From Lunularia cruciata (lineage: Eukaryota; Streptophyta; Marchantiopsida; Lunulariales; Lunulariaceae): a stretch of DNA of 64,000 nucleotides. Both the position numbers and the translations under genes were made by a program. Shown here one piece after another: positions 1 through 64,000 of the stretch. Every line of letters starts with the position of its first letter. The stretch's first letter is position 1. The notes beneath the pieces were generated by a model. That model saw only the letters and a program-made list of their open reading frames with translations. It had not been told where the DNA came from and ran no database searches. The stretch is taken from NCBI GenBank assembly GCA_948567375.1, contig OX419758.1, positions 3,787,001 through 3,851,000 of the forward strand, in the 5' to 3' direction.

Positions 1-1768
1 ACCTTAGCAAGACATTGATTCTGCTACCTAAGGCGAAGAGATCGTACCTGCGGTTCACAGGATGCTGTAGTTTTCCGACCTGAACCTGCTCCCTGAATAG
101 GGGGACGAGAACGTTATTGAAAAGATTGTATAGATCATGCAATGCCTTACTACACTAACTGGGGTCTATGTCAACATACAAACCACATGTCTTGGTACCG
201 TCATGTCTTGGCACATCGAATCAATGACCTTGGAATTGCCCGGTGTTAGTAAAGAACTAGACTGTTACTACCTAAGAAGAACTTTGGGTAGTGTTCGTCT
301 GTTCGCAATCTACAAGAGTTCTGTGTATTACCTTCCTCGCTTCAGGCTGTCGCTACTTTTCGTACAGTGATTGTTGATCAAGTTAGACCAACAGCTTCCG
401 CCATGATCCGCCTGGATTGTTTCTGGAGATTTTCAGGTGTCTTGCGGAGTTTGGGTGCCAGAAGACTGTTTTCATGCTCTATGTATTTCAACATCATGTT
501 CTTATTCGTATCGGAGAGTTTCACAACTCAATTGCTTGGCTGTCATTCTTGTGCGAGAAGTTGTGTTCCAGTTGCCAGCCATAGCCTTAAACATGACCTG
601 TGTCCCAACTAAACAGTTGTGTTTATGGAAGCCTTCAGGAAATGTGAATGTGAAATTCGCTGTTAATAATCGTTTCTATCGTTGCAAGGGTCAGCGGCGT
701 GTGTCCTTTACGGTTATAGTCGCATCTGCCTCCAATTGGGATGGTTTTATTTGACAGTTCCGATGTCGTGTTCTTTAGCATGTGAAGTCGTGTCTCGGAC
801 CCCTATTTCATCGACTGTCGCTCATAGAGGGCTCGCCATCTTTACCCGGCAAACTTGATCCATTGGTATTGCAACTGCAGTGTCAATCGCCATAATAAAC
901 TATCAACGCCCATAGATAGTTTATTATGGCGATTGACACTCAAATGTTCGGTGCCAGTAAATCCCTTCCTGTAGTCTAATTGGCCTACAGTCTAGGTGAA
1001 ACCATAAACCCGTGTACCGACTATGGGCAGCTTGCTATAGTCAGATTTTACCCATCATAGTCCAGCTGACTATTGCTATACCTAGAGTTCTATCCATTGC
1101 ATACACACGAGTTTACATCTCGCGCCAGGAAGATGAAGTTCCCGATTAATTTATCTCTGCGGCCCCCTTTGATCTGTGTTGTACATCCGTCTTAATGTTG
1201 TTTGGTACCATCAGTGGCGGAAATATGTGCTCCTAGGAAAGGTTGCAGCGCCTTCTTTGGATGCCCTCTCTTGGACCACAAACAGCCAAGCCAAAAGTTG
1301 TGATGAGGATAGTCCACCCAATTCTACCTATCCAAGCAAAACGTTGATGAGTTGGGTACCGTCATCTGACCTGTTTACAAATATTTACAAAACGATTTGC
1401 ATTTTGGATGATTTTTCATAACCGTGACTTTGTCTGTCTAATCTCTATCTACTTGCTTCCTGTAGAAGACAAAGAAAGCCTATATGTTCCCAATCGAGAA
1501 AAGAATCATTCTTCTCTCCTCTATCAACAATTTGATGTCTACCACCTTCAGGGTCCGCAGCACATGACCAGAGCCCTCCAAGAGTCGCTACTATCACAGA
1601 ATTGGATCGAGCTAACAGCTTGTACTCGTTGGGGGGACTTATTAACCCAAATTTTGCTGTACAATCATCGCATCACAGAGAAATATGACATGATTAGATT
1701 TCCGCGTGAATGTCACGGATTCAAACTATTGAGCGCCCTATCGTGAGGTGTATCATAAACATGTGCTT
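1..1768. other. Non-genic stretch
   Basis: Apart from the hairpin at 879-940 I see nothing I can support here. Open frames are short, overlap on several strands and show no family motif or splice-site arrangement. It lies downstream of the minus-strand LRR gene, so its right edge probably holds that gene's 3' untranslated region. Confidence 0.5.
879..940. repeat. Perfect 26-bp inverted repeat with 10-nt loop
   Basis: Positions 879-904 and 915-940 are exact reverse complements of each other, with a 10-base spacer at 905-914 (aacgcccata). Both flanking bases stop pairing (c at 878 and c at 941), so the palindrome is sharply bounded. I see no target-site duplication around it and no coding frame through it. 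It could be a tiny foldback element, a remnant of a larger inverted-repeat transposon, or a small-RNA-producing hairpin; the sequence alone does not choose between these. Confidence 0.9.
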
Positions 1769-4060
1769 TTAATTTTCATACAAGTATGCTCTAGAAGTTG
1801 GTAAATTGAATGGGGCAAAAGGTGCGTTAATGCTGATACCGTCTAAAGCACTTTTAACATGCTTTTCATAAGGAGCCAAAAAGGAATCACCTTGCACTGG
1901 GGAAAGATATTTCCTTTTGATGTCCACATTCCGTAGATCTAGCAGCTTGATATCCTCCAAGGCTGTTCAAATTTTGATAACAAACAATTTCTCTTGTCCG
2001 TCAGACATGCTACACAATACCTTCTTGGAAGAGGGATAAACTCCACTGCAACACCAATGTAAAAGAAGATAAAGAAGCATCAGGTGTTACGGAGCATGCT
2101 TTTAATTCATGAACGTCACTTACAAAGCAGGTTCTGGATGGCAGCTTGAGTCACGAAAGTACGTTGGAGTCGCAAATATTTGACATTTAAGTGTGGCCAC
2201 TGATGGAGCAGAGGTGTGAAAGAATTACTGTCAAAATTGCTAACAGTTTTCGTGACGTTTCGCGAGTAATTACGTGCATTCGCTGGATTCCCTGAAGAAA
2301 CAAAGACCGTTGAACGACTTATGTAAGGCAAACCGGAGACTATATGACAGTGGCTGCTTAGCCCCACCGAGCTTAGTTCATGTCACCAGCTGGTATGTTA
2401 TACGGTGTTTGGTAGAGATTTTGTTTGGCAATTGTGTTGTGTCCTGCGAGGCGAGAGCTTTCGATGTCAAAGTCAAGCTTCCCCCGACGACGCGAATTCT
2501 AAATGAAGGAAACTCCTCCTATTTTGAAATTCGGTGTGGCCTGAAAGTCTCATTTCTTTCACCACTTTGACTGGCCCAGTCGACCACCTTATGGGTTCCC
2601 TGCTTACGATCATAAACTCACTTGGCTGACTTCTCACAGATGATGTTTCGAAATAGGAAACTGATTCTCGTGTTAAAATGCTAGACTTTTGCAGTGCCTG
2701 TCAGAACTTGGAAATTTTTTAACTTTCACCATCAGATGTTTCAAGGAGTTTGTCTCACCTGCGGCTTTTGAAGCTTCTAATGTGGAAACCCAACTTCGTA
2801 ATCGGCAGCCATAGGTCAGGGCCTCCACGAATCCATCGCCTACACCAGTTCCACTAACATTCAACGCCTCCAGGCATGACATCCCTGGAACATGTTTCAG
2901 GAGATTTACCTTCAGAACATACAAATGAGCAATTCTGGCACAATTGTGTACATTACTGGCAGTAAGGATATCTTTCCACCAAAATTATAAATCTTTTAAC
3001 AATATGAGGCCACGAAATCGAACTTGATTCGCCAAGATGGATAATATGACTAGCGCTGGCTGATGATCACCCTATCTGCGATGATTCATGCGATGATGCT
3101 TGAACAGCCACCCGCCGAAGATTTAGGAAAAGAAAGTTCACCTTGAAAAATATGCGCCGCAAGGTCGTCATTGAGGGCCTGAACATTTTCAGCATCTAGA
3201 CACTCCAAACTGTGTAACTCTAAGAAAAAGAAAACAAATCGCCTTACTTCAGGGACCGTGTCATAAATAAATGATCTCCGTGCTCGTCAATTACGTTCTT
3301 GTAAGCAAGCACCAGGTAAATAGTTTACGGTTTTATGGTTTAGAATTCAGCTCTTGCTCAGACACATGAATTCCTGAAATCTTCACGTTCAGGAATCCTA
3401 AAAGCAGCAACCAAAGTTTATCAGAATTGATCAATACGTACGCTTGATGTTCGTCAACGTTTCTGCGGGCAATCGCCAGCAGTCTCGCAAGCTCAAGCAA
3501 CGGAGTTGCGCAACTTCTGCTGCATCAACAGCACACACTCACCACCTTGGAGACTCCTTATCATGAGTAACTGGAGCCATTATGCATGGCTGATCATCAT
3601 CGTCATTAACATCATCCACCATAGAACCAGCTAATGAAAAACTAGTGCACAGTTTGTGCAACGATTTGGAATGGCAAGAAACATTCTCGAGGCCGGTTGT
3701 AAACGACTTAGGACCTGGAAGAAAGTTGAGATTGTTGAGCCAGTAACAGCAACTCAAGTCCAGCCTGACAAGATTTGGCGAGTAGGAAAGATAAGCCAAT
3801 CCCTTGCAGTTCAATCCTTCCACTCCGGTCAAAACGAGTTGCCTAGGGTTCCAAAACGCTTTACAAAACACCTCCAGCTCGTGAAGTCGAAGATTGGATA
3901 CTCGACTGAGATAATGCTCGTAGAAAATCTCGGCAAGTTCCAGTGGAATTATGTGTAGTGAGTCTGCCAATTCCGGTAAGTGCGCAACTGCTTGATTCAT
4001 GCACTGATCGAGCAGGGACTTTCTCCTCAGTTGAACAGATTCGCACATCACGCTCTCCAT
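1769..4060 (-). CDS. Leucine-rich-repeat (RNI-like) protein, six exons
   Basis: Exons on the minus strand, 5' to 3': 4060-3715, 3519-3442, 3219-3142, 2971-2759, 2291-2124, 1962-1769. Together they make 1077 nt, 358 residues plus stop, and every junction stays in frame. The ATG at 4060 has an in-frame TGA 12 nt upstream. Residues 1-75 resemble the N-terminal helical part of plant RNI-like LRR proteins (LADSL, then LELAEIFYEHYL). From about residue 80 there are irregular repeats: LVRLDLSCC, LRCLSLRDCWRL, LHSLECLDAENV, LEALNVSGTGVGD, VKYLRLQRTFV, IKLLDLRNVDI. The layout recalls Arabidopsis LRR proteins of the At4g23840 type (from memory). Such proteins usually act as binding scaffolds; no partner or location is evident. 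The first donor (CAG/GTCCTA) is weak and the last exon may be longer or followed by others, so the C-terminus is the least certain part. Confidence 0.72.
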
Positions 4061-4561
4061 CGAAATTGCTCACAGGAAATAAGACGAATTGGGTTTGACC
4101 ATCGCCCAATTTCAGGACCATTCGCACTTACATTTGTCTCCTGGATCGATCGAGTAGAGACAATCCGTCGTCACAGGGAAATGGCCTTCAATCAATCCAC
4201 GGGTCTCAATTAAGAGCAACGGCAGGCATCGATGGGGACTAGAGCACTTTCTTTTCCGCTCATTGGCGAGGTGTCCCACATCATCACGCAATTGGATCAT
4301 TCGGCGAAGAAAGTGGAAGAGCAAGAGAATTCCATGTGAAGATTCCTTCCTCTGTTGCTTCTCAACTATTAATGCAAGAAAGGCAAATTTGTGACTCAGA
4401 TGCTATAATTTTGGTGGATTGAACGTGTAGAATCCTTCGTCTTTAGACAAGAGCATAGTTCTTTTACATCCAATTAAACTGAAATGCAGTAGTCTCAATG
4501 GGTGTGAAGAAGACTAAAAGATTGGGTTGGATGTGAGGAGAATTAACTTCTTTAGAGATAA
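4061..4561. other. Upstream region of the LRR gene
   Basis: No gene is visible. This segment should hold the 5' untranslated region and promoter of the minus-strand LRR gene starting at 4060. Short open frames on both strands overlap one another and carry no recognisable motif. Confidence 0.4.
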
Positions 4562-4622
4562 GAGGCGACCTCGTAAGAAACACAACGAAGTAAGGACCAA
4601 TCAAGCCCTACAAGGAAGAGAG
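4562..4622 (-). mobile_element. Solo 3' tail of the non-LTR family
   Basis: Read on the minus strand, this matches the 3' tail that ends copies A and B: a CTTGTA-GGCTTGAT core, a CTTC segment, then GGTCGCC. It is a tail without an adjoining RT body in the same orientation, as expected for a severely 5'-truncated insertion. It sits just upstream of copy A in the opposite orientation. Confidence 0.6.
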
Positions 4623-4648
4623 AAAAAAAAGAAGTAAAATGGGTTAAG

Positions 4649-4819
4649 CCTAAATTTCTTTTACAAGGACTTTGATGTTTAAAAAATAGATATTAAATAT
4701 CTACAAATATTTATTTGTAATGAATTTAATTAACATTTTTATATTTAAATAGTAATTCTTTAAAATGTAGAAAATTTCTTGTTAGAAGATTTTTCTATAC
4801 CTAAATTTCCTTTACTAGG
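4649..4819. repeat. AT-rich block bounded by 20-bp direct repeats
   Basis: The 20-base sequence at 4649-4668 recurs with two mismatches at 4800-4819 (cctaaatttc, then tttac and agg). Between them lies about 131 bp that is extremely AT-rich and contains small perfect palindromes, for example tagatatt-a-aatatcta. This could be an old insertion with long flanking duplications or a tandem duplication whose spacer has diverged. Confidence 0.5.
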
Positions 4820-4837
4820 AGATATGCTGATTACATT

Positions 4838-6290
4838 TGGTACATTCTCTTCCCCTATTGCTCCCATGCCATACTACCTCATTTGGTTATCTCCCTCCTC
4901 GTCCTTCCTATCATAGCTTGAGAGCTTTTGAGAGAAGTATCATGGGAGTCTTTGGTGATATTATTGGACTAGGGACATTTGAGTGTATGATGGGGGATTT
5001 GGCATATAGACATATGGCTTTGTCGTTCTCGTGTGGACGGGTTGGCTTGCTATCCATGGAGGAGACTGCACTTATAATATTTTTGTGTAGTTGTGCTCTC
5101 TTGGCACCCTTGCTTTCTTCTCATTTTGTAGTTGTTGATAGGCCAGGTTTGGAGATTTACTTGACATAGGTGGAAAGGGGATCATTTTCTCTCCAAATGT
5201 TATTGCATCAAACGAGAGATAGTCTATCCCCACGGGCACAAGAAGACTTTACATCTTTTGCTTCACTATAGTCAGATTGAAGTAGAGGTTTACAATTTTT
5301 CTTGATGGAGGGACAATGTGAACATAAACTACATTCTCTTTGAGTTGACTTGTCCATTCCTCATAATACTAGAGCATGTCTTTGCTCTTGCTCTAGCAAG
5401 GATGCAAGCCCTTGGATCCTAGCTCGATTGTGCATTAGGGCATTCCGACTCCCACCGGCTACTTTCTCTACGGCGATGAGGTTTCGCTTAGGTTTGGTCC
5501 ACCCATCTATATCTTCATCATTCACTTGTGAGTGTGGTTCTACCCTAGATGCAGCAACGGTCCATATGACACGATGTCCTTTGGAGGATAGAGAATAGCT
5601 ACCCATGGTGCTATTAGGGACAAAATGTTTGCTATGGCACAAGAGAGTGTATACTTGGTACTTGGCTTGGAGGGAGCACTTGTATGCTTTGCAAATGACA
5701 CATGTCAGGGCGGATTTATACTTGGTCTGAGATGAATAAGTGACAATAGCAGATGTCATAGTTACAAACCGTACACGAGAAACAATTTCGGAAGGAGTGA
5801 TTACCCATCCCCTTGGATGTGCAACGAGTGTAACAGCAGGTCGCAAGGTCTCCAAGTATAGGGGCATGTAGTGAGGTCACCTCTTTGTTCCTCTAGCCTT
5901 GGAGCTAAATGGAGCAATGGACACGACGTTGGACACATTTGTCGGGTAGTGCGAGGGAGCTTATCATGTTAGGCAACATGAGGTATCACCTTCACTCTCA
6001 TGCTTTGGGACATATTTTAGACCGTGCGTGTCCATTGCTCTATAGAGGGCAATGGCTGGTGTAATTCATAGGAGAGCAATCAAACTAGGTGATGTTTCTT
6101 TTGATGCTCTAGTTGTTTGTCAACCACCTAACTTGGATAGCTAGGATATCTTAGGTGCAATAGTGGAGATTTCTCATATAGTCTCTATTGGTGCTTAGTC
6201 CCATTTTACCTTTTTCATCTCTCTCTTGTGCGGTTTGATGGGGTCTCTTCCCAATCCTTCATTTTTTCTACGGGTTCGCCCTTGTACTTA
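4838..6290 (+). mobile_element. Non-LTR retroelement copy A, 5'-truncated and decayed
   Basis: The plus strand encodes the thumb region just after the RT domain (RIMRVFGDI, FECMMGDLA, GRVGLLSMEET) at about 4870-5170. It continues at 5370-5600 with a block ending in a cysteine/histidine cluster (CECGSTLDAATVH, then C). A degraded tail follows, with HVRADLYLV and TIADVIVTN, then PLALELNGAMD. This order matches RT elements ending in a zinc motif plus a restriction-like endonuclease. Frameshifts and stops break it, so it is inactive. The RT core is absent. The 3' tail shared by the family lies at about 6223-6290. Domain naming is from motif recognition; the endonuclease call is inference. Confidence 0.75.
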
Positions 6291-9200
6291 TTCTCCTATA
6301 TAAGATTGTACAACGAAAAGTTGAGAGCTTTTCCGGTTGAATTCGGATACTTTTTATGTGGCGAAAGAGATGCTTGATTGTCGATTCAAGTACATGAACT
6401 TGCAGCAGTGACAAAAGAATCTGGAAAACGAAGTAATCCAGTCGTCCAAGTTGATCAGTCTGTCTGACGCATAGCACCCACCATTCAATCCAGCGAGAAG
6501 CTATAGATCTTCAGGCCTGACAATCTTCTGCAATACTGTTTGATCTCTCTTTTACATTCACATCATTACGGCCACGCATTGACTTCCAGGACTAATTCAT
6601 ATCCGCTGACGCGACGTTCTTGTATGTAACCCAACCAGTGGTGGCAGTTGAGAGTTGGATTCACACCAACACTTGACCTACACTTGGGATGTTCGTCAGT
6701 GTCACTGAAGGACATTGCGAGGAGCATTGATCTTTCCATCACAATGGAAGCATTTCATTTAATTGTCATGGTCGAAACAATTGGGGAGGTCGTTAAACTG
6801 ATTACACCTGAAGTAAACGCTCAACACTCGCCAGACCTTTCTTTCATAACTCTCCTTTACTCACCAGTTTCTCACAGCCAGGGCTACTCGAATACGCCCG
6901 TGGAGAAGAAGAGGAAGGACGAAGTAGCATGCCTCCTGGATTGTGAAGAAGACTTGGCGAGATGTAAGATGAAACGTTCATGTTCGGAACAATTGTGAGA
7001 GGTCCATTGAACTCCTTATACCGCTCAACAGCTATATCTCTCATAACTCTCCTTCACTTATCAGTTCTTACAGCCAGAGCTGCATGCCAGGCTACATGCA
7101 TCAGTACTACTAATATACGCCCGTGGAGAAGAAGAGGAAGAATGACGTACCATGCTTGGATTGCGAAGAAGATTTTCCCCGAATGTAAGATGGAAACCAT
7201 TGATGCTAGTAAGCAAGACTACCGTAGGTTATAGCACCGACTTCAATGACTTGAAGTACCATCTCTGGAGCTTGTGTACTCAACTTGACAGGCATAAGGT
7301 GGAATGGTGTTCTACGTGATGGACGGGACTTCCTACGAAAACTCATTCAGTAGCAACGAAACTGAACGAACCCGTTGAACTGCGATTGCGGGCAGGACAA
7401 CAATCACTGGAGAGACAAATATGCTTCAGCGCTGAGATTTGTAAACTGTAATGGTGTTGAGTTTCCCCACACGCGATAAGAATGGAATGTGCACAATTCC
7501 GTCAGTACTTCGTTCTTTCTGAAATGAACTTCGGAAAGCAAGAAAGATATGAAGGCTACGCATCCAGCCTACATTTCATGGCGACATGAATCTGAATTCA
7601 TCCTGCATTCTGCCTGTCTAAACCGTGTATACATTCTGGAGTAACCAAAACTATACTTTTCTAAGATATATCACTGGTGCAAAATATTTGTTGTTCTTGT
7701 GCAATGTGCACTCTCTAATTGTAATACAGTTTATTCGTAGAGCATATTTATCTTATAAACGGTTAATGGTTCCTAAAACTATAATATACTAAGTAAATAT
7801 ATTGCACATTTATCTAGGATACACAATTCTGGAAAGATACGGGACTAATTATACCATGAGGTGGAACATTGATTGCGCACTAGTATAAATTATATGTTTA
7901 TATATTTACATATAGAGAGAAAGTGATTAACAAAGACACGGCTTGATTATTGAGAAAGTTCTGGAGTCATTCTTGTTCTTGAGTATTGAAACCTCTACTT
8001 TATAGTATATTTAGACAGGGCAGACTGTTGTTTTCGGCTACAGAAGCTCGTGCCCCTACCTGTACATTTATGATGATCGACAAACAACGAAATTGAATAA
8101 ACGTGCTGAGGTGGTTCCAATTCACCGGCATGCGTATTGGAAAAGGAGAGGCATCCAATGTCAGGAACGCAAGAATCTAGATTCCGTTTCACGATGTCCA
8201 TGTCACCAATACAGAGTTCTTCCTCGACAGAGTGACACTTAATTGTCAAGGGGTTTGGTGTCACTATACCAAGTTTGAAGCAGAAACGCTAATGGATTAA
8301 TCTATAGATCGGAATAACTACATAGAGTCAAGTTCGCTACGCAGTACAGAACTCGTCTCCCAACAAGAATGTCTAATTTTATCTCTAAATATCAACAGAT
8401 GGTGTTCTTGTTAACTATGACTGTGTTCTTGTTTAATTGAATTGCAAATGCCATACATAGAGATACATAGAGATAGAGATGAACTGTAGGGAGCGAAAGA
8501 AGACAATAGTGAAAGAGAAGATGACCGCATGTTTTGTCCACCTAGGAGCTTGGGTGGACAAGGTCGATCCTGCTGCTTGAAGACCGGAATGCAGATTGAA
8601 CGCATTAAGGAAGAACCGAATATTGAATAAAGGTCCACTTATTGTACCATCGGTCATCAACCGAATAAATGCTTTATTTTTCAAATTTCCATTGTCTCTG
8701 AAATAGTGATATCACGCCTCTGGGTGTCACTATGTCGAACAGGGGTGTATCTATCTTGGTGTATATATAGTTGTCCAGGGATTTTATGTCACTATATCAA
8801 AGGAGAACTCTGTATATGGACGACCTTCTCGGTTACATGCAAAGGACTGTACATCACTATTGCTTGAGTGCTCGACATCACCATGGGCGGTTGTGGAATT
8901 CCTCTCCTTTGTGGCCACAGTTTTGATGCAGATCATAGGTTCATGCACACCTAGCGCTAGAAATGTGCATGGAGTACGGGAACATCACCCAAAAGAGATG
9001 GCAGCCAGTGTCTACTTTACTTGATGTGACAGCTTTGTGGACGCATGTAGTTGTTATATATGTAGGCAGTAGCAGTAAAGTGCAAGGAATTTGATGGACA
9101 TTGGACTTTGGAACACCTCTTCCTCATGTTTGGCATTCGCATAGGTGTATCTCCTCGTTTTGTAACCCCTTTTGCTGGGCCTCGAGCTCTTGTTCTCCGT

Positions 9201-10309
9201 TTGCATTTCCTAGTGCTTGTAATGCTTTTTCCTCGGGGTATGCTATTTGGCTTTTGGCCACTTCCCAACTAGACTAGAATGAAGTGCAAGTAAAGTACCG
9301 GTACTGTACTGATGGTTAGTCTGAAGAAGTCTACGGCGTTTTGAACAGGTTGATGAGATCCGGAAAGCAATCAAAGCAATGACTTTCGGCAAAGTCGGAT
9401 CCAGGTCGAAACCACTAACGGCAAAGGAACTTGAGTTCAATCGGGTGTCAGTTTGGTACAAAACCGTTTCATTTGACCTTGTTGTCAAACCGGTCCACTT
9501 GGTTTTCGATGAGTGAGTTTGGGCAATTCCAGGTGGTTTGGAAATGTTAGAGTTGGATTCTGTTTTGATTCGACTTTACCTTGCAACAAACAACGTGACG
9601 TCCTATCACTCCTAGTTAGTCATGCAGACCACGAAACCAAAACGAAATAGAGCCAATAGAGCCAAACGCTCTTCGAATTCGATTTCGCTGAACGACAGGA
9701 GCTCATCATACACTCAAGATGATTCGTCTTAAAAGGTCTAGACATATCTCAGTATGGATATTTCCAATTCGATCCAGTTTCGCAGTGGACTCCTTTGTTT
9801 CGAGTCTTCTCACTGACATCGAATCCTACATAATGTAGCTATACCTTATCGGACCTAGTTAACGGAATCAGTAGTCTTTAGTAAAAGATTTTCCTAGTGC
9901 CGTTTCTGTTCTCAAGCCCAGATTAGTGTGACCCAAATATTCCGATATGCAAGCTTCTTAGAAGGTCGACTTATGTCATCTTTGAACCCTATTGTCCCGG
10001 GAAACTAGCCATGACAAATCAGTTTCTTTCTAGTGAAGGAAATCTCGTGAAGGAAATCGTTCCCTTGTGATCTGTCCACATCCGGTTTCTACATTCCATG
10101 CCGTTTGAATAAAAGTTATGTTGTAACTTTTTGGGTTGCTCTTGTGAGTGTAAATTACTCGTAAGGTTCTAGCTGTGAGATGATACAATTGCACGGTTGA
10201 TAGGAGCACTAATACCGCTATATGTTTCTGACAGGTTCGTGTTTCTATCCATCCAATCTGGAACTGATTGCCCAATCCACATTGTAGATACAAATACGAG
10301 TAATCTATA
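6291..10309. other. Non-genic stretch with one tandem duplication
   Basis: About 4 kb without a supportable gene. Open frames are short and without motifs; a lysine/arginine-rich minus-strand frame at 9017-9268 has no recognisable domain. The only clear structure is the duplication at 6843-7190, listed separately. Segments at 7680-7980 are AT-rich. Confidence 0.5.
6843..7190. repeat. Imperfect tandem duplication, period about 194 bp
   Basis: The sequence beginning tcataactctcctt at 6844 recurs at 7038. Both copies then run through cagccag-gct, a shared cgcccgtggagaagaaga segment and a gcgaagaag/gtgaagaag segment to gtaagatg. Copies differ by substitutions and a short insertion, so the duplication is not recent. 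No protein frame is kept across both copies. Confidence 0.7.
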
Positions 10310-10889
10310 GAATTTCTTTCATTCAAATCTATTATAGAATTCTGCATACTGACGCTCTTTATTTTCTGGTTAGAATTAGCGAATTTCTTTCATCCAAATG
10401 TATTACAGAATTCTGCATACTGACGATCTTTATTTTCTGGTTGGAATTAACGAATTTCTTTCATTCAAATCTATTACAGAAATCTGCATACTGACGATAT
10501 TTATTTTCTGGTTGGACTTTCATTGACGATATTTATTTTATGGTTGGAATTAACGAATTTCTTTCATTCAAACCTATTACAGAATTCTGCATACTTGAAG
10601 ATCTTTATTTTCTAGTTGGAAGTAATGCGAACTTGGGTGGATTTAACACACCGGACTGACCGATCTTTTATTTCGCGGTTGGAATTAACTCTCAGGATTG
10701 CAAGTCCTCTTGCCACTTTCGAAATCTTTACTCATGGCTTTTCGAAGGGAGAAATAGACTTCAATAATACATTATCCCTAATTTATATCTATATAGATTA
10801 GGGAAGATGTATCACTTATGGATTAATGTACACTCCACATAAATATTGCACTGTGGAACACTGTTTATGGTTATTTCTACACTCCTCCC
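10310..10889 (-). repeat. 3' LTR region of Copia-1 with 71-bp tandem repeats
   Basis: Units of 71 bp start at 10310, 10381 and 10452, followed by a partial unit near 10520 and a further unit at 10554. Each carries gaatttctttcat, then ctgcatact, then ctttattttctggttggaattaac. Toward 10889 the minus strand begins TGTAGAAATAACC directly after a purine-rich tract (CTTGGGGAGGAG), as expected for the start of a 3' LTR. A single diverged piece of the repeat unit reappears at 14524-14550 on the other side of the element, supporting an LTR origin. A hairpin-like inverted repeat lies at 10775-10804. The exact outer LTR end is not defined. Confidence 0.6.
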
Positions 10890-13800
10890 CAAGGGGACTA
10901 CAACATTGCCAAGGATTAGCATTAACATGTATATGAAACAACAAATTTAGCCCTAACAAGGGGTTTTGTAAAGATATCTGCTACCATATCCTTGTCAACG
11001 TAGTACCTGAATTCAACCTCTTCTTTCTTTATAGATTGCTTTATAAAATGATGATGAATGTCTTAGTGCTTGGTACAACCATGATGTGTAGAGTTTTTTG
11101 CAACCGCAATACATGATTGGTTACTTTCACGTATAAGAACTGCACTTGGTTATTCCATGTGATAATCTATCTTGACCTTTCATAACCATGGAGCTTCCTT
11201 TGCAGCTATAGATTCAACAACACACTATACTTCTATTGATGAAAGAAAATTAGTAAAATGTTTTTTGCTGGACCAGGTCACTAAAATCCACCCGTTGTGA
11301 ATGCAAAGTCACCAATTGAACAACATGTTTCTTTACAACCTCCCCAATCTGCATCAGAATAACCTACAAGCTGCAAAGTTGCATGCTTTCCACCATAATG
11401 AAACACCAAGTCTTTTATCCGTTGCAAGTAATGGAATATTCACTTCACTTCTTGCCAAAGTGAAACACATGGATGCACCATGTATTGAGCAAAGTGTGGA
11501 CAAGCAAATGAAATATCAACCTTGTACATTTTGCTAGGTCTAGTAAAGAACCCATAGCACTTTGGTAAAGCTTGACTCTATTTGCATCCAACACCTTATC
11601 ATTTGGATGCTTGTTGAGATGACTCTCCTCTATCGGTGGTTGCAATTGCCTTTGCATTCCATCCTAAAATCTTTCAACTTTTGAGAATATAACTATCTTG
11701 GCTGAGCAATATAGTACAAACTTCCTTATTTTGTAGAAAGTTGATGCCAAGGAAGTGGCTAAGTTCACCAAGATCCTTCATTTAGTAGCATTCTCCTTCT
11801 TGTGTGTAGTGCAATTGGTGAGCATAGGAGGGTGAGGGTTTCTACCATAAAATGCTTCATGGGTGTCATGTCGCCTAATCTTACTTATGGTGATCAATTA
11901 CGAGTCCATTTCACAAAACTTGGTTCCAAAAGCCCAATATTGGCAACTCATTCTCGCATCTTCAAGGAGTGTGTACCCTTTCAACAATTGTGTGCATCAT
12001 GCGCTCAACCATCTTGACAATCTTGTGCATGTAAGCTAGACTCACCATATGCCAAATGCCTTCAGCCTTGAAGTGTGTATGAATCTTCTAATTCAAAAAA
12101 AATTTGCCTTGACTTGTGAGAAAAACCTACACCTTTCTTCCTATTCTTTTTTGAACTTCTATCTCCCTGGTCTTGTTGGCAACCTAAAGTTGATCCTTGG
12201 CCTACAAAAAGGCTAAACTAGTATACCTAGAATGTTCATCCATCCATACATCAAACCATTTGGTACCACTAAAGCTAGTTGCATCAAAGTATCCAAGATT
12301 TGACACTATAGCATCCAAGATGCCAATTGCATGCTTATGTTTATATGGTGATGGTTATCTATATGTCTTAGGAACAATATACAACTCAAAAGTGTGTATC
12401 CTACCCTTCTCTCCTTTGATGGTCAATCCATCAACTACACCCAAATGTTCTATTTCACAAATTGTATGCATTGATCCATGTGATGATGTTTGATGCCATT
12501 CTAGAAGCATACAACTAGAAATACTTGTATTGGCTATAGTTTCAATTGCCTCAATCTTGCAAGGTATAAGGTAAGTTTTACCTTATTGTTTAGCGTGTAT
12601 GAGAATGTCTCTTGATGGAAGTATGCAATCAACACTAGTTTTGTCCAAGTTGAACCTTCAACACTTCCTCCACAAAATTGTTATATATAGAAATGTATCT
12701 CATACTACCAGAACACAATGGAAATTTGTAATGATATGGATTTCAGCGACAAAGTTAGTCAAGGTTAACAAATTAGCAAATAGGCCAAATTAGCCTAGAA
12801 CATTCTAGAAGTATCTAAGAAGCTACTTGATACCTCTCAAGTATTAGGTAACATGCATGCCAAGTGGTGATTTCTAGGAGTAAGCTTCTTGGGAAGCTTC
12901 CCCATTAGCTTAGCTTCCACCCCAAGTAAGTAGCTTCTAGAAGCTTCCAACTAGCTTAGCTTGCATGCCAAGTAGGCAACTTTTAGAAGGAAACTCTTGA
13001 GAAACTTCCTGATTAACTTGGCTTGCACTCCAAGATAACAACTTAAGGAAGCTTCTTGAGAAGCTTCTCAAGAGTCTTTTATCCTCCATATAAATACCAA
13101 AGCCAAAGCTCATGCTAGACATTTGGAGTTTTCCCTCATTCAAGTGTCCCAATGTGATCTTCCATTCTCCTATTTCACTCCTTGATCTAAATCTTTTACA
13201 ACATCCTTAATGATAGCAAACATAGATTCTCCCTTGAGATTCAAGATCTTGAGATGCATCTCACTTGAACCTCTTTATTTACTTCCATTCCATCATAACC
13301 TTGGAGTTGGACTGATGCAATCTTGAAGTTGTGAAGCTCCTTTTGTCACCTTGGATGTGTACATCTACAACACAATGTATACAAACATACTTTTAGGCTT
13401 GGTCAAATAATACAATTGTGACTTGAGGTCCATATATGACTTCTTAATTGATAGCACAACAACAAGACCTGTGTTGCCATTAAACATAGAGCAGTCTAGA
13501 TTGCACTTCTAGTGACCCTTTTGTCACAAACTCTACAAGTGCTCTTGGACTTATCAATTCTGGGTTTCTACTTCACATGCTTTGGAAACTTTTTCTTCTC
13601 AAGCTCCTTCCTGACCTTATTCATAGCAAAAGCAAAAACTGGAGTATTCATTTCTCTCTTTTCTTTGTGTCTCCTCCTCAAGGACTATGGATCATACCAC
13701 ATCTTTTGTAATTTCATCTTGATTTTTGGATCTGAATGACTGAACTAAAGGATCCCATGATTCTGGTAATGCAGTCAACACAAGAAATACCACATTGATC

Positions 13801-14523
13801 TCTTAAGTTAAAGATCTAGCAAAAAAACACATCCATTGACTCACCATCAACATATCGGATATTGTAGAGCTTTTTCTTGCTAGAAAAGATCAATTATGAT
13901 TCCTCAAGTTTACGTATTTCTGCTAATTTGTCTCACATTTCTTTTACAATTTTACATTTGTGTATGTGACTATGCTGTATGCTGTATGCTGCCAAGCTTT
14001 ATCATTAAGGACAATTTGGGTGTGTACTTCCAACTCGTCTACATCCCATTTCTCTCTTGTGAATTGGCTTGCCATTATTTGGACTGTGTGATGACCCATA
14101 TGCATACTAGTACAATTAACAAGAAGTCAAAACATACTTCATCACAAAATTCCATGTAATATAATTCTTCTCATCCAAACTATCAATATGTTGATCACGG
14201 GAAGTTCAAGTTGAAACAATCACTACACAACTTGGACTGCAACAAGAAGGACTAGATTGTTGTGTCACAACAAGATGCACAACACTCTAATTAATCTACA
14301 AAAATCGCCCTTAATATGATGTGTTATTCAGTTCCTACGAGGAGGAAGCCTAATAGAGAATAAGCCCTGCACACCCAAACAAAAGTCCTTAAAGACACAA
14401 CAAAGAGTAAATCCTAACTCCAACGGCAACAGAAACACTCATCACTCTAATTACTCGATAAAAAAAACTTGATCACGAATGCTCCGTCACGATGCTTGGA
14501 TACTATATTACCAAATTTTGCAT
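10890..14523 (-). mobile_element. Copia-1, decayed Ty1/Copia retrotransposon body
   Basis: Minus strand, 5' to 3'. A gag-like region at about 14170-13500 includes TNYITWKFVMKYVLTS, then a cysteine pair TCRVCDK suggesting a zinc knuckle. Integrase-core remnants at 12480-12180 read LIGPLDATSF, then WFDVWMDEHSRY. The RT-to-RNase-H region at 11660-11330 reads LYQSAMGSLLDLAKCTR, then YSDADWGG. The polyprotein end at about 10960-11040 reads YYVDKDMVADIFTKP. Many stops and frameshifts make it inactive. At about 3.6 kb it is shorter than a usual Copia interior, so parts are deleted. It contains an unrelated-looking plus-strand promoter block (12798-13096). Confidence 0.8.
12798..13096 (+). promoter_or_regulatory. 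Heat-shock-element cluster followed by TATA box
   Basis: Perfect three-module heat-shock elements occur at 12798-12810 (GAAcaTTCtaGAA) and 12935-12947 (TTCtaGAAgcTTC). Two-module or imperfect versions lie near 12892-12900, 13009-13017 and 13047-13070. A TATAAATA box follows at 13089-13096. The segment from about 12830 to 13080 is also an imperfect tandem repeat of a unit containing cttagctt and ccaagta. Heat-shock factors bind nGAAnnTTCn arrays. The block lies inside Copia-1 but points opposite to it, so it may be the U3 region of another, solo LTR. Function is inference. Confidence 0.5.
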
Positions 14524-14570
14524 CCAAACAATCTTTATTTTCTGGTTGGAATTAACACAATAGTACAAGT
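14524..14570 (-). repeat. Fragment of Copia-1 5' LTR
   Basis: This segment (ctttattttctggttggaattaac, then caagtcc a few bases later) matches the repeat unit and adjoining sequence of the 3' LTR region near 10670-10700. On the minus strand a TTTGGTAATATAG stretch follows at about 14500-14512 and may be a decayed primer-binding site. The remainder of this LTR is not recognisable, so it is truncated or diverged. Confidence 0.45.
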
Positions 14571-16724
14571 CCCATAACATAAGAGGAAAAATGGGGCTAT
14601 GCTCCCATTTTCAAGAATTAAAGAGATAGTATCTCAGAATAAATATGGGATCTTTGAATTTCTTTTATGGTAGGTGAAGCCGGGGTACACATTTTGGGTA
14701 CGTGGTAAACGTTACATTCGAGGACATTCTCAACAGAGCGAAAAACGCAGACTTTACGTTGAAGTGTATATGGGAAATGATAAACATTAATTAAGGGTAA
14801 TTCAAGGCCTCTTACTTCCACCGTCCATTACTCACAAAACCAAATGTAATAATTATATTTATTTACGAAATCGTAAAAAAGCACCATAGTGCTTATCTAT
14901 GGACGTTTCAGGAATGGCAGCCGGATGGCCTTGTGTGACATGCTAGTGTTTCTCAGGACCGGTCTCACTGCAGTAATTTGCCAACTGAGACACCCTAGTG
15001 CATCAAGCTGTTCGCAACCGCAATAGAGTTTCACCACCAAGCTTGGGAAACGCTCGCAACTTTCCTCGATTAGCTGCTGTTGAAGCATTATGCGATTTGT
15101 CTCGTATTTCTATATGGAGACATCGATTTATAAGATTGGAAATACACACTACATTGAGATCCTGATAAACAAATCCATATTTTATACTGCAGGTTTTTAC
15201 TCGCATGGAAGTTAGAAAATTTTCGTCTTAGATGAAGAACAGACTGGGTCGGTTGAGGAAATCTGATATGTACCTCAATCCCTTATTCGAACATAAAGTG
15301 TTTCAACCACTTCGTTCTCTTTCCAACCACATTGTCATTGAGACCTGATAGCAATAAAATCCAGTGTCCCATTCTGTCTCTTCCTTTCCTCTTACTTTCT
15401 ACGACTCCCTTCTCCCGTCGTTTGTAGTTGGAGTTATCTGCACACGTCTACCAACAACGAATTTGGTGATTGTAAAAGTTCTCCAAGATCATAGCGTGCG
15501 CAATTAAGGTAGTAATCACGAACAAGAAGAGACCGAGTACCATCTAACACTTCAGTTAAGACAATGAGAACGGTTGTTGTCAATTTGCTATTATTACTTC
15601 GCATTCCATGGCAAGCACCTGGAGGGGCCGCTTCCGAGTCATAGATATTTGTAGCACGGACACGACAAGCGCACCACATCATCATTTCTGATGTACTTCC
15701 CACCGTGAGCCAAGAATTAGTGTGACCCTCAAGGTTCTAAGTCCGTTTCCCAGATGGGGATGATACCTCTAATCTGAATTTGAGCCAAGAATTAGTGTGA
15801 CCTACGAGTTTCTTGACGTCATGATGTTAGGAGTTTGATCATTACATGTCAGTTATCTAAATTGAACGTTCCCATAATCTGACTAGGAAAAGGTAGTTAA
15901 ATCTGACTTGAACGTTCCTTTAATCTGACTGTTAACAAGTGAGAAAAGAAGGCGACCGTTTGTGATAACAAGAAGATGGAAGAGCCCATCAGGCCGTACA
16001 AGGAAAAGGCATTGGGTCAAATGTTAACAAGTGCATTTGATGTGGCGAAAGCATTTTCAATGGGAGACCGCACTTTTCACACCGGCTGTTGACCAAGGTC
16101 CTCATGAACTGTAATAATTACTCCACCTCCTGATTCACGATTCGGTGGCTATGTAATTCGGTGTCTTCATTGACTTTCTTGTCAGGCCCTCAGTGATGTT
16201 ACAGTGTTTTCATTTACCCATCATTCCTTTTTCATAACATAAGAACGGACCAATTGTGGTGTGGGTGCCTTTTGTCCGTTTCTTGTCATAGCTCTTCATG
16301 GCAGTTCGCATTGCTGCACCAGTGCATAACTAGACCTCAGTTATCGTGTGCGCGTCACCTCAAAGCTCTGCATCGCTGAACGTAAGCTTCGAAATTCTTC
16401 ACGGTACATAGATTGTGTTTCCATCATGAAAGTGAACCTTCGTAGCGGCCTGCATCGAGTTGATTGAGTGTACTTCTGTCAGTTTCTTTGCTGATCCTTG
16501 AAAGTATTCAAGCGCACCTCCAGAATTTGGGTGACGGCTGACGACGGTATGTTTTGAGGATAGAGTACTCGAGAGGGCGGATGAGTGCTTGACGCCGCTC
16601 GTTCATTCCAGAGCCCATGTTCTCAGAGTAAGTAGAGCTTGGAAGGTGAGCTGATATTGCAACCGAATCCCTTAGCTCCGGGACATAGACTCCTTGTAGA
16701 GCAGAACTTCGAGCAGCAGCCGCG
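14571..16724. other. Non-genic stretch upstream of the hydrolase
   Basis: No gene is supported. A solo tail of the non-LTR family lies at 15949-16012. A short phrase, gagccaagaattagtgtgacc, occurs at about 15706-15724 and again at 15782-15802, indicating a small local duplication. The final few hundred bases should contain the promoter and leader of the plus-strand hydrolase gene. Confidence 0.45.
15949..16012 (-). mobile_element. Solo 3' tail of the non-LTR family
   Basis: On the minus strand this reads CTTGTACGGCCTGATGGG, a CTCTTCCATCTTCTTG segment, then CGGTCGCCTTC, matching the 3' ends of copies A and B. No RT body adjoins it. It represents a strongly 5'-truncated insertion or an independent short element using the same tail. 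Confidence 0.6.
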
Positions 16725-18522
16725 ATGGGGTGCCTCAACTTCAGCTTGATTAGCTATAAAGACAAGGCAATGCATAAGGGGTTCCAAAATGCAGGACTAG
16801 AATCTCGCAAAATCGAGATCCTCAATGGTTCCACAGTCCATTGCTGGGTACCCAAGGGCTATACATCTCCTCCTCCTGCTGATAAACCAGTGGTGATGCT
16901 TCTTCATGGATTCGGAGCTAACGCGGTGTGGCAATGGGATGCGAATGTTAGAGCACTCATCGAGCACTTCACTCTTATCATTCCTGATCTCATTTTCTTT
17001 GGACAGTCCACAACCGAAAGTCTCAAACGTTCTGAGTCTTTCCAGGCAGAAAGTATGTGGATGTGCTTAACCTCGCTGGGGATTGAGAAATTCAGCTTAG
17101 TGGGAACAAGTTACGGTGGCTTTGTATCTTACAGGATAGCCCAATCTCATCCGGAAGCAGTTCACAAGATCATCTTGTCAAACTCAGCGATTTTGATGAC
17201 GCCGGAGGATGATGTGGCGCTAGCCAAAAGAGGTGGCGCTGAGAACATGCCGGACCTGCTCCTTCCTACCACCGTGGGTGCAGTGAGCAGATTGACAAAC
17301 CTCGTCTTCAAGAAGAATCCATTCGGGTGGAGTCCCACTTTTCTCCTCCGAGACTATATTAACGTATGTAAATCTCAACGTCCAGTGCCTCCTTTCGAGA
17401 TCCAACTCACCGCGAAACCTTCTTTGAGCGTATCAAACAAGTCACGTAGGGGTAATTTTGCGTTGGCGAGTCCAGTCAATTTTTTAGCTATTCACGCACA
17501 GAAAGGATTACCGATTGATCTTCACATTTGGCACCAAACTTCCGGCACTGTGAATAGTATGGCCTCAGTACGCTGCTGGTTTCACTAGCAGTCGGTGATG
17601 TCTAAAGCGATGGGCTCATACATAAAATATAGTTCTTTCCAATAGTGTACAGGATCGTCCCTACGGGTTCTTCTACTAGGCTAAACAACTTACGGCACTT
17701 ATGTGAGAATTGATGGTGCTGCAGGTGCTTTACTCTCCCAATCGTGAGAGGAAAGTAGAGATGCTGGACGCACTCGTATTCGGCAAAGAAAACGCACCAT
17801 CTCTTATGACGAAAGTTGATAAGGTGAGCCTCTCGTGGATCCGCAGTTCCAGCCTTATACTGCATCGTTTCTGAGTGGTGGAACACATCTGAACTGCATT
17901 ATCTCGTCTGAAGACACCCGCAATTGATTATTCAATTCCCTTATCGTCGGGACATTACAAAGTAAGCCTCCCATAACCATGTTCTGAGTGTCCGATTATA
18001 CTTGAATGATTATTGGCTTGTTGTTTATTGCATCTATGTCGTATCTCGCTGTTTTCAGATGTCAAATACTCGCTTGTGTATAGGATGTCCTTATTGTGTG
18101 GGGTGAGGACGACCAAGTATTCCTGCCAGAGCAAGCTGAACGCATCAACAAGTGAGTTAAACTTGAACCTTTTCTTATAATCTGCGCTGACTGCAATTGC
18201 AAGTTAACTTTGACTGCGAGTATCGAATCCAATGAATTGCATTGTGATCGTTAAATCACTTCTCGCCAGTTGTGTCGCAGATGACTGTCACTCTACGTAA
18301 ATCCGAAGCATAATTTTAACCAGTCCCTTATGCAGTGTTTTCTTCTAGCTCTGGTTATGGTGTTCGTTCTGCTCAGTGATCCCTGTTCTTGGATGTGATT
18401 TGTGCAGCTACCTGGGAGAGCGTGCGGAGTTGGTGATACTGAAGGATTCAGGCCATGCGACACAATTAGAGCAAGCTGTGAAGTGGAACCAGCTAGCAAT
18501 AGACTTTCTTCTGAAAAAATAG
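16725..18522 (+). CDS. Alpha/beta-hydrolase-fold protein, four exons
   Basis: Exons: 16725-17363, 17725-17823, 18084-18151, 18408-18522. They give 921 nt, 306 residues plus stop, with all junctions in frame and normal GT-AG borders (GTATGT, GTGAGC, GTGAGT donors). The fold's catalytic set is complete: oxyanion-hole HGFG at 61-64, nucleophile elbow GTSYGG with Ser129, acid in WGEDDQVF (Asp256 likely) and His285 in SGHATQLE. The SESFQAE segment before the elbow and the VLIVWG strand are typical of a plant serine-hydrolase family related to monoacylglycerol lipase and ABHD6-like proteins. The substrate is not predictable. A helical lid runs about 165-213. No clear signal peptide. The open frame reads on into intron 1 to 17588, which would lack the acid and histidine, so the spliced form is preferred. 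Confidence 0.9.
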
Positions 18523-19594
18523 ATCTACATCCGGATCTTTTATGTCAGAGAAGCCGTACTTCGCTTCCCATGTACAGTAGGTAGCAACAGAAGCATCATA
18601 CAAATTGCACACAAATTTTGCGACTGTCTTCCCGTATCCTCCGCTCTGGCATGGATTTCGTGTAGGGACTTCACAAGCGGGTTCGACAAAGCATGCGGTT
18701 CACATGCGGATGTAAAGCTAGCTAGAGATGATGATGTGACTCGATCTCGTCACCTGCATGAAACGCTGAACATTTCGTTTCTTGTTAGCAATAGTGTTCT
18801 CACTTGCTAGTATGAACCAAAGTTCTAGCTGCCGTGTTTAGTTTGTACGCAACTGTTCTTGAATGATTACCAGCGTCTGCCATTCGCTGGGATACGTAAA
18901 TGTAATTTCACTAAATCAAAACGGGTCCTGAAAGCTCTAAAATTTTGCCTTTGATTCTCATCCCCGCTTCTTTGCCTGCATTCGATTTGCGTGTATGTGT
19001 ATGCAGCCCCAACAGAACAAAAGACAGTAATTTAAAAACAACTATTACCGGACCCTTGATCCTGAACTTGTTTGCAAATAAGTTTAGCCTGTTCGCAGCA
19101 TTAATTCCTACCACCTTCCAACTTGCTTGTGAAGAGGCGGAAAAGTTCTCTACCTCCAGCAGTTTTAGTTCTGTGGCATGTATGAAGAAATAGCCTGCAA
19201 CTGGAATCCCGGAACTACCCGAGGGAAGCCAAAACCAAATCCCGAAGATGTGGACTTCACTGGTGAAAACAAACCCAACCTCAACTGCTCCGTTATAACA
19301 AGGACAGGCTGTAGCATTTACAAAAGAAAAGACGAAAGGCTGCTACATGACGAAAGACTGGAAGTGGCAGGCATTTGCCATGGTTGGGAGTCGATCAGAA
19401 AGCTGCTTCACAAGTACCTGCTTCGTCCAAACCGTCTTCAGTGAGTCCTCTGCTCGCACCTACGCCATTGAAAGTGGTGTTGCTGTTACTCTTGCTCCGT
19501 GTAAACCAGTGTCTTCTGATAGTGGTTGTCCGTTGGCGGTGACCTGTCCATAAGGGCTGCCTACACTCATACCAGACTACCTCTTATAGGATGT
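18523..19594. other. Non-genic stretch 3' of the hydrolase
   Basis: Nothing I can support. It should include the hydrolase 3' untranslated region. The last bases, about 19577-19626, contain a roughly 32-bp duplication at the edge of the Copia-2 LTR (ctacctctt, then aggatgt and gagaacttttgtgt, twice). Confidence 0.45.
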
Positions 19595-19626
19595 TGAGAA
19601 CTTTTGTGTCTACCTCTTGTAGGATG

Positions 19627-20119
19627 TGGAGAACTTTTGTGTCTGCTCTCTTTGAAGTAGAAAGTCTGTCAATCATTCTAACATTTGATGTATCTAGCAT
19701 TTTCTTCTAGTCTCACCAAAGTAGACATTCTTGATTGCACTCAACAACACTAGACCTCTCTCCCATCTACAGTTTTCAAAAAGAGTACACAGAAATTCAC
19801 AAGCGCAGCATGAATAACACCCAAAATTGAACTAGCATAGAACACGCCAGAGCTTAAGTATCTCATTACTCATGAGATACAAAGTGTTGGGAATAATCCT
19901 TGCAGGAGAAATCATCATAACAAGTCCAAAAAACACACATATAAACATAGAAGCAAAAGCTAGTGAGTAGCCCTACTTAACCCTAAGTGAGTTATCGCTC
20001 CTCTTTACCCTAATCACTTATCTCTAGATAAAATGAAATGTACCTAAACAAAAATAGGGATTGTGCTGAACTAGAGATTAACTGAAACTAACACTTTCAC
20101 TTAATGAGAGTTTAGAACA
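19627..20119 (-). repeat. Copia-2 3' LTR
   Basis: This region aligns base for base over most of its length with 24245-24640: gagaacttttgtgt, gtcaatcattctaac, ttgattgcactca, actagacctctctcc and caaagtgtt-gga occur in the same order. On the minus strand it starts TGTTCTAAAC at 20119, immediately after a purine tract (GATATGGGAG), and ends near TTCTC at 19627. The inner start is well supported; the outer end is blurred by the adjacent duplication. Confidence 0.7.
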
Positions 20120-23100
20120 CTCCCATATCTACTACACATTTTTATGTGTTTATCTTTAGGTAGTGCTTTTGTAAACTCATCTGTTGTCATTTCTTGTGTA
20201 GGATAGTAAACTTACCTCACAACATTCTCTTTTTTTTCTCCTCTACAAATCTTCTTATAATGTCAATGTGCTTAGTCCTTGGGTGATGTGCAGGATTCTT
20301 GCTAAGTGCTATACATCATGAATTCTCCTAGTACAATGTGGTAGGATTTTCTTGCTCAAAACCAGCTCCTTAAGAAGTCTCTTGTTCTCGATGACTTCTT
20401 GAGTAGCATTTGAGACAGCCATAAATTCTGCTTAGGTAGTAGACAATACAATAGATGTTTTTTGCTACTATGCCAACTATCCACCACTAAGCATGATAAT
20501 ACATATCCACTAGTTGATCTTCTATTATTTGTGTCATCTCTCCAACCAGCATTTGTATATACTTCAAGGGTAGGAGCAAGTGTGTTCCCTTGCTTTCTAT
20601 CATCAAAGAATGCATCTTGAGTACCGTTTAAGTACCTGAATACCCTCTTTATACCTTTCCAATGTGCTTGTGCATGATTGCTAGTATATCTAGCAAGTGC
20701 TCTTACTGCATAACATATATCTGGTCTTGCACAAACCATGATAAACATACGGGAAACAAGAGCACTTTGGTACAACGTCTTGTCTTGGTGTTTCACCTCC
20801 TAATTTATGTCTTTGATCAAGAAGTGTAGAGATAGGATTCACCTCTATCATCCAATACTTAGCTAGAATGGATCTCACATACTATGGTTGATTGATCCAA
20901 ATCCATCCTACTTTTGTGTCTTTGCTCACTTTGATTCCCAAAATGGGTTTTACAAGACCAAGGATAGTCATCTCAAAACCAGAGTACAAAAAATCCATCA
21001 CTCCATTGATAGATCCATTTTTCCCAAAAATAATAGATCATTTATATATACAACTATATATACATAACCTCTTGTATACACACTCATATCAAAATCAGCT
21101 TGCTTGAAATCTTGCTGTCTCATGTATGAGTCTAGTTTCTGATACCAAGTTCTAGGAGCTTGCTTAAGACCATATAAAGCCTTCTTAAGCAAGCATACTT
21201 TTCCTTTGCCTTCTTTATATCCATCCAAAACATCCATGCAGATAGACTCTCTCAAATCTACATTGAGAAAGGTTGTTTTCACATATAATTGCTCCACTTC
21301 CCAATCTCTCTATGTTGCAAGATCTATTTGCATGCTTCTTAGCTAGAAGCATGCAAATAGATCCATACTTGGCAACATGTGCAAAGGTTTTTGAATAATC
21401 CATTGATGCTTAATGAAGCTCTTTGCAACAATTTTACCTTGTACTTCATGATCTCATTTTGAGCTCCACGTTTGACCTTGAAAACCCATTTAAAGCCAAT
21501 TGCTTTCTTACTTGGTGGTAAATCAGCTAGTACCTATGTACCATTAGTCTAAAGGAACTTCTTCTCTTAAGCTAAAGCCAACTCCTAATAACTCCATCTA
21601 GTATGTGCATAGCTTGCTATAAAGTATATGGATCACAATCTTCATGACAGATGTAAGATTCATTTAATATCTCTTCTAATAGAAAGCCAAGTTTGTCAAT
21701 AGGTTTCCTATCCCTCTCTGATCTTCATAGCTCTATGGCAAGAAGTTTCATTTCATCTCTTGACATCTCTAAAATCTCACTCAGAGATTCTGCATCTGCA
21801 GTCTGCTTCTAAGAGTCTTCTTTTGCAGTATAAGAATCAAAAACCACCATTTGCTTAGGTCTTCTTTTGTACACCTTCAAACTCTTGTTTGGTGAAATTT
21901 GGGTGGAGATTGCTCTTCAGATGATTGATTTGAAGAACTGACTCTGGCTTTTGGGATGATAAATTGATCAAGCTAATCAAATTGATGAGCTTGATTTTGT
22001 ATCTTTTCATTGATCTCACTCCAAGTCCTCAATTCATCAAAATTACGTTTCTACTTATGTTGACTCGTCCAGAGTTAGGTTTGTACATAAGATATCCTTT
22101 CAAACCCTTTTCATATCCTACAAAAAGCATTTTCTAAACTTTCTTTGTGACCTTCTTCATTTGCTCCTTGGGAATATGAACATAGGCAAGACATCCAAAA
22201 ACTCTCAAAATTGAGATATAGGTGTTTAACCACCCTAGCATTCTTTAGGAGTACTTCCTTGTAACGTTGTGGTACCGTTGATATTTTTGAGAAAAATTGC
22301 AATGCTAATAGCAACATCCCAAAACTTCCTCTCCGACTTTGGCATGTTGGAACATTGCCAATGCTTTGTCTACCTGTGTCTTATTCAGCCTTTCTGCAAC
22401 TCCATTTTATGTAGGACTGTCTTAGATAGTATAGTCAAGGAGAATTCCTTTCTCTAATAGAAAAGAGAGGAATTTCTCATTCCTTTACTCTCTACCTTCA
22501 TCTTCTTAATCATGTGATTTTCTTCCCATGCTTCAACTCAACCATGGCTACAAACTTCTAAAACTTTTTGAGTACTTCATCCTTTCTCTTCATGAGGTAA
22601 ATAAAACTTTTTGTACTGTAATCATTAACAAAAGAAATATAGTAGGCTTCTCCATCCAATGACTTCTCAATCGTGTATCCCCATACATCAAAATGTATAG
22701 CATCTAAAAGGACGGAAGCTCTAGATGAAGATTTCTTGGGGATAGGAGCTTTGTGTGACTTAATTTTTGCACATCCAATGCAAACTTCAAGTTCTCCTTT
22801 GGGATTTCAGCCCCTCCACTACCTTCTTTAGAGCATGTAGCTTTTGCTCTAACAAGTGCCTTAACCTCAAATGCTAGAGATGAATATCATTTTTGTTTTT
22901 TGCTACCAATGAAGAATAAGAGCAATCAGCTTCCATCAACTTGAAGGAGTTCCCTTTGACAGTACCATACCTAAGGATCAGCTCTCCTTTCTTCAAGGTG
23001 CATTGACTTTTGTTACTCTCAAACAAAACTTTCTTTGTACGGCTCCATGAGACTATGTATTAATATCAAGTTCTTTGTATATTCATGAACTTAGAGAACA

Positions 23101-24244
23101 TTCTCCAAATAATTTTTATAAAGCCTTGTATCAGTTCCTCCCATAAAATAATAGGAACTTTACCAATTCCCAACATTAGATTAAAAATCCCAAGTCCACA
23201 ACAAATTCTCTTGAGGGTTCTTAGAGGATGAAGTGTTGAGAACAACTCCTTCTAATAGCATATGTCAGAAGTAGCTCTCAAATCCAGAAACGAGCCAGAA
23301 CCCTTTGAGAACAGCTATGATTCAGCCAACGTTCCACAATCCAACTCTTCTATTAAGTACCCCTCCTCATCACTTTCTATCTCATGGCACTCCTTTGTTT
23401 TACAAACTGAACTCTCAGACTTTAGACCCTTTATTAGTTGAGGTCTCTTCCATGCCTTCTTCAACTCTCGTTCTCTCCTCTCTCTTTTCTTGGGACATAT
23501 AGGTGCAATATGACATTTTTCATGACAAAATAAAAGATCCAGTTGCTGACATCAACAATACTAACCCCCTTCCTAGGTTTACTCACTCTTCTATCTAACA
23601 TTGTTCTTGATTGAGGAGAAGCACTAAATAGAGCATCATCTCCCGACTCATTTAGCTTCATCTCTTTGTCCTCTTTATCTCTCTAAACACAAGCAACTTG
23701 TTTTTAACATAATCCCCTGTGACAACCTCAATGGGTAAAACTTTCAAAGTTACTAAGACAAAGTAATAGCTTGAAGGAAGAGTCCTTAAGAGATGATTGA
23801 TCTCATATTTTGTTGCAAGTATTACCCCATCCTCCTTGAGTCTCTTGAAGATTGTCTATAATTTTGATAAATGCAAAGTGAAATCATCACCATCTTGCAA
23901 TTTCATTTTGAACATGTCATTCCAGGTTCAGTTAGAATTCTTCATTTTCTCAACAAAGTAATAACTCTTGAATTCTGCCAAATCTCACAACTCTAAGCAT
24001 AACTATCTACTAGATCTGCAATTTGCTCTTGCATAGCACACAAACTTCCTAGTGATAGAATGTTTGACTTTCTCCTCTTTATTGACTCTTGTTCATATAT
24101 ATCATGAACCTTTGATCAAGTCCAAACAATCATAATTGTCTAAGATAGATTTCATATCCAAAGCCCAAGATGTGTAATTATTGTTTCTCAATCTCTTTGA
24201 GTTCTCCTATTAAACCCAATGGTGATTGTGTGCTCATAACCTAT
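20120..24244 (-). mobile_element. Copia-2, decayed Ty1/Copia retrotransposon body
   Basis: Minus strand, 5' to 3'. Gag-like region at about 24200-23700 (LQDGDDFTLHLSKL, LLRTLPSSYY). A degraded zinc knuckle near 23550 and integrase remnants at 22900-21650 follow. RT at 21400-21000 contains KTTFLNVDLRESICMDV, LKKALYGLKQAPRTWY and VVYINDLLFLG. RNase-H-side sequence at 20796-20356 contains LYQSALVSRMF, ARPDICYAVRALARY and RSTSGYV. Family order is normal for Copia. The RT catalytic YVDD appears as YIND, and several stops and frameshifts are present, so it is inactive. An inverted 19-bp duplication disrupts the RT at 21321-21363. A possible primer-binding site (GGTTATGAGC) abuts the 5' LTR. Confidence 0.88.
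21321..21363. repeat. Perfect 19-bp inverted repeat inside Copia-2 RT
   Basis: Positions 21321-21339 and 21345-21363 are exact reverse complements with a five-base loop (tagct). One arm is the normal RT coding sequence (GSICMLLA on the minus strand); the other replaces the codons expected next in Copia RT. This has the form of a templated inverted duplication. Confidence 0.85.
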
Positions 24245-24640
24245 TGAGAACTTTTGTGTATGCTCTTTGAAATAGAAAGTTTGTCAATCATTCTAACCTC
24301 CGGTGTATCAAACATACTAGTGTTCACTTCACCAAAATAGCACTCTTGATTGCACTCAGGCAATACTAGACCTCTCTCCGAACTACAATTCCCAAAACAA
24401 GTACACAAAAGTTCACTCATGCAACATGAATAACACACAAGACTGAAATAACACAAACCACACTTGAGATGATATTAAGTAACTCAAGACTCATTATACA
24501 CAAAGTGTTAGGAAAAACCCTAGTAAGAGAACTCACCATAAAAAATCCAGAACCCACACATCTAAACATAGAAACAGAACTAAAGAGTGCCCGTGCTTAG
24601 CCCCCTCTACCCTAATCACTTCGCTTCTTAACCCTGATAT
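24245..24640 (-). repeat. Copia-2 5' LTR, truncated
   Basis: Homologous to 19627-20119 in the same orientation, with matching blocks in the same order to about taccctaatcact near 24610-24620, after which similarity stops. About 100 bp of the LTR start are missing, so the element lost its outer 5' end, and no target-site duplication can be read. Confidence 0.68.
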
Positions 24641-26318
24641 AGGAAGTAATGTTCTAGATGTTACCAAAACCTTTTTCTCAGCCTATTTGAAGATCAAGAT
24701 CTTTTAATAGGGGTTGAGATGAGTGCGTCCGTAAATTAGGAAGAAACCGGAATGAATGGAGTATGTGCTGGTTAAAATGGAATTCAAACCCGTTACGTAC
24801 ATTGGACTGGACTGAATGGATGATGTAAGAACTGTTAAGATTGACTGGAGATCGATGGGTTGAGCACGAAATCTTGATTGTTAGTTCTTGAATGGTGATC
24901 TAGATGCTGCTAAAGTGCAAAAATTGCTCAACATATAATTAAGAAATTAGTCGGAACCAAACTCACATGGACTGAGTGGAAGCGATTATGTGTTACAAAT
25001 GACAAAGCACCGCTTCGAGAATCTCTTCTGAAGAAGTAAATGCAAAACCACTTATCAGTCCCATATTGAATCCAGGGACTCCAGAAACCAAGGGTTGGTT
25101 CTAGACAGTCTAATGTGCGGTGATCGGGTGCTTCAGAGGTTTGTGCGTCCAGACGAAGGTACCCGAGAAGGTCAAATTAATAGTAATCGGTGCAATCACA
25201 ATTGTCTTATGACCAACTCTGGGAAAACATCAAGCTATGTTAAACTCTCATAGCAGGCAGATCACATCAGAGGTTCCGCATCGCACACTTCTTCTGGCCT
25301 TGTACGACCTCAACACAAGGGACTGAATACTTGAGCTTTGCTATGTATAATAAGGATACACCCAAGCGATCTGAAGGGTTCAGTTGGTGTATTAAGAACG
25401 ATGGAGGCGGATAGCCCAGCCTTTACGCGTTGACTACAAATAAGCAAAACAGGTTTCACCAATGAACAATCCCTGCGTAAAATAGTTCTGCTAATATCAG
25501 GTCTTCAAGTACGCGGTAGCTAAGTGAACATCCGTGAGGCCGAATCGTTGATATCAGCGTTCCAAACCGAAAGTTCAGATGACAGAAAACTCACCGTTAG
25601 ATCCAACTTTGCGCAGAAAGTGTGGACTGAATCTTCTAGTCAAGCAGTCTTTACAAAACTGACCTTGACCCCAAGTTAGAGAAGACATACCACTTCCATT
25701 CAATATTTCATTCCAGCACAGTTTTACAGTATTGCATGACCATAGTGGCCCCTCACGTGCGATAGAGCTCTTCTCATCTTCATGTTGCATTCTTATCGAC
25801 TCCCTAATTCTCATCAATATGCTCCGAAACTTCGTAGAATGTGCTCGGTAGCTCATGACATTCCAAAAGTTCACAATCATCTAAGCCGGCAAGAGTACTA
25901 CTTCCCACCTGTGAGTCCCGTGCTGTCAGATTTCTTCGACCTCATGCAGATCCGAAATTGCAGTTGGTAAGATTTCGACTGTCTCCCCATCCAGCCGAAG
26001 TTGATGTTCCTATAAGCGGAGCAATTAGACCAAGATGCACTCGATTTTTACTCCACAGTTCACTCTCCTTCACATGTGAAAGGGGGAGCATATGCACAAC
26101 GCATAGTTTCAGGCCCTCTTCCACATCCCAGTCCAGTGCTGAGAAACTCCTTGCTGCCAGTGACCTCTGATTCGAGTATTCCCCGATTCGTGATGTCTTG
26201 GGTCCGCTGGCGTGAGCGAAGATCAGGAGTTCCCTGGAACATTCCTGTCGTGGACGCTCAGGGGCAGTTCATGAGAAACTAAACATTGAGTGGTAAATCT
26301 CTAAAACCAGTCTAAGAT
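24641..26318. other. Non-genic stretch 3' of the PPR gene
   Basis: No gene supported. A minus-strand frame at 25575-25880 (101 codons) has a mixed, protein-like composition but no motif I recognise and no splice partners. Its right end must hold the 3' untranslated region of the minus-strand PPR gene. Confidence 0.4.
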
Positions 26319-28055
26319 TTATATTGTAGCCGGGTCCACTTCATGCCTCTTACGCACAGCATCTCGAAGGAGAGCCGAAGGTTTGCAGCCCTTCGAAACC
26401 ATTTGTTCTAGAAGTGCTTCCGCCTTTTCTCTTAAACCGACTTTCACTAGCCCGGCGATAAGAGCAGAATAAGTAATTTCGTTGGGATCACAGTTATACT
26501 TCTCCATTTCATCCAAAACCTTGCAAGCCTCATCCCATTTTCCTGCCTTCACTAGCCCTGCTATGAGAGCACTGTATGTAACAACATCTGGAGGACACCC
26601 GCTTGCTCTCATCTCTGCTAACAGAACCTGAGCCTGCTCCCAGTCACCCGCCTTTCCTAGGCTTGAAACAAAGGGCGTAAATACAAACAAGTTTGGCGTC
26701 AAACCGTCTTGTTTCATTCTACCAAAAAGATCCCACGCCCGATCTAGCATTCCCACTTTGACAAAATTGTTGATAAGAGTACCGTATATAAAAGAATTTG
26801 GAGTACAACCAGCTAGCCTCATTTCATCTAAGAGGTTATATATGTCCTCAAACTGGCCAGCCTTCGCAAGGCCGTCGATTAGACAACTATATGTTATCAA
26901 ATTAGGTAGACAACCCCGCGCTTTCATTTTTTCAAAAAGCGTCCAGGCTTCTCTCAATCGCCTGTCTTTGACAAGCCCATGAATAAGAGCACTATAGGTG
27001 ACTACATTGGGCTCGCACCTCTTGGTTTCCATCTCATCGAGAACCTTAAGAGCATCTGCTACCCTCCCGACCCTGATGAATCCATTTATGAGAGCAGAGT
27101 ACGTCACAACATTTGGGGAACAGCCATGCCTCTCCATGAGATTGAAATGCTCCAAAGCTTCCTGCATTGCACCAACTTGACAATACCCATCGATCATATA
27201 GGTGTGGATAGTCACTCCAGGACTATATCCATCGGCTAAGGACTCGTCAATCACCTGCCTGAGAATATCCAACTTCCTGTTCTTGAAGTCCCTGTGACTC
27301 ATCAACTTATGAAGCATAACCTTGTAAGTCCGGCCTGAGTGCTGAACACCCCGCCTCTCCTTCACCCAATTGAAAAACTGGAACGCACGGTTAACATTGG
27401 CCTGACGCCTAATGACCTCACAAACTAGAAATGTGTTGAACTGCACCGCATCCTGTTCAAGGAGTTGCTCCCATCCTCCGCTATTGAGTACATCAACAAC
27501 GTGCTTCACAATTGGGGCGGCAGCCATAGGCTCTTCAGCTGCTGGAGAGCTCTCTTGCATCTGTTTCAAGGAACTTTCAGCCTGTGAAGGACTACTGTCC
27601 GAGTTCTCCTCTCCATAATCTCTGCTGGTATGAAATCCACTTGCGCATCTACGAAGAGGCTGAGCTGTGAAGAAAACTTCCTGCTGAAGACTAGAGAAAC
27701 CTCCACTGCTCAATGACCCGAGACTTCCCTTCCTTACGAGAATTTCGCGACTTTTTCTCCTAACAGGTTCCGAGCAAGTGTCAAACCTGTCGCCAGATAC
27801 TGAACGCAGTTTTTCAGCTGTTCTCTCCACAAGATCAGCTGTTGGCGTACCAATGCTACATATTTCTCCACCTCCCCCATTCTCTAATTCTACATCGCCA
27901 GAGTACCACCTCTGACAAGTGCTTCCTGAAACCCAGTTTGCACCACCCGTGCAGAGGGCACAAACATTTTTGCACAGACATTTCCACGAAATGCTTGATT
28001 GTAAGATCTGGTGCTTGTGAAGAAGAGGCGCCATGCTGCACTTTGCAGAAAACAA
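26319..28055 (-). CDS. P-class pentatricopeptide repeat protein
   Basis: An intact intronless frame of 578 residues. Eight consecutive canonical 35-residue PPR motifs span 281-560 (most opening with a VVTYSALI-like helix), preceded by two degenerate motifs at about 204-280 and followed by an 18-residue tail. No E, DYW or SMR domain follows, so it is P-class. PPR proteins bind organellar RNA in single-stranded form, one base per motif, and act in processing, stability or translation. The N-terminus is rich in Ser, Cys, Lys and Arg with few acidic residues up to about 50, consistent with an organelle transit peptide; mitochondrion or plastid is undecided. Residues 5 and 35 of the eight motifs are T-N, S-N, S-N, S-N, G-N, T-D, S-N, S-S. 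The first ATG is used; an internal Met8 is an alternative. Confidence 0.93.
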   Translation of the reverse strand: MFSAKCSMAPLLHKHQILQSSISWKCLCKNVCALCTGGANWVSGSTCQRWYSGDVELENGGGGEICSIGTPTADLVERTAEKLRSVSGDRFDTCSEPVRRKSREILVRKGSLGSLSSGGFSSLQQEVFFTAQPLRRCASGFHTSRDYGEENSDSSPSQAESSLKQMQESSPAAEEPMAAAPIVKHVVDVLNSGGWEQLLEQDAVQFNTFLVCEVIRRQANVNRAFQFFNWVKERRGVQHSGRTYKVMLHKLMSHRDFKNRKLDILRQVIDESLADGYSPGVTIHTYMIDGYCQVGAMQEALEHFNLMERHGCSPNVVTYSALINGFIRVGRVADALKVLDEMETKRCEPNVVTYSALIHGLVKDRRLREAWTLFEKMKARGCLPNLITYSCLIDGLAKAGQFEDIYNLLDEMRLAGCTPNSFIYGTLINNFVKVGMLDRAWDLFGRMKQDGLTPNLFVFTPFVSSLGKAGDWEQAQVLLAEMRASGCPPDVVTYSALIAGLVKAGKWDEACKVLDEMEKYNCDPNEITYSALIAGLVKVGLREKAEALLEQMVSKGCKPSALLRDAVRKRHEVDPATI

Positions 28056-28847
28056 TACTCGATTAAAACGATACCTTTCTTATGTCAATCAATTCTACTG
28101 TAACTCAAGTCCAATACGGTCGAGAAACAAAAAAGTCCGGTAACCGAAGTTCCCGACATGGTCTGACATACCACATGATGTCCCAATCGCATGATAATGA
28201 CTACTCAAGTACATACCAAGTTACATTGTCCACAAACGGACTACGATTACTCGATTCCATAAAGACCTGGAGATAAGTCTTAGGAGGACAGATCACCCGT
28301 GCAGATCACAGAAAGAGCACACATCACGCAACACAATATAATCCAGAAATTCAAACACATCTAAACTTGATTCCAACTTCGAAATAATTCCTTCATCCAT
28401 CTAAATCATCTCTCCTCATCTTTTGATTACGCTTCACACCCTCAATCGCTCACTCTGCTTCTCTAGGGTTTCCTACTTTGACGCGACTCCGTAAAATTGT
28501 CCGCTGCTTCACAAAACTTACTGCCAGAAACACAATTCAGCGAGACAAACCCAAACCATCCTAAAAGAACTCCAGATTCGTCATCAATATCCTGTCGAAA
28601 ATCTCTAAATTCATTGCTCGCCAATCCTCCGAGTCACAAATTCGAGCAAGGACGAGCAGGATCGGATCGAATTCTGCAGCACCGCTCACCTGGACTGTTC
28701 AACACTAGGGTTGCGAAAATAGCTCGATAATCAGCTGTCTGGCTGCATCCATTGCGCTTCGAGAACCAATCTTCCGAAACTCTGACCTCTGGTCTCTCCC
28801 TTTCCTGAACACCTTCAATGTCCTTTCAATAGCTAAACCCCTGTTGG
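28056..28847. other. Upstream region of the PPR gene
   Basis: No coding feature supported. This should carry the PPR promoter and leader, read leftward. A minus-strand frame at 28705-28938 overlaps the tandem duplication and has no motif. Confidence 0.4.
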
Positions 28848-29077
28848 TCGCAGTTGTCCCTCGAAGCCCTCGGGGTCTCTTCTCTCGGCTGGCTCCCGAG
28901 TTCACCGTCACCGCAAGTATATACTTATGTTGTAACAACCACGCTGCTGGGGAAGAGATCCGTCGCAGTTGTCCCTCGAAGCCCTCGGGGTCCGTTCTCT
29001 CGGCTGGCTCCCGAGTTCACCGTCACCGCAAGTATGTACTTATGTTGTAACAACGTCGGTGCTGGGGAAGAGATCCG
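28848..29077. repeat. Near-identical tandem duplication, period 115 bp
   Basis: The unit starting tcgcagttgtccctcgaag at 28848 is repeated from 28963 to about 29077 with only a handful of differences (tctctt versus tccgtt, atata versus atgta, accacgc versus gtcggt). GC content is higher than in surrounding DNA. High identity suggests a fairly recent duplication. It lies about 0.8 kb upstream of the PPR start. Confidence 0.88.
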
Positions 29078-29475
29078 GCAAGCAGTGTGATTCCGTTCGT
29101 CCGGCAACAAGCTCGCGGGCGGTGCATAGAACCATAGAGGATTCTTAGCATTTCCGAACTATCTCGGCACCCTCGGACTACTTATCGGGTATTGCAACTC
29201 CGCCGGCGATAGTTAGTAACTAATTCGGTCCTCGGGCCGCGATCCAGCCAAAAGTGTGATTCGGTCCTGCCTGTTTTGTACATTGCCGGCCTCAATCATG
29301 TGGATGTTTTAGGGTGTTCTTTATCATACCCGAAACTTCCCGGGAACAAAGACGCCGGTAATGAACCTCCAAAGCCGTCCCCGGGGTGTACAGGTTCTTG
29401 AGCACGCTTGACCATCAAGAACTGAGGATTTTAAATGATGCCAATGAGCTGGTGCGTCTCTAATAGACTTTTTTG

Positions 29476-32400
29476 AAGGCGACCGCGTAGGGAAAACGAA
29501 GGATGGGAAGACCCCATCAAGCTCTACAAGGGAGAGACAAAAAAGGTAACATGGGGCTAAGTCCCAATAGAGTCTATAAGAGAAATCTGCTCTATCACAC
29601 CTAAGAAATCGAGCTAAGCAAATAGTCCGGTCTATACACTTTTGGCACTTCCGAATAAACATCACCTAATGTATTACTTTCCTATGGATTGCACCCACCA
29701 TTGCCCTTTGTAGAGCAATGGACACACGCTGTCTAAAATATGCTACAAAGTATGAGAGTGAGAGTGGTACTCCCGGCACCTAACATGAAAAGCTCTCGTG
29801 CACTCCTTGACAAATGTGTCAAATGCCGTGTCCATCGCTCCATATAACTCTAGAGGAACAAAGAGGTGACCTCGCTGCATGCCCCTTTACTTGGAGACCT
29901 TACGACCTACTGTTGCACTCGCTGCCCATCTAGGAGAATGTGTAATCACTCCCTCCAAAACTGTATCCCGTGTAGGGTCCGTAACAACGACATTTACTAT
30001 TGTCATCTGATCATCTCGTACCAAGTATAAGTCTGCCCTAACATGTGTCATCTACAAAGCATACAAATGATCCCTCCAAGTATCCACGCTCTCGTGCCAT
30101 AGCAAACAATATGTCCCTAATGGCATCATGGGTAGCTATCCTTTGTCCTCCAAAAGGACGCCGTGTGGACCGTTGCTACATCTAGTGTAGAACCACACTC
30201 ACAAGTGAGTAATGAAGATGCAGATGGGTGAACCAAACTTAGGCGAAACCTCATTGCTGTAGAAAAAGTAGCTGGTGCAAGTCAAAATGCCCTAATGCAC
30301 AATCGAGCTAGAATCCAAGAGCTTGCACCCTTGCAGGAGCAAGAGCAAAGACATGCTCTAGTAGCCTGAGGAATGGCCGAGTCAACTAAGAGAGAATGTA
30401 GCATATGCTCACACTGTCACTCCATCAAGGAAGACTATAAACCTCTAGTCCAATTTGATGATAGTGAAGCAAAAGGTGGAAAATCTTCTTGTGCCCATGG
30501 GGATAGACTATCTCTCGTCTACCGCAATAACATTTAGAGAGAAAAGGATCCTCCCTCCACCTCTATCACATAACTCTCCAAAATCGGACTATCAACAACC
30601 ACAAAATGAGAGGAAAGTAGGGGTACCAAGAGAGCCCAACTACCCAAAAATGTTATAGGTGTTGTCTCCTCCATAGATAGCAAGCCAATCCCACCACATG
30701 AGATTGGTAGAGCCGTTTGTTTACGTGCCAAATCCCTGTAATACCAAGAGTTAGCCATATAATCTAGATGTGAAATTTGGTTTGATAACATCTAGAATGA
30801 TGTTATACATGATGGTCAAAATAGATCAGATAGAAGTATCACCAAAAGAGTACTTCTACTAATAGGGCAAAAACCAAAATAGACTTGAGAACCTTAGAAC
30901 CAATAGCTAGACATATGATTTAAAGGTGAAAATTGGTTTGGTAACATTTGGAAGGATGTTACACATGATGGACTAAACAGACCAGAAAGAGGTATCACCA
31001 AAAGGAGACTTCTACTAATAGAGTAGGAACCAAAATATGCTTGAAATCTTTGAAGACAATTTCAGAGGCCTAAACAGATGAATTAGGCCTTGAAAATTTG
31101 CAAATCCCCCCCCCTATAGAGGAAAGGTTGGCCTTCCTTCCCCCCTACTTTGTCTTATCGACATTTTTCCAACGGTACCTTACTCACGTGATTCTGAGAT
31201 TCCTACATGAAGATGCCCCAAAAGATTCCCTCTGGGAGAAGCTTGTTTGACCAACCAAATAGGACCTAGACCAGACATGTCACCCACCCAAGTAAGTAAT
31301 CCAAGGGTGGAGCTTGCTGACATGTCACCTATCTATGTCCCTAATCCTATGGTGGAGTTTCATTGGAGGAGATCCTCTTTGCCTATATAATAAAGAGAAG
31401 GTGCTCCTTTGGGGCATCGAATGTTTGAGAGTGTAATCTGTGTTTTCTCTCTTCTCTTGTCCTCGGAGTATTACAATCCCCTATCACACACTCAAATGTA
31501 CATGGTCCAATAATATCACCAAAGACTCTCATAATCCTCCTATCAAATGCTCTCAGACGTGATACGAAGGATGGTGAGGGAGGAACTGTACGGATGAGGT
31601 AAGATAGTAGACTAACAATACTAGAGAAGAGTATACCAAATGCCACCTGCAAATCTCCTAGTAATGGAAGGTCATCCACATGGAGGTCATCCTCTACAAG
31701 GGCAGCGTCTAAGAAGCATGTGACAAAATCCTCCAATCCTATTGGCACTCCAAGAACACAAAGTCCATATGTGGATGTGATACACCCCTCTGGAAGCTCA
31801 AGGTAGGGAGGGATACCTAAAGGGGACCATGTCCTGCACTTTGACACCTTGACTCTCAAGCCTACTAGATGTAGCTTGGTAGTCAAGTAGTCAAAGGCTT
31901 GCCTAATCTGATCTATAGGGCCTACGATGTGTGTATCATTTGCCAAGGAGGGAAATACACAACCTGGCATGGCCAAAGTAGTAGATAGGAGAGCTCTAAA
32001 GTGAGCCATGGAAAATAAGGGTCCTCCCAAAGGATCTCCCTGATGTGTACCAACAGTTGACTCCAAGATGGTGACTCACTCCTATGGACCACCATGTTGG
32101 TAGTCAATGGAAGCAAGAGAGCCATAAATAGACCGCACAAAAGGAATGAGACTTGCCAAGGATCCACCAGCCTCCCTAAACTCTCTAAAGATGGATGCCC
32201 GTGAGATGCTATTAAAAGCATTCTCAACATCCACCTGTAGGACAACCCACTTCGGATGGATCTCTAAGAGTGCTCTAATGCCTAGAGATATATCCTCACA
32301 TCCTCCAAGTGTAGCTACTCCAAATTGATGTGGACTAAAGTGCTATCAAAATTAAGAACAATGTTGAAGGACAATGGTATGACTGACCAAACACAAAAGG

Positions 32401-33450
32401 ATCTCTCCAATAGCAATTGGTCTAATGCCTCACATGTCCTTCTCCATCACAAGAAGTCGACTAGCACCTAACACCCGACTAACAAACATATGAATGTCTC
32501 CTCCCACTACTAATATAGCCACTTGAAACAACTCGATAAAACCACTAGAAGGATCATCTGCCTGGAAGTAATCTCTAAGGTGCTCATAAACCATCCCTAA
32601 CAAGCCTCTTGAGGAAAGACGAGGGGTAGTGCACAATGCTTGTGCAAGCGGCGACCTATCAAGACATAAAAGGTTCCTCAGGTTGATAATCTAAGACCTC
32701 TAGTTGTAGTCCCTCTACTACTATAGGATGTAGTGAGCATAGAGAAGAGATAGTCTCATCAGTGGGACTTGCCATGGACAAAGGGTGTAACGCTCATGTT
32801 GCTCTACTAAACTCTCCCGCCTGACCCAATGTCCTACACCATTGTAATTGATTGGACTTTGTGGTATCTTGTGGTGATACATGTCTCCTAAATCGTGCAG
32901 CCCTAACATACTCATCCTGAAGGGCCGCCCAATCCCCGCTCGGAATAAAAAAAATCTAGCAGCCACTTCTCTATGCCCTACACGTCCCCCTCTAGCATAA
33001 TAAAGATACCATTGAAGGAGTAAGAGGAATAGGAACCATGCTAACTCGTCCAGGGGATCACGTGCCAAAAAATCAAGTGGTAGGAAAAAAGCCTATTTAG
33101 CCTCATCATGGAGTGTGTGGGGTAGCCTATGGAATAGATGTGGACATGGAAAACTAGTCTCAAATAACCCCAAAATGCAACCCGCCTAAGAAGCTAACCA
33201 CTCCCACGACTCAATCGGTATCCTTGGAATGATCAACAAAGGGATAGAAGAAGCATGTGTAATCCCGAGTGTCACTATGCTCGATATGGTCGCTTGTCTC
33301 ACATGGGCATCCCAAGTGGTCCGATCATAGTCCTTGTGCATCCTTCCCACATGGGTCTTTACCCCTTGCGAGGTAAAGCGTCGGTGACACACCGGGCATG
33401 GTGTATCTTGAGCCGCTCTAGGCAACCCCACATGGGAAGGTGTAGCCATG
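29476..33450 (-). mobile_element. Non-LTR retroelement copy B, longest copy, inactive
   Basis: Minus strand, 5' to 3'. Near 33450-33340 lies an N-terminal C2H2-type zinc finger of form CX2CX11HX4H. After a degraded linker come RT motifs at 32640-31500: RLSSRGLLGMVYEHL, a motif-A-like VVLQVDVENAFNSISR near 32260, motif B HQGDPLGGPLF near 32045 and motif C FPSLANDTHIVG near 31940, where the expected ADD reads AND. Then come RIMRVFGDI, GGIGLLSMEET and, near 30210, a CECGSTL zinc cluster. The shared 3' tail is at 29476-29545, ending beside a short A-run. A solo LTR (30737-31475) splits the frame. Zinc finger, RT and C-terminal zinc/endonuclease-like end recall R2-type elements, but the clade is inferred. 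Confidence 0.82.
30732..31480 (+). mobile_element. Solo LTR inserted in copy B, with 5-bp target duplication
   Basis: The LTR spans 30737-31475 (739 bp), begins TGTAATACC and ends GTATTACA, i.e. TG...CA with short inverted ends. The five bases ATCCC occur directly before (30732-30736) and directly after (31476-31480). The copy-B reading frame stops at one edge (ECVIGD) and resumes at the other (LARKQTAL), exactly as in uninterrupted copy A. A TATA-like box with AATAAA lies at 31383-31393, in the usual place for an LTR promoter and poly(A) signal. The interior holds an imperfect duplication (atgatgg, then agtatcaccaaaag and cttctactaatag, twice between about 30810 and 31025). Confidence 0.92.
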
Positions 33451-35801
33451 GCTAGCACAAGAATAATGATAGTAACACATGCTACTCCTCTCTATATCTT
33501 CCCATATCTGCAAAACCACAACCCCTCATATCCCAACTCACATAAGAAAACAATCTCTCCAAACCATGAAAACTATAAACTCTCATAACTTTCAATTTCC
33601 ATCTCCAAAATTTTCAAACTAAATTCCCATGGAACTTAATCATGAAACCAAGAGATTGGAAATGAAAATTCCTGACCCATCACTCTCAATGTGTAATGAT
33701 CACTCTAAACCCTAAAAATGCTAAAATCCTCATAACTTTCTACTCCATTCTCCATAGTCTTCAATCTAGGTACCAACGGAACCGAAATTGAAAAATGAAG
33801 AGAATAGACTATTCATTCAAGTGCTATATGCTAGAGAGCCCTCAAGAATTATAAAAATATGTCTTCTCACATCTCTCTCTCTCCTCTCTCGGCTCCCCAC
33901 TCTCCCGCAGCTGTTCGGAGGAAGGGGAGTCAATCTTTGAAGGGGAGTTATCTCTAATCATACGATATTTCAACCTTGCCTTGGAGTTTATTTCCTCAAG
34001 TAAATAAAGAATAGAGGTCATTTCCTATATGAATCTTTTTGAATATTTTTCTAAGGTTTTCCCAAACACATATAAGGAATATAATAGTAAATAGTAATAT
34101 TTTCATCAATATCAGTAAGAATGGGTAAAGAAATATAACAATAAATTATAGAATATCAATAACAATAGAAACAAAAATGATCTTAGCAGACCAAATCATA
34201 GAGTATATTGATACTAAATGTAGAGGGTTAAGCTTAGCTGACTAGCTTAATATCTTAGTTTCTAATATCTTTTTTTGCTGAAATTATTAATTTTTAAATC
34301 AAATGTACTGATGTAAGTGCATTAATTACTAATATCAATTTTTTGTCACTATTGTATGGCAAGTGCATACCACTAAGAGTTAGAAATAACGTAAGAAAAT
34401 AAAATAGATAGAAATAGATAGGAACAGATATTTAAAGTAAATAAAATAATTTGTATTTTATTTTTTAAATATTCTATACTAATTAATTTCAAAAAAGAGG
34501 TTCATGCAACCTTGTTTCCTCCATAAGTTGCTCCAATCAATACTAGAATATGGGGTTTTTGCATTTATGCATATCAAAAACAATCAACCAACAAAATTTT
34601 GATATATTGATCTAGCATGTTAAACAAAATCTTTGTCCAATTAGCTATGTTAACTCTCCTTCTATTGTTATTCCTATAAGTTTTGTTCTTTATATAATAG
34701 ATTTATATCTAAATTAGTTGATTCCATTAAATAATTTTCCTTATATATTATGAACAATAAATATATTCTTCTCTTCCTAGTCACTACAAGATTATGTGAA
34801 TGTTAGGATTAAATCATTAACGTAAATTGTTTTACATATCTTGAAATTGTATCTTACGTTTATTGAATAAGCTTGCTTACATACTTATTATACTTATTAG
34901 ATATTAGTATAAATATTTTGACTAAAGAGATTATTAAAGTTACTTTTTTATAATGCAATGTTATATTAAATACTTCTTTATTGAACTCACAAAACAAATT
35001 TTCTAAGTATTATATAAGAAGGAATATACATTGAATAAATTATTTTGATAAAATTATTTTTTCTTTCATCTATTCTAAGACATTTGAGACATCTCAAATA
35101 ATAATAAGTTGTGTGACAAATAATGGATCAAGAAAATGATAGGACTAAGAATGAATACCAAAAACTCCATATGATCTCTTAAATATACTATTATGGAATT
35201 TCATAAATTATTTTTAGATGGATATGAAGTAAAAAATTCCATATGCTCTCATGAATATACTTCAATAGAATTTAATATGTTGTTTTTAGATTTAGTTGAA
35301 TAATATGTTGTTTTTAGATTTAGTTGAAGTATCAAAAACTCCATATACTCTCTTAACGATAGCGTAATGAATTTTCATATATTCCTTTTAGATGGATGTG
35401 AAAATCTGAAGTGGTATCTAATCTCATTGAAAATATTACTTTCAAATGATAGTTGGTGTTTTGTTGAATTTTGATTCCTTATTTATAATACATGCTTCAA
35501 AGAAGACACTTAAATCATTTAAAGCCTATATGAAAATTTTAGATTATGTCTTATTGGCATTCTAAAATATTTTCTGATGGAGATAATATTTAGCTTGATT
35601 GAAAACATATTCAATTTTTATAAAGTAATAATAATTTTCTATTTATAATTTTTTTTAGATAATATACATCTTGATTGACATATACTACTACCTTGTACAT
35701 CATTCATTTAAAGTTTACAACTTATTTTGGCATAAGAACTGACCTCATGTTTTACCTCTAAATTACACAAAATTGCTTGTCTTACTTAATAAAGATGATA
35801 A
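33451..35801. other. AT-rich non-genic stretch
   Basis: No gene. From about 33950 the sequence is strongly AT-rich with many short stop-interrupted frames. A loose repeat lies at 35156-35400, listed separately. The first few hundred bases may hold the degraded 5' end of copy B. Confidence 0.5.
35156..35400. repeat. Degenerate tandem repeats in AT-rich DNA
   Basis: A unit containing aaaactccatatg-tctc, then tttagatgga-atga occurs about three times (starting near 35160, 35232 and 35335). Within it, aatatgttgtttttagattt plus agttga is duplicated side by side at about 35274-35328. Confidence 0.6.
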
Positions 35802-36525
35802 CATATTGTAACACTCCGAGGACAAGAGAAGAGAGAAAACACAGATTGCACACTCAAACATTCGATGCCCCAAGGGAGCACCTTCTCTTTATTATATAGA
35901 CAAAGAGGATCTCCTCCAAGGAAGCTCCACCATAAGATTAGGGACACAGATAGGTGACATGTCAGCAAGCTCCTCCCTTGGATTACTTACTTGGATGGGT
36001 GACCTGTCTGGTCTAGGTCCTATCTGGTTGGTCAAACAAGCTTTGACCAGAGGGAATCTTTTAGGGAATCTTTTAGGGAATCTTGGAAAGCTCTCGACGA
36101 GACAAACCAAGGGGAGGGAAGGCCAGCCTTTCCTCTATTGGAGGGGGGGGGGAACCACACATTTTCGAGGCCTAATTCATCCGTTTAGGCCTCCGAAATT
36201 GCCTTCAAAGATTTCAGGCATATTTCGGTTCCTACTCTATTAGAGAAGTCCCCTTTTGGTGATACCTCTTTCTGATCTGTTTAGTCCATCATGTGTAAAA
36301 TTCTTCCAGATGTTACCAAACCAATTCTCACCTTTAAATCATATGTCTAGCTATTGGTTCTAAGGTTCTCAAGTCTATTTCGGTTTCTGCCCTATTAGTA
36401 GAAGTATTCTTTTGGTGATACTTCTATCTGATCCATTTTGACCATCATGTATAACATCATTCTAGATGTTACCAAACCGAATTTCACATCTAGATCATAT
36501 GGCTAACCCTTGGTATTACACATAT
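35802..36525 (-). mobile_element. Second solo LTR of the same family, inverted
   Basis: The LTR spans 35807-36520 (714 bp). It matches the reverse complement of the LTR at 30737-31475 along its whole length. Target-site duplication CATAT flanks it (35802-35806 and 36521-36525). A 12-bp unit (agggaatctttt) is repeated about 2.8 times at 36051-36084 where the other copy has one. No internal retrotransposon sequence adjoins either copy. Confidence 0.92.
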
Positions 36526-39500
36526 TCACTCTAAGGTATTTTAAAGATGAAATATATATTAGCTTTAAACTTAAAAAAAGTCATATGTTTTAAAATATGG
36601 GTTTTTACCCAATCTATTATTTTGGTACAACCTAATATGGTATGGCCTTATTTACCAAGCTCCATTAATTACCATGCACTTTTGTAATATTTTGGTACCA
36701 ACATTTGTACCTTTGTCATTACAACAATCTACAATGAGAAAACATCGTTTTAACAAATAAAACTTGCCAATAGACCACAAATTCTTGCTCTTTGAGATAC
36801 TCTTCAAGATGCTATTACCAGAGGGACTACTTGTACAATGATGCAAATGAGCTTACTCATATATTCTTTGCACATCATGATTGCATTTGTTTGGCTCAAG
36901 CATATCCATGCTCTTTGGTGATGGATTATATATATATAATGAATCATTTTCAAATTCCAATGCTTCATGTTGTTGGAGTCACAAGTTTCAACACATCATT
37001 TATAGTTGCAGTTGCCTTATTCTGAGAAGGCAATTATTAAGGATCTAACCCTTAACAATGACTCTTGGATTGAGATTTGAGCAATTCTTGTGAAGAGAAT
37101 AGAAAATTGCAAAAGTGAGAAGTAACTCCTCATGGGGTGGGTTTAGCTTTTTATAGATCCAACCACCTTGTCATCCTCAATCATTGTTTGGTTTGCAAAA
37201 GGTCATGGTCAAACACTACAAAAAATACATATACATTGACTCAATTGTTTTGATGGTATAAAATTCATTGTACTAAAAGTAAAGGAAAAACCAAATGAAC
37301 ATGGTGATTCTTGGGTCTGAGTCCTTAATACATGTCTTACTTGGCTGCCAAAGAAATATAGTGACTACAAGGTCATGGTGATCTTATAATAACACTTATA
37401 TCTCATTAATCTTATCATATCCTAATCTAACATAAGTAGGCGTGATCCACATAGAGCAACCATCTCAATTCTTATCATCTACAAAATTTGGTCATGTAGG
37501 TCATAGGCAAACACAAGACCTTCATCTCATAGTTTAACTAGCTATGTACAAAGTATGTAAAAATACAAGAACGTTAGCTATGGTTACAAAATTTATCTTA
37601 TCCTAACTACAAGATGAGTTGTTGCATGCAAAGTTGCACACATATAATTTCTTAAAAACTCCTTACTCATTTATTTTGTGATCTAATGGCACTTGGGACA
37701 AACTTCCTTCTCCTTTACATAGTTGGATGAGCTATTCAAGCTCTTTTTTATAACCTTCAATGGCTTTGTCAAAAACTAGTTGTTGCTTCTTGGAACTTAG
37801 TTGTGGAGTGGGATTGTAGCTTGACAACCAACACCTTGAGCTGGTCATTTGTATACACCTTTCTTTCCAATGCATTGATTTGTGTCCTAAGATCCTTCAA
37901 CCTCATACATTGTGGTTGCTTGGCTATGTTGTTCCAACTGTTTAAGGAGTTGAGTGGCGGTGTGCCGCACCATCAAAAGTAGACTTGCTCATTTTTTTGT
38001 AAGGTTTGTGCACTCAATTTGGAGTTCCTTTATCAGCTTGTCATTAAGCTTGGCCTTCAACTTGTCCTCTTTATTTTTTTTGGCATTTTAGGCTTGCTAT
38101 GAGTTCTTGCACACAAATATTAGTAAGCCCTTTGTAGTTCTTGCATGTACTTTGGTTACAATCATCTTAGTTTTGGCCTCCTCCAATTCTATACATAGTG
38201 CTATCACTTCTTTGTCTTGTGCCTATATTGGTCTTTATGTTGGGCTCATTGTTCAAAGACCTTGTGGTTGATGGCAAAAGCATTTGCTTGTAGGCATCAT
38301 AAGACCACCTTGTATTGCTCCTATTGTCATACTTTGCTTTTCTCTCTGTGAGAACACACAAGGTACCTAGTTGTGGAGCCTATAGATCAAAAGTTGGAGA
38401 TTAACCTATCTCTACTAGTTTGAGCGTGCATAGATTCCAACCAATAAGTAGAACCCTTCATTCTAGGTTTTGGTATTCTTGCTATTGGGTAGGGCTGTAA
38501 CCGGTAACCTAACCTATCATCATAGCACGCACTCTTGGTTTGTTTGTCATCACTTCCAGCATTACCAAGGAGAAATACACAACATTCTTAGAAGGAAAGA
38601 ACCTAAGTGCAATGCCCACACACCAATCCAAACCAATTGAGCATACAAACAAGCATGCAAGCACAGAGAAGATCCACTCACAAGAATTCAATAACAACCC
38701 TATGTGCTTTTTTTGTAGGAATTAAGCTTCAGAGCACTCTTGCTTTGACATCAAGCTAATTTCAACTTGTATTCCTCTACTAATTCCTCTACTAATAATA
38801 TTCAGCCTTCAACCAATTTGTACTCCAAGTGGGGTGGTCCTATGTCTTTTTGATAAGGAAAATTCTATGCAACTCAGATGGACATAACTTTCTTTATGTT
38901 ACTTGTATTCTAGTGTTCCAAGATTCAATGGAAATTCTGTGAGATAAGCTTTCCAATGATATAAAATAAATCATAATCTGATTGCTACAATTCCCTTGAC
39001 AAGCTCTCAAAATTGGCCAGTTTTTTGTAATTTTTACCCTAATTTCAAAATCCCTAATTTAGGGTTTTCTCTTGGTTCTGGGTAATTTTCTCCAGATTTT
39101 TGGATCAGAGGTGCATCTAATCCTACAAACACTCCAGAAACCTAAAATTCTCAATCATAAACACACAAATAGGAGAATTGACACTCAATATTGCGTGATA
39201 AAAGATAGAAATGCTCTACCTAGCTTACGATAGTATTTTCAATAGAGTTTGTTGCATCACCTCTCACTCTCCATGGACCCAAAGTCAACCAAAATTTTCA
39301 CAATAGATGGTTGTGCATTGTCTAAATCTCTATAAAATTTAGTACCCTAATCCAACCCCAAACTTTAGATATGGATCAGTTTCTGAGTTGGGCTAATTTG
39401 TGAGCTCTTTAGACCCAAGTATGCTTGATCCAAGACCATGAACTGTCTATTTGAGGAATTCACATGAGACATTTTCACAGAACTGCAAACACCAACAATA

Positions 39501-42500
39501 TTGGAAATTTTCACAAGCTGATTTAGACCACAATTTCAAGGGTGACCAAATCTTTAAACCTGATCAGCATCTCATCTCCAACTCCTCACTTTCCAACTTC
39601 AATTGGCCAGATCCGATTTGAGATTGATTAAAACCTAAAATTTCTTGAGCTCAACAATACAAACACTTTGTCAACTCACCAACCCATTTGACAGATCATG
39701 AAGATGTTTCATGAATCTCTCTAAATCACCTACTTTGTGCTCTTGGGTATGAATTTTACCCCCCTTGATTCAATTGATCATATCTCCCAAAGAATTGACT
39801 CAAATCACTTAATTCTACTCTTCAAATTATAGCCTATTATTTCCTCTCTCCAACCATGGTCTTTTCTCTTCAAATGCTCTCTCCAAACTTCCTCAATGGT
39901 TGAAAAACTCTTGACCTTTTCCTTGGAACCCAATCTCTTACAATTTTGTTATTTAGCCTCGTCACTTTTTGACAAGTGGACCCCAGAACTCCACCTTTAA
40001 GCTCATGAAAAAAATTGATTCATTCTCCAACTACAAGAGCGCATAAATTGTCAAGTCCTAGACTTGCTCATAAGTAAGCACCAAAAGGAAAATATGATAT
40101 GGGTTTTCCATCATCGACACAGAGTCGAATACCGCCCCAAAACATGCCACCATCCAATCCCGTAAGCCCTCGCGGTGTAGAATCTGAAGCCTAATGAGAA
40201 GAGGATTTGGGAGTGGCAGATTGGGAGCATGGACATCTCCTCCTCAATTGCTCTCTTTGACACTAGACCTCCACGCTCTAATATAACTCTCACTCTCAAC
40301 ATCCTCCTCCCGCTCAAAACTACTCCAACTAAAACACACCTTCCTTTCAACTCTCAATCACCTATATACATAAGAGCCCTCAAAGAAGACAAGACTATAA
40401 TCCATGTGGCCAATTGTATATATGTATATAGATTGCTCACATAGCAATAGCTTAACATAGGGATCCGTCATACAACCTATTGCGCTAATGTGGAGATAAA
40501 CTTTGCTGATTTACTTTCCATGGCTATGCAAACCACAACACAACATCATTTTGTGAGTTTGTCCTTTTGAAATTTTACCAATCTTTCTCTTTGCACTTGT
40601 CTACCTTTATCTTGAGCTCTCATTTGACATGGTGGATCTCACTATGAAGGTGCCTTATCTTTCACTATTTTTTGAGCAATCTCATGTAGGTATCATATGA
40701 GTGTTGATGGGTTGTTGATAGTAGGATCTAGTTCATGGTAGAATGGCATGAACTCCTCCATTGTTGGAGTGACTTCATTGATAGAGTATACTACCATTAG
40801 CCATGAGAGAGAGAGAGTTGCTTTTGCATTTCAATCTTTGTGGGATGTCTTCCATCATGCTTGTGTTCTTTGTCTAATCTTTGTTAGTTGGTTTTTGTTC
40901 CATAGATTGATTCTAATGATATTTCTCTTCTTTGGGTGTTGTGGCTGTATCCTTGGCCCCATCCATATTCTATCTATCATGTAAGTATCCTTCTTGTGGA
41001 CTCTTCCACCTTTGACTTTGTGGCCTTTTTTCCAATATGGGTGGCTTCTTATCCAAAGAGTGTTCTTCATTCACATGGATTGGTTTGTTTGTGAAGTTCT
41101 TGTTCAACACCTTCCTTGAAGGTCCGGCTTTGTTACCATGGGCATTTAAAAATGATATCAACCTTCTTAGTATCTTTTTTCTTTCTCAAGTTGGAAATGG
41201 TGATTTCTTTGTCATCCTTCCCCATTTCCTCCTTGGTTGGAGACTTACCGTGATCTTTGCCTTCATTTGCCATATGAAACAAATGTGCTTTGTTGTTCAA
41301 ATCTCCCAAATTCATCTCATCAGGCAACAAAATATGAGTGAATGAATTGTCAATCTTTGGTCCCCTTTTGTGTACCAAAGCAACACTATTGTGCTTGGAT
41401 GTGGTTTGTGATCCCAAGTTTCCTACTTCATCCATATTTTCATAATTTTCCTTGTTGCTTTCATTTTCTTTGCAACTTCCTCTCTCTTGAGGATATGTCT
41501 ATTATTTGGACCATTCATTTTGGCTTCTTAGATGTTTGGATCTTGGCTCACAGTCACTATGAATCTATTCTAGCATGGAAATATTGGAGAGGTTCCAATC
41601 CAATAATAGAAATTATATCTTTCTACTTTGAATGTAAAATGGAGTGTGGATTTAACAATAATTTATTAACTACTTTTTAGTTCGTGGAGTGAATGGTAAA
41701 TATTATATCAATTCAATTGGTCTGATTGTCCTTTGATCTGGATTCTATGCTTCTTAATACATATAGGAAGAACAAACAGAAATATGTGAGAAATTCATAA
41801 GAGCTTTCACATAAATCAACCATAGAAGAATAAAGCCAAACATCCGAAGAACTTACAAGAAGAGATGAAGCAAACATAAAGCGTACACAAACAACAACTA
41901 AAAGTATGTCTATATAAATAGTCTAAGATTTCACACACCAAAATATAATCTCCGTGCCTGTTATAATTTATTTCAGTTTGATTCATGTTTTGGCTAATAA
42001 ATATATGTGAATTAATATCTAAAAAATGAAAACACCTTTAAGAAATGATGAAATATTCAATGATAAACACATGCAAAACACAGCTCCATAATCCCATCTT
42101 CCACATAGCGAGAGAAGTTAATAGCATATATAAAGCTCAAAGTCATATTGCAAGTGAAAGAAATAGATCAATATAATCTCCTTTTATAGAGTCATTAATC
42201 ATACCAGCTAATAGTTTACAAATATTTTAATTTAATGTCCTTGTTTAGAGTCAGTAATCCTACCATTTAATAGTTGATGAGTATCTTTAAAAGCATACCA
42301 GTATCTTGAGTTTCTCGTCAGATTGTGAGTGATCATAACCCACAATGGATAGGATTATTCTCTCTATATATAAAATTTAGAAGTGTTTGGAAAATTATAT
42401 AATAAGGTTTTTATTAATGTAAAATTGCGTTAACAAATAGCAATCAAATTATTAAAATAAGAGATCATAAAAGATGTAAATTACATCTCTACGCAAGGAA

Positions 42501-44467
42501 AGCTAGATAGTATTTACGTTTAAATACTGTACGAGGGAATAAACACCAAATATATTCAGAGAAAGACTTAACTGACCCCATATTTAGCTGTTCCATTGAC
42601 CGATGCCCAAGTTAGCAGAAAGACTTAACCGACCCCCAAGTTCCTACGTGCCTTGAGTGAGTAGTAGCTGGCATGGAGTGAGTCATGCTGGCAACGAATG
42701 TCCTCTGTCTCAGGTGTCGTGTTCGTATAACCCCATTGCCACATGGGATTTTCGGCCTGTTAAGGCTTAAGGGGCTCGACCAAGTCAAATGCCAAATATG
42801 GGGATCGCTTAAGTCCATTTCTGCAAATATGTGCTCTGTGACCGAATAAGTCACCTAAGCATAGGAAGGAAGAGCAAGACTCTAATGATGAATCCGCATT
42901 TAAGCATAACGAAGTCTCATGCAGTGCTGAAGCACTGTGCAGTACTTGGATAGAATTGCAGGTACTCCGCAATAACCCGTGATCAATTATTTCCAGTAGT
43001 TTCAATTATTTCGACTGTTATAATTCGAGTAGGATAAATGCAACTCTTGAGAAGAAGTGAATGCCGCTCCTACACCCGATAAATGCAATGAATTTGGCTG
43101 TTGAGAGAAAAGAGCAAGTGCATTAAATGGCACTCTTCGTAAGTGCCATCGAGTCCGAAAACATTCCTGCTGCTACATTTATGTAAGTGAAAGGATTTTA
43201 AAGTGCAATTATCGAGAAGGGACCGTACAAACCATTAGTTCTCAAATTCTACATCTTTCTAGTCTTTGGATATTCTCCGGATAATTCTCGATATACAAGA
43301 CCCCCACATTTGACATTTTCCTATTCTTTAGATATTGTCCAAAATAATACTGGATATGGATCACCGTCAGGATATTGCACAACACATATGAGCGTTACGG
43401 ATGATGATTTATTTCGCGAATGAACCAAAGAATTACAGATTCAGGACGCTTGGACTTCAATCTGGTGCTCTTAGTCTTTCATTCTTGGTCTATACTTTCG
43501 TTTCACCCATATTGATGATTGTGAGAATTGGAGCACCACGCTAAAGTTCACAGCTATAAATGGAGAAGTACATCACTCGGCCCCGCACGTCAGTAGTCAG
43601 TTAGATTCCTGATGATTACATGTACAGAAGAGAGAAGGGTCTGAGTTGTTCCTCGGTGAATGATCCTATGAGTTTAGACTACCGTAGTTGTTATTCTCAT
43701 GGTTTGATTGTGTAAAGTGCATTGCCCGCAAAATTGGAACCACAGTTGGTGGGTAGACTTGTACGGTATCTTTTGGCAATCTGCGGCCCAGCACAATTGC
43801 ACTGCACACGGACCTGTTTGAAAGCCATGCAGTTTCTACACCAACATTCATCCTATGTTTCTAGCTTTCTGAACCTCAAAGTCCGGGGCAGCAGAGGTCT
43901 GTGCAGTATGTCCGTTCTCACAAGAATTTTTCTGCTGTCGTTAGCTTCGGTAGATCCTCACAGTTTCACTGTTACCTCAACTCATGTTTGTTCGATCGAA
44001 TCGTTATCATTAATGACGATTCGGACGTGCTGCAGCCTAGAAACCTGCATGATCGTCCACATGGCTCAAGTAAGGCTCATAGTGACTGAAGCTTAGTGGT
44101 CAAGTTCAGCGACAAAACATCTATGAATAATACAATCAAAAGAGAATGCCCATCGTGAGGGGATAACTAGTGGTCTCAAATGTCAATTATATATCAATCA
44201 CATATCGGTAAGATCATAGGTATCGCTTTCAGCAGCAACATTGAATCGGAAGCTTAAACCGTCTTCATCCTCAAGTAAAAGCTAGAGATTGGACAACGAG
44301 GAGAAAGAATACGCACTGAATGTGCAAAAGTTCATCGAGTTTGTAAGTAGAGCATCCTTAGGAAGAACTAGGGACGACTCGCTGACATTAGCAGAAGAGG
44401 AGGGGATTATACCTACCATGTTTTGAGGATCTTCGATTATTTGGTTTTGACAGTACCGGATACGATC
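36526..44467. other. Long non-genic, mostly AT-rich stretch
   Basis: About 8 kb without a supportable gene. Two overlapping minus-strand frames at 40970-41435 are lysine-rich and protein-like (NLRKKKDTKKVD) but show no family motif; they may be remnants of a retroelement or a small gene. A GA-dinucleotide run lies near 40803-40814. The 37.0-40.0 kb section has the base bias of decayed transposon DNA, but I recognise no domain. Confidence 0.4.
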
Positions 44468-45565
44468 ATGAAGGATGTGTTTGAAGACAATGGGCCAGAG
44501 ATTTCACCACTCGATGGTGAGAATTCGGACCAGCCTCCAAAGCCCAAGATGGCTGAAGAAGTCAATTCCCCGGGAGATGTTTCTGCTAGATCTACTAAGA
44601 AGAAGACTTTGGAAGCTCTATGCAGCCTCCGGTGCCACTACAATTCTATGGCGCATTTGAAGAGCGTGGAGGACTTCTACAGCCCTCGGAAATCTGAGGC
44701 TGTTGATACAGCAGATAACATCCATCAGATTGCTCTTAGCACATGTACACCCCGGCTCTTGGTCCTACCGCTTCAATCTACCCACGCAACGAGTCCAAAT
44801 TCAAGTCACGGGGAAGATAAAGACATTAAATCAGTTAAGGACGTCTCTGATATCGTGGACGGAGATGTGGAATCCTCGAGCGAAACTGGATGGAGTGTTC
44901 GAGATAACCCAATGGCTTCGAGTGATTCCTCCAAGTCAGATGCAGAAAGCGACGACGAGAACAATGAGCATAGTTCTCGCAATCATGGCACTACCGACTT
45001 GGAGAATGCCAAATGTTTAAACACAGCAGCCTGTAAGAGGAAAGGCACATCCATGGCTTTACACGTACAGGGTAGGATGAAGGAACCTGCGGTGAATTTG
45101 ACACAGGAGTTAGACTGTCTATGCATTTTGTATCCGGAGACTGAAGAGCGGGTGATAAAACCTGACGTTGCCCACGAGATAAGACTTCCCCGAGAAGGTC
45201 TATCGAGGTCTAACTCTTGCACTCTGCCCCAAGAAGAAGCTATGAAGAATGCGATCGTCGCTGACAGCTGTTCCTGTAATGGGAAAGACTGTGACGAGAA
45301 ACAACACCTGGATGAAGATGCAGAGTCTCTATGCAAACAAGGACTGTCACATGCAGTGGAGGTTGTGTCTCCTCCTAACTTCCTTGGTATGGATTTCAGA
45401 AGCAGGGTTTTAACCATAGTGAGTAGAAGTCTGCTTCCCGTACGATCCTACTCCGAAGTCTTTCTGGGAGGGTCGTTGTTGGTTATGTTGGCTCTTCCGT
45501 TTGCCATGCTGATATCGAGGCTCTTCTCATATGGGCCCGAACTTCACAGGCTGCTTCCTACTTAA
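44468..45565 (+). CDS. Unrecognised protein with C-terminal membrane segment
   Basis: An open frame of 365 residues from the first in-frame ATG. I do not recognise the family. Residues about 1-35 are acidic; a basic patch STKKKT lies near 45. Residues about 100-190 are rich in Ser, Asp and Glu and look disordered. The middle holds several Cys residues (LDCLCILYPETEE; SCSCNGKDC). Residues about 331-354 form one hydrophobic helix (GGSLLVMLALPFAMLISRL) with an 11-residue tail, so it could be tail-anchored facing the cytosol. The frame is open upstream to about 44423, and a good acceptor (TTTGGTTTTGACAG) ends near 44452, so this may be the last exon of a longer gene. Clean length and codon use favour a real gene. 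Confidence 0.6.
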   Translation: MKDVFEDNGPEISPLDGENSDQPPKPKMAEEVNSPGDVSARSTKKKTLEALCSLRCHYNSMAHLKSVEDFYSPRKSEAVDTADNIHQIALSTCTPRLLVLPLQSTHATSPNSSHGEDKDIKSVKDVSDIVDGDVESSSETGWSVRDNPMASSDSSKSDAESDDENNEHSSRNHGTTDLENAKCLNTAACKRKGTSMALHVQGRMKEPAVNLTQELDCLCILYPETEERVIKPDVAHEIRLPREGLSRSNSCTLPQEEAMKNAIVADSCSCNGKDCDEKQHLDEDAESLCKQGLSHAVEVVSPPNFLGMDFRSRVLTIVSRSLLPVRSYSEVFLGGSLLVMLALPFAMLISRLFSYGPELHRLLPT

Positions 45566-45717
45566 ATATGAGTTGTAAACTGCAGTACACTTCTGCCATT
45601 CTTCGCAGTAGATTTTTGGGCATTGGGGGGTTGCTCGAGTTTCTGATCATGAAGTACTAATGTGGTCTGTTGGCTATGTGGCTGTAACGACCCTTATGTG
45701 AACTTAGATATTTCTTC

Positions 45718-45775
45718 CAACCTTGATGGGGTCTTCCCATCCTTCTTGTTATCCTACGCGCTCGCCCTTCTCTAT
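45718..45775 (+). mobile_element. Solo 3' tail of the non-LTR family
   Basis: Plus-strand match to the family tail: CCTTGATGGGGTCTTCCC, ATCCTTCTTG, then CCTACGCGCTCGCCCTTC. It lies about 150 bp after the stop of the upstream gene, possibly within its 3' untranslated region. No RT body adjoins. Confidence 0.65.
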
Positions 45776-47469
45776 TCTTCCAACCTTCAACTGGACAGAT
45801 AGAGCGAAGTCTTAATGGCACTTTCACTTTATAGATAGAAATCTTTTACAAAACCTTCTGAATAAACAATAAAAAGCAAACGGATTTCATAAAAGATACC
45901 GATGGATGTGGATACTCGTGCCATCTGTTACTTGCTAAACATAGCGCAACTCACGACTTAGTGGCTGAAAATTAAGACAAATAATGTGATGTCACTATAT
46001 ATAGATCACATACTCGCTTTCTATCAAGGTGGACTTTCAGGTGGTATCAGAAAATATTGTATTTGGTCAATGATTCATTCAAGATCCATACATACATGAC
46101 CTTCACATGGTCGGCACTTTTTTCCTGCTCGAAATTCAGAACGGCCTTCACCAGATGCGGATGTTAGAAGCTGACAGACTTTGTCAAAGTCTCTTGAAAG
46201 GAAAAGCTAACATGACAATAATATCCAAATTACTGAAGAGCATTTGTATACATGCATGTGGCCGAATATTCATATGCCTGCTCTTTCCAAAGTTGTCACT
46301 TAAAGTTTTATTCAATTTACAGCATGCAATTTCTGTTCCATTATCTTACAAGCAAGAGGTCAAGCCTTGTATAGCGATATTCAAAGTACTATTGAGGACA
46401 TAGAATGACAATCCCGTTTTACTCTCGGTAGATGCAATGATGCCTGCGTCCCGACCTCAAGAATGCACTCATGCAGGTTTAGCAGATACGCAACTTTTAG
46501 AAAATGACTGGTATCCAGAGTTTGGGTTTGGTCGATTGCAATTTTTATTTAGGATTGCACCTATCGAACGTAAAAACATTTTAAAAGGTTTATATAATAG
46601 TAGTAATAGAAAGAAATTTTATGCGTACCGTTGGCGGATTCCTTTTGATTTATGACGAGGGCAATTTATTGCACTCTATCCTGTGTATTCTGTTTTTTCC
46701 TCGAACTAATCATACTTGTAGAGAATGTGAAAAACGAGCTAAATAATATTCAACAAAGAAAAAAGAGAGAATGCAACAAAGAATGCAAGGATCTAAAAGT
46801 GCAAAGGAAAAGAGAGCAAGAGGATCCATGTAAAGTGTAAAGTCAAAACCAAAGAAATCTGACTGACCGTCTAAACTAAGGTATCCTTGAAAAGAAAGTT
46901 AATGTTGAATGTTATGATATATGTCCTTTGCTATCAATGGGCGGAAGTATACTAGACAGACTTGAGAGGAGTCCTTTGCAAGCTATCAAATTACCTTTCA
47001 GAAAAGCTTCGCACGTTAATTGAAATTTCATCAATTCGTACAATACTTTATGGAAAACAGAAAAGAACTGTTTCAAAGCGTGATTTGATTAAGACATCCA
47101 AATAAAAAAATATCTGCATAGCAATTCTCCATGTTATATGGTATTTAATTGAAGATGATTCTAAATTACAAAAAGAAGAAAAGAATACAGAATTAAAAGG
47201 GGTGATCTCTTCAGTTCATACAGAAATTGTTGAATATATCTTTATCGATAAATGAATGTTGATCAATATAGACCTTAAATAGTGGTTTACGTAGTATAAG
47301 AGGAGAAAGGAGACCACGTTGGACAACAAGAAAGATGGTAAAATGAAATTTAAGGATTGTTATGAGAAATATACACTCTAACCCGAGCTATGCAAATCAT
47401 ATGGTCTATAAACTATTAGAGCATCTGGAGAAACGTAACACTTGTGATTGCTCTCTTATGTATTGCATC
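45776..47469. other. AT-rich non-genic stretch
   Basis: No gene supported. A 72-codon plus-strand frame at 46437 ends with a basic/aromatic run (RKKFYAYRWRIPFDL), but nothing around it supports a gene. The rest is AT-rich with scattered stops. Confidence 0.4.
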
Positions 47470-48370
47470 AACTAGAACTCTCTACAGAACAATAGACACC
47501 TGCTATCTAAAATATATTATGAAATATGAGAGTGACAGTAGTATCCTTGACATCTAATATGATATGCTCTTACGTTCACTTACAAATATGTCAAATGCCA
47601 TATCAATAGCTCCATATTTCCAAGGTTAGAACAAAGAAGTGATCCCACTGCATACTTCTATAATTGGGGATCTTATCTCTTGCTGCCATCCAAGAGAATG
47701 AGTATCACTCCTTCCAAAATATGTATCATGTGTAATGTTTGTAAATACAACATCCACTATTATCATTTGACCATCTCGGACCAAGTGTAGGTCTGCTTTG
47801 ACCCACATCATCTACAAAACATACCAATACTCCCTCCAAGTAAGTTATACACTCATTGGTACCATAGCACAAGAACCACTATATCCCCGATAACATAATA
47901 TGTTGCTATCCTTTGTCCTCTAAAACCGTATCATATGGACCATTGCTACATCTAGTGTAGAACCACACTCATAAGTAAATAATGAAAATGCAAGTGGGTG
48001 GACAAAACATAAGGAGAACCCCATTGTGTTAGAGACAATAGTTGGTATGAGTCAAAATACCCTAATGCATAGGTGAGCTAGGCTCCAAGAGCAAAACTCT
48101 ACACCAAGGCAGAAACAAAGAATATACCCTAGAATGCATCATTTAAGGATGTGATGATGTGTCAACTAAGAGAGAATGTACCATGTGCTGAAATTATTGC
48201 TCCATTAAGAAAGACTATAAGCATGTGGTCCAATCCAAAGGTAAGGAAGTAAAGAATTGAAGGTTATTTAATGCCTTGTGAGATAGACTCTCTATCTCTA
48301 GTATGCCACAATAACACCTAAAGAGAAAATGATCCCTTTTTCATCTTGGTCACGGATGTCTCCAATTCGA
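47470..48370 (-). mobile_element. Non-LTR retroelement copy C, fragment
   Basis: This segment is homologous to 29700-30600 of copy B in the same orientation: shared phrases include gacacctgctatctaaaata/gacacacgctgtctaaaata, gtagaaccacactca-aagt and agactataa. It covers the C-terminal zinc/endonuclease-like part only. It is the most diverged of the three copies and richer in A and T, so probably the oldest. The family tail is not clearly recognisable at its 3' end. Confidence 0.72.
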
Positions 48371-51300
48371 ACATCAATATGGATGTCTATATTGTATTGT
48401 TATTTGCGTTACAGATGTGTATTTCAACTCTATTTGATAAATTATATTGGCTTAAAGTGTTCTAGATTTAAAAGGAGTTCCCTTTAATACATACCTTCAA
48501 GAGAGAACGTTGTAAGAACATTGTGAGGGTGTGTTTGAGACTCTCTATCAAAATGTAGAATGTGTGACAAAGATCTCAAGCACTCCAATTGAATGAGACC
48601 ATAATAATAATACAGTTTATAGAAATTTTCACAAAGAGAATAATTAAAACAAGCAAGTTAGATAATCTATCGAATTAAATACTGGAAAATTTTTCAAGTA
48701 AGTGGAATCACCTTGTTAGATACCTATTAATTATTATAAATCACCTAGTTACATACCCCGTAATTTGTATAGTCCATCATAAACCTTTGTTATGGACCAT
48801 CTATCAAACACACCCTTTGTATCACGTTTATGCTAAATATGTTCGACTAATCATGGAGACACAACAATTTACATTCGATTTGAAATGAGACCATCGTTCT
48901 CTTGCCTGTTTTAAACTAGATTACATGAAATCCTCACTGAAATTCTAAAACTCGAAGACAACGACGACCAGACATGGAAATCCAAACCATGCGTCTCTCG
49001 CCCATGTTAAAACTTTGTCCAGTACTACACGCAATTTAGCTCCTCGCATGTGTTTCGACGGACTTCAAGCTACGATTCAGTCATGCTCAAGTAACTCGTT
49101 ACTTGAGCTCCAAAGCAGTAACTTGACGAGATGAGATGTGACACTGTGGATCTACAAGCTGCCACTGAGGTGAGAGAGACAACAACAAGAGAGACATATC
49201 TACACAATCTAAATCTTGCACACTCCTACAAAGGCTACAGATCCTCATGTATTACTCATAGCCACTGAATACTGGCCCATATTCTTTGGAGAAGATTGGA
49301 ATGTTGGAGATCCTTAGACTCTCGTGGTCTCAAAGGGGAAGAATTCTGTGTAGACGAATTGAAGCCGAGGAAGGCGGTTTACAATTATTTGGTCGCGGCG
49401 GTGTTTTCGCCGCCACTTTGGTAGTAACCTTTCGTCGCGAGTAACTTTTGTCTTTTACCGGAATTCATCCTTGGACTAAGCTAAGACCCTCGACCCAACT
49501 ACTTTAAGCTGAATTTGTATTTAATACCACAGTACTGTAGTTACTTGTGATTCCATGCCTTAGATGGAGACCGCATCCAAATTCAAAAGGAAATTTCACG
49601 GGATATTTATAATCAAATTTCCAATAATAACACAATTAGTAACTTAAAGAGATCACTATAGAATGAACGCAAAGAAGAAAGAATTTCAAATTAGAAGTAT
49701 GGATCGGACATAAAATTTGCCCGTTAATTTCAAGGTGTTGAGCATTAGTTCTAACCTCCTTTGGAGCTTGGACTACAGGGGTCTCAAAACGTCTATTATG
49801 GACAATTGTAAAATACTAAAATTGTAAAATTCTTTCTAGATATTCTGGAAAGTATTAGAAAATGTGCGAGGAAATGTCAATACAATTTTAGAATGCTGCG
49901 GGTTTGCCCATAGATTCATCTATCTCTTTTACTGATTACTCCATTAAATTTTGCAAAAGAATTCAAAAGTCTACTTTATAACTATCAAATTGACTTGATG
50001 AAAAATCATTCTTTATTAGTTCGTCGATCCAATTCTGCGGGAAGATTCATAGATTCATTTAGCTCGATTTCATATTGATTTCCTAAAATATCATTTTTGT
50101 AACGATGTCGAAAATTTCTGAATAAAAAATCCCCCAATGTTGTCTAAAAGCATATTCAAGGCTCATTTTTTTAATCTAATTAATGTGTTTTAAAAAAAAG
50201 AACAATAGTTCGAGAGTGGAAATAAGTCAAAGCCAACACTGGATTTATTAAAGCAAAGTAGGAAAAAAATAATATGAGATTAAGTACCTGATTCCACCAT
50301 AAGTAGACCCATTCACGATACGATCGAAGTTTAGACTAGCGAATCCACGGTAATTACGTTAAGTTACTAAGACAAAGTAAAATGAAATGTTTACACAACC
50401 AACAAATTGCTCGCGACGAAATGGTTGCTACCATATGACCACGACCAGACGGGCTTCGCCGAAGTGACCGGACAGTGGACACCGAGAGGCCCAACCCGAG
50501 CCGGGCCACCATATCCATTTAAAGCCTTTTTCAGACAGAGAGGATAGAACGAGAAACATGCGTCGCTCTGCAGTCCATTGGGTTCAAACGCCTGCGATAA
50601 ATTTGGCTGATCTTGACTGATTTGTGTCCAGTGGAAGACGCAGAGCAACGAGCCACCCAGGAAGGATAGATATGGGGAGTGAATCGTAATATCAAAGTTG
50701 AAATCCAAGCTTTCCTACCTTCTCTGGTGTAGTTGGATCGGGTCAACTTGTAGCGGATGTTTTGATTTCGTTCGGTTTATGGCTACTTCTACAAGCCCTA
50801 GACTGTAAAAATTGTGAGTATTTTGTTCCGGTGCCCCATAAAAATTTATATGATCTCCCATATGTTTTCATTGCGGAATGTTTATGGCCACATAAATGGT
50901 TTAACTGAAACGAGAAGAATGACGAGAAGTGCCAATTTCACTACGAAGCTAATCCAAGCTGCCCCTACATCCTCCGATGTAACTAGGCAACTGTAGTGAC
51001 TGTTTCAATTTCGTCGAACTCTAAACGAGAAGAAGTAAATGAAATTGAGATTTTCGCTTTTTATGTTGCTAGACGTGATGTAGCACTTCACATTGACGTT
51101 AGATGCAGTGTTGTTACTATATGTTCTACTACGCGACACTTCTGTAGACGCACCAGTATACTAGTAAAGATTTCGACTGTAGATGCGAGTTTAGCGTTGG
51201 TCATTTGCACTTGTCTCGCCAGACCACTTCCAATGGAGAAGTCTCGACTACCGCGCATAGTCCATTTGACTACCACGGGGTCCTTGGGATAATAACCACT

Positions 51301-54300
51301 CTCTGATGCAGTTCGCAGTAGATTTTACTTTCTAAGTCTATCAACAAGTTAAATTCGAAATCGAGAGCACTCAACTTGAATCCAAACTGGAAATTCTTAT
51401 ATGAAACGTTTGAAAAGCATTTGTACAGTCCAAAAACGGATAGTAAACACAATATGTAGAAAGGTCTGGGAAGTGCCGTTACCAAAACGATAGCGATCAA
51501 AGCAACCCCGAGGAAAACCTGGATCCAGGCTTTGACGATTTTGCTCAAGTTGGATCGTCGAAAGAAGGAACATAGGATTGTCGAATGACTTCTTCTAAGA
51601 ATAGGTCAAAAGAAACAACATTGTTGAATGATGGGGAACAGAGACGTTTCGTATACTAGCTACTAGTCAAAGGTAGACAAAATAGGCATGGCGTACTGCT
51701 TACACTGCTTCCTCAGGTTCACCACTAGACCTCCTATTGCCTTCAAACATCATAGACAATTCGTTCTCCTCTCCTAGTTGATCTCGTGGAAATCTGGGGT
51801 GGGTGTAATTTTCCCGTCTCCAGGCAACCGGTAGCCCCGGTAATTCACGGCAGCCTTCTGGGGAGCCATAAGCGGTTGGTGATAAGACCACCTTTTGTTT
51901 CTCCCAGGAGCTGATGAGTCGCAAGACGTAATTCCCTCCGAACTGTAACTTCACAGATTACATGAACATCTCATGAGCTGATCTTGGGTGAGAGAGAGTC
52001 CTCCTTCAGACTTAGATTATATCTGATGTTGACTCCTTGTAGTGCTATCCGTTTGTACTAGTATAGTATGTTGACTTCATGTGTAGAGGCCCTGAAGCTG
52101 TTTGTCAAACCTTTATATGGAAACCCTTTTTTTGGTTGGATCTGAAACTCTCATGCCTTCACTGCAATCATCGATGTAGGAAAGCCTAGAATCCAACACC
52201 AGTCTAGGGATCGCACCAATGGTTGGAAAGGATACACGGTAAGATGGGTGATCTCCAAATTCAGGAAAGCTCCAAATATGTCAGGTCGTGACTGCGCGAA
52301 CAAAGATGCCCGATGACTGTGTCTGTGTCTTTGTCTAGTCGGCACCTTCAAGCTGATTTTGCTTTTTTACCTTGCGATGTCCTCCAGTTCTCTGTACAGC
52401 ATGATAGTTTGCCATCTTCAAGAAGTTGTGAAGCCTACGATAGAGTTGTTAGAATTTAAAAAACAGAGCGCTGAAAGGAGTGAGAATTTCCCTTTTCGGA
52501 GCAAACTTTCACTGCAAGATGAACTGTTGAGCTGAGTTGAAATCAGATAAAGAATACAATATTGAGCCATACGCTAGGAATCCTGCGGAGTTGTCCTAGT
52601 GTCCAAGAGGTGCTGAAAACAGTACTCATCAGCACATGTAGAATTGACACTCTAAAGATTCCAACGACGAAGAAGTCCATACAAGGTATCCATCATGAAG
52701 GTTGACATAAACGATGGGCAAACTTGAAGGAGCATGTGAACGACGTAAACTTGGAGTGAAGCAGCCCCTTTAGTTCCTCCAATTTAGTCAGAAACGTAAA
52801 CGAGTTCTGTGTTGCTTGGAACCGGGTCCTTCTCTAATTTTACGTGGGACGATAGTCTTGACACCAAGGAATGTAATGCAGTAGGCCAGAGGGATGGATT
52901 TTCCATTTGCGAAGATGTCAAACTTCCAACAATGGTTACCCACTTGAAGGAGGTGTCCAAAGGCATCAGACTCTGGCCATGTTCCCTTCCACAACCCTGA
53001 AACTTCTCCAATGACCTCGGTGATTAGAGAAGATTTGCCAAAAGCCAAAACTTCTGAAACTCCAAAGTTCTGAAATCACAGCAGAATAGTATATCGTATT
53101 CAAAGTTTAGGGCTCGTTTTGAGTGATATAAACATCGTTGAAAGCAACACATCAAAACTTCAATTAAACTTGATCAATGTGGTTCATAGCTCAACCATTT
53201 CTGTCCGGTAAGCATGTCTGCGCGCAGAGTCGATTATGAATAAATTGCAAACTAGGACCTCTTTGTGATGGAATCAGAATACTCGTTTGCATTTCCAGGT
53301 GTAAAGTTGAGTAACCATCCACTAATGATTTATACACACTTATTAACTACCGTAGGACATGAATGAGACACATGAGAGATATTCTAAAAGAAAGGAATTA
53401 TTTAATTTTCAAGAATACCTCCTTGGGATTTGGGAGGGTTTAAATGCCGCGGTTGTTTTTGGATACCATTTGTATTTGCAGGTGAATCAATGAGCTGTTT
53501 TACATGGTGATAATCTGTCCATTTAATTTGAATTAATATTCGTGACATTTGCGCTAATATTGGTGCGTATCTTCGAGTTTTACAGCTGGCGTTCATATTC
53601 AGAGATTTTTCTTTTCCTCTGGCAACAAACAATATAAATATCTCGAGTTTCTCCCACCCTAACAAAGACCTAACCTCTCTCACATTCCTATAGGAACTAA
53701 CAGTATGATTCTCATTCCAGAAATTTTTAGATAGTCAAATCTCAAACATGAAAATCTTATAATCGCTATGTAAATCTCAATGTGGCTTTTCAGGTATCAT
53801 GATACAGTATATAATCAATTCTTAATTTTCACGTTATGAATCTGAAATTCACGTAGGAAGGATTTTCCTGTACTTAAGAGTGATTACTTAGCACTTTGCA
53901 TGAGACGACATAAGACCCGATGAAACATATTACATGGTCCAGAAATCAGACATGGGATCATAGTTCACTGTTCAACGAGTATATCCAGATCAAATCATTA
54001 TAGAATAAACTTCAAATATTAAATCAGATCATTAAACCACAAAGAAGTAAATCAATTAAAATCCATTTTATTTTCAAATTAAATCACATAAAAAGTGGTG
54101 GTGCTTCTATATAGGGGATCTCTTTAGATTCGGATGGCATAAAGTTCATGAAATAGGACCGTAGTAGACAAATGCAAAAAAACGAGGATCTTGCACCTTC
54201 ATGGGAATTATTGTCATCGATCACCCAAGTAAGTCCTTTATCTTTTCTTCCACATCTTCAAGAACTCGATTCTCGAGTGTAAAGCACCCTTTCGCATGAC

Positions 54301-55117
54301 GAAATTGAGCTCCCATCCTTTTGTCAAAAGCCAGCCAAATAATGGTGACTACGATACCATGGTTTGCAAGATCCATCCTAGTACTCCTACTCATGCCACT
54401 ACTCCTACTCCAGGACGTGGGTACGAACGATGGATGGAAAGAGGACCCAATTCACCACCACCTAGAGAAATAGTTGGTTGTGAGAAAGTGCTTGAAGTCA
54501 GAAGATGGATTGATTCAGAAATGAAAGAGAATCTTGGGAGACTCGTAAAGAGGTAAAGTGATCGTTTGGGAGGATAACCGTTCACGATTTGTGTGTAAGA
54601 GGGCTTTTAGCACGGCCAGGAGAGCCGGGATAGTCGATGAGATTTGCAGTGCACAGTCACAGAAATGGCTCGTCGACGACAAAACTGCCAGAAGACGTTT
54701 GCAAATACGCGGGATCTCGTCGTCGCCAGGTGTGACCGGAGTGGAGTGGAGTGGAGTGGAGGGGAGGGGCCTGAGTGAGATCCAAATTACCTGGAGGCTC
54801 GGGGAGGAAGGTTTGGGCTCTCTCTCGCCCCCATCTAAATATGATGGAGTTGGGGGATGAGTAGAGAGAAGAGTATCAGCTCGGTGTTCTCCGAGTTCCT
54901 TCTCCTCCTCTAGCGCAGTGGCTGAGGTCCGAACCGTTGGAGAATGGCCGCCTGATACAATTGGTGCAGTTGACACTTTCTGACACCGGGGACCAAATTG
55001 TCTACTCTAGTTTAAACCGCGACGTGTGCGTGAGGTAGTTGAACTTCAGGAGAAGAGGGCTGCAAGGCGTCGAGTCTCTCACTCGTTGCTGTTTTCAGGT
55101 CCTGGCCTTGCAGAAGG
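48371..55117. other. Long non-genic stretch upstream of the haloperoxidase
   Basis: No supportable gene over 6.7 kb. Two overlapping minus-strand frames at 52784-53048 look mildly protein-like (VSGLWKGTW; FDIFANGKSIPLAYCITFLG) without a recognised family, and a hydrophobic minus-strand frame lies at 51270-51548. A GC-rich hairpin-like phrase (ggcggtgttttcgccgcc) is near 49396. A (GTGGA)4 run lies at 54741-54760. The last kilobase is more GC-rich and probably contains the haloperoxidase promoter. Confidence 0.4.
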
Positions 55118-58100
55118 ATGCCGGGAAGAATAGCTCTGCTCGCTCTGAGTGCCATTTTGGTACTCAGCTGCTGTACCCACACGGTTCGTGTTGCTGGTCA
55201 AGGAATTGAGGGCGTCGATAACGTAATTACTCAATGGAATGTCGTGACGCAGCGGGTATTCGATTCTTACCGTTGTGCGGCTATTTCTGCACACTCTTGG
55301 CTAATTTTGTTCAGTAAGCTTTAGACTGAGTTGATTTTCCCCAGGAGAACTAGCCCAGTTCTTACTTATCTGCATTCTTGTTGCTACTTCTCTGCACAGC
55401 GATGCAATTGCGTTCCCTAGTTTCATCCCAACACCTCGTAGTTCCCCTTTCCCTGCCAATCACTGTGCAAGCTAACGTAACGTACGAAACGTTCAGTGCA
55501 AATTTGCAAGGTAGTGCTGGCCTGTTGTTACTCGCAGAAGTGGTCTCTGTTTGTAGTAGGAGGTGTTCGTTGACGAGCTTGGAAATTTACTTCCATGTGG
55601 GATTGGTCGATGTTTTCAGATTATCCGACTGCTAGCGCTTCCCAATCAAATTGCGGGCCGAGTGTACCTTGAAGTCCATCTTCCCCAGTATTTGGCCCTC
55701 CAATCTGCGTATAAGAAGAGACCTTCGGTCGCTCATCCAGAAGCAGCTGCCCACTATGCTGCCCACTTTGTTTTATCCGAGTAAGTGTAGGTCAGTGTCA
55801 TGGAATGAATCTCCATTGGAATTGAAACCGATACCAGTCGCTGAACTTTTTTGCGTTGGAGTTTACAGGTTGAGTGTGTGGACCTGAGATTGGAAATTAA
55901 CAGGCCTTTCGAAATTTTTGCGCAGGCTCTTTCCTTGGCAACAATCCCCAATTTTTGACACCTTTATCGCCTCGAAAATCAGCGCGTTGGGGCTATCCGA
56001 GAGGGAAGACAGAGAGGCCGAGAGGACCGGCGTCTCAGCCGCTGCTAAATTTTTGAAATCAAGGTAAATACCGTTATCTTACCTTTGGGTCCGCACGAGA
56101 CAGTGTTTTCTAGCCAACGTGTACTATAATAACTGGTGGATTGCTTCTATTTGCACCGTGTATCAACAAATCCGTCAATTTTACAGTTTTTATTCACTAT
56201 ACACTTGCAGTCTTGAGAAGGAACACAGCAGTCGAAACCCGGAAATAATTATGACCGTTGCTCCAAAAGGACCTCCAGTTTCGAGGGGAACTTGCCAGAA
56301 CCTCAGTGTTCTTGATTGATCCTAACCCTGCAAACTCTCGATGGAACAGGCAGAACGATGGCAGCCAACGATGGGCCAACTTCAAACCAGCTCCGGCTAA
56401 TGGTCCAACCGGAGCTTATCAGTTCACGCCCAATCAGACGTTTGCTCTTTACCCACAACTAGCAACTACGCGACCCGAGGTGATCAGGGCTGCCTCGGAT
56501 TTTGACACATTTGGAGGTCCCCCAGCTATCCCCAGCGCCAAATACAACTCGGATTACCAAACACTCGCTACCATCGGAAATGCTGCATCCCCACTTCAGA
56601 CTGATTTCCACAAGCAGACTGCAAGATTTTGGGAAGATGGCAGCAGTATGCTACTCAACTTACCAGTTCCCTTGAAATCGAATTGCTAAATGTTGTGTCA
56701 TGGCAGCACGATTGATTGTCTAGCAGTAGCAAATGCAACTTTTCACGCAATGTGAATAATCGATTTTTGTTGACTGCGAGGGATGGTACTTTGATCCTTT
56801 CTTTCCCCACGCAGACACGTCCGGTATCGTTGGCCATTTCTTCAACATGAGTCTGGCAGTAGCTGGTCCCCAGATCTCCCTCAAGGACACAGCCAAGCTT
56901 TTTGCCAAGCTCTCCGTCTCTCACTTCGACGGCGCTATCGCTGGGTGGTTCCAGAAGTACAAGTACCTCTTCTGGCGTCCAATCACTGCTCTCAGGTCTC
57001 TCTTCATTCCAATCTTTTCATGTCATTGGCGAAACTTCAATTTTGAAAGTCCATCCTATTCCGTGTAATTCATCAAAACCCTTTGAGCTCATACCAGTTC
57101 AGTTCAACACTTTCGATGTTAGCGGAGGTACGATGTACTGCAGATGGCAGGAGGCCACGGATCAAGCCCAAGACTTTAGGAAGATGAGGGTTCAGCTGGC
57201 TCCAATGTGGTCTAACTGGTGGTGTGATCTCGATCTTTTGTGCATTGCAGACAAGGAGAAGAAACTCACGGGCCTCTCCCGACTTACGAGACCTACCTGC
57301 GCACACCTGCACATCCCGAGTACCCAAGCACGCACTCCGTTAACGCTGGAGCGTGGGCTGCGATCGTGGCCAAAACTCTCGGCATTTCAACGACTACCGA
57401 AATCAAACCATTCTCGGTGGCAACGGAGGGGTACTTCCTACCCAACAGAAGTTACAAGACCCTCGAGGCACCTAGCGTCGAAGTTTACCTCAGCAGGTAC
57501 GACGACTCAAATATCCTAGGCATCACTGCTAAGATCTCTGTTGCTTCAAGTTCACGCAATCTTAGTGTGACACAACGGATTGACGTCCTATTACCTCATC
57601 CAAGGGTCTGAAAATTTCGGAAGTATCTGATTGCAATGTCTTGGTAGTATGTGGAGGTAAGGAATACATACTCTCCTAAGAGTTTTGGAGTTCAAAAGTT
57701 CGATGCTTATCCGGTCAAACATGCGGGGCCCTCCTGCTACATCTCATGAATTGGAAAGTCATGTCTTATTCGCATCGTCCACTGTGTGACTAAGTGAAGG
57801 GATTGATGAGTCCATGACATGTGGACACGCCGTTCACCACATCCAATTTGTTAACATCAAAATATGCTCAATCACTCATGCAACGTGTTTAGGAGAACTA
57901 TGTCTATGTAAACAGGATACAGTTATGGTTCCTTTAACGATAGTACGCGTCGTCGGCTCCAATTTGGTTTAGACATTAGTAAAAACGATTGCGGACATAC
58001 TCGATATGAGTCACGACTTGCATGTCCTAATAGTTCATGCCTAATCTACAATTGTCTCCTCCCTACGTTCTCCCGGCTATGGCCCGCAGATCAGTATCCT

Positions 58101-58535
58101 AGAAGCTGATCCGTGACCTTGGCATTGGAGGATTCCTGTGACTGGATCCGGATGCTACAGAAACTGACGAATTATGCTCTTCTGCAGAGTTTATGGAGGC
58201 GTCCACTTCCCCAAGTCAGGCAAAGATGGTTTACAATTAGGAGTAAATGTGAGTCCCCCCCGGGGGTCCACACACATTATTCCTTCTCTCAAGACTCTCT
58301 GCCTGCTCTCCTTCTGTCTCAATTTCCGTCAAATAGGGTTTACATGATCGAATTGCTGTGTTTGCCAGGAGTTGTCCGAGAGAAAAGTAGTCTGTCGGTT
58401 GTCGAAGCATTTTTCCGCGTTCAATTAAGTTTATTCTGTTCATTTTGGAGATTCACTGATCAGTTGTTCACACCTGTTTTTCAGGTTGGAGAATACGTCT
58501 ATGACCATTTTGTAGAGGTTTACGGGGATTTGTAG
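55118..58535 (+). CDS. Vanadium-dependent haloperoxidase-like protein (PAP2 superfamily), eight exons
   Basis: Exons: 55118-55255, 55620-55780, 55926-56063, 56350-56645, 56815-56995, 57251-57496, 58188-58248, 58485-58535. They total 1272 nt, 423 residues plus stop, with all seven junctions in frame. A hydrophobic signal peptide covers about residues 4-24, so the protein is probably secreted or enters the endomembrane system. All five vanadate ligands of the Curvularia-type enzyme can be placed: Lys292 and Arg299 (KX6RP, ending FWRP), His333 (PSTHS, normally PSGHS), Arg387 and His393 (RVYGGVHF). FWEDG before the core and VGEYVYDHF at the end fit the family. Such enzymes oxidise halide with peroxide; relatives act as phosphatases, so activity is not certain. 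At 423 residues it is shorter than fungal chloroperoxidase (about 600). A possible AATAAA signal is at 58665-58670. Confidence 0.9.
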
Positions 58536-60498
58536 TAGGCGTAGACAGTTATTACAGATGAAATTGATTGCTTATGGTAGGACTTAAAAAAGAAAAACCC
58601 TGATCATCTCATGTGCCACTGCTTAACCAATGCTCCGTGGCATCAATAATTCTTCAAAGATTGTAATAAACTTGTTTCACCTTTCTTTGCAGATCTTGTC
58701 TCAGCGTAGTTATGTGGGATGTCTCGCAGTATGAGGCGACATTCATATGCTGAACCCTTCTGTTTTCTGTTCTGCCATATAATCATTGTGAGGTTCCGCA
58801 ATTGAGAGCTTTTGTCCCTCCTCCTGAGACTGAAGACCCTCAGTAAGATACTGCAGATGCGAGGACATACGTAGATGCTGTACAGTAAACAAAAGCTGAG
58901 TCTGCTGTTCTATTTTCCCTCCTCTACCCAAGTCTCCAGTATATTACCTGATCCGATGGAGCTGGTACATTCTGCGGTGGTCAGTGGATATCATTATCGG
59001 TTGTGTAGATCAATCGAGCAGCTAATTCAGATAGGTCAAAATTCAGTTCTCGAATAGATGATAGGCATCCATAACATAGATGATAGGAAGCGGATGAGCC
59101 CGAGCTTCAACTTCTTTCTGTCTGAGGTGCCCTGTGCAAAGAGGGAGTTGAAGAACCTGCTAATTACCACGATGTACACAGGATACCATTTACCAGACAC
59201 AATTATGGAGCCATCGCCGAAGATGAAGTGAGCAACGTAATCCAACGCTTCAACAAGCCTTTTTACAGGAAACATAAGTTCACATCAGGTGTAGTTTAGG
59301 TTGATATATCCTTAGTTTCCTTGGACAAATCTCGTGCGAACAGTTTTTATTACGGCTGCCAAATTCAGCTTGTCTGGACACTGTTGCCCCGGCGTAGCGT
59401 AGCGAGGAAGGTTGGAAGAGTACATTAAGTAGTAAAAGTAGTAGTAAACCATCAGTGTTTCATTTCTCCGTTGGCATGGTGAACTAACCTTGTGCATACA
59501 TGGCAACTACATGGCAATTCATGGAAATCCGGCTTTCTGTGCACTATTTACAGCTGAGCGAAAATCATGGGTTACTGCCAATAACAGAAATACGCACATA
59601 CGGTGCAAGGGTTCAATCTTCAGTTAGCTCCTCGTGAATGGAGAATGAATGAATGAAGACACTGTTGTACTGGTTACTGGAGGTTACTGCAAAACCGTTT
59701 TTGGATCATGACAGTTTTGCAAATCCTTTAAACATCGAGATACTCTCAGGTGCAAAGACGATTAGCATATGTTTCTGTTTTGCCCGACCATACTCCACCC
59801 CTTCTTTCTGTTTTCCAGTTTTAGTAAAGGCGAATGTCATGTTCCTGATTAGAATCTCGAATTCGGACATTTCTCGACCATCAAAGTTGGTACTATGAAG
59901 AAACAATTTTGGTGGTAGCACAGGGAGCCTCTAGAAGAAAAGTTTTAACCCACTAGGTAGTTGACTCAGTCAAACGGGAAGTCCACTTGCAATACGGTGG
60001 AGTCTAAGGTTCACCGAAAGTGTAAACTTTTCACTCAACTCAGCGCAGCATACTCTGCCCGAGCGGCAGTCAATTCTTGGAAGTTGGCAATTCCGAATAC
60101 TGAAGTCCACGCAAGTCATGGAGAAGTAAGCCGTATGTGACGTTGTTACTAATCAGCGGCTACTCATCCGAACAGGTTTTAATTATCAATGTTCCAAATC
60201 ACTGTACAGACGAGTTTTGCTTGTTGTCGTGACTACAGGGTTTGATACTATGGAGTTTGATCTGCCACATTTAAAATTTGACAGGATCTTCCCATGCTTT
60301 TCCATATGGAATTCCATCATTCCTTGAGTGCTAGAAGTCTTGTTTTATGTACGGAGGACGGTGTGAAGTGATGTTCCACCTCATAAAAGGGAACACTGAA
60401 GACTGAAGTTCTTCTAAACCTCTCTCTGCTCTAACTCGGAGTCGAACACTCAATCTAACGACCTCTTTAGAGATCGATCCTTGTGGGAGATACAAATT
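58536..60498. other. Non-genic stretch between haloperoxidase and reductase pseudogene
   Basis: Beyond the haloperoxidase 3' end, nothing is supported. Open frames are short with no domain. The right end would be the old promoter region of the reductase pseudogene. Confidence 0.4.
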
Positions 60499-61782
60499 AT
60501 GGAGAACTCCGTTGCTGTAACAGGCGCTAACGCTCTCATTGCTTCCTGCTTACTGGATTGTCAAGCCCCTGGAGCGGGGTTATAATGTGCGGGAAACCTT
60601 CCGCCATCCAGGTTGGTAGATCTTTCCGAACTTGAATCATCCCAATATTATTCATCTGAAGTAAATGTTTGTCTCCTTTGAAGAACTTTGAGAAATATCG
60701 AAGTGCATTTACGAGTAACGTTGTCAAACTGACATGCCTCTTCATCTTCATCAACTTTGGCCCATATTCAAGCAGAAAATGTTGCCAAAGTTGGGCATTT
60801 GTTGGAGTTACCTGGAGCTAAAGAAAGGCTTACTCTCTACAAAGCCGATCTGAATACAGAAGGGTAGCTTCGACATTGTTATTGATGTCTTACATACGAG
60901 TGTGTTTTACACACGCTTCACCAGTCTCTATTGACCTACAGGTTATCTCTCGAACTCCAATATTCTCTCTCTTTGAGTGGACCTAAACATTTAGATGTAC
61001 AGGCTATTTCAATATCTGATGGTTCAATTATAAAACGAAAATAGATTGATCAATGCAGAATTTGTACATGTTGTATCTCCTACTATCAACTGTTTAGCTG
61101 TTTTACGCTCGTTCCAGATTGTGTCCTTTAGGATATATAGAATACAAAGCCTTTAGATGTCTACATTCATCGTGGAGCATCTTGAAATGTTTACTGTGTT
61201 TTGACTTCCACATTTATATGTGGCCGGCTAATACAAGGTTCTACCAAGACATGAAGGTAGCTTCAGTCATTCCAGAGCATGAGAATCCAGAGTTTTCTTA
61301 CAAATTAATTTTGATCTTGCTTCAGATGGATTTGTATTACTGTTGTGAAGGGAATTCTAAATGTTCTTACCTCAGCTGCCAAAGCCAAGAGTGTGAAAAA
61401 CGAGTTTTTGTGACAAGCTTCGTGACTTCCATATGGACCAATGATAGACATCTTACTCCAGTAACATTCGTAGACGAAACCTGGTGGGCGGATGTGGAAA
61501 ATTGCAAGAAACTCCAGGTGAGATAGAACCCTAAACATCTAGTCCGTGAAAAAATCTGTCAAACCGGAAAGAACTGACATCTTTAGATTGATATTTGACG
61601 ATTTTAGGGCTGGCCGCAGATGTGGTATCATGCATGCTGCAAAACTAGAAGCCGAACTAGCTGCATGGAACTTTGTAAAGGACTTCGATCTCGTGGTCTT
61701 TGCACCATTGCATGGTGTTGGGACCTCTTGTGCAAGCCACTCCGGGTCCTAGCCACCAAATCGTCATCGGCTTGCTAAATGG
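60499..61782 (+). pseudogene. Broken NAD(P)-dependent reductase, CCR/DFR-like
   Basis: Extended short-chain dehydrogenase pieces occur in order on the plus strand. The ATG at 60499 opens MENSVAVTGANALIAS (Rossmann start; the usual TGxxGF glycine is lost), then ERGYNVRETFRHP. Next are [21 protein letters not shown] at 60795-60855 and SFDIVIDVLHTSVFYTR. Near 61350-61520 lie GILNVLTSAAKAKSVK, VFVTSFVTSIW and VTFVDETWWADVENCKK, then LEAELAAWNFVKD and PGPSHQIVIGLLNG. The family reduces cinnamoyl-CoA, dihydroflavonol or similar carbonyls with NADPH. Consecutive pieces change frame at about 60556, 60862, 61397, 61645 and 61730, so the gene is dead unless the assembly is faulty. Donors such as CAG/GTGAGA at 61518 survive. 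The C-terminal third is missing. Confidence 0.82.
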
Positions 61783-64000
61783 TGAGAAATATCTCCACCC
61801 CGCTGAGCAAAGTTGCCACCATCTACCAACTTTTCTTAAGCCATGACCACAACAGCCTAGGCGAAGGCATTGAACTCAAATTCGGCAATTAACTTGTTAA
61901 TCAAATCATACTGGTTACCTCCATCCGCGTTAATGGACTACATCTCAACTTCCTTCTTGCTCATCTACCACCCACTAATACTGTGTTTCTTACTTGCTCG
62001 TTGGTTTCCCGTTGCTTTGAGATGCATCCTCTGCTTTGTTGCATCGCGTTGCTCGCGGAGGCACACTTCGGGCTCTAGATGCTGCACATAACTGCAGATA
62101 TTGAATGCCATATGATGTACATGGAATGTATCAATCTTCGCTTCTGCTTTACATCGATTTGAATCGTATGAAATCGTATGTCTTTTGTCAATTCCTACTT
62201 GCTGTGACGTGCATGCACTTACTTGCTGTGATCAGCCAGTCTTCGGCTTGCATCGGTTCGGTCCTAAGGTGGGTGTGGATACCCCGCCTGTCAATTTCTT
62301 CTGCTCCCGTTACTCATATATCTCAACATCCTTCTTCTTTCGTCGAAGGACGTGGCTACAGTTATAGGTCTCAATATCAATGCTTTGCGCAATATTGAAG
62401 CACTGTACTGCAAAATATAAATATGTTTGTTCTCACCCAGTTGTGGATTGACCCGCCCACGTACAATGAAGAAGTACCCAAACCGATTCTACGGCATGGT
62501 GAATGTGAAACATGTAGCATTGGCTCATGTCCTTGCGTGCGAAGATTCTTCAGCAAAGAGGCGTTACATTTTGTGTTAGAACTATTCCATTTTGTGGAAG
62601 CTGCAGACCCTATGAGAGTCCTTTGCTCCGAGTCAGTATCAGCTTCATAACCACTCATTATTCCCTCCGGCTTCTTCTCATTCACATTACACCTATGAGA
62701 TATTGTGTCAGTAAAGCTTCCACCTGTTTATCGATGGTACCCTTCAAGCTACTTACCCAGTATAGCGAGTAGATAGCATCAATATGTGTAGCTGTGTACG
62801 TACTTCTTGCATTTTTATTTCGGAAGAAATTGTTAAACTTCTATGCAATGCAGGACTCAGAGTCTAGACGACTGGAATTCGATAGATGAAAGCAACTTTG
62901 TGTCGCTCTGTGATTGCGGACAAGTAACTATGTAATGCAATGCAGCATTCAGAGTTCTAGACGACTTGGGATTCGAGAGACTGATGAAATTTGTGTCGAT
63001 CTGTGATTGCGGACAAGTAAAATGCCGTTACGAGAATAAGGTTCTCATGTGTTCTGTGCGCTATTACAGGTTTGTGTTGACAGTGTCCTCCAGACAAGAC
63101 CACAACTAAACACAGAAAGGGCCAAAACGCTCATGAGGACGAGTTCGTCACGAGAGGATGCACTCAAGAATGTATTGCATGTTTGAAGCCAAAACTTTAC
63201 GCTCAAGTACAGTAAATAGCTCCTGCAATAGCTCTTCTTGGTTTGAGAAATGAAGCAGATGAATAAGCCGTGGAATTTTTGGGGATTGTAGTGAGTGATC
63301 CAGGGGACCATGTTGTTGGAATGAAGAACAGGAAGGGGACGCCAATTGTAGTGAAGCCCACACTATGTTGCAAAAAGCCGTGTGCAGGTTTAACTCAAGG
63401 ATTGAGGATTATGTGCATAACTGGAATAAGATTGGGTTCTCTCTACGGATGGAAACACTGGAATTTCCTACAAAATCATTTATATCAATTATGGATACTA
63501 CAATGACATTGTGGGTTTAGATATGTCAAGGTACTGAGAGATGAGGTGGGTGATGAGTGACGACAATAAAATTTCTTCTTGCGGTTGTTTTAACCTACTT
63601 TCTAAACGTTTCATAGCAAGATATCATTAAACACCAATGATTGTATCATGCATGATATAATAAATGATTCAAAAGAATTTTGGATGATCTTTTACTAAAA
63701 TAATGTATGTTATTTACATTTTACTACTAAATAGTATGCTATCTAGTTCCAAAAAGGTCAAGTACTTATAATATTTTTTATTGCCGTAAGGTATGTTTTC
63801 GATTAATAAAACTATATGTATACTTCATATGTTCATATGACACAGTACATAATTGCTCTTCACTTAAGAGGTTAGAAGATCCGAAAAAATTAATCAATGT
63901 TAGCTAAGGTGACTTGGATAAATAAAATACCTTCATGTGTATTTGTCACGGTAGTTATAAGTATTAGTTTTTTACTTATATTTAACATGATATTTTTGAT
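61783..64000. other. Non-genic right end of the window
   Basis: No gene supported. It contains the duplication at 62843-63020. The final 400 bp are AT-rich. A possible remnant of further reductase exons could lie at its left edge, but I cannot identify one. Confidence 0.4.
62843..63020. repeat. Imperfect tandem duplication, period 92 bp
   Basis: atgcaatgcag at 62843 and again at 62935 each start a unit running through tcagagt, ctagacgact, a gattcga-like stretch and ctgtgattgcggacaagtaa. The copies differ at roughly one base in eight. No coding role is visible. Confidence 0.8.

What the first reader, a model, noticed from the sequence alone, without database searches (positions are those of the whole stretch)
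55118..58535. Complete vanadium-haloperoxidase-like gene in a plant-like genome
Eight exons can be joined in frame to give a protein with every vanadate ligand (Lys292, Arg299, His333, Arg387, His393) and a signal peptide. Vanadium haloperoxidases are well known from algae, fungi and bacteria; as far as I know they are uncommon in land plants. The gene has ordinary spliceosomal introns, so if acquired by transfer it is not recent. Transfer itself is inference.
Basis: partly seen in the sequence, partly recalled or inferred. Interest (0 to 1): 0.7.

Follow-up and report, generated by a model that had tools for sequence, protein, structure and literature searches.

The report
Secreted haloperoxidase-type gene in a bryophyte-like genome
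A plant-like genome carries an intact, intron-containing gene for a probably secreted enzyme of the bacterial vanadium-haloperoxidase type, which would use vanadate and hydrogen peroxide to oxidise halide ions; the gene looks real, but its activity and its origin are not shown.

Summary
Eight exons at exactly 55118-58535 (+) join through seven GT-AG introns into a 423-aa protein with K292, R299, H333, R387, H393 and a hydrophobic N-terminus. No intron can be read through. A profile from 83 bacterial homologues aligns nearly end to end (272 bits); 100 resampled segments gave no hit of 15 bits or more. By sequence the protein belongs with vanadium haloperoxidases, nearest in solved structures to a bacterial one (4cit), then fungal chloroperoxidase; PAP2 phosphatases are far weaker. 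The ligands alone do not separate haloperoxidase from phosphatase. The best 80 bacterial relatives found are 27-34% identical, and the tree leaves the protein on a long, unplaced branch: no recent donor seen. Transfer is untested, because no eukaryotic sequences were available. Genome size (566 Mb), contigs of 60-77 Mb and a PPR neighbour suggest a land plant, perhaps a liverwort (inference). The idea is not new in print: one paper lists a plant 'haloperoxidase' as microbe-derived, another cites haloperoxidases of watermelon and lettuce. New member of a known kind; most likely a secreted bromide/iodide peroxidase.

The parts
55118..55255 (+). exon 1 (residues 1-46): start codon, hydrophobic signal-peptide-like N-terminus, start of N-terminal helical domain
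   Evidence: W40-N41 align with bacterial homologues; no single-exon profile hit
55620..55780 (+). exon 2: N-terminal helical domain
   Evidence: aligned in the joined protein; alone E 4.7
55926..56063 (+). exon 3: N-terminal helical domain
   Evidence: profile 78-126, alone E 0.62
56350..56645 (+). exon 4: stretch between the two helical domains; sequon N174; codon of N245 is split by intron 4
   Evidence: (profile 125-222, 54.0 bits)
56815..56995 (+). exon 5: C-terminal PAP2-like bundle with W289, K292 and R299 (KYKYLFWRP)
   Evidence: profile 221-284, 51.6 bits; one search aligns W289/K292/R299 with V-CPO W350/K353/R360
57251..57496 (+). exon 6: HPEYPSTHS with H326, S331, T332, H333; also R371
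   Evidence: profile 290-365, 44.2 bits; one search aligns H333 with V-CPO H404
58188..58248 (+). exon 7: SRVYGGVHF with H393; codon of R387 is split by intron 6
   Evidence: profile 364-387, 20.0 bits
58485..58535 (+). exon 8 (residues 408-423): C-terminus and stop codon TAG
   Evidence: residues 408-418 aligned in the joined protein

Best explanation
A functional nuclear gene for a secreted vanadium-dependent haloperoxidase of the bacterial type. Shown by sequence: intact spliced frame, complete vanadate-ligand set, match over both helical domains, hydrophobic N-terminus, four N-glycosylation sequons, no cysteine after residue 19. Inferred: the protein is exported to the cell wall; vanadate is held by H393, with K292, R299, R387 and S331 binding its oxygens and H333 acting as acid-base; hydrogen peroxide forms a peroxovanadate that oxidises bromide or iodide (H326 sits where V-CPO has F397; a His there is typical of bromoperoxidases, recalled) to hypohalous acid, used in defence, in halogenating phenolics or in removing peroxide. 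Origin: old acquisition from bacteria or deep eukaryotic inheritance; undecided.
For: Gene model and ligands; bacterial-profile match of 271.6 bits with resampling control. Single-sequence PDB search up to E 10: 13 distinct sequences, namely 4cit, two other vanadium haloperoxidases, seven V-CPO variants, NapH3 (a haloperoxidase by recall) and two bromoperoxidases; no phosphatase. Profile search (19 rows, this protein one of them): 4cit 1.6e-69, V-CPO variants 4.5e-35 to 6.1e-33, most bromoperoxidases 5e-8 to 7e-6, phosphatases 0.0023 to 0.013. W350, K353, R360, S402, H404 of V-CPO align with W289, K292, R299, S331, H333. K292, R299, R387, H393 in 83 of 83 and H333 in 82 of 83 bacterial homologues. 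The six PAP2 places found in the own genome (L087 and L088 are neighbours) do not match the haloperoxidase profile within their 3-kb loci.
Against: No activity, vanadium or transcript data. VCPO_2nd Pfam score is under its cut-off (24.4 against 27); VCPO_N, matched by 6 of the 19 rows, does not match this protein. No NCBIfam model matches, though none of the 18 bacterial rows matches one either. In the profile search one bromoperoxidase (5aa6, 0.0058) ranks below a lipid phosphatase (0.0023), so phosphatases are not wholly separate. T332 replaces the Gly of PSGH and is found in 0 of 83 homologues (Gly 60, Ala 20, Gln 2, Ser 1). The N-terminal domain is diverged and shortened. Very long branch (2.41) could mean changed function.
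Confidence: 0.6

Rival explanations
1. A secreted acid phosphatase of the same fold: the vanadate site is a phosphate site and the haloperoxidase label is only ancestry.
For: Ligand motifs are common to both, and V-CPO is reported to show phosphatase activity (PMC4859513, passages); PAP2 is the only Pfam model over its cut-off.
Against: Phosphatases rank far below most haloperoxidases and are absent from the single-sequence search; two-domain length. The Asp of the R-G-H-D motif is Ser here, but this is weak: the motif is described as shared by haloperoxidases and phosphatases, and homologues have Ser 33, Ala 29, Asp 19, Gly 1, Glu 1 of 83.
Confidence: 0.22
2. A vanadate peroxidase that no longer makes free hypohalous acid but catalyses a specific oxidation or cyclisation in the plant's specialised metabolism.
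For: Long branch and T332; NapH3 and NapH1 (substrate-specific enzymes by recall) are relatives at 4.5e-25 and 1.2e-17 in the profile search.
Against: Nothing specific points to a substrate; of ten ORFs of the window scanned only a PPR protein and an alpha/beta hydrolase were named, so a gene cluster is neither seen nor excluded.
Confidence: 0.12
3. A decaying or silent copy.
For: No transcript evidence; diverged N-terminal domain; some weak splice sites.
Against: 423 codons open across eight exons; of 34 columns examined, the nine that are invariant in 83 homologues are all kept.
Confidence: 0.06

Closest known systems
Bacterial vanadium haloperoxidase of PDB 4cit/4usz (Zobellia galactanivorans iodoperoxidase, by recall)
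   Same: Residues 167-414 align (2.1e-15 single sequence; 1.6e-69 with profile A2); same SR-YGG-H motif and ligand set
   Different: Low identity; Phe where this has H326, TSGHS where this has PSTHS; eukaryotic introns and probable secretion through the plant pathway
Bacterial vanadium haloperoxidase homologues (planctomycetes, cyanobacteria, verrucomicrobia, acidobacteria, proteobacteria and others)
   Same: Nearly end-to-end alignment, 27-34% identity, ligand columns invariant but for one H333
   Different: No bacterial lineage is close; this protein has an end branch of 2.41; T332 in none of 83
Fungal vanadium chloroperoxidase (1idq and variants; Curvularia inaequalis by recall)
   Same: W350, K353, R360, S402, H404 aligned with identical residues
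   Different: F397 is H326, G403 is T332; PF22778 below cut-off; 609 against 423 aa
Vanadium bromoperoxidases (1qi9, 1up8, 1qhb and others; algal by recall)
   Same: A short C-terminal stretch (1qi9 0.079; 5.1e-8 to 0.0058 with the profile)
   Different: Only part of the C-terminal bundle matches; not the nearest group
PAP2 acid and lipid phosphatases (Pfam PF01569), including this genome's own
   Same: PAP2 core and ligand pattern
   Different: Weak; six own-genome PAP2 places are elsewhere and do not match the profile
Plant genes called 'acid phosphatase/vanadium-dependent haloperoxidase related' (rice/barley, PMC3928125; watermelon Cla001590, PMC7888440)
   Same: Name only
   Different: No sequence was seen; I recall that this plant label often belongs to an unrelated small family, not tested

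Membership tests
Vanadium-dependent haloperoxidase | Complete vanadate ligand set (Lys, Arg, His, Arg, His) | tested here: met
Vanadium-dependent haloperoxidase | Full-length two-bundle architecture, not only the PAP2 core | tested here: met
   profile positions 7-396 of 403 (by sequence; no structure predicted)
Vanadium-dependent haloperoxidase | Sequence nearer to known haloperoxidases than to phosphatases | tested here: met
   one of the bromoperoxidases ranks below one lipid phosphatase
Vanadium-dependent haloperoxidase | Vanadate binding and peroxide-dependent halide oxidation | not testable with these tools
   needs purified protein
Fungal V-CPO (Pfam PF22778 VCPO_2nd) | Score over the curated cut-off | tested here: not met
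   24.4 against 27 bits; at E 0.001, 11 of the 19 rows of A2, this protein among them, match the model
PAP2 superfamily (PF01569) | Score over the curated cut-off | tested here: met
   28.9 against 27.2 bits
PAP2-type acid phosphatase | Asp four residues after the second His of the site | tested here: not met
   S397; weak test, since the motif is also given for haloperoxidases (PMC4859513)
Recently transferred bacterial gene | Close bacterial relative and nesting in a bacterial clade | tested here: not met
   best identity 34%, no supported set of up to half of the rows holds it; the scan used two peptide patterns and kept 80 of 492 relatives, so a closer one may have been missed
Anciently transferred bacterial gene | Nesting of plant sequences within bacterial ones in a tree with all eukaryotic homologues | not tested
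   no eukaryotic sequence collection available

The most novel reading that the evidence does not exclude
A land plant lineage, perhaps liverworts, keeps an old bacterial-type vanadium haloperoxidase with the complete vanadate site as a secreted enzyme that makes reactive halogen in the cell wall. It would give a land plant a defined gene for vanadium-dependent halide oxidation and could account for halogenated bryophyte metabolites (their existence is recalled).
Probability: 0.3. Interest if true: 0.65.

Novelty: new member of a known kind. Interest (0 to 1): 0.37.

Why it matters
If active, it would tie vanadium-dependent halide oxidation in a land plant to a defined gene with a complete site, and give a test of whether bryophyte halogenated compounds are made by the plant itself.

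Tried and rejected
Paralogue search in the own genome: the family search (PF01569) was answered and found six PAP2 places, not this gene (probably because its PAP2 part is split over three exons and only the best candidates are scored), so it could miss intron-split paralogues too; the protein search did not complete. In 164 kb around the gene no second copy was seen: the protein itself finds only its own exons up to E 0.1, and the bacterial profile gives one further hit below its inclusion threshold (E 0.069, 10.9 bits, minus strand, C7:3748337-3748528), not followed up. Viral contigs: no stretch matched the patterns. Tree to name a donor: uninformative, long branch, quick method. Rfam and tRNA scans of the window: nothing. 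Literature: ten searches answered in an open-licence library; some searches listed all their papers, the others only the first 25 of 1,921, 20 of 33, 20 of 335, 20 of 312, 12 of 560 and 25 of 1,289. I opened 12 papers, by passages or one section each; three of the five papers were not opened. PMC12890914 (searched for peroxidase, phosphatase, PAP2, vanadium) and PMC12448838 (haloperoxidase, peroxidase, vanadium), both on plant gene transfer, showed no mention of such an enzyme. The table in which PMC9667741 names its plant haloperoxidase could not be read.

Full report
What is there. Eight exons between 55118 and 58535 on the + strand join through seven GT-AG introns of 145 to 691 bases into 423 codons and a stop. 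Each intron carries in-frame stops when read through and six of seven shift the frame. Exons are richer in G+C (0.52) than the introns (0.42 to 0.45). The N-terminus is hydrophobic (Kyte-Doolittle up to 2.7 over 11 residues), there are four N-glycosylation sequons (174, 245, 255, 370), and the only two cysteines (18, 19) lie in the presumed signal peptide. No signal-peptide program was run, so secretion is inferred.

Is it more than chance. A profile built from 83 bacterial homologues (84 extracted from loci L001-L084; L037 dropped as shorter than 330 aa) matches the joined protein over positions 7-396 of 403 with 271.6 bits. On the unjoined window the same profile finds exons 4, 5, 6 and 7 in order at 54.0, 51.6, 44.2 and 20.0 bits; exons 3 and 2 reach only E 0.62 and 4.7, exons 1 and 8 are not listed, and two other places have E 4.8 and 9.1. 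In 100 first-order Markov resamplings of the 6-kb segment no hit reached 15 bits. The bacterial set was found with this protein as part of the query, so the profile is not fully independent; Pfam PAP2 (28.9 bits, cut-off 27.2) and the PDB search (4cit, 2.1e-15) are.

What it is. The single protein finds 13 distinct PDB sequences up to E 10: 4cit, two further vanadium haloperoxidases, seven variants of the fungal chloroperoxidase, NapH3 and two bromoperoxidases. With a 19-row profile (this protein plus 18 bacterial rows) 34 sequences are listed up to E 10: 4cit at 1.6e-69, chloroperoxidase variants at 4.5e-35 to 6.1e-33, 9ptr, 9l8x and the NapH enzymes at 1.6e-28 to 1.2e-17, bromoperoxidases at 5.1e-8 to 6.8e-6 with one at 0.0058, three phosphatase sequences at 0.0023, 0.0075 and 0.013, and nine unrelated ones at 0.18 or worse. 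The residue alignment pairs W289, K292, R299, S331 and H333 with W350, K353, R360, S402 and H404 of fungal V-CPO; H326 stands at F397 and T332 at G403. R387 and H393 are paired through the 4cit alignment and the bacterial rows. Across the 83 bacterial homologues K292, R299, R387 and H393 are invariant and H333 is kept in 82; T332 occurs in none (Gly 60, Ala 20, Gln 2, Ser 1); at S397, the place of the Asp in the R-G-H-D motif, homologues have Ser 33, Ala 29, Asp 19, Gly 1, Glu 1. That motif is given as common to haloperoxidases and acid phosphatases (PMC4859513, passages), so its loss says little about which of the two this is. The VCPO_2nd model of Pfam stays under its cut-off; of the 19 rows 15 match PAP2, 11 VCPO_2nd, 6 VCPO_N (not this protein) and 3 DUF6851 at E 0.001; no row matches NCBIfam. 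So it is a haloperoxidase-type protein of the bacterial kind, not a member of the fungal V-CPO family at Pfam's cut-off. The six PAP2 places that the family search found in the own genome lie on other contigs and do not match the haloperoxidase profile within their roughly 3-kb loci.

Where it lives. The window is C7:3787001-3851000 of a 565,766,749-base assembly in 74 contigs; the four contigs seen measure 60.2, 64.5, 69.2 and 76.8 Mb. Of ten long ORFs scanned, out of 228 of at least 65 aa, one is a pentatricopeptide-repeat protein (26322-28079, -) and one an alpha/beta hydrolase (16689-17585, +); eight gave no family. Contamination is unlikely: the gene lies inside a 69-Mb contig and has spliceosomal introns. 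No second copy was seen in the 164 kb around it (one sub-threshold profile hit, E 0.069, not followed up); elsewhere unknown, because the protein search of the genome did not complete.

Origin. Two peptide patterns matched 531 stretches in the prokaryote collection, 492 of which encode relatives; the best 80 were kept, 27 to 34% identical, in nine phylum-level groups by their record titles. In the plasmid collection 86 records match, all under 60% identity; the 40 listed are at 33% or less. In the tree of 84 rows (quick method, SH-aLRT only) this protein has an end branch of 2.41 and no supported set of up to half of the rows holds it; nearest by path are cyanobacterial rows at 2.9 to 3.0, which carries no weight. 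So no recent bacterial donor was seen, with the limit that the scan was by pattern and capped. It does not show transfer, because no eukaryotic homologues could be included.

How it most likely works. Inferred from the family: vanadate in the site, peroxide bound to it, halide oxidised to hypohalous acid, outside the cell. His326 suggests bromide or iodide rather than chloride (recalled comparison with bromoperoxidases; homologues have Phe 43, His 35, other 5 of 83 there). Phosphatase activity is the main rival.

What is known. V-HPO are described as best studied from algae, fungi and bacteria (PMC4859513, passages); brown algal ones are argued to come from bacteria (PMC11765636, abstract and passages). 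For land plants the name is already in use: PMC9667741 (section 12 and passages) lists a haloperoxidase within 81 gene entries for organic-pollutant resistance that plants are said to have gained from microbes, in a set of fourteen genomes that includes Physcomitrella; which species has it I could not see. PMC7888440 (passages) calls the watermelon gene Cla001590 a V-dependent haloperoxidase of undefined function and cites work on haloperoxidase activity in lettuce (title in its reference list). PMC3928125 (passage) has a rice/barley gene labelled 'acid phosphatase/vanadium-dependent haloperoxidase related'. PMC8774696 (passage) says that a haloperoxidase was proposed, and thinks it unlikely, for 4-chlorotryptophan in pea. 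I saw no sequence of any of these and cannot say whether they are relatives. Among the papers listed no title or abstract reports a characterised enzyme of this kind from a bryophyte; most of those lists were cut, and the library holds open-licence papers only. I recall, without a call, database annotations of PAP2/haloperoxidase-like genes in bryophytes and lycophytes; hence 'new member of a known kind' and a moderate interest score.

Noticed in passing
window 26322-28079 (-): A single open frame of 586 aa encodes a pentatricopeptide-repeat protein with eight PPR_2 stretches, the best sign that the window is from a land plant.
   Followed up: partly
window 16689-17585 (+): Alpha/beta hydrolase ORF of 299 aa (Abhydrolase_1, 6.5e-21), possibly the main exon of a plant gene.
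   Followed up: no
window 4919-5896, 29850-31555, 35796-36520 and 47874-48296: Diverged repeat copies: five inverted pairs with arms of 81 to 571 nt, 84-95% alike, and two direct pairs 71-76% alike, consistent with an interspersed transposable element.
   Followed up: no
window 34001-36000: Strongly AT-rich stretch (GC 0.254; the surrounding 164 kb have 0.417).
   Followed up: no
window 10279-10595 and 28847-29076: Short tandem duplications: four copies of 72 nt (65-94% alike) and two of 115 nt (95%).
   Followed up: no
L085 and L086 (G000:C8): Two uninterrupted PAP2-domain ORFs of the same genome (4.6e-18 and 1.8e-16) that do not match the haloperoxidase profile.
   Followed up: partly
G000:C7:3748337-3748528 (-), in L099: Sub-threshold hit of the bacterial haloperoxidase profile (E 0.069, 10.9 bits), probably chance, about 95 kb upstream of the gene.
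   Followed up: no
L002 (Rhizobium etli plasmid pRetNXC12e) and L001 (Nostoc plasmid pNsp_g): The haloperoxidase-like domain lies inside an 8.7-kb gene annotated as Ig-like domain protein, and in a gene annotated as CARDB domain protein.
   Followed up: no
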